This document shows positions 1-23,497 of a stretch of DNA of 23,497 nt, piece after piece. Within the stretch, counting starts at the first letter, position 1, and each line of letters begins with the position of its first letter. The notes below the pieces were generated by a model. The model was not told where the DNA came from. It was given only the letters and a program-made list of their open reading frames with translations, and did no database searches. The stretch lies in the IMG/VR virus record IMGVR_UViG_3300021356_000169, positions 1 through 23,497 of that record. One strand, written 5' to 3'. The DNA is from a virus. Both the position numbers and the translations under genes were made by a program.

Positions 1-654
1 GTAGGGATTAGACCATACAATGCGATTGCTTTTTCAGGTCCTATTGCCGTATTTACTTCTGTATTTCTCATCTACCCACTTGGACAATCCAGTTGGTTCT
101 TTGCGCCGAGCTTTGGCGTGGCGGCAATCTTTCGCTTCCTATTGTTTCTACAAGGATTTCATAACTGGACACTCAACCCCTTCCACATGATGGGTGTCGC
201 TGGTATCCTGGGTGGTGCATTGCTTTCTGCCATCCATGGTGTTACAGTAGAGAATACTTTGTATCAAGACGGTGAATCATCTAACACATTCAAATCATTT
301 GAACCCACCCAAGAGGAAGAGACTTACTCAATGGTTACAGCGAACCGTTATTGGTCGCAGATTTTCGGGATCGCGTTTAGCAACAAAAGGTGGTTGCATT
401 TCTTTATGCTGTTTGTTCCTGTTATGGGTCTCTGGACTTCATCCATTGGCATTATTGGTCTTGCCCTCAATCTCCGTGCTTACGATTTTGTTTCTCAGGA
501 ACTGAGAGCAGCGGAGGATCCAGAGTTTGAAACCTTCTACACCAAGAACATTCTCTTGAACGAAGGTCTCCGTAACTGGATGGCAACAGTCGATCAACCT
601 CACGAGAACTTTGTGTTCCCAGAGGAAGTATTGCCAAGAGGCAATGCTCTGTGA
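1..654 (+). CDS. psbD: Photosystem II reaction-centre protein D2, C-terminal 217 aa (5' end outside window)
   Basis: The reading frame is open from base 1 and encodes the last 217 residues of D2, which is normally about 352 aa, so roughly 135 residues lie upstream of the window. The visible part includes the redox-active tyrosine (Tyr25 here, matching TyrD Y160), the FHMMGVAG segment carrying the chlorophyll-ligating histidine, the [10 protein letters not shown] segment with a non-heme-iron histidine, several transmembrane helices and the typical C-terminus ending in LPRGNAL. D2 pairs with D1 in the thylakoid membrane. Phage copies are thought to keep photosystem II repaired during infection. 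The gene looks intact as far as visible. A terminator and a small-gene cluster follow directly. Confidence 0.97.
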
Positions 655-660
655 TATAAT
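631..660 (+). promoter_or_regulatory. Sigma-70-like promoter inside the 3' end of psbD
   Basis: TTGCCA (631-636) and TATAAT (655-660) are separated by 18 bp. The -10 box overlaps the psbD stop codon. The predicted start, near 667, would lie inside the terminator hairpin that follows and give nrdC a leader of about 20 nt. TTGCC/GGCAA (631-635/640-644) can also form a small hairpin, so the match could be structural rather than a promoter. Confidence 0.45.
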
Positions 661-661
661 T

Positions 662-687
662 AGAGGGTGTAACAACCCTCTTTTTTT
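662..687 (+). terminator. Rho-independent terminator after psbD
   Basis: AGAGGGT (662-668) pairs with ACCCTCT (675-681) and is followed by a run of Ts to 687. The T run ends directly at the ATG of the next gene. It should end psbD transcripts. Confidence 0.85.
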
Positions 688-939
688 ATGGAAATCATCG
701 CTTACACTACGCCAGGATGTTTCTATTGTGATAAGTTGAAAGAACTTTTTCAAAGAGCACAAGTGGATTCAACTATCATTACTATTGGTACTGATATTAC
801 TAGAGAAGAATTTAAAGAAAGTTTTCCAGATGTTCAATCGTTTCCTCATGTTATTATAGATGGTGAGACGATTGGAGGTCTGGTTGAAACCGCAAAACTA
901 TTCTTACAAAAAGATCTTGTATCATCTACGAAAAAATGA
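688..939 (+). CDS. nrdC: Glutaredoxin
   Basis: This 83-aa protein has the classic single-domain glutaredoxin layout. It has an N-terminal beta strand, a TTPGCFYC active site with Cys11 and Cys14, a cis-proline segment SFPHV (Pro53) and the following GG motif (TIGG) that contacts glutathione. It would reduce disulfides in the host cytoplasm. In T4-like phages such proteins supply electrons to ribonucleotide reductase, so it is the functional equivalent of NrdC. The ATG sits immediately after the psbD terminator T-tract, and no strong Shine-Dalgarno sequence is visible. Its stop codon overlaps the next start as ATGA. The symbol follows T4-type usage and is not certain. Confidence 0.9.
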   Translation: MEIIAYTTPGCFYCDKLKELFQRAQVDSTIITIGTDITREEFKESFPDVQSFPHVIIDGETIGGLVETAKLFLQKDLVSSTKK

Positions 940-1115
940 CCAATATTAAAATAAATAGAGGCATAGAGCTCATGCTTAGGGGGGCGAAAAAGAAGGAAGC
1001 AGAAGAGGAACCTGCTCCCAAGGGAAAAGGTTTCGCAATTACTAGATTTTTTACCCTCCTAAAGCGAAGAGTCTACTTCAACTTAGAACTTTGGTGGGAC
1101 AAGGAAACAGATTAG
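936..1115 (+). CDS. Small basic protein of unknown function (59 aa)
   Basis: The start ATG at 936 overlaps the stop of the glutaredoxin gene (ATGA), which favours translational coupling. The 59-aa product is rich in Lys, Arg and Glu, with a KKKEAEEEP stretch near residues 18-26 and an aromatic C-terminal part ending in LWWDKETD. An internal in-frame ATG at 972 would give 47 aa and lies 15 nt after an AATAAATA box (950-957) resembling a late promoter, so two forms are possible. I do not recognise a domain. Density and coupling argue that it is a real gene. Confidence 0.7.
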   Translation: MTNIKINRGIELMLRGAKKKEAEEEPAPKGKGFAITRFFTLLKRRVYFNLELWWDKETD

Positions 1116-1129
1116 TTCGGAGTTGAACA

Positions 1130-1354
1130 ATGGCACAAGCAACAGTCCTGTATTTTTCAGCAACAGTTTCGTTTATTTTTCTCTGCGTTGGTGTGATTGC
1201 TGGATGGACAGCGAATGAAAAACTCCATGAGTTTATGTATGGAGCACAGCAAGATAACATACATCCCGAGATGTTAGATGGAGAAGGTCAATGGATCAAC
1301 GAAGAACTCTTATCAGTTCGCTTTGTAGATGAAGACGAACTTGATGACGACTAA
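1130..1354 (+). CDS. Small single-pass membrane protein (74 aa), unknown function
   Basis: An N-terminal hydrophobic segment (about residues 5-28, ending in GVIAGWTANE) predicts one membrane helix. It is followed by a polar, strongly acidic tail ending in DEDELDDD. A GGAG Shine-Dalgarno sequence sits about 8 nt before the ATG. It follows the 59-aa gene by 14 nt and probably shares its transcript. No enzyme motif or cysteine pair is visible. I cannot assign a function. The insertion is inferred to be into the host inner or thylakoid membrane. Confidence 0.75.
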   Translation: MAQATVLYFSATVSFIFLCVGVIAGWTANEKLHEFMYGAQQDNIHPEMLDGEGQWINEELLSVRFVDEDELDDD

Positions 1355-1357
1355 ATA
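1351..1357 (+). promoter_or_regulatory. T4-type late promoter box (CTAAATA)
   Basis: CTAAATA overlaps the stop of the upstream membrane-protein gene and lies 22 nt before the ATG at 1380. The same spacing is seen for CTAAATA boxes before gp26, CP12 and the 22274 gene. Confidence 0.55.
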
Positions 1358-1379
1358 TACTTACGCAATTGATTAGGTC

Positions 1380-1811
1380 ATGCAATTATTACTGAATGAA
1401 GTGCTGCAGAAAGTTAGCAATGCTAAAACTAAAGCACAAAAAGTTAAACTGCTACAACAACATAACACTCCAGCACTCAGGCAGATTCTGATTGCTAACT
1501 TCGATGATAGTGTTATTTCTATGTTGCCAGAAGGAGATGTTCCTTTTGAGCAGAATGATGTACCAGAAGATACAGAGCATACGAAACTTATTCATGAGTA
1601 TCGTAAGCTCTATCTCTTCTTTAAGGGTGGCGCTAATCTCTCACAGAATCGTCGCGAGATGCTGTTCATTCAACTCTTAGAAGGACTCCACAAAGGAGAA
1701 GCAGAGGTTCTATGCCTGATGAAGGATAAGAAACTTGGTAAGCGTTGGAAGATCACCAAACAGTGTGTGGAGGAAGCATTTCCCCAAATTAATTGGGGAG
1801 GTCGTTCCTGA
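1380..1811 (+). CDS. Conserved cyanophage protein, DUF6433-like (143 aa)
   Basis: The 143-aa product begins MQLLLNEVLQKVSNAK and ends INWGGRS. From memory it matches the DUF6433 family of T4-like marine phages, including the ALRQILIANFDDS segment near residues 32-44 and the RREMLFIQLLEGLHKGEA helix near residues 91-108. It is predicted soluble and largely helical. Its role is unknown. It has its own CTAAATA box upstream and overlaps the next gene by one base (TGATG), so it heads a three-gene coupled set. Confidence 0.75.
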   Translation: MQLLLNEVLQKVSNAKTKAQKVKLLQQHNTPALRQILIANFDDSVISMLPEGDVPFEQNDVPEDTEHTKLIHEYRKLYLFFKGGANLSQNRREMLFIQLLEGLHKGEAEVLCLMKDKKLGKRWKITKQCVEEAFPQINWGGRS

Positions 1812-2065
1812 TGGGAAAGGGAGTATATATTATTCACGCAAACTGTGACCCTGAACTAGCAAAAGACAGATCACTTCCAAACACTGCACATTTGGTAGAG
1901 TTTGATGATGGTAACGGTATCGTCTATGATATTGTTACTGCTGCTAAAAAAGTAGATATCTTTGACTATTATTGGGACAAGTATCGCAATTTGAAAAGCA
2001 TGACACAAGCAGAGGGTAGAGTTAGTGCTAAACTCTGGCAAGATCCAAAAAAGAAAAAGAAATGA
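1811..2065 (+). CDS. Hypothetical protein with lysine-rich C-terminus (84 aa)
   Basis: The start at 1811 was chosen because its ATG overlaps the upstream stop (TGATG); an in-frame GTG-type extension to 1793 lies wholly inside the upstream gene. The product begins MGKGVYIIHANCDPE and ends in a poly-lysine tail (about residues 80-84) suited to binding nucleic acid, although this is inference. The central part (LVEFDDGNGIVYDIVTAAKK) looks like alternating strand and helix. The next ATG overlaps its stop by 4 nt. The function is unrecognised. Confidence 0.75.
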   Translation: MGKGVYIIHANCDPELAKDRSLPNTAHLVEFDDGNGIVYDIVTAAKKVDIFDYYWDKYRNLKSMTQAEGRVSAKLWQDPKKKKK

Positions 2066-2328
2066 AAGGACAAACAGGACACTGGTGCATTTTTTATAGA
2101 AAGAATGCTGACAAGAGTGGTATTTGGTACACCATGAAGACATGGCGGAAGGATGGTGTCCTGGTGTCTGCAAAGACATACGATGAAGTGTATAAATTCA
2201 CAAAGTATAAAGAAGCATGGCAATTTGCTAAGAATTTAATCACTGAGACTCCATCTCCTCACTATGATGCACAGGTCAAGCGCGTGTGTCGTCAGAGAGA
2301 AGACGGATTCTATCTAGCAGGTTGCTAA
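2062..2328 (+). CDS. Hypothetical protein (88 aa), aromatic-rich
   Basis: This gene is translationally coupled to the upstream gene by ATGA at 2062. The 88-aa product is rich in Trp, Tyr and Lys and has three Cys, at the N-terminal HWCIF, near VCRQ and in the C-terminal AGC. It has no hydrophobic segment and is likely a small cytoplasmic protein. I recognise no domain. It ends the coupled 1380-2328 group. A consensus-like promoter follows 20 nt downstream. Confidence 0.72.
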   Translation: MKGQTGHWCIFYRKNADKSGIWYTMKTWRKDGVLVSAKTYDEVYKFTKYKEAWQFAKNLITETPSPHYDAQVKRVCRQREDGFYLAGC

Positions 2329-2347
2329 ACTGTATCAAATGATACAC

Positions 2348-2377
2348 TTGACAAAGCATAGATAGTATTGGTATAAT
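2348..2377 (+). promoter_or_regulatory. Strong sigma-70-type promoter
   Basis: TTGACA (2348-2353) and TATAAT (2372-2377) match consensus perfectly and are separated by 18 bp. The expected start, near 2384, leaves only about 11 nt before the ATG at 2395. It should be an early/host-polymerase promoter for the 2395-3185 small genes. Confidence 0.85.
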
Positions 2378-2394
2378 TACCATACGTTCATCTT

Positions 2395-2595
2395 ATGCTC
2401 AGCATTCTGCTGGCATTGACCCTTGCCCATCATGATGACGGCAACCCCTACGGGTGGCACATGTCGTGTGAAAGGTTTCTACAGAGAAGAGTTGAAATCC
2501 TTATGGATGATAACTTGGATCGTCGGTCTAAATATAATCTACTGGGTTATCTTAGATCTAAAGTAGAAGGTCAATGTAAAGATATGCTAGTATAA
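2395..2595 (+). CDS. Small secreted or membrane-anchored hypothetical protein (66 aa)
   Basis: The N-terminus (MLSILLALTLAHHDDG) has a short hydrophobic stretch resembling a minimal signal sequence, but lacks basic residues at the very start. The rest is charged, with two Cys (near residues 25 and 61), and includes LQRRVEILMDD and KYNLLGYLRSK. The gene lies directly behind a consensus promoter with almost no leader. No clear Shine-Dalgarno sequence is visible, so the internal ATG at 2461 (44 aa) is an alternative start. The function is unrecognised. Confidence 0.6.
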   Translation: MLSILLALTLAHHDDGNPYGWHMSCERFLQRRVEILMDDNLDRRSKYNLLGYLRSKVEGQCKDMLV

Positions 2596-2630
2596 GACGC
2601 AAGTAAGTCGCGGAACGGAGCGTTCATCCC

Positions 2631-2798
2631 ATGGTAGAATTATTACTCTCAGCAACAATGGCATGTGCAGACGCTGATGCTGTAATCTTCAGGATTAAAA
2701 AGCATGAGCACCTGACGCCAAAGTATAAGCTGGAACTGGTCGAGACCATCAAGGACTATACACCAGAATGTAGTCACTACTGGGACGCAAACGACTGA
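2631..2798 (+). CDS. Small hypothetical protein (55 aa)
   Basis: The ATG at 2631 opens a 55-codon frame ending in YWDAND. The product has a hydrophobic start (MVELLLSATMACADAD) and a charged remainder with a KKHEHLTPKYKLELVETI helix. The leader 2606-2625 carries a purine-rich GGAACGGAG that may serve as ribosome-binding site, although it lies a little far (about 10 nt). It is similar in style and size to the 2395 product (hydrophobic start, Cys, helix), hinting at duplicated ancestry; this is inference. Confidence 0.65.
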   Translation: MVELLLSATMACADADAVIFRIKKHEHLTPKYKLELVETIKDYTPECSHYWDAND

Positions 2799-2842
2799 AG
2801 GAACGGGGATTAAAACACCCTAGTATTTCAGGAGAAAGACTC

Positions 2843-3010
2843 ATGAACACCCTAACTCTTATCAAAAAGCAGATCAACAAAGCTGCTGCACTTCACGACG
2901 CACAGATTGCTATGACTACCTATCGTGGTGTCAAGTTTGAGTGTAAGGACGGTGCTGCTGATGAGGTCCATGGTACATTCTGCTATCGCGGACACACTTA
3001 TCAGAAGTGA
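2843..3010 (+). CDS. DUF4278-like small protein (55 aa), first of a pair
   Basis: The frame begins after a good Shine-Dalgarno sequence (AGGAG, about 8 nt before the ATG) and encodes 55 aa ending in YRGHTYQK. The TTYRGVKFEC and CYRGHTYQ segments (residues 25-34 and 47-54) resemble the YRG-type motif of DUF4278 proteins common in cyanobacteria and their phages. The N-terminal 20 residues form a basic helix. Its role is unknown. The following gene carries a second LKYRGVTY motif, so the two look like diverged neighbours. Confidence 0.65.
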   Translation: MNTLTLIKKQINKAAALHDAQIAMTTYRGVKFECKDGAADEVHGTFCYRGHTYQK

Positions 3011-3011
3011 T

Positions 3012-3185
3012 ATGGAGAATTACACATATCATTACGATGATATGGATAAAGATAGTAGACCACCAAGTTGTTACCAACTCAAATATAGAGGGGTAACATA
3101 CTGGTCTTGCTATCGGATTCACTTGCGAGACTGGTTGGATGACAAGTATTCATCCCCAGCATATTCAACTAAGAGAGGTCTATGA
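3012..3185 (+). CDS. DUF4278-like small protein (57 aa), second of a pair
   Basis: The start ATG at 3012 lies one base after the upstream stop; the same frame is open further upstream but only inside the previous gene. The product is 57 aa, begins MENYTYHYDDMDKD and carries YQLKYRGVTYWSC near residues 21-33, matching the YRG motif of the previous gene. It is rich in Tyr and Trp, with two Cys (20 and 33). Its stop codon is buried in the loop of the terminator hairpin. The family assignment rests on the short motif only. Confidence 0.6.
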   Translation: MENYTYHYDDMDKDSRPPSCYQLKYRGVTYWSCYRIHLRDWLDDKYSSPAYSTKRGL

Positions 3186-3198
3186 CCTCTCTTTTTTT
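3173..3198 (+). terminator. Rho-independent terminator overlapping a stop codon
   Basis: GAGAGGTC (3173-3180) pairs perfectly with GACCTCTC (3184-3191) around a TAT loop and is followed by seven Ts. The stop codon TGA (3183-3185) of the 57-aa gene lies in the hairpin. Confidence 0.9.
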
Positions 3199-3243
3199 GT
3201 CTAGGTATAAACTCGTAGGCAATAATATTCTTTGCGTGACTTG

Positions 3244-3280
3244 TATAATTTGATACTCTCTGTGTAAATAGTAGTAGAAT
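3244..3280 (+). promoter_or_regulatory. Possible promoter region
   Basis: A TATAAT (3244-3249) lacks a good -35 box. TTGATA (3250-3255) with TAGAAT (3275-3280, 19-bp spacer) and a GTAAATA late-like box (3264-3270) are alternatives. Some promoter is expected here because a terminator ends the preceding unit, but I cannot choose between them. Confidence 0.35.
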
Positions 3281-3281
3281 T

Positions 3282-3380
3282 ATGCGAGGTGAAAAAATGA
3301 AACCTTACCCTCCCCACATTATGGTAAATTGTATGAGGGCGAACGATGCACAATCTACTATCACGCTCACAGTTAGATGA
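3282..3380 (+). CDS. Possible leader peptide or micro-ORF (32 aa)
   Basis: The frame starts MRGEKMKPYPPHIMVN and stops at 3380, overlapping the next gene start (3346) by 35 nt. An internal ATG at 3297 follows GAGGTG. It could be a coupled leader for the 57-aa gene or a chance frame. No motif is visible. Confidence 0.25.
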   Translation: MRGEKMKPYPPHIMVNCMRANDAQSTITLTVR

Positions 3381-3519
3381 GTGGCGACATTTTGAAGACA
3401 CTATTGATGAACTGGAGGTTGAAAACCAAAAACTCAATGATTACTTTGAATGTCTAATAGAGTGCGACTCATTAGATCAAGGACAATGCAAGAGGATTTG
3501 TAGCTACATCCTCAAATAA
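3346..3519 (+). CDS. Small acidic coiled-coil-like hypothetical protein (57 aa)
   Basis: The 57-aa product begins MHNLLSRSQLDEWRHFED. It has a heptad-like helix (about residues 11-36, DELEVENQKLNDYF) suggesting a short coiled coil, and a C-terminal half with four Cys (residues 36, 40, 48 and 52), a density unusual for this genome. The even spacing of cysteines might bind metal, which is inference only. An AGGGCGA purine stretch precedes the ATG. A strong terminator lies 3 nt beyond the stop, making this a probable one- or two-gene transcript. Confidence 0.65.
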   Translation: MHNLLSRSQLDEWRHFEDTIDELEVENQKLNDYFECLIECDSLDQGQCKRICSYILK

Positions 3520-3522
3520 ACC

Positions 3523-3548
3523 AGAGGGGTTGCGACCCCTCTTTTTTT
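3523..3548 (+). terminator. Rho-independent terminator
   Basis: AGAGGGGT (3523-3530) pairs with ACCCCTCT (3535-3542) around TGCG, followed by Ts to 3548. Confidence 0.9.
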
Positions 3549-3558
3549 ATGCTACAAT
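3530..3558 (+). promoter_or_regulatory. Promoter embedded in the preceding terminator
   Basis: TTGCGA (3530-3535) and TACAAT (3553-3558) are spaced by 17 bp. The -35 lies in the terminator loop. The predicted start is near 3565, about 15 nt before the next ATG. This repeats the psbD/nrdC arrangement. A CTAAATA box (3574-3580) lies just downstream and overlaps that ATG. Confidence 0.45.
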
Positions 3559-3579
3559 GCTGACATCTGTTATCTAAAT

Positions 3580-3750
3580 ATGGATAGAGAAAAACTTAAA
3601 CTCATCGTCAAGAACCTTAAGTCTTTAACAAATGCGTTAGAGAGTGAGGTTTATTCTGACACTGATGCATACAAAATCCAGTTGCAACAGGGTGGACCAA
3701 AGTTCGGATTCAATTATGATGAAGGAGACGATGACGGATACCCAGACTAA
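3580..3750 (+). CDS. Small acidic-tailed hypothetical protein (56 aa)
   Basis: The ATG at 3580 begins a 56-aa product, MDREKLKLIVKNLKSL, with an N-terminal lysine-rich helix, a KFGFNYDEGDDDGYPD acidic C-terminus and no Cys. It overlaps the next gene by 20 nt (start 3731). The ATG shares its first base with a CTAAATA box, so a late transcript from that box would begin after this start codon; expression is more plausibly from the promoter at 3530-3558. No domain is recognised. Confidence 0.65.
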   Translation: MDREKLKLIVKNLKSLTNALESEVYSDTDAYKIQLQQGGPKFGFNYDEGDDDGYPD

Positions 3751-3973
3751 CGATTGGCGCTACAGCGATGAACGCATGGACGTAAGAACACAAGGACTAA
3801 ACATTCTTCTGAAGAAATTCGGATCAGAGATCTGCTCTGATGGATCTCCACGCTACAGCACACAAAGCATCTACGAATGCATTCATGACTGGGTATCTCA
3901 AGGAAACATGAGAACCGATGGCATCGTTGCCTATTACAAAGCCTATTATGACCCGTCTAAAAGATCAAATTAG
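3731..3973 (+). CDS. Hypothetical protein (80 aa)
   Basis: The start at 3731 was chosen because GGAG lies about 6 nt upstream and the longer frame (to 3644) would be wholly inside the previous gene. The 80-aa product, MTDTQTNDWRYSDERMDV to YDPSKRSN, is polar and mixed, with a TQGLNILLKKFG helix and a WVSQGNMRTDGIVAYYKAYYD segment. The last 26 nt overlap the next gene. This dense overlapping style is typical of the cluster. The function is unknown. Confidence 0.65.
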   Translation: MTDTQTNDWRYSDERMDVRTQGLNILLKKFGSEICSDGSPRYSTQSIYECIHDWVSQGNMRTDGIVAYYKAYYDPSKRSN

Positions 3974-4220
3974 ATTAGCAAAGAAAGCAATCAAAGAAGC
4001 AAAGAAGAACCCTAATCTTTATACAGAGGAGGAACTGCAGTACATGGCAATGCAGTTAGTTCGTGCTAAAATAGCACTGAAAGCCAAACAAATCAAACGC
4101 AAGCAGGAGAAAGGATTTAGTAATGAATTCAGTGAAGTTGGTAACAGTAACTCCAGACGCAGAAAAGACGATGGGGTACGTGGCGAGAGTGAGCAATCCG
4201 AACAACCAGGAGAATCCTAA
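3948..4220 (+). CDS. Basic helical protein (90 aa) overlapping thyX
   Basis: The start ATG at 3948 is inside the previous gene. The first 56 or so residues are a highly charged, Lys/Arg/Glu-rich helix (KKAIKEAKKNP, LVRAKIALKAKQIKRKQEK), consistent with a coiled coil or nucleic-acid-binding protein. The last 33 residues (Ser/Asn/Arg/Glu-rich, low complexity) are encoded by the 98 nt that overlap thyX in another frame. The tail is probably a by-product of overlap. The function is not recognised. Confidence 0.6.
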   Translation: MTRLKDQIRLAKKAIKEAKKNPNLYTEEELQYMAMQLVRAKIALKAKQIKRKQEKGFSNEFSEVGNSNSRRRKDDGVRGESEQSEQPGES

Positions 4221-4761
4221 GGTCGCTGGTCTGCTAAAGTATTGTATCAAGCACAACCACTGGTCTGTGTTTGAGCAGGCACATATGACCCTGGAGATTG
4301 AAACTACCAGGGGAATCGCAGCTCAAATTTTGCGTCACCGTTCGTTCACATATCAAGAGTTTTCCCAGCGGTATGCTGACAGTTCTATGTTGGCAGAAGA
4401 GATCCCTCTGTTTGATCTTCGCAGTCAGGATACAAAGAACCGTCAGAACTCTATTGATGATGTTGATCCTTTCTTGAAGCAAGAACTTGAGATCACTATC
4501 AAGCGTCACTTCCAGAGTGCCATGGATATCTACAAGCACATGCTTGAGATGGGAATCGCAAAGGAGTGTTCGCGTTTTGTGCTTCCCCTCGCCGTGCCCA
4601 CAAAAATCTACATGACGGGATCTGTGCGGTCATGGATCCACTATATAGATTTGCGTTCCGCTAATGGTACGCAGAAAGAACACATGGACATTGCTAATGA
4701 TGCTAAGCGTGTGTTCTGCGAACAATTTCCTATTTGTGCTGAAGCTTTGGAGTGGAATTAA
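4123..4761 (+). CDS. thyX: Flavin-dependent thymidylate synthase ThyX
   Basis: The 212-aa protein carries the ThyX signature RHRSFTYQEFSQRY at residues 71-84, the motif binding dUMP and FAD. The length and the conserved N-terminal block (ARVSNPNNQENPKVAGLL, KHNHWSVFEQAHMTLEIETTR) fit the family. ThyX makes dTMP from dUMP using methylene-tetrahydrofolate and reduced flavin, supplying thymine for phage DNA. An AAAGGA Shine-Dalgarno lies about 8 nt before ATG 4123. The start overlaps the preceding gene by 98 nt, and the next gene begins at its stop (TAATG). It groups with the glutaredoxin and gp32 as nucleotide and DNA-replication support. Confidence 0.96.
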   Translation: MNSVKLVTVTPDAEKTMGYVARVSNPNNQENPKVAGLLKYCIKHNHWSVFEQAHMTLEIETTRGIAAQILRHRSFTYQEFSQRYADSSMLAEEIPLFDLRSQDTKNRQNSIDDVDPFLKQELEITIKRHFQSAMDIYKHMLEMGIAKECSRFVLPLAVPTKIYMTGSVRSWIHYIDLRSANGTQKEHMDIANDAKRVFCEQFPICAEALEWN

Positions 4762-5018
4762 TGCCTACATATCCTGTTAAAAATCTAGAGACTGGAGAGA
4801 CTAAAGAACTCTACATGTCCATGAAAGAATACGAACAATGGAGAAAGGACAACCCAGGATGGGACAAAGACTGGTCCAAGGGTTGTGCTGGATCTGGTGA
4901 GGTCGGTGACTGGAGAGACAAGATGAAGAAAACTCATCCTGGTTTCCATGACATCATCTCTAACAAAATCGGGGCACATGCTCCCCGTAACCGTACCATT
5001 CACGATAAGTACAATTGA
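4761..5018 (+). CDS. Small conserved protein, degenerate FmdB-like zinc-ribbon (85 aa)
   Basis: The start at 4761 overlaps the thyX stop (TAATG); the upstream GTG at 4752 in the same frame is less likely. The product opens MPTYPVKNLETGETKELYMSMKEYEQW, which resembles the N-terminus of FmdB-type small zinc-ribbon proteins, but the metal-binding cysteines are missing (only one Cys, near residue 45). The remainder, including GWDKDWSKGCAGSG and the C-terminal HDKYN, is polar. It sits between thyX and phoH in a tightly packed operon. The family link is weak and the role unknown. Confidence 0.65.
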   Translation: MPTYPVKNLETGETKELYMSMKEYEQWRKDNPGWDKDWSKGCAGSGEVGDWRDKMKKTHPGFHDIISNKIGAHAPRNRTIHDKYN

Positions 5019-5019
5019 T

Positions 5020-5772
5020 ATGCCACCAAGAAAGAAGACTGTGAAAGCACCAGGACAAGGCATGACTGCCAAGCAGAAGAAGCGTCGTAAGCCTATTGAT
5101 GAGGCATACATGGTTCCTATCGAACCTCTCACTCATAATCAACAGATTATGTTTGACGAGTGGGACAAGGGGCAGATGATCTATGCTTATGGTGTAGCAG
5201 GAACGGGTAAGACATTCGTTGCTCTCTATAAAGCACTCAAGGATGTGCTGAATGAATACACACCATACGAAAAGGTTTATCTTGTTCGTTCTCTAGTTGC
5301 TACTAGAGAGATTGGTTTCCTGCCAGGAGATCACGAGGATAAGTCTTCTCTCTATCAGATTCCTTACAAGAACATGGTACAATCTATGTTCGAGATGCCT
5401 GATGACAACTCCTTTGAGATGTTGTATGAAAACCTCAAGGCACAGGAAACTATCTCGTTCTGGAGCACAAGTTTCATTCGTGGCACCACTCTTGATAACT
5501 GTATTGTTATCATTGACGAGTGTCAGAATCTGAACTTCCATGAACTTGATTCAATCATCACTCGTGTTGGTCAGGACAGTAAGATTGTGTTCTGTGGTGA
5601 CGCAGCACAGACTGACCTGCAAAAGATCAGTGAGCGATCAGGTATCCTTGACTTCCAACGCATCCTCCAGAACATGGAAGAGTTTTCGTTGGTTGAATTT
5701 GGTATCGATGATATCGTTCGTTCTGGTCTCGTCAAGTCTTACATTATCAACAAACTCAACCTAGGTCTATGA
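5020..5772 (+). CDS. phoH: PhoH-like P-loop ATPase
   Basis: The 250-aa protein starts at ATG 5020, one base after the upstream stop; the longer in-frame extension lies inside the previous gene. A Walker A motif GVAGTGKT occupies residues 58-65 and a Walker B IIDE residues 164-167, followed by CQN. FCGDAAQTDLQ (about residues 193-203) is the typical helicase-like motif of PhoH proteins. PhoH family ATPases are phosphate-starvation-linked in hosts and very widespread in marine phages. The precise reaction (RNA or nucleic-acid related) is not established. A basic N-terminal tail (KKTVKA, KQKKRRK) precedes the core. It is coupled to the exonuclease gene by ATGA. Confidence 0.93.
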   Translation: MPPRKKTVKAPGQGMTAKQKKRRKPIDEAYMVPIEPLTHNQQIMFDEWDKGQMIYAYGVAGTGKTFVALYKALKDVLNEYTPYEKVYLVRSLVATREIGFLPGDHEDKSSLYQIPYKNMVQSMFEMPDDNSFEMLYENLKAQETISFWSTSFIRGTTLDNCIVIIDECQNLNFHELDSIITRVGQDSKIVFCGDAAQTDLQKISERSGILDFQRILQNMEEFSLVEFGIDDIVRSGLVKSYIINKLNLGL

Positions 5773-6464
5773 AGTTGTTTAATCATGTGGGACTAGATCC
5801 TATTGAGATGTCTGCTGAGATGGTGGATGGTAAGCGTGTCTATCTAACACCAACAGGAGATAAGTTTCCATCTGTCACCACAGTGATTAGTAACAACAAA
5901 GAAAAGATGGCGGGCATTGCTAGATGGCGTGCCCGTGTTGGCGAAGACAAAGCGAACAACATCTCTAAAAGATCTACCAATAGAGGAACAAAGTATCACT
6001 CCATTGTCGAAGATTACTTCAATAATAATCTCGACCTGAAGAAGTACAGTAAGTTTCCGCTTCCCGTTCTAATGTTCCAGCATTCTAGGGATATTTTAGA
6101 CCGCATAAATAATATTTACTTACAGGAAGCGGCGCTCTACTCTAAACATTTAGAGTTAGCAGGGCGTGTCGATTGTATCGCTGAGTATGACGGAGTGCTG
6201 TCTATAATTGATTTTAAGACTGCCGTCGAACCCAAGCGTGAAAAATATCTTTACGACTACTTCGTTCAGGAAACTGCATACGCATGTATGCTCCAAGAAA
6301 ATTACGGGTTGAGTGTTAAGCAACTCGTAACAATCGTTGCTTGTGAAAACGGAGAAACTCAGGTTAAGGTGCTTCCACCTAAGAAAGAATATTTCATGAA
6401 ACTAATGAGTTACATCGCGGAGTATCAAGAACGGTATGGAGAAAAAACAATTATTAGAGGATAG
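5769..6464 (+). CDS. PD-(D/E)XK exonuclease (RecB/MGME1-like)
   Basis: The 231-aa protein begins with an ATGA overlap to phoH. The nuclease core is visible: His77 in GTKYHSIVEDY, Asp135 in AGRVDCIAEYDG, Asp148 and Lys150 in the IIDFKTA motif and Gln167/Tyr171 in QETAY (the QxxxY element typical of RecB-type exonucleases). It is expected to degrade single- or double-stranded DNA ends in recombination, repair or host DNA turnover. Metal binding would use D135 and D148. The family and motif order are clear, but the substrate and T4 counterpart are not. Confidence 0.88.
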   Translation: MKLFNHVGLDPIEMSAEMVDGKRVYLTPTGDKFPSVTTVISNNKEKMAGIARWRARVGEDKANNISKRSTNRGTKYHSIVEDYFNNNLDLKKYSKFPLPVLMFQHSRDILDRINNIYLQEAALYSKHLELAGRVDCIAEYDGVLSIIDFKTAVEPKREKYLYDYFVQETAYACMLQENYGLSVKQLVTIVACENGETQVKVLPPKKEYFMKLMSYIAEYQERYGEKTIIRG

Positions 6465-6468
6465 ATTT

Positions 6469-6690
6469 ATGACCGCTGCGAAATTCTCGCAGGAAGTGGA
6501 GAAGATTGCATTGCACAATCCAGACATGAATTATATTGATTCGGTTATCCACTATTGCGAGGTGAATGAAATTGAAATAGATAGTGTATCAAAGTTGATC
6601 AGCAAACCTCTGAAGGAAAAACTCCGTCATGAGGCACAGCAACTCAACTTCATGAAAAAAACAAGTCGAGCTAAGTTAATGCTAGTATGA
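6469..6690 (+). CDS. gp33-like late-promoter transcription accessory protein (73 aa)
   Basis: The start at ATG 6469, preceded by AGAGGA, gives MTAAKFSQEVEKIAL and 73 aa; an upstream ATG at 6436 lies within the previous gene. The YIDSVIHYCEVNEIEIDS and SKPLKEKLRHEAQQLNFMKK segments match, as I recall them, the short gp33-type late-transcription co-activators of T4-like marine phages, with C-terminal FMKKTSRAKLMLV. gp33 bridges RNA polymerase and the sliding clamp at late promoters together with gp55. The gene order gp33-(59)-32 in T4 supports this call. T4 gp33 is longer (112 aa). I cannot verify the similarity by search. Confidence 0.6.
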   Translation: MTAAKFSQEVEKIALHNPDMNYIDSVIHYCEVNEIEIDSVSKLISKPLKEKLRHEAQQLNFMKKTSRAKLMLV

Positions 6691-7028
6691 GCTTCTTTCA
6701 ATCCGAATTAGTCCGTGGTGACATCCAAGAGATGATGGAACTACAGCAGTTCTGTTTCAGATCTGCTATGAATTTTGTCATCCTGGATGATGCAAGAAAA
6801 CTAGAATACTTTGAGAAACTACTAGAACTAATTGATAAACAGAAAACTTTTTACTTCCGTATTAAGTTAAGTGACGATCCTGAGGCGGTGTCTGTGCTAG
6901 AGACCATGAAGCAGGGTATTATTATGCTTGGTGCTACACCAGGCACCACCATCGAACAGATGTTTGATGAACTGACCGAGCGAGTCCAGATGATGAAGGA
7001 CAAACTCGAAAGTGGCACACAGGATTGA
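6687..7028 (+). CDS. DUF1825-like protein (113 aa) in the gp59 position
   Basis: This gene is coupled to the upstream gene by ATGA (6687). The 113-aa protein starts MSFFQSELVRGDIQEMMELQ and has LELIDKQKTFYFRIKLSDDPEA and the MFDELTERVQMMKDKLES C-terminal helix. This pattern resembles the DUF1825 family of cyanobacteria and their phages. It occupies the position between gp33 and gp32 where T4 carries the helicase loader gp59 (217 aa). It is about half that length and I see no gp59 resemblance, so any functional link is speculative. A strong promoter overlaps its stop. Confidence 0.7.
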   Translation: MSFFQSELVRGDIQEMMELQQFCFRSAMNFVILDDARKLEYFEKLLELIDKQKTFYFRIKLSDDPEAVSVLETMKQGIIMLGATPGTTIEQMFDELTERVQMMKDKLESGTQD

Positions 7029-7053
7029 CGCCTGACCTGCCACCTGTTATACT
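7025..7053 (+). promoter_or_regulatory. Sigma-70-type promoter for gp32
   Basis: TTGACG (7025-7030) and TATACT (7048-7053) are separated by 17 bp. The -35 overlaps the upstream stop codon. The expected start is near 7060, giving an 80-nt gp32 leader. Confidence 0.75.
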
Positions 7054-7059
7054 AACTTC

Positions 7060-7142
7060 GTTGGGCAGATGAGTCAGGGAGACTTGACTGTACGTAAGAC
7101 CCAACATCCAAACCAAATCCAAACTAATCCGAGGTAATCTAA
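7060..7142 (+). promoter_or_regulatory. Candidate gp32 autogenous translational operator (structured leader plus A-rich tail)
   Basis: GTTGGG (7060-7065) can pair with CCCAAC (7100-7105), enclosing AGTCA (7072-7076) paired with TGACT (7085-7089). Downstream, 7103-7142 is A/C-rich and structure-poor, with GAGG (7131-7134) before the ATG at 7143. In T4, gp32 represses its own mRNA by cooperative binding from a structured element along an unstructured A-rich leader; the layout here is analogous. This is inferred. Confidence 0.5.
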
Positions 7143-8066
7143 ATGTCATTCGCAGATCTTAAGCGTAAATCCCAGAACAATTTCCAGTACCTGCAGAAGG
7201 AACTTGAGAAATCATCCAGCGGCAAGAACGTTGATGAGCGTTTCTGGAAACCAGAGGTTGACGCTTCTGGCAACGGGTATGCAGTTATCCGTTTCCTCCC
7301 CGCACCTGAAGGTGAGACCATCCCCTGGGCAAAGGTGTATTCCCATGCCTTCCAAGGTCCTGGTGGTTGGTACATCGAGAACTCCCTGACCACTCTCAAC
7401 GAGAAGGATCCCGTTGGTGAAGTCAATCGCCGTCTCTGGAACAGCGGTAGTGATGAAGACAAAGAGACTGCTCGTAAGCAGAAGCGTAAGCTGCAATACT
7501 ACAGCAACATCTATGTCGTGAAGGATCCTAAGCACCCTGAGAACGAGGGCAAGGTGTTCCTCTACAAGTATGGCAAGAAGATCCATGACAAGATCCTCGC
7601 TGCCATGCAACCAGAGTTTCAGGATGAGCAACCTGTGAATGTCTTTGACCTTTGGGAAGGTGCTAACTTCAAGCTGAAGATCAAGAAGGTTGCAGGTTAC
7701 TGGAACTATGATTCTTCTGAGTTTGATTCTGTCTCTGCTCTCAGTGCAGACGATGATGAACTGGAAGCAACCTGGAAGACTGAGCACTCCCTTGAGGCAT
7801 TCACTGCCAAGGATCAGTTCAAGTCCTACGAGGATCTTGAGCGTCGTCTGAACATGGTGCTTGGCATTGCACAACGTGCTGCTGCTCCCACTGTTGATGA
7901 TGAAGAGTATGAACCTGTCGCTGCTACTGGTGGATTCAACGATGCTGACATCACGCCTAAGTCATCGTTCCGTCAGCAGATGAGTGCTCCCTCTCCCGTC
8001 AAGGAAGAGGCAGTTGTCGATGATGACGATGCCCTGTCTTACTTCGCTCGCCTTGCTGAAGAGTGA
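7143..8066 (+). CDS. 32: ssDNA-binding protein gp32
   Basis: The 307-aa protein matches T4 gp32 in order. It has an N-terminal basic cooperativity stretch (DLKRKSQNN, like the T4 KRKS region), the core block NGYAVIRFLPAP and WYIENSLTT, the VVKDPKHPENEGKVFLYKYGKKIHDKI segment and the WEGANFKLKIKKVAGYWNYD OB-fold region. An acidic C-terminus (VVDDDDALSYFARLAEE) is the usual protein-interaction tail. It coats single-stranded DNA in replication, recombination and repair. Unlike T4 gp32, no cysteine is visible anywhere, so the Cys3-His zinc site is absent. Promoter, leader hairpins and post-stop stem (8072-8104) make it a probable monocistronic, self-regulated unit. Confidence 0.96.
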   Translation: MSFADLKRKSQNNFQYLQKELEKSSSGKNVDERFWKPEVDASGNGYAVIRFLPAPEGETIPWAKVYSHAFQGPGGWYIENSLTTLNEKDPVGEVNRRLWNSGSDEDKETARKQKRKLQYYSNIYVVKDPKHPENEGKVFLYKYGKKIHDKILAAMQPEFQDEQPVNVFDLWEGANFKLKIKKVAGYWNYDSSEFDSVSALSADDDELEATWKTEHSLEAFTAKDQFKSYEDLERRLNMVLGIAQRAAAPTVDDEEYEPVAATGGFNDADITPKSSFRQQMSAPSPVKEEAVVDDDDALSYFARLAEE

Positions 8067-8071
8067 GATGG

Positions 8072-8104
8072 AACTACGAGAGGGTCTGCTTGACCCTCTT
8101 AGTT
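8072..8104 (+). terminator. Strong hairpin after gp32 (weak or no T-tract)
   Basis: AACTA and AGAGGGTC (8072-8076, 8079-8086) pair with GACCCTCT and TAGTT (8092-8099, 8100-8104) around a TGCTT loop. No T run follows immediately, so it may be an mRNA-stabilising or rho-assisted terminator rather than a classical intrinsic one. Confidence 0.55.
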
Positions 8105-8136
8105 GTCGCTACTTATTACAGTTTGCTTTTTAAATA

Positions 8137-8253
8137 ATGGACGTAGTTCACGCTTGGAATTCCATGTCATATGGAGAAGGATTTCTCTTCTCCCTCTGGG
8201 TCATCGGAATGTATTACATTAAACTCCGTATGGATCGCTACTTCACCCGATGA
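8137..8253 (+). CDS. Tiny membrane protein (38 aa)
   Basis: The ATG at 8137 opens a 38-aa frame, MDVVHAWNSMSYGEGFLFSLWVIGMYYIKLRMDRYFTR. One hydrophobic stretch (about residues 14-29) predicts a single transmembrane helix with basic residues on the C-terminal side. A TAAATAATG context places a TTTAAATA late-like box directly before the start. It overlaps the next small membrane-protein gene by ATGA, indicating a coupled pair. It is too short for domain assignment. The T4 holin is not this short. Confidence 0.6.
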   Translation: MDVVHAWNSMSYGEGFLFSLWVIGMYYIKLRMDRYFTR

Positions 8254-8447
8254 AAAAGATTGCTTCGGTTATCTTTCACCCACTCACTGTCATGAACTTA
8301 TTGATCTGTGGGTCGCTGGGATTGATTGAATTGATCCACACCAGAGCACATCATACTCTAGAGACAGATGTCCATGGACATGTTCATAGAGCACTACAAA
8401 AAAACCCAGAGTTAGCACGCTCTACTTGCTGGGAATTGGAAGATTGA
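8250..8447 (+). CDS. Small membrane protein (65 aa)
   Basis: This gene is coupled to the upstream micro-gene (ATGA at 8250). The 65-aa product MKKIASVIFHPLTVMNLLIC has a basic N-terminus followed by a hydrophobic helix (about residues 13-30), then a His-rich, mainly polar tail (HTRAHHTLETDVHGHVHRAL) and a single Cys near the end. Histidine density in the tail could bind metal but this is inference. A - strand operon ends at 8497, so the two coupled membrane proteins close the left + strand block. Confidence 0.65.
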   Translation: MKKIASVIFHPLTVMNLLICGSLGLIELIHTRAHHTLETDVHGHVHRALQKNPELARSTCWELED

Positions 8448-8462
8448 ATTCCATAAATCTGG

Positions 8463-8492
8463 AAAAAAAATTCGGGCAAATTTTTGCCCGAA
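8463..8492 (-). terminator. Rho-independent terminator of the minus-strand operon
   Basis: TTCGGGCAAA (8471-8480) pairs with TTTGCCCGAA (8483-8492). On the minus strand the stem is followed by eight Ts (the A run 8463-8470), so it terminates gp53-side transcripts; the plus-strand side has no T run. Confidence 0.85.
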
Positions 8493-8496
8493 AAAG

Positions 8497-9126
8497 TCAT
8501 CCAGTTGCCTTTAGTCTCTGGTTGATATAACTTCCAGATTTTTTATAAATGTTTTTCTTTCTGTAGTCATCAACAAACTGTCTGAAATATGCTGGTTTGA
8601 GTAGATAGATTTCTCTCTTCTTCTCATTCTCAGCAGAATAATAATCAGCAATGGTAACGGGACGACAAATCTCGTTACCATTTTTTATTACAACAGAACC
8701 ATCGATGTTTAGTTTGTGTGTGCTGTTGTAGAATGTCTCATCAACACGAGTGCCATCTGAGTATTGTCCTATCGCATAAGTTTCGTAGTGTCTTATGGTT
8801 CCATAGGGATCATCATACTCGCTCTCTAGAACTTTAGACAACGCATAGTTTGATAGTGGCCAATCATATTGTGCATTAATCATGTTGTTTGTTAGGAGAA
8901 TGACCCAATCATAAAACTGATTGCCATATACTTTCTTTGCTAGACTATCTGGTCTCTCATTGTCAATGATAGTATATTTTCTAAAGATGACTGAGTATGA
9001 GAACACATCATCATTGATTTTGTACCTGCGGAAGAAATTCTTCGCAGTTACATAGTCCGACTCTGAGAACGGATAACTAATTGGTTTCTCATCGTATGAG
9101 ATGTTGGGAACTAGTGAAAAAAACAT
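8497..9126 (-). CDS. 53: Baseplate wedge subunit gp53
   Basis: The 209-aa product (T4 gp53 196 aa) starts MFFSLVPNISYDEKP and carries the family block RPDSLAKKVYGNQFYDWVILLTNN near residues 58-81. It joins the baseplate wedge and is needed for wedges to form the ring around the hub. Its ATG overlaps the gp48 stop (TAATG), the operon is gp4, the 229-aa gene, gp48, gp53, and the terminator lies a few bases beyond its stop. Assignment rests on recalled family pattern plus context. Confidence 0.88.
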   Translation of the reverse strand: MFFSLVPNISYDEKPISYPFSESDYVTAKNFFRRYKINDDVFSYSVIFRKYTIIDNERPDSLAKKVYGNQFYDWVILLTNNMINAQYDWPLSNYALSKVLESEYDDPYGTIRHYETYAIGQYSDGTRVDETFYNSTHKLNIDGSVVIKNGNEICRPVTIADYYSAENEKKREIYLLKPAYFRQFVDDYRKKNIYKKSGSYINQRLKATG

Positions 9127-10265
9127 TAGTACTTCTCTACTTCGTCTGCAAAGATAAGTTTGGTCTCTTGGAATGATAGTGAAAGACCGATGGCAACCAT
9201 GTTACCGTCACCATATGTAGCATAGGTTCCGTCAGGAGTGTAATTCACATCAACTTCTGTGATAGCACACATCTTATATTGTGGTACAAATTCATTCAGA
9301 CCACCACCTTTCATAAAGGATACTCTACAGACATTAGGAACTCGAATGAAGTTGTTCTGGAGAGCTTCTTCAGATGAGAATGGAATGTCTCCTGACTGTG
9401 CGAAAGTTGGAAGCATTGCTTTTCTAAAACAATTAATGATGTTTTTAATTTCACCTGCTTCCTCTGCATTCCTAGGAACTAACTTATAATTCAACGAAAA
9501 GTTTCTAAGATCAATACCACTGAACAATAGTTCAACGTTTGGGTTTAGAACTACACCTCTTGTCGCTGCAAAGATTTCATTGTTTCCAATCTGTTCTCCA
9601 GTAATTTTACTGATAACTGCAGAGATTGATTTCTCTCCTAGATTGGGTATGATTTGATTCAACATAGTGCTTGCAGTGTTGCCAGCATTTTCAAGTGAAT
9701 CTATAAATTTTCCATCTGACAACGAAGATGCAGTTGTCAATGCATCTCTACCAATGTTACTAAAAGACTTACCACTCCAGTTTGCTTTATATCCTGTGGA
9801 GATATCCTCAGGCATGTATAAGATAACCGAGTTCAAACTAGTCTTCGTGTAAAATTGTTGATCACTTACACTTTGATTGTATGCTGCACTACCAGAACTT
9901 CCTGCTGCAGTAGATCCTCTATTAATTCCTTGGAATGGTGGTTGATACTCATAGAATTCAAACAACACATAATCTGTATCCTCTGCCATCGCAGCATCTT
10001 TTGGATACCTATGGGCGCTTGTAGTGCTGCCCATATTTGGAGCAGCTAGTACGGTATAGGATGCTGTGTTTGGATTTAAATCCTGATATTTTGTTGCAGA
10101 GATCTGAGTCCATTTTCCACCAGTATATAACCAGTATTGAGGGATTTTTGATCCATCTAGTTTAGAAGCTTCTGTACTAGTGGTTGCTCCCTCAGTTCCT
10201 GGTTGTTTTGGTACATTATTTACTAATGCATCATCATTTAGTCCAAGTGCGGAAAAGTTTCCCAT
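9126..10265 (-). CDS. 48: Baseplate tail-tube cap gp48
   Basis: The 379-aa protein (T4 gp48 364 aa) has a long variable N-terminal region rich in Ser, Thr and Gly. Its C-terminal half shows the tube-protein pattern: RGVVLNPNVELLFSGIDLRNFSLNYKLVPRN (about residues 236-266) and ITEVDVNYTPDGTYATYGDGN near residues 337-357. gp48 caps the baseplate hub and starts tail-tube polymerisation. It overlaps both neighbours by TAATG junctions in the minus-strand operon. gp54 is the similar alternative but the C-terminal pattern and the gp53 neighbour favour gp48. Confidence 0.85.
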   Translation of the reverse strand: MGNFSALGLNDDALVNNVPKQPGTEGATTSTEASKLDGSKIPQYWLYTGGKWTQISATKYQDLNPNTASYTVLAAPNMGSTTSAHRYPKDAAMAEDTDYVLFEFYEYQPPFQGINRGSTAAGSSGSAAYNQSVSDQQFYTKTSLNSVILYMPEDISTGYKANWSGKSFSNIGRDALTTASSLSDGKFIDSLENAGNTASTMLNQIIPNLGEKSISAVISKITGEQIGNNEIFAATRGVVLNPNVELLFSGIDLRNFSLNYKLVPRNAEEAGEIKNIINCFRKAMLPTFAQSGDIPFSSEEALQNNFIRVPNVCRVSFMKGGGLNEFVPQYKMCAITEVDVNYTPDGTYATYGDGNMVAIGLSLSFQETKLIFADEVEKY

Positions 10266-10954
10266 TACTTAGCCATCTCCCTTGATTGTTTGGTGCCGTA
10301 TCCTCTCACTGCTCTCTTACCCGTGATTTTATCGTAGAATTTATCATCAGTATCTTCCCAAACAGTTTGTCTGTCAATAGGAAATACCATTCCATTGATA
10401 TTTCTCACGTAGTCCTCGGTTGGCAGCAGAACGGCAGTGTCCCATTCATCAGCGGCGAGGTCAAGATATAGACCTTCTACATGGTTACTAAGATATTTAT
10501 GGAAACATACCTTAGGTATATCAACTCTGCCTTGAATTAGTTTCTTTACAGTAATCAATCTTTTCTTTGGAGATAGATAATGTAGGTTAGCACCCCAAAA
10601 TTCATTTTTTCCTGGTGCTTTAATACAATATACTAGAGGGAATCTGTCATAGTAAGGCAACCACTTCATCTTTGCCTTGTACTCAAACATATACAGATGA
10701 CCTGCTACTGTATATTTACGCAATTCATTTTTATCTTGCTCTTGTGCTGCTCCAACTCTATCAAACTTTTCGTCCAGGATATATTTGTTGAAGTTCTTTT
10801 TGTATTTACTTGCTTCTGCTTTTACCGCATTACGATACCAAGAGAGTGATTTCTTTTCTCCTCCTGTTTGTGCATTTATTCTCTCGAAGAGAGTTTTATA
10901 TCCAGGGTCTTTATTGACCGAGTTACGCTGGATAGATGCAAATCCTGTTGCCAT
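10265..10954 (-). CDS. Unrecognised T4-like structural or assembly protein (229 aa)
   Basis: This 229-aa protein lies between gp4 and gp48 in the minus-strand operon and overlaps gp48 by TAATG. It begins MATGFASIQRNSVNKDP and is basic, with a recognisable GHLYMFEYKAKMKWLPYYDRFPLVYCI region (about residues 86-111) and NEFWGANLHYLSPKKRLITVKKL. Sequences of this YYDRFPLV/NLHYLSP type occur in other T4-like phages, but I cannot tie this to a named T4 gene. gp2 (DNA-end protector) is a possible position-based candidate, since it lies next to gp4 in T4; I am not confident. Confidence 0.75.
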   Translation of the reverse strand: MATGFASIQRNSVNKDPGYKTLFERINAQTGGEKKSLSWYRNAVKAEASKYKKNFNKYILDEKFDRVGAAQEQDKNELRKYTVAGHLYMFEYKAKMKWLPYYDRFPLVYCIKAPGKNEFWGANLHYLSPKKRLITVKKLIQGRVDIPKVCFHKYLSNHVEGLYLDLAADEWDTAVLLPTEDYVRNINGMVFPIDRQTVWEDTDDKFYDKITGKRAVRGYGTKQSREMAK

Positions 10955-10958
10955 TGTT

Positions 10959-11390
10959 CTAGACTCCTAAGTGATCTTCGGTGAGTATTAAGAAGTTCAT
11001 CTGCCTGTCTTCACAATACTCACGCGCAGCGGACCACTTTGCGTAGTTCTTTGCGTATGTCAGAGCAGCATTACGATAGGCAGCAGTTTTTTTGTTTTTC
11101 TCATTCGGTGGGTTTGTTTGTTTCTTGGGTTTAATCTCGATAATATATTTGGTTAATTTACCAGTTTTTTCTTTTACTTTGATGTAAAAGTCTGGGAAGT
11201 ATCGCCTCACTCTACCATCGGGAGCACGGTAAGGTATAATAACCTCTTCGCTCCCCCACTCTATTATCGAGGGATTATTATCACAGAACACCATGAACTT
11301 TCGTTCCCATAATGATCTATAAATGATGCGAGTTGGATTGCCACGATACTTACCAGGATTTACAGGTTTGTAAAATCCAGAGTACGCCAT
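10959..11390 (-). CDS. 4: Head completion protein gp4 (TnsA/PD-(D/E)XK-like)
   Basis: I start it at 11390, giving MAYSGFYKPVNPGKYRGNP and 143 aa, close to T4 gp4 (150 aa, which also begins MAYSG). A longer frame to 11450 would begin upstream of the CTAAATA box and inside the divergent gene's 5' end. Conserved elements are IIYRSLWERKFMVFCD, the RRYFPDFYIK acidic strand and IIEIKPKKQT, together a D...E-x-K nuclease-like core. gp4 completes the DNA-filled head before tail joining. It begins the four-gene minus-strand operon. Confidence 0.9.
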   Translation of the reverse strand: MAYSGFYKPVNPGKYRGNPTRIIYRSLWERKFMVFCDNNPSIIEWGSEEVIIPYRAPDGRVRRYFPDFYIKVKEKTGKLTKYIIEIKPKKQTNPPNEKNKKTAAYRNAALTYAKNYAKWSAAREYCEDRQMNFLILTEDHLGV

Positions 11391-11395
11391 AAATA
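11389..11395 (+). promoter_or_regulatory. Late promoter box (ATAAATA), plus strand
   Basis: ATAAATA lies 26 nt before the GTG start at 11422, the usual late-box spacing in this window, and faces right. It overlaps the start codon region of divergent gp4. Confidence 0.5.
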
Positions 11396-11413
11396 TAGAA
11401 GGACCAACATAGG

Positions 11414-11420
11414 TATTTAG
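11414..11420 (-). promoter_or_regulatory. Late promoter box (CTAAATA), minus strand
   Basis: Read on the minus strand, CTAAATA lies 23 nt before the gp4 ATG (11390), supporting that start. It faces the plus-strand box at 11389-11395. Confidence 0.6.
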
Positions 11421-11421
11421 C

Positions 11422-12135
11422 GTGTCAATAGATCGCCTGTTATCAACCATGGCAGCGAACGGCGGAATGTCGTTCAGTAATAACTTTATCGTAAAGTTTC
11501 TTAATCCACCAGCAGGATTAACTTACATTCCTGGTGGATCCTATGGGGTCAGTGGTACTAGTGATTACTTTGAGATGTTCTGCAATGAAGCACAGTTGCC
11601 TAACACTAATACCGCACAAGGTCAGACAACTGGCATTTATGTTGGCAGTGGTTCTGTAAGTTATCCACACACAAGAGTATTTACTGAGTTTCAGTTGGGT
11701 TTCATGTGTGATGCTAACATGACCTCATTAAAATATCTGCAAGATTGGTTAGACTTGATTTTTTCGGGTGATGTAAATTATGGTGAGATGGGAGAGAATA
11801 AGACAGGGCAATCATACACTGCAATGCAGTCTGACGCATTTGGACAGGATACAAAATTTCCAGAGAATAGAAATGTTCGTTTGAAATATAGAGATGATTA
11901 TGTTTGTGATATTGCTATTACAAAGACAGAACAAGGTCCATCATCTGCCACACAAAGAGCACCTATTACATACATTTTAGAGAAAGCATATCCATACGCT
12001 ATCGATGCTGTGCCTCTACAATTTGGAACGAGTCAAATCACTCAGGTAACAGCACAGTTCTCTTACATGAGACATCATGTGATTAAAAATGACATTACAA
12101 ATTCTGAATTTTGGAGACCAAAAACGGAAGACTGA
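11422..12135 (+). CDS. Tail tube-fold protein, probable baseplate-tail tube initiator (gp54-like)
   Basis: The 237-aa protein uses GTG at 11422 (MSIDRLLSTMAANGGMSFSNN); ATGs at 11449 and 11467 are alternatives. The SNNFIVKFLNPP start, the MFCNEAQLPNT segment and the AYPYAIDAVPLQFGTSQITQVTAQFSYMRH C-terminal block follow the strand pattern of T4 gp19/gp54/gp48-type tube proteins. Placed next to gp48 (divergently) and before gp26, it most likely initiates or forms the tube. gp54 of T4 is 320 aa, so the length is shorter, and a tube-like paralogue cannot be excluded. A late box lies 26 nt upstream. Confidence 0.65.
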   Translation: MSIDRLLSTMAANGGMSFSNNFIVKFLNPPAGLTYIPGGSYGVSGTSDYFEMFCNEAQLPNTNTAQGQTTGIYVGSGSVSYPHTRVFTEFQLGFMCDANMTSLKYLQDWLDLIFSGDVNYGEMGENKTGQSYTAMQSDAFGQDTKFPENRNVRLKYRDDYVCDIAITKTEQGPSSATQRAPITYILEKAYPYAIDAVPLQFGTSQITQVTAQFSYMRHHVIKNDITNSEFWRPKTED

Positions 12136-12144
12136 TTCCATGAA

Positions 12145-12176
12145 AGTGGGAAAATTTTTTCCGCTAATTTTTGGGT
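12145..12176 (+). terminator. Weak possible terminator
   Basis: AGTGGGAA (12145-12152) can pair with TTTCCGCT (12158-12165, with wobbles), followed by AATTTTTGG. It lies between the tube protein and the gp26 promoter. Confidence 0.35.
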
Positions 12177-12188
12177 CTAAAAGTCGCG

Positions 12189-12195
12189 CTAAATA
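12189..12195 (+). promoter_or_regulatory. Late promoter box (CTAAATA)
   Basis: The box sits 24 nt before the gp26 ATG (12220). It likely drives gp26 onwards into the tape-measure gene. Confidence 0.65.
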
Positions 12196-12219
12196 TACAT
12201 ATGATCTGGTCTAAACATA

Positions 12220-12933
12220 ATGGCATTACCACAAATTGTGCTTCCAACCTATGAGTTGGAAATTCCATCTAATGGCAAAAAAATCAAATATCGTCCATTT
12301 GTCGTAAAAGAAGAAAAAGTGCTTTTGATGGCACTTGAGACAAAGGATGAAAAAACAATTGAAGATGCTGTCAGAACACTCTTGAAAGGTTGTATTCAGT
12401 CAAGAGTAAAACTTGAAGATTTAGCAATTTTCGATTTGGAGTATATTTTCCTCAATATTCGTGCTGTGTCAGTTGGCGAAGTTGTTGAAATGCTGCTAAC
12501 ATGTGAAGATGACGGCGAAACTCAAATCAAGTATAATTTGAACTTGACTGATGTTCAGGTTGATAAACCAGAAGGACATACCAACAAAATTATGTTATCT
12601 GACTCAATGGGCGTGATTATGAAATATCCGTCATTTGATGAATTTGTCAAAGTGTCTATTGCTGGCACAGAATCAAGTGCTGATAGTATTTTGGAGATTA
12701 TAGCAAAATGTGTTGATCAAATTTTTGATGGTGAAGATGTATATGACAACTCTACAACTTCAAAGAAAGAATTTGTTCAATTTGTCGAAGGATTGACAAA
12801 TAGTCAATTTGAGAAACTCCAGCAATTCTTTGAACACGCACCTACGCTAAAACACACTATTAAAGTGACAAATCCAAATACTGGAGTTGAAAATGAATTT
12901 GTAATTCAGGGGTTAGCGAATTTTTTCGGATAG
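12220..12933 (+). CDS. 26: Baseplate hub assembly protein gp26 (T4_baseplate family), short form
   Basis: The 237-aa protein MALPQIVLPTYELEIPSNGKKIKYRPFVVKEEK matches the T4 gp26 / T4_baseplate family (T4 gp26 is 208 aa), with KTIEDAVRTLLKGCIQ (about residues 42-57) and IFLNIRAVSVGEVV (about residues 77-90). In T4 gp26 acts in hub assembly. Its last codons (NFFG then TAG at 12931) lie on a slippery T run, and an open -1 frame continues directly to the next gene (see the 12927-13112 entry). This makes it resemble lambda-type tail-assembly chaperone gpG by layout. The late box is upstream. The family call is firm from recall; the chaperone role is inference. Confidence 0.87.
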   Translation: MALPQIVLPTYELEIPSNGKKIKYRPFVVKEEKVLLMALETKDEKTIEDAVRTLLKGCIQSRVKLEDLAIFDLEYIFLNIRAVSVGEVVEMLLTCEDDGETQIKYNLNLTDVQVDKPEGHTNKIMLSDSMGVIMKYPSFDEFVKVSIAGTESSADSILEIIAKCVDQIFDGEDVYDNSTTSKKEFVQFVEGLTNSQFEKLQQFFEHAPTLKHTIKVTNPNTGVENEFVIQGLANFFG

Positions 12934-12960
12934 CACTCTTCCATAATACTTTGGAAGGGT
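12921..12960 (+). promoter_or_regulatory. Candidate -1 programmed frameshift signal
   Basis: The slippery heptamer T TTT TTC occupies 12921-12927, read as xxT TTT TTC in the gp26 frame. After a 7-nt spacer (12928-12934), ACTCTTCCA (12935-12943) pairs with TGGAAGGGT (12952-12960) around an 8-nt loop (9 bp, one wobble). The gp26 stop (12931-12933) lies in the spacer. The -1 frame is open from 12897 (after TGA at 12894-12896) to TAG at 13110-13112. Confidence 0.75.
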
Positions 12961-13112
12961 ACTACAAAACTAATTTCGCCTTGATGCAGCACCATAAATA
13001 TAGTTTGAGTGAAATTGAAAATATGATGCCTTGGGAGAGACAAGTTTATACTAGTCTCCTCATGCAATACCTAGATCAAGTCAAAAAAGAACAAGAAGCA
13101 GCAGCAAGGTAG
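12927..13112 (+). CDS. gp26 -1 frameshift extension (61 aa; fusion of about 297 aa)
   Basis: After slippage on TTT TTT, the -1 frame continues 61 codons (RIALFHNTLEGYYKTNFALM, then SLSEIENMMPWERQVYTSLL, a charged tail) to TAG at 13110. The fusion would be 236 plus 61 residues. The MPWERQVY helix-type motif resembles C-terminal parts of tail-assembly chaperone T domains. An ATG at 12984 in this frame would give only 42 aa, and the conserved-looking residues before it (HNTLEGYYKTNF) argue for fusion rather than a separate gene. The tape-measure-like gene starts 2 nt later. Function as a GT-type chaperone is inferred. Confidence 0.72.
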   Translation, partial: RIALFHNTLEGYYKTNFALMQHHKYSLSEIENMMPWERQVYTSLLMQYLDQVKKEQEAAAR

Positions 13113-13114
13113 TA

Positions 13115-15979
13115 ATGGCACACGGTTTTCTTACACCACAAGAAGTAGCAGGCGAAAGTCCTTTATTTGGACAACTTGCCGAATGGTTGCAGCGCGACGG
13201 TGAAAAAAAGGACAGGCAATTTCGTGTTATTAATGCTCGTGTAGAAGAAATCCAGAATAAACTAGGAGCTGGACAAGTCCCAAAGTTACCACCAGGAGCA
13301 CAAAAGATGCTTGGTGGTTCTACAACAAAATTACTGACTGGTTCTGGCGCAAGTGCTATTATTCCCAGAAAGGCGGGTATCGTTAATACGGCAGCAAAAA
13401 CTGCAATTGTTGGCAGAAATGCTACTAATATTGATAGAAAAGAACAAAGATACTTAGGAACTAGCAATCCTGATCTTGCAGGAGGTCCATCAACCAGAAA
13501 GGGTGGTGCTTTTACAGATTTTGGTTCTACTGCTCAAGCAAAACCACTGAGTGATTCAAATTTCTTCAATAAAGCAGTAAATGAAGGAATTGACGCAAGC
13601 ACTGGAGAATATCTAAGTAAATCTGCAAGAATTGCTGCTTTCCAAGCAGGTAGAGTTGATAGAGATGATAGTGGTATTGATATCGTTGCCGCTGTTAATA
13701 GGAATACCGAAGCAATTATTGCTCTAACTGCTCTAACTAAAGATCAGACATCAAAGCAAGTTGCTATGCATAACGAGCGTGAAGCTCGTGATGAAAGACG
13801 TGCAAATAGAGCACTTGCTAGAGCAGAAGAGAGAGACCTAGAAAGAGGTAGTGATCTTTCTGGTTATCTAAGAGCAGAAAAATTCAAAAAACTTCCTCCT
13901 GCTGGTGGTACTGGTGGTGGCGGTGGTGGTGGACCTTTTAGTGGATTTGATGGTGGTGATGCTGCAAAAACTCTTGCAAGAAGATTATTAGGATCTGGTA
14001 GATATACTGCTAAGGGTGCTCAAACAGCTGCAAAATCTGTTAAGGCACTTACTGGTCCGAAAGCATTATTAGCAGCTTCGAAGGTTGGTATTACAACACC
14101 AGCACACATTGCCAGAATGATTGGCAAAAACTCTAGTAAGATTTCTAATGTAGCATCAAAAATGGTGCTTGGATCTGCAAAAGCCGCTCCTATTGTTAAA
14201 TCAATGGTGTCTGGTGCTAAATCAAGTAAAACAGCAGTTAGTGCGGTTGCTGGAGCTGCTACTGGCGCTAGAGCACTGGGAGCAGGTGCTGATATAACAA
14301 CTGCTACTAAAATAGCTAGGAAAAAGAGTTTTTCGATGAAAAACTTTGGAGAAGCATTAGAAGTTGATGGTGTCAGACAACTTGGTAATGTTGCTGCAAC
14401 TGGTGATGATGCTGTAGATGGTGCAAAGATGCTAGCACGTCTTGTAGATGAGGGTGTGCCAAAGCAGCAGGCAGCAAAAATTGTAGCAGATCAATTCCCT
14501 AGTGCTGGTAAAGTTCTTGCTGAGGGTGCAACTAATACAGCGACAGCGAAACTTGCTGGAAAAGCTCTTGGAAAGAGTTTCGGTAAATCTGTACTGAAAA
14601 AGATTCCAGTTATTGCTGGTCTTGCTGGTATTGCTTTTGGTATTCAACGTGCTCTGGAAGGAGACTTCTTAGGTGCTGGTCTTGAAATTGCTTCTGGTGT
14701 CATGGGTGCCACTGGTGTTGGTGCTGGTGCTAGTTTAGGTATTGATGGTTTCCTATTAGCAAGAGATTTGGGTGTAACACCATTCGCACAAGGTGGTATT
14801 ATTACAAGACCCACGATGGGTTTAGTTGGTGAAACTGGACAAGCAGAAGGCGTTTTCCCACTAGAAGGATCTAAAGGTAGGAAAACATTTGAGATGTTTG
14901 GTGATGCATTTGTTGATGCACAGGTTAGAAGAAAGAAAGAAGTTGCACAGGTTCAAGCAGAAGGATTCCGTTTATTTGCTAAAGATAAACTGTACATGAA
15001 AGTTTTTGACTTCTTCAATCCATTTAAAAACCGTAGTGGTGATGATACTCCCAACAGTAGTCCTGTTACTCCAATGGTAGGACCACCACCTCCAGTTAGT
15101 GGAGGAAGAAAGGGTGGTACTGCTCTGAATTCAACAGGTGCAAAAGGTGTTCTTGACGTGATTGCATCTGTAGAATCGAATGGAAGTTACGATGTTTTCA
15201 ACACTGCTCGTGGAGGAACTCCTGGTAAAGCAACAGAGAAGACTATTGGGTGGTTGCACGATAATGCTCAGGGTGCTATTGGTAGATATCAGCATATGCC
15301 TGAGTTTATTTTAGACAGAGCAAAAAGATTTGGATATAATGCAGATACACTCTTCACCCCAGAAGTTCAGGATGATATAACAATCAAGATGCTGCAAGAG
15401 CAGCATGGATTAGACGATTACTTATCTGGAAATATGTCTGCTGCTAAGTTTGCTGCTAAACTAGCTCCTACATGGAGAGGACTGCCACAAGGTCAGAAAG
15501 CAGCAAATAGATTAGGTGGAACTGCTGATTCTACATATATGGATCAGTTTTCTTCTGGAAACAAAGCACACATGTCATGGGCAGATTCTGTTGCTAACTT
15601 TGAACGTATTCAAGCAGGAGCAGGACAGATACCAAAATATGATCCCAAGGCAAAATATAAGACAGGCGATCTGGTTAATATGGATGGTAAAGTAAGACAA
15701 TTTGATGGTTTTGGTTGGGCATCTCCTAGTGGTATGTCCTCCCAGAGTTTTGAACCACAAGCATCCAATCCAAATACTGGTACGCCAATCATGGCAACAT
15801 CAGCACAAGTTGCGAGAGCAGGTGCTGCCACACCTACTCCAACTATCATTAATAACTACTATACCACTGCCGATTCATCTGGTGGAGGAGTAAATCCAAA
15901 CGGTGTTTCTGCTGGAATTGGAATGAATGATACAGGCACCGCTGCATTTACTGAACTGAGACTTAGAACGTTAGCATAA
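13115..15979 (+). CDS. Tape-measure-like protein with lysozyme/transglycosylase-like domain (954 aa)
   Basis: The 954-aa protein has a helical N-terminal part, a Gly-rich linker (about residues 265-275), an Ala-rich helical region (about 280-480), a hydrophobic GLAGIAFGI segment and the tape-measure motif AQGGIITRPTMGLVGETG (about 556-573). A domain near residues 675-795 resembles lysozyme/lytic transglycosylase folds: VIASVESNGSYD (possible catalytic Glu) and AIGRYQHMPEFI. It ends with INNYYTTADSS. Its position just after gp26 and the frameshift suits a tape measure. T4 gp29 is 590 aa with no muralytic domain, so a shared role with gp5 lysozyme is likely. The catalytic Glu needs alignment. 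Confidence 0.8.
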   Translation: MAHGFLTPQEVAGESPLFGQLAEWLQRDGEKKDRQFRVINARVEEIQNKLGAGQVPKLPPGAQKMLGGSTTKLLTGSGASAIIPRKAGIVNTAAKTAIVGRNATNIDRKEQRYLGTSNPDLAGGPSTRKGGAFTDFGSTAQAKPLSDSNFFNKAVNEGIDASTGEYLSKSARIAAFQAGRVDRDDSGIDIVAAVNRNTEAIIALTALTKDQTSKQVAMHNEREARDERRANRALARAEERDLERGSDLSGYLRAEKFKKLPPAGGTGGGGGGGPFSGFDGGDAAKTLARRLLGSGRYTAKGAQTAAKSVKALTGPKALLAASKVGITTPAHIARMIGKNSSKISNVASKMVLGSAKAAPIVKSMVSGAKSSKTAVSAVAGAATGARALGAGADITTATKIARKKSFSMKNFGEALEVDGVRQLGNVAATGDDAVDGAKMLARLVDEGVPKQQAAKIVADQFPSAGKVLAEGATNTATAKLAGKALGKSFGKSVLKKIPVIAGLAGIAFGIQRALEGDFLGAGLEIASGVMGATGVGAGASLGIDGFLLARDLGVTPFAQGGIITRPTMGLVGETGQAEGVFPLEGSKGRKTFEMFGDAFVDAQVRRKKEVAQVQAEGFRLFAKDKLYMKVFDFFNPFKNRSGDDTPNSSPVTPMVGPPPPVSGGRKGGTALNSTGAKGVLDVIASVESNGSYDVFNTARGGTPGKATEKTIGWLHDNAQGAIGRYQHMPEFILDRAKRFGYNADTLFTPEVQDDITIKMLQEQHGLDDYLSGNMSAAKFAAKLAPTWRGLPQGQKAANRLGGTADSTYMDQFSSGNKAHMSWADSVANFERIQAGAGQIPKYDPKAKYKTGDLVNMDGKVRQFDGFGWASPSGMSSQSFEPQASNPNTGTPIMATSAQVARAGAATPTPTIINNYYTTADSSGGGVNPNGVSAGIGMNDTGTAAFTELRLRTLA

Positions 15980-17370
15980 TGGAAGAAAAACAAACTACAT
16001 CAGATTTTTCTCTGAAAAGTGTTGCTATCGCCAAACTTGGCGAAACAGAGGGATACGATATCAAACAAATGGTCAATACTTTCTCGTATGTTGAAAGTAT
16101 TACTAGTCCATTTGTTGCTGCTACCTTGACAGTTGTCGATAGTGCTGGATTTCTGAATGATCTGCCAATTCAGGGTGGAGAGACTGTTGTAGTTACAGTT
16201 CAGACTAGTTCTAGCGAAGAACCAACAGAGTATCAGATGGTTGTCTGGAAAGTTGGTAATAGATATGCAAAAAACCAAACACAATCATATACTTTGGGTC
16301 TAATTTCTGTAGAAGCACTTAACAACGAATGCATTAGATTAGTGAAACCACTGACTGGAAAACCAGATGATATTATTAAAAAAATTCTCAGAGAAGATCT
16401 AAAGACAGAGAAGAATATCTATCCAGAAAGTGCAACAACAAAGTTTGCTATGAAAATGTTGCCAACTAACAGAAGACCATTTGACATCATTTCTTCTCTA
16501 GCAGTCAAAAGTGTTGAATCTGGTGGAACTCCATCATCTGGTAGTTCTAGTGGAAGTGCTACCAGTAATGAAAAAGAAACTGTGTCTGGTAGTGCTGGAT
16601 ATTTTTTCTGGGAGAACAGAAGAGGTTACAACTTCTTCTCTGTAGATAGTTTGTTAAAGACAGAGGACGAAGATACTTGGGGACCATACATCGAGAAACC
16701 AGCAAACAAGAGTGATGGTGCCGATGACAGATTTACAATTTCTCAGGCAACATTTGGTTCTGAAGTTGATGTAATGTCATCAATGAGAAAAGGAAAATAT
16801 TCTACTTTGATGGTTTTCTTCAATCATTCGACTGGACAGTATCATGAGTATCACTATAGTGTTGAGGATGCATACAAAGAAATGAAGCACCTTGGAGTAC
16901 AAAATACTCCGTCATTGATATCATTTGGTGATAAGAATGTTTCGGATTACCCAACTAGGATTGTCTCTGCATTGTTAGATCATGAATCATGGTACAATGA
17001 ACCAGGAATTGCATCTTATGAAGAGGAAGATGGAGCAGATACTCCCAGTGAGTTTTGTGACTTTCATAAACACTTTTCAGCGCAGTCGCTCATGCGCTAT
17101 GAACTTTTGAAGCATCAACTCGCTACGGTTGTAATTCCAGGTAATTCTGAAATTTGTGCTGGAGATACTATTGACATTAAATTGGTCAATAAAGCTCCTG
17201 CTGCAAGAGTTGATGATGAACCATATGACCAAGAGAGTAGCGGTGTCTATTTGATACAAGAAGTTACTCACACTTATGATTCTACATCAGGACTAAATGG
17301 AAGGTTTATAACAACCTTAAGATTAATGCGAGATTCCTATGGTGATGTAGAATCTAATCATGGTAACTAA
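15979..17370 (+). CDS. Baseplate hub protein, gp27-like (463 aa)
   Basis: The start overlaps the upstream stop (TAATG, 15979). The 463-aa protein begins MEEKQTTSDFSLKSVAIAKL and shows a strand-rich hub pattern (VESITSPFVAATLTVVDSAGF, VVWKVGNRYAKNQTQSYTLGLISVEA), a Ser/Gly insert (about residues 180-205) and a C-terminal domain with GDTIDIKLV and YLIQEVTHTYDS. This order fits hub proteins of the gp27/VgrG N-terminal family (T4 gp27 is 391 aa). It lies just before the OB-fold gp5-like and beta-helix genes, as expected for gp27 next to gp5. Assignment to gp27 is by fold-like pattern and context. Confidence 0.78.
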   Translation: MEEKQTTSDFSLKSVAIAKLGETEGYDIKQMVNTFSYVESITSPFVAATLTVVDSAGFLNDLPIQGGETVVVTVQTSSSEEPTEYQMVVWKVGNRYAKNQTQSYTLGLISVEALNNECIRLVKPLTGKPDDIIKKILREDLKTEKNIYPESATTKFAMKMLPTNRRPFDIISSLAVKSVESGGTPSSGSSSGSATSNEKETVSGSAGYFFWENRRGYNFFSVDSLLKTEDEDTWGPYIEKPANKSDGADDRFTISQATFGSEVDVMSSMRKGKYSTLMVFFNHSTGQYHEYHYSVEDAYKEMKHLGVQNTPSLISFGDKNVSDYPTRIVSALLDHESWYNEPGIASYEEEDGADTPSEFCDFHKHFSAQSLMRYELLKHQLATVVIPGNSEICAGDTIDIKLVNKAPAARVDDEPYDQESSGVYLIQEVTHTYDSTSGLNGRFITTLRLMRDSYGDVESNHGN

Positions 17371-17384
17371 ATAACCAAAGGAGG
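17367..17384 (+). promoter_or_regulatory. Late promoter box plus strong Shine-Dalgarno for CP12
   Basis: CTAAATA (17367-17373) overlaps the gp27-like stop and is 19 nt before ATG 17393. AAAGGAGG (17377-17384) is the strongest ribosome-binding site seen in the window. Confidence 0.7.
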
Positions 17385-17392
17385 TACTACAC

Positions 17393-17620
17393 ATGGAAAA
17401 CATCGAAGCGCACATCGCAAAGGACAAGGAGATTTTGGACAATCCAAATACATCTCCACAGGCACGTCGTCATATTGAGGGCGAACTACATGACCTTGAA
17501 GAGTGGGTTGAACATCATAAAGAAGAGATTGAGGCAGGAGATCATCACGATCCCACACCACTAGAACTCTACTGTGATCAAGAACCAGGCGCACCAGAGT
17601 GTAAAATTCATGACAACTGA
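17393..17620 (+). CDS. cp12: CP12-like protein (75 aa)
   Basis: The 75-aa acidic protein ends PLELYCDQEPGAPECKIHDN, reproducing the C-terminal cysteine loop of CP12 with Cys61 and Cys70 in the same C-8-C spacing. The middle (GELHDLEEWVEHHKEE) matches the helical region. The N-terminal cysteine pair found in typical host CP12 is missing here. CP12 redox-switches the Calvin cycle by tying up GAPDH and phosphoribulokinase; cyanophage copies are thought to slow it and divert carbon to the pentose-phosphate path. It sits inside the tail block with its own late box and strong SD, spaced 22 nt from gp27-like and 5 nt from the next gene. Confidence 0.86.
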   Translation: MENIEAHIAKDKEILDNPNTSPQARRHIEGELHDLEEWVEHHKEEIEAGDHHDPTPLELYCDQEPGAPECKIHDN

Positions 17621-17625
17621 TTAGT

Positions 17626-20544
17626 ATGGATAATATTATATCCAGCATTATTCCTACCCAACGAATTGGTAATGATGGTTTCAATTGGTGGGTAGGACAA
17701 GTTGAGGGAACCGCTTCTGATGAAGTAAATAACAAGGGCGGTTATAGATGCAAAGTGCGAATTGTTGGGGATCATCCAGGTGATCCTGAACTAGTCAGCA
17801 CTGCGGATCTGCCATGGGCAACAATGATGATGCCAGTGAATATTCCATATATTCCTGGCAACAGTGGTGGCGGTCATCATCAACTTGAAATTGGATGCTG
17901 GGTTATTGGATTTTATCTAGATACAGAAAAACAAAAACCAATTATTATGGGGTCCATTGGCATGACCCCAGGTGCTACAAAAGTATTTGTAGAAAGAACA
18001 CCTGAAACACCGCCATTTACTACTGCAATTCCTCAAATTAATGAGGCAGATGCTGGTTCTCCCATTCAGAAACAATCTGGAACAGGAACCACTCAGAACT
18101 ATGGACAAACAGCGGGTGCATCTGATACAGGTAAGAATACTGGAACTGGTGGATTACCAGACGGAACATGTGACGGAGATGGAAACCCTAGAGTAAATGT
18201 TCCTGCCAGAAAAGTTATTGGAGAGGAAGATGAAGACTGGTGTCAGTCTGTAGCAGAAAAATGCTCCAATCAAGATATTAACGCAAAAATGACCACCATT
18301 CTTGGTGAGTTTTTGTATGAGGTTCAAAGAAATAACGGAAACATTGGAACTTATTTGGTAAGTCCCGCAACTGGTGCTATTAACGATGGAATAGACATTG
18401 CTAGAAAATATATTGGCAAGGCAACTCTAGTTATATCCAGTTTTGTTGCTAGAGTAAAAGGTTTTATTATTGAGAAATTACAGAACGCAGTTAAAGATCT
18501 CATTCAAGCAACATTATTCCCATCTGAAACTGGAAACATCTTGACACCTGTTACTGAGTTTTTCAACAACATGTTGAAAGACCTTGGTTGTAAGATGGCA
18601 GATCTTGGTGAAAGATTGGCGGCATGGCTAACTGATGTTCTAATGGGATTGGTGAATCAAATTTACAGAGCAGTTGCTTGTCAGATTGATGCTCTGGTCA
18701 ATGGTATCATGTCTCAAATGAATGCATTGATGGAAGAAGTTCTTTCATCTGTTTTGGGACCTCTCCAAGCTATTCTTGGTGCTATTGCAGCACCACTAAA
18801 CATTCTTGGTGGAGCAGTTAATTTTGTCTTAGATCTACTTGGTATTTCTTGTTCTGGTCCAGATCAAACTTGTGCGAAGTATAAGTCAGTATGCACAAGT
18901 GGAGAGAAGAAAGAACCCGATGATGGCGAAGACGAAGATTTCTTAGATAAGTTACTAGGTGATATTGATAACTTATTCCCAGCAACAGGTGCAGATTATA
19001 CACAGTATGTTTGTGATGAGGCATATACAGGAAATACTCTAGCAGTTACAACTGTAGGATTTACTGGAGGAGTTCCTCTACCAACAGTAACTAGTGGAAC
19101 TACAACAAATGCTGATGGCACAACAGTATCAGGCGGACCTGCAATCACTTATGATATTCAAGATATTGAAGTAAAAGAAGCACAGCAGGGTAACTTCATT
19201 GTCACTAGAAGTGGAATTACTGACATCGCATCTTCTGTAAAATATAAAACTCTTGTTTCCAAAGGAACTGCAACAGCAGGAGTTGATTATTTTGAATTGT
19301 CTGGTATTCTTGGATTTGCTCCAGGAGAGACATCTAAAAAAATTCCTGTCACCACGCTATTTGATCTTGAAAGTGAGGGTGATGAATACTTCTACATCAA
19401 ACTGTCACGCAATTCTCCAGAATTAAACTATAAGACATCTTTTATCAGAAACATCGCTAAATGTACGATTACTGAAAAAGATAAGAAGGAACCATACAAT
19501 CCATATGACCCACAACCTTTCAATCCTGAAACAGAGTTGCAAGAAACATTTACCGATGAAGCGAAAACAGTAATTCCTACTGAGGGAGTTCCTGCTCCAG
19601 ATCCAGGTGTTGTAGGCAACACTGAGACTTACAGTGTTACTGCAGATAAATCTGTTGTCAAAGAGGGAGAATTTGTTGTATATACAATTACTACCGAGAA
19701 TGTGCCCAACGGCACGATTCTATACTATAACTTGACTGGTGATGGTATAACAGAGGAAGACATTATTGGAGGAGATCTAGCAGGATCTTTTGTAATCAAT
19801 AACAACCAAGGTAAAGTCACTGTTGGACTAGAAGAAGACGGTGTAGTTGAAGAAGAAGAGACTCTTAGATTTGTTCTAACGGGTATTGGAAACTTTGTTG
19901 ATGTTCTAGTTACTGCAGCGGAAGATAATGGTGATGGTCCAGATGATTTTGGTGATCTGGACGAAGGTGAAGGAGAGACTCCAGAAAATGCTCCTATTGA
20001 ATTTAATTTGCCTTCTGTAGATCCAGGAAAAATTATCACAGATCCAGGCGGAGGAATCATTGATATTCCTATTGACAATCCAGGATCCCCTTGGGCAGAA
20101 CCTCCTTACATTTTCATTGGTGGTGAAGGTAGAGGAGCATCTGCTACTCCATTACTCGATGAGAATGGATTTATTACAGAGATTCGAGTCAAGACAAGTG
20201 GATTTGGTTACAAATTAAATACTGCAGAATCTGCAAATGTTCGCTGTATCATCGATACATTTACCTTAATTAGACCAGGAAATGGATACACAGATGCACC
20301 AACAATTTATGTTGATGGCAGAGATGATGTTGCCGAAGCAGTTATCAATGATGATGGACTAGTCATTGGCGGAAGAGTTATTGATAGAACAAGAACCTAC
20401 GATACGTTCCCCGAGATTATCATTGTTGGTGGTGGAGGATTTGGTGCTAGATTGCTACCTTCCATGAGATGTCTAGATACTATTGCACTCACCACAATTG
20501 GTTCCACTAAGATTGGAACTGGCAGATACGTTGATTGTCCATAA
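17626..20544 (+). CDS. Baseplate hub/spike protein, gp5-like OB fold with Calx-beta domains (972 aa)
   Basis: The 972-aa protein has an N-terminal OB-fold-like domain (about residues 22-115), with WWVGQVEGTA, YRCKVRIVGDH, PWATMMMPV and CWVIGFYLDTEKQKPIIMGS, as in gp5/VgrG. A linker, Cys-rich helical region (about 195-410, hydrophobic helix 380-408) and two Calx-beta-like domains follow (about 508-615 and 665-765; VKEGEFVVYTI, EEETLRFVLTG). The C-terminal part has GYT/APTIYVDG repeats. No lysozyme domain is visible, unlike T4 gp5. Its start is 5 nt from CP12 and the spike gene starts at its stop. Calx-beta modules suggest Ca2+-dependent surface adhesion; inferred. Confidence 0.78.
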   Translation: MDNIISSIIPTQRIGNDGFNWWVGQVEGTASDEVNNKGGYRCKVRIVGDHPGDPELVSTADLPWATMMMPVNIPYIPGNSGGGHHQLEIGCWVIGFYLDTEKQKPIIMGSIGMTPGATKVFVERTPETPPFTTAIPQINEADAGSPIQKQSGTGTTQNYGQTAGASDTGKNTGTGGLPDGTCDGDGNPRVNVPARKVIGEEDEDWCQSVAEKCSNQDINAKMTTILGEFLYEVQRNNGNIGTYLVSPATGAINDGIDIARKYIGKATLVISSFVARVKGFIIEKLQNAVKDLIQATLFPSETGNILTPVTEFFNNMLKDLGCKMADLGERLAAWLTDVLMGLVNQIYRAVACQIDALVNGIMSQMNALMEEVLSSVLGPLQAILGAIAAPLNILGGAVNFVLDLLGISCSGPDQTCAKYKSVCTSGEKKEPDDGEDEDFLDKLLGDIDNLFPATGADYTQYVCDEAYTGNTLAVTTVGFTGGVPLPTVTSGTTTNADGTTVSGGPAITYDIQDIEVKEAQQGNFIVTRSGITDIASSVKYKTLVSKGTATAGVDYFELSGILGFAPGETSKKIPVTTLFDLESEGDEYFYIKLSRNSPELNYKTSFIRNIAKCTITEKDKKEPYNPYDPQPFNPETELQETFTDEAKTVIPTEGVPAPDPGVVGNTETYSVTADKSVVKEGEFVVYTITTENVPNGTILYYNLTGDGITEEDIIGGDLAGSFVINNNQGKVTVGLEEDGVVEEEETLRFVLTGIGNFVDVLVTAAEDNGDGPDDFGDLDEGEGETPENAPIEFNLPSVDPGKIITDPGGGIIDIPIDNPGSPWAEPPYIFIGGEGRGASATPLLDENGFITEIRVKTSGFGYKLNTAESANVRCIIDTFTLIRPGNGYTDAPTIYVDGRDDVAEAVINDDGLVIGGRVIDRTRTYDTFPEIIIVGGGGFGARLLPSMRCLDTIALTTIGSTKIGTGRYVDCP

Positions 20545-21638
20545 TGTCTTATCAAATACCAGCATCAGCATACCCAAAAACTGTCTTTACGCAGACTACC
20601 CCTGACGAGTCTCAAGAACTTGGTTGCGGACCAAAATATAGGACATGGCAGAAGAGCACATTAACTGGTGCTGAGATTTATGAAAGACAACTGCCAGACA
20701 AAAGTTCTGGAGCACTTAGGATCGATGGTCCATCAGACAATGGTGGATTCATTTCTCTAAAATCTGATGGTAAGATTGTCCTCAGGTGTGGGGAGAAGAA
20801 CGTTGAGAAGGGTGCTGGCAGTGGAAAACTATGTATTTTCACCAATGGTCAGCAGCAAAAGCATAATGCAAAATCTTACATTGAGTATAATAAAGGAACA
20901 GGTGAAGACGATTCAGAGGCACTCAATGTTATTGCATACGGTGATGTTGTAGAAGATGCTATTGGATCAGAAAGGCACATTAAAGCGAAAAAGATTATCA
21001 TTACAGCAGAAGAAGAACTAATGCTGATTGGTGGGTCTCAAGTTCTTATCCAAGCAGGATCAGCAGGCGGTGGTGCTATCTCCATGGTTGCTGGTAACGT
21101 TGAGAAAATAACAAACAACGATAAAGAGATTATCATTGGACAGAGAATGACATTTGGTGTTGGAGAAGATAGCACTCTATCTTTCGATCCTCGTGCTAGT
21201 GTTAATATCGTATCTCCTGGTCACATCGGTCATAATATCCTAGGAGATTATCAAGTTCTAGTTGGTGGTTGTGAGCAACACATTGTGGCAGGCAACCCTT
21301 TCAAAGTTCCTTTGATTAAAGCAAGAGATTCATCATATGCTGTCAAGACTCTTATTGGTGGTCAGACATACGATGCTGCTGATTTCATTAGTAATAAAGC
21401 AGGCGGTGCTATCAGTTCGGTTGCTGGTGGAGCAATTGACAACACCGCAGGCGGATCGAACACAGTAACAGGTGGTGGTGCTACTACAATCACTGCAGGT
21501 GCTGCATTGACAATGGCAGCGGGAGGAGCACTCACACAGACAGCAACAGCTGCGATAACACAGATTGCTGGCGCAGCATTCTCAGTAACAGCAGTTGGGG
21601 ACGTTACTATCAAGGGTGCATTAATTAAACTTAACTGA
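20544..21638 (+). CDS. Beta-helix tail spike (gp5 C-terminal-like), 364 aa
   Basis: ATG 20544 overlaps the preceding stop (TAATG); the in-frame codon 20535 is not a good start. The 364-aa protein, MSYQIPASAYPKTVFTQ, has SGALRIDGPSDNGGFISL and GDVVEDAIGS strand segments and, from about residue 283 to the end, Ala/Gly-rich short repeats (AGGAISSVAGGAIDNTAGGS) of the octapeptide kind that form the trimeric beta-helix needle of T4 gp5. Here the needle is a separate polypeptide from the OB-fold. It would form the membrane-piercing tip. A PAAR cap is not visible. Confidence 0.78.
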   Translation: MSYQIPASAYPKTVFTQTTPDESQELGCGPKYRTWQKSTLTGAEIYERQLPDKSSGALRIDGPSDNGGFISLKSDGKIVLRCGEKNVEKGAGSGKLCIFTNGQQQKHNAKSYIEYNKGTGEDDSEALNVIAYGDVVEDAIGSERHIKAKKIIITAEEELMLIGGSQVLIQAGSAGGGAISMVAGNVEKITNNDKEIIIGQRMTFGVGEDSTLSFDPRASVNIVSPGHIGHNILGDYQVLVGGCEQHIVAGNPFKVPLIKARDSSYAVKTLIGGQTYDAADFISNKAGGAISSVAGGAIDNTAGGSNTVTGGGATTITAGAALTMAAGGALTQTATAAITQIAGAAFSVTAVGDVTIKGALIKLN

Positions 21639-21782
21639 TTGTTAGGAAATCCTAATCGCAAACTGGCACAAGGGGGGTTGTTTTTTCCTTGCAACCCTGA
21701 TAAATTGTATTCATGCGATGGGGAAAACCTCATCCAACATCTGCGGGTAACCATTCCGCAAGTAACTCAAAGGAAAACAAAA
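21639..21782 (+). promoter_or_regulatory. Structured leader upstream of the outer-membrane protein
   Basis: This 144-nt gap has TTAGGA/TCCTAA (21643-21648/21651-21656), GGGTTG (21675-21680) pairing CAACCC (21692-21697), competing CAAGG/CCTTG (21669-21673/21687-21691), and a hairpin GATGGGG/CCTCATC (21717-21723/21728-21734, one wobble, AAAA loop). An AAAGGA lies before the ATG (21783). No clear late box is seen, so regulation by structure is possible. Confidence 0.45.
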
Positions 21783-22154
21783 ATGATCAAAACTGCTTTC
21801 GCTGCTGCTGCCGCAGCCGTCGCTTTCGCTGCTCCAGGTGCTGCTCTTGCAGGTCCCTACGTTAACGTAGAGGCAAACTCAGGTTTCACTGGATCGGACT
21901 ACACTGGAACCACGACCGACGCTCACGTAGGCTACGCTGGATCCACTGGTGCTGTCTCCTACGGCATCCAGGCTGGTCCTTCTTTCGTTGTCACTGACGC
22001 TGGTGAATCTGACACCGTTCTGTCTGGTAAGGTCTATGGCAGCGTTGCTGCTACCGAAGCACTCGACATCTATGGCGAACTCTCCTTCGCTGGTGGCATC
22101 GACGGTGCTGACAACGGTTATGGCACCAAAGTTGGTGTTACTTGGTCCTTCTGA
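21783..22154 (+). CDS. Small exported outer-membrane beta-barrel-like protein (123 aa)
   Basis: The start at 21783, behind AAAGGA, yields a signal peptide MIKTAFAAAAAAVAFAAPGAALA with predicted cleavage after ALA (residue 23). The mature part is about 100 aa with six alternating strand segments (for example GPYVNVEANSGF, SYGIQAGPSFVV, VLSGKVYGSV, YGTKVGVTWSF) and a C-terminal Phe, the BamA recognition signature. Its codons are G/C-richer than in neighbouring tail genes. It is probably inserted in the host outer membrane late in infection (exclusion or permeability are guesses). The longer frame to 21639 does not fit a signal peptide. A strong terminator follows. Confidence 0.82.
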   Translation: MIKTAFAAAAAAVAFAAPGAALAGPYVNVEANSGFTGSDYTGTTTDAHVGYAGSTGAVSYGIQAGPSFVVTDAGESDTVLSGKVYGSVAATEALDIYGELSFAGGIDGADNGYGTKVGVTWSF

Positions 22155-22155
22155 T

Positions 22156-22162
22156 CTAAATA
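22156..22162 (+). promoter_or_regulatory. CTAAATA box between OMP stop and terminator
   Basis: The box lies 1 nt after the OMP stop but no gene starts within about 110 nt, and a terminator ends at 22241. It could initiate a short non-coding transcript (see the 22168-22241 entry). Confidence 0.4.
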
Positions 22163-22167
22163 GTGAT

Positions 22168-22241
22168 GCGATCTTTCGTGCGGTCGCTTCAAAAGTCGGA
22201 ACACCAAATCGGGGTGCCCTGTTTCAGGGTGCCCCTTTTTT
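22168..22241 (+). ncRNA. Candidate short late transcript (about 74 nt)
   Basis: If CTAAATA (22156-22162) is used, RNA would start near 22168 and stop at the 22211-22241 terminator. GCGAT (22168-22172) and GTCGC (22183-22187) can form a hairpin. The alternative is simply the 3' UTR of the OMP gene. No homologue is recognised. Confidence 0.3.
22211..22241 (+). terminator. Strong rho-independent terminator
   Basis: GGGGTGCCCTG (22211-22221) pairs with CAGGGTGCCCC (22225-22235) through 11 bp with two wobbles around a TTT loop, then T6. It ends OMP transcripts. Confidence 0.92.
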
Positions 22242-22247
22242 ATACCT

Positions 22248-22254
22248 CTAAATA
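22248..22254 (+). promoter_or_regulatory. Late promoter box (CTAAATA)
   Basis: The box is 19 nt upstream of the 22274 ATG, following the OMP terminator, and would start the small-gene cluster 22274-23406. Confidence 0.6.
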
Positions 22255-22273
22255 AATTGAATGATCTTTTATC

Positions 22274-22468
22274 ATGAACTACAAACCCTATTCAAAGGAA
22301 TGGCACAGGTATAGATACCTCAAAGAAGCTATCGATACCTACCTTGACGATTACGTAGATAACGATATCATTATGGAGGATATTCTCGACATTGTGTGCG
22401 ACCGACAGGAAAGAGCACATGCTGAGTATCATCGCCTTGAAGATCTAGAACTAAAACTGCGGGACTAA
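22274..22468 (+). CDS. Small helical hypothetical protein (64 aa)
   Basis: The 64-aa protein MNYKPYSKEWHRYRYLKEAI has a highly charged helical pattern (LDDYVDNDIIMEDILDIVCD, then HAEYHRLEDLELKLRD). The last third can form a coiled coil. One Cys is present. It lies behind a late box and is followed after one base by the next gene. No domain is recognised, and the context gives no clear role beyond late expression. Confidence 0.7.
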   Translation: MNYKPYSKEWHRYRYLKEAIDTYLDDYVDNDIIMEDILDIVCDRQERAHAEYHRLEDLELKLRD

Positions 22469-22469
22469 C

Positions 22470-22784
22470 ATGCTATCTACTCAATACAGACTACGACTCG
22501 AATTTATCTGTAAGAAGATCGCAAACAAGGAGGAAGTAAAATTAGACGACATGATCTGGGTGGAGAAACTCGCTAAGAGACACACCACCGCACGCGACTG
22601 GTTGAATAAAGCACGCCGTCAGGCGGCGCAGGACATCCAGGAAGGCACAATGGACGATTTTATGAATAAGATGGGTCTGGGCGATCCAGACCCCTCTAAC
22701 TACCGCACAGGGTTCGATGGTGCGGATGAAATCATTGACTGGTTCAAACAAGATAAACCTGATGATTGGAGGCAACGTGACTGA
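22470..22784 (+). CDS. Hypothetical protein (104 aa)
   Basis: The gene begins one base after the previous stop. The 104-aa product MLSTQYRLRLEFICKKIANK has an N-terminal basic helix, KLAKRHTTARDWLNKARRQAAQD (about residues 33-55) and an acidic, Asp/Trp-rich C-terminal half (WFKQDKPDDWRQRD). It is predicted soluble. The next gene starts by GTG within its last codons (22777), so the two are coupled. No known domain is recognised. Confidence 0.7.
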   Translation: MLSTQYRLRLEFICKKIANKEEVKLDDMIWVEKLAKRHTTARDWLNKARRQAAQDIQEGTMDDFMNKMGLGDPDPSNYRTGFDGADEIIDWFKQDKPDDWRQRD

Positions 22785-22953
22785 CGATATTATTGTTAAT
22801 ATGGATGGTGGTGTCGGTGGATCGTGGAAGGTCAATAAGATTACACCAGAGACTTATGAAAAAATGAATGAGGAGTTTGAGGAGGAAGGTCTTGCTTTCC
22901 GAATCATTGTCCCCACACAAGAACAAATTGACAAGTGGCAAAATGATCGATGA
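22777..22953 (+). CDS. Small hypothetical protein (58 aa), GTG start
   Basis: The GTG at 22777 follows a strong GGAGG (22768-22772) and overlaps the upstream stop (22784), giving MTDDIIVNMDGGVGGSWKV and 58 aa; ATG 22762 (63 aa) or 22801 (50 aa) are alternatives. The product is polar, with a TYEKMNEEFEEEG helix and a C-terminal VPTQEQIDKW segment. It overlaps the next gene by 11 nt. No domain is recognised. Confidence 0.6.
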   Translation: MTDDIIVNMDGGVGGSWKVNKITPETYEKMNEEFEEEGLAFRIIVPTQEQIDKWQNDR

Positions 22954-23170
22954 CAACTTTAGAAAAATTGCTGTAGAAAACCATCTAGAAGGCGTGACTA
23001 AATTAGTAGAAGGTTCTAATTGGGAAGAACCAACTAAACTGAATATTGCTAAGAACTTGGTAGAAAAAATTGAAGAACTCTTGGGTGGTGAGGCACATTA
23101 CTTTGAGTGCTGTGACCGTACCACAGAACACAGAAAAATTGTAATCGAATACAACCACAAACAAAAATGA
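22943..23170 (+). CDS. Hypothetical protein (75 aa)
   Basis: ATG 22943 lies in the end of the previous gene, and the longer frame to 22868 is inside it. The 75-aa product MIDDNFRKIAVENHLEG has an amphipathic helix (NIAKNLVEKIEELLGGE) and a short HYFECCDRTTEHRKIVIEY C-terminal part with adjacent cysteines (56-57). It is soluble and of unknown role. The next gene overlaps by ATGA. Confidence 0.65.
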   Translation: MIDDNFRKIAVENHLEGVTKLVEGSNWEEPTKLNIAKNLVEKIEELLGGEAHYFECCDRTTEHRKIVIEYNHKQK

Positions 23171-23406
23171 TTCAAGCACTAGTGTATGGTAACGGCGGTC
23201 AAGAATCTGAACGAGCAGTCATGGTTCTTGAAGCATGTGATCAAGATGTAAGAGAGTTTAAACTTGGTCTTGATTTTACCCATAAACAATTCAAAGCAGA
23301 ATTTGGCGACGAAGCAGAGTATCCACAGATTTCCATTGGTCTAGACCACCGTGGTAATTTGAAAGAGACTCTCAAGTACATGAGCGACAAAGGAATGTTT
23401 TTGTAG
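23167..23406 (+). CDS. Glutaredoxin-fold-like protein lacking the CxxC site (79 aa)
   Basis: The 79-aa protein MIQALVYGNGGQESERAVMV has the length and strand-helix order of a glutaredoxin. LVYGNGG aligns with the TTPGC position of the 688-939 glutaredoxin, EYPQISIGLDHRG with its SFPHVIIDGETIGG (cis-proline) segment, and LKETLKYM with its LVETAKLF. The active-site cysteines are absent (only Cys24, not in CxxC). It may bind a partner or be regulatory; this is inference. It overlaps the previous gene (ATGA), and a consensus promoter starts 3 nt after its stop. Confidence 0.65.
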   Translation: MIQALVYGNGGQESERAVMVLEACDQDVREFKLGLDFTHKQFKAEFGDEAEYPQISIGLDHRGNLKETLKYMSDKGMFL

Positions 23407-23408
23407 GC

Positions 23409-23437
23409 TTGACAAGACCTCAGAAACTCAGTATAAT
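23409..23437 (+). promoter_or_regulatory. Consensus sigma-70 promoter
   Basis: TTGACA (23409-23414) and TATAAT (23432-23437) match consensus exactly with a 17-bp spacer. Start is expected near 23444. It is the best promoter match in the window and drives the gene at 23462. Confidence 0.9.
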
Positions 23438-23461
23438 CAACTCTGTTAGGGATAAGACACC

Positions 23462-23497
23462 ATGACTTTAAAGACTTTTAAGAAGATTGACAAGAAA
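23462..23497 (+). CDS. Start of an unidentified gene, cut by window end
   Basis: ATG 23462 opens MTLKTFKKIDKK and runs past the last base. AGGG (23449-23452), about 9 nt before the ATG, is a plausible ribosome-binding site, and the consensus promoter sits 25 nt upstream. Twelve lysine-rich residues are too few for assignment. Confidence 0.55.
   Translation, partial: MTLKTFKKIDKK

Follow-up and report, generated by a model that had tools for sequence, protein, structure and literature searches.

An apparently undescribed, portable structured RNA at the predicted 5′ end of gene 32 leaders in T4-like cyanophages

Does the leader of a cyanophage gene 32 homologue work as the operator of T4 gene 32 does? 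In T4, the gene 32 protein (gp32) first binds a pseudoknot and from there coats a strip of UUAAA repeats, and the extension of this self-control to other T4-related phages has been named as needing study (PMC535899, PMC3014915). The window analyzed here is a 23,497-nt stretch of DNA from a T4-like cyanophage, and its gp32 gene carries a folded element in the 5′ leader, the position that the operator holds in T4. A sequence-only reading had proposed that this leader is self-regulatory and resembles the T4 operator in architecture. The features of the locus are as follows.

6436–6690, + strand: upstream gene, gp33-like late-transcription coactivator (Pfam Trans_coact PF16805, E 3e-28; phrog_254)
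6687–7028, + strand: upstream DUF1825 gene (Pfam DUF1825, E 2e-11), its stop codon overlapping the −35
7025–7030, + strand: −35 hexamer TTGACG, kept in relatives
7048–7053, + strand: −10 hexamer TATACT after a 17-nt spacer, preceded by TG; 6-nt gap to P1 in 83 of 83 leaders
7060, + strand: predicted +1 (G), the first base of the element and first G of GTTGGG, from a spacing to the −10 that is invariant in 83 leaders
7060–7105, + strand: structured RNA element E, 46 nt, from covariation and fold
7060–7065, + strand: P1 5′ strand GTTGGG, partner 7100–7105, with compensatory forms in gp32 leaders
7066–7067, + strand: 5′ side of the internal loop, CA (CU in two relatives)
7068, + strand: first P2 pair, G7068–C7093, invariant
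7072–7089, + strand: P2 apical arm AGTCAGG-GAGA-CTTGACT, with a GNRA-type tip in relatives
7094–7099, + strand: 3′ side of the internal loop, GTAAGA, invariant
7100–7105, + strand: P1 3′ strand CCCAAC, from covariation
7106–7142, + strand: tail, A/C-rich, G-poor and unstructured, with AATCC repeats
7131–7134, + strand: SD-like GAGG within the tail
7143–8066, + strand: gp32 single-stranded DNA-binding protein, 307 aa (Pfam PF08804, E 2.6e-47; phrog_224, E 2e-128)

The earlier reading had placed a promoter, TTGACG-17-TATACT, such that transcription would start at about 7060 on the first base of the hairpin, and these coordinates are correct. Promoter statistics are uninformative from the window sequence itself, where a 2.6-kb stretch holds two −35/−10 sites compared with 3.9 expected by chance; only comparison with relatives is informative. 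Sites scoring at least 9/12 occur in 263 of 287 gp32 leaders and in 30 of 287 shuffled ones, and they lie upstream of the element in 83 of 87 element-bearing leaders (control windows, 14 of 283). In all 83 of these promoter-bearing leaders exactly 6 nt separate the −10 from P1, which is therefore predicted to open at +1; the +1 at 7060 is predicted from the same spacing. Of the remaining four element leaders, three stand behind a manA-like sequence and the fourth has only a weak −35. At loci L201, L237, L240, and L265, a manA-like 3′ sequence, identified by eye rather than via Rfam, is followed by the element with no promoter between. No terminator-like site, meaning a G+C stem and then a T run, was found at the element on the + strand; unlike an intrinsic terminator, the element runs into the A/C-rich tail.

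The comparative data argue that the hairpin is a real structured RNA whose fold is kept by selection. Folded by itself, the element reaches −17.9 kcal/mol (z = −3.8; matched by 0 of 200 shuffles), which bears out the nested GTTGGG/CCCAAC and inner AGTCA/TGACT pairings that had been read from the letters; in the inner arm, AGTCAGG (7072–7078) pairs with CTTGACT (7083–7089) around a GAGA tetraloop (7079–7082). The fold of the whole 91-nt leader is insignificant (z = −1.2; matched by 27 of 200 shuffles), since the tail contributes no structure. Covariation among gp32 leaders of other cyanophages, the check that the sequence-only reading had suggested, is strong. Across 30 distinct long-arm copies, standard pairs fill 97.9% of pair cells, both partners vary in 8 of 15 pairs, and there are 52 double-change cells compared with 14.3 in shuffled alignments, a count reached by 0 of 500 shuffles; sliding the partner strand by 1 to 3 columns leaves only 0 to 8. 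The outer P1 pair is seen as GC, AU, and UA, and the next as UA, CG, AU, and GC. Phage S-H38 has a P1 of GCTGGG/CCCAGC, compensatory to that of the window, other gp32 leaders have the compensatory forms AATGGG/CCCATT and ACTGGG/CCCAGT, and in phage Sf-CH3 and locus L028 P1 is shortened jointly by one base per side. In the apical arm, G-U pairs are abundant and A-C cells nearly absent, which argues that the RNA of the + strand is selected rather than a DNA palindrome.

Within these helices the core is all or nothing in gp32 leaders. With up to two core mismatches tolerated in the search, GUAAGA is intact in every genuine gp32-leader copy, and CU replaces CA in one class only among these copies, as well as in phage Sf-FR1. 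The tip is more variable, with the GNRA-type forms GAGA, GCGA, GAAA, and GUGA and a pentaloop, GAUGA; other arm types include a shortened one (..CAGCACAGTAYTNAGCGTAAGA..) and a fourth. The two natural CU variants and the lack of tandem G-A pairs speak against reading CA/GUAAGA as a kink-turn, and a likeness to the hammerhead, seen in allele A (CAGAUGAG), was set aside since it is missing from other alleles. No Rfam family matches the window element at the gathering score, the curated manA, wcaG, glnA, and PhotoRC models included, and a permissive search (E up to 10) returned only an irrelevant minus-strand match in the window; in related copies of the element, Rfam gave nothing relevant. The literature searched, which lay mostly outside subscription journals, gave no description of the element, and Rfam itself misses some published motifs. 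The element is thus apparently an undescribed portable 5′-leader RNA.

To describe its distribution, we gathered gp32 relatives from four query clades and by pattern, giving 292 distinct leaders. The element is present in about one-third of them, and ≈180 of the 292 have no recognized structured element, proportions that are rough and not population estimates because the set is partly pattern-selected. That so many leaders go without it indicates that the element is dispensable. Among isolates, S-8S53, S-H38, ACG-2014e, and Syn1 have it, and S-PM2 and Syn9 are without it. A strict pattern, GTTGGGCAG..CGTAAGACCCAAC, matched 114 viral contigs; the 84 distinct copies read stand directly before gp32 genes, of several clades, wherever the downstream ORF is readable, and a scan of 84,980 prokaryote genomes with this pattern found no copy. 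In gp32 leaders, the element is 34 to 48 nt long and lies 24 to 48 nt from the ATG, with similar distances before other genes. Whole-record searches typically find one copy per phage, which does not indicate a regulon within a single phage; phage Bellamy has a short second pattern match besides its element copy. BLAST matches in P-HM2 and MED4-213 are partial and fall in coding sequence, P-HM2 has no copy of the core, and many other exact-core matches have no P1 and are chance or unrelated.

The folded part of the leader changes between close relatives. The position can be held by this element, a short GTGA..TCAC-type hairpin, the manA RNA (RF01745, confirmed at five loci), another long element, or nothing, and many other leaders have unrelated hairpins, such as GTGAT..ATCAC, at this same +1 site. 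When gp32 proteins are compared pairwise, the two leaders fall into different classes in 28 of 143 pairs with ≥95% identity and in 129 of 301 with 90 to 95% identity; the element is therefore exchanged as a cassette. Loci L267 and L212 are identical through the promoter and element but differ in tail and gp32, so that recombination broke the sequence where the element ends on its 3′ side. Other modules were seen in passing. The gp32 leaders of L009 and L020 hold a different long structured insert (ACCACGACTTAGAAGCGTGGACATGATGTCGGGTAAAACC..) between promoter and tail, with no Rfam match at the gathering score; in those of L021, L023, L404, L405, L417, and L430, a hairpin (CCTAAGATGCAACTC..GAGTCGGGCAGATGG), conserved among several loci, follows a manA-type RNA.

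The tail is far more constant. The earlier description of a structure-poor, A/C-rich stretch up to the ATG holds across 262 relatives, in which the tail averages 82% A+C and 3 to 4% G with or without the element, and the last 34 nt have a median fold of about −0.3 to −0.4 kcal/mol. Of 263 tails, 225 contain two or more AATMY repeats (18 after shuffling) and 142 contain CCAAATMC (1 after shuffling). When the 167 ORFs of phage S-8S53 are ranked by these repeats, the gp32 leader comes first and is the most A/C-rich among the top rows; in S-PM2, the gp32 tail is no outlier. The promoter and A/C-rich tail are the nearly universal part of the leader and the hairpin is the exchangeable part.

Copies of the element also stand before genes other than gp32. 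The same core, within other covarying P1 stems, lies upstream of a family of small proteins, typically near 45 aa and spanning about 30 to 56 aa (MTRSTALGMLKVGNTGDEILQILDVIVADI..), for example at 72920–72971 for gp102 of phage Bellamy (YP_009791259). This family (..ALGMLKVGNTGDEILQILDVIVADI..; L144, L159, L189, L551–L560) matches nothing in Pfam and a PHROG only marginally. The element further precedes at least six types of homing endonuclease (GIY-YIG-like, HNH-like, and AP2-like); Pfam supports NUMOD3 in three and AP2 and HNH weakly, and one type without a match was named by eye. In the endonuclease copies, the apical loop complements the region just before the ATG over 9 to 13 Watson-Crick nucleotides, runs as long as these arising in 0 to 8 of 2000 shuffles, and a late promoter, TATAAATA-like, (T)ATAAATA, lies between the element and the ribosome-binding site (RBS) region. 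These copies are not at the +1 of a promoter, so being a 5′ end is not required of all copies. Over gp32, small-ORF, and endonuclease copies together, the core helices covary, with 28 double-change cells compared with 8.9, in an alignment that was assembled by hand and omits the apical part. Wherever a genome with such an endonuclease or small-ORF copy also offered a readable gp32 leader, as in six phages or fragments, that leader is without the element. At L085, L101, L112, L134, L145, and L149, in other phages, the core recurs in a GGGGCAG..CGTAAGACCCC hairpin located between the gene for a MoxR-like ATPase and its neighbor; L101 and its kin were not counted, being partly terminator-like, sometimes with a T run after.

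How might such a leader work? We lean, by a small degree, toward a gp32 leader that combines a sigma-70 promoter, a portable folded element at the first transcribed base, and an A/C strip of ≈37 nt with the RBS, together giving post-transcriptional control. The fold, its fixed promoter register, its exchange between phages, and its reuse before other genes come from comparison; the control function is what we infer. The element would offer a recognized, structured 5′ module about 24 to 48 nt upstream of the start codon, and a factor bound there would govern how readily ribosomes reach the single-stranded strip and might affect the lifetime of the mRNA as well. In homing-endonuclease mRNAs, the scaffold probably blocks the RBS itself, because its loop complements the RBS, and this pairing would form a predicted pseudoknot. 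The gp32 copies have a GNRA-type turn or short loop at the tip, no anti-RBS, and Watson-Crick runs of only 3 to 6 nt between arm and tail; with such an arm, control would have to act through a bound factor or through stability. In a broader reading, which we think probable, the element represents a new phage RNA family, a scaffold of ≈34 to 55 nt (P1, the CA/GUAAGA loop, and a variable P2) that would serve as a portable translational-control part with its arm fitted to each gene class, tipped by a GNRA-type turn in front of gp32 and small-protein genes and by an anti-RBS pseudoknot loop in front of endonuclease genes.

The reading closest to the original proposal is a T4-type autogenous operator, in which gp32 would nucleate on the hairpin, spread cooperatively over the A/C strip, and so shut down further gp32 synthesis once the free protein is in surplus. 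We regard this as possible but doubtful. The order of parts is that of T4 and RB69, and the distances are similar to those in these phages, which need a 5′ fold and a less structured repeat strip of >40 nt (PMC535899, PMC3014915), and the almost universal, repeat-rich tail, foremost in S-8S53, fits as well. The hairpin, however, is swapped or missing before near-identical gp32s and precedes other genes in phages whose gp32 leader is without it, there is neither a pseudoknot nor a set of UUAAA repeats, and the S-PM2 tail is no repeat outlier. The self-regulatory proposal is partly supported: the architecture is real and conserved, and the case for a gp32-specific hairpin is weaker; of the likeness to T4, the order of parts is kept, and no T4-style pseudoknot is visible. 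The folded element is probably not a recognition site for gp32 only. As T4 gp32 binds its UUAAA strip, the cyanophage protein may bind the A/C-rich strip, and by this analogy T4-like self-repression through the tail is plausible. In our reading, autoregulation of cyanophage gp32, if it exists, would rest on the A/C strip, with the element as an interchangeable module.

Stem-loops at the 5′ end stabilize bacterial mRNAs, and a hairpin at +1 could simply shield the gp32 mRNA from 5′-end-dependent decay of the RNase E or RppH type, in which case any hairpin would suffice. The exact +1 placement in 83 of 83 leaders and the unrelated hairpins at the same site favor such a cap, yet a pure cap has no need of an invariant CA/GUAAGA loop or a kept GNRA-type tip, many leaders are hairpin-free, and the element is reused inside read-through transcripts before homing endonucleases; we consider this explanation rather unlikely. 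That an internal loop of invariant sequence sits inside covarying helices would suit a riboswitch-like sensor, whose core would bind a small molecule or ion and gate translation, as would the varied downstream genes and the same-site exchange with manA RNA, a riboswitch candidate (PMC2864571). With a small core, no visible expression platform in the gp32 form, no Rfam similarity, and genes without a metabolic theme, a sensor of this kind seems a clearly unlikely explanation. Least credible, and in our judgment highly improbable, is an element acting as DNA with no RNA function, whether transcript-primed origin, operator palindrome, or mobile repeat. Movement between leaders as a cassette and the one breakpoint at its 3′ end would agree with that idea, but the G-U and A-C pattern is expected only for + strand RNA, and the register to +1 is fixed.

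Among known systems, the T4 operator is the nearest analogue in layout. The T4 and RB69 operators share with the cyanophage leader a folded RNA followed by an unstructured repeat strip that covers the gene 32 RBS, at similar distances, and in RB49 the T4-type folded part is absent, a parallel to the element-less cyanophage leaders (PMC535899, PMC3014915). Whereas T4 has a pseudoknot and UUAAA repeats, the cyanophage leader has a nested hairpin with a GNRA-type tip and an invariant internal loop, followed by A/C-rich repeats of the AATCC type, and its folded element is not confined to gp32. The endonuclease copies recall I-TevI, segB, and Aeh1 mobE, whose RBS-sequestering hairpins follow an early-off, late-on logic, in both RBS complementarity and an intervening late promoter (PMC2988022). 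They differ in carrying the anti-RBS in the apical loop of a conserved scaffold, where its pairing would create a pseudoknot; an anti-RBS is absent from the gp32 copy of the window. As a review describes it, seg43(25) of Aeromonas phage 25 has a very stable hairpin just upstream of the RBS that does not sequester it, and the gp32 copy may be likened to this case (PMC2988022). The manA (RF01745) and wcaG RNAs are likewise cyanophage 5′-leader RNAs of unproven function (PMC2864571, PMC9964418), and manA shares the gp32 leader position in some relatives; neither matches the element in sequence or structure, and manA is ≈190 nt long compared with 34 to 48 nt for the element in gp32 leaders.

This comparison describes the gp32 leader across several hundred cyanophage loci, separates its universal part from its exchangeable part, and names isolates in which both are testable. 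The element looks like a portable control part and not a private self-control switch of gp32. The comparison also suggests an RNA module of phages that different viral genes take up and fit with new tips to suit their own purposes.

Some neighboring features deserve mention. Element-less gp32 leaders such as those of L298, L306, L308, and L300 carry an inverted repeat (GCTACTATAATCCAGTAGC, GCCATCATAATACGGTGGC) that overlaps the −10, adjoins a late-promoter-like TAAATA, and is possibly an operator. In the window, the junction after the gene at 22470–22784 is highly variable among relatives: the homologue in L133 and L114 is directly followed by the element and an AP2/HNH-type homing endonuclease, and the window has neither there. 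A strong terminator-like hairpin (TTCGGGCAAAAATTTGCCCGAA) with a T run lies on the minus strand at 8471–8492, between the gp32 region and a convergent gene at 8497–9126.
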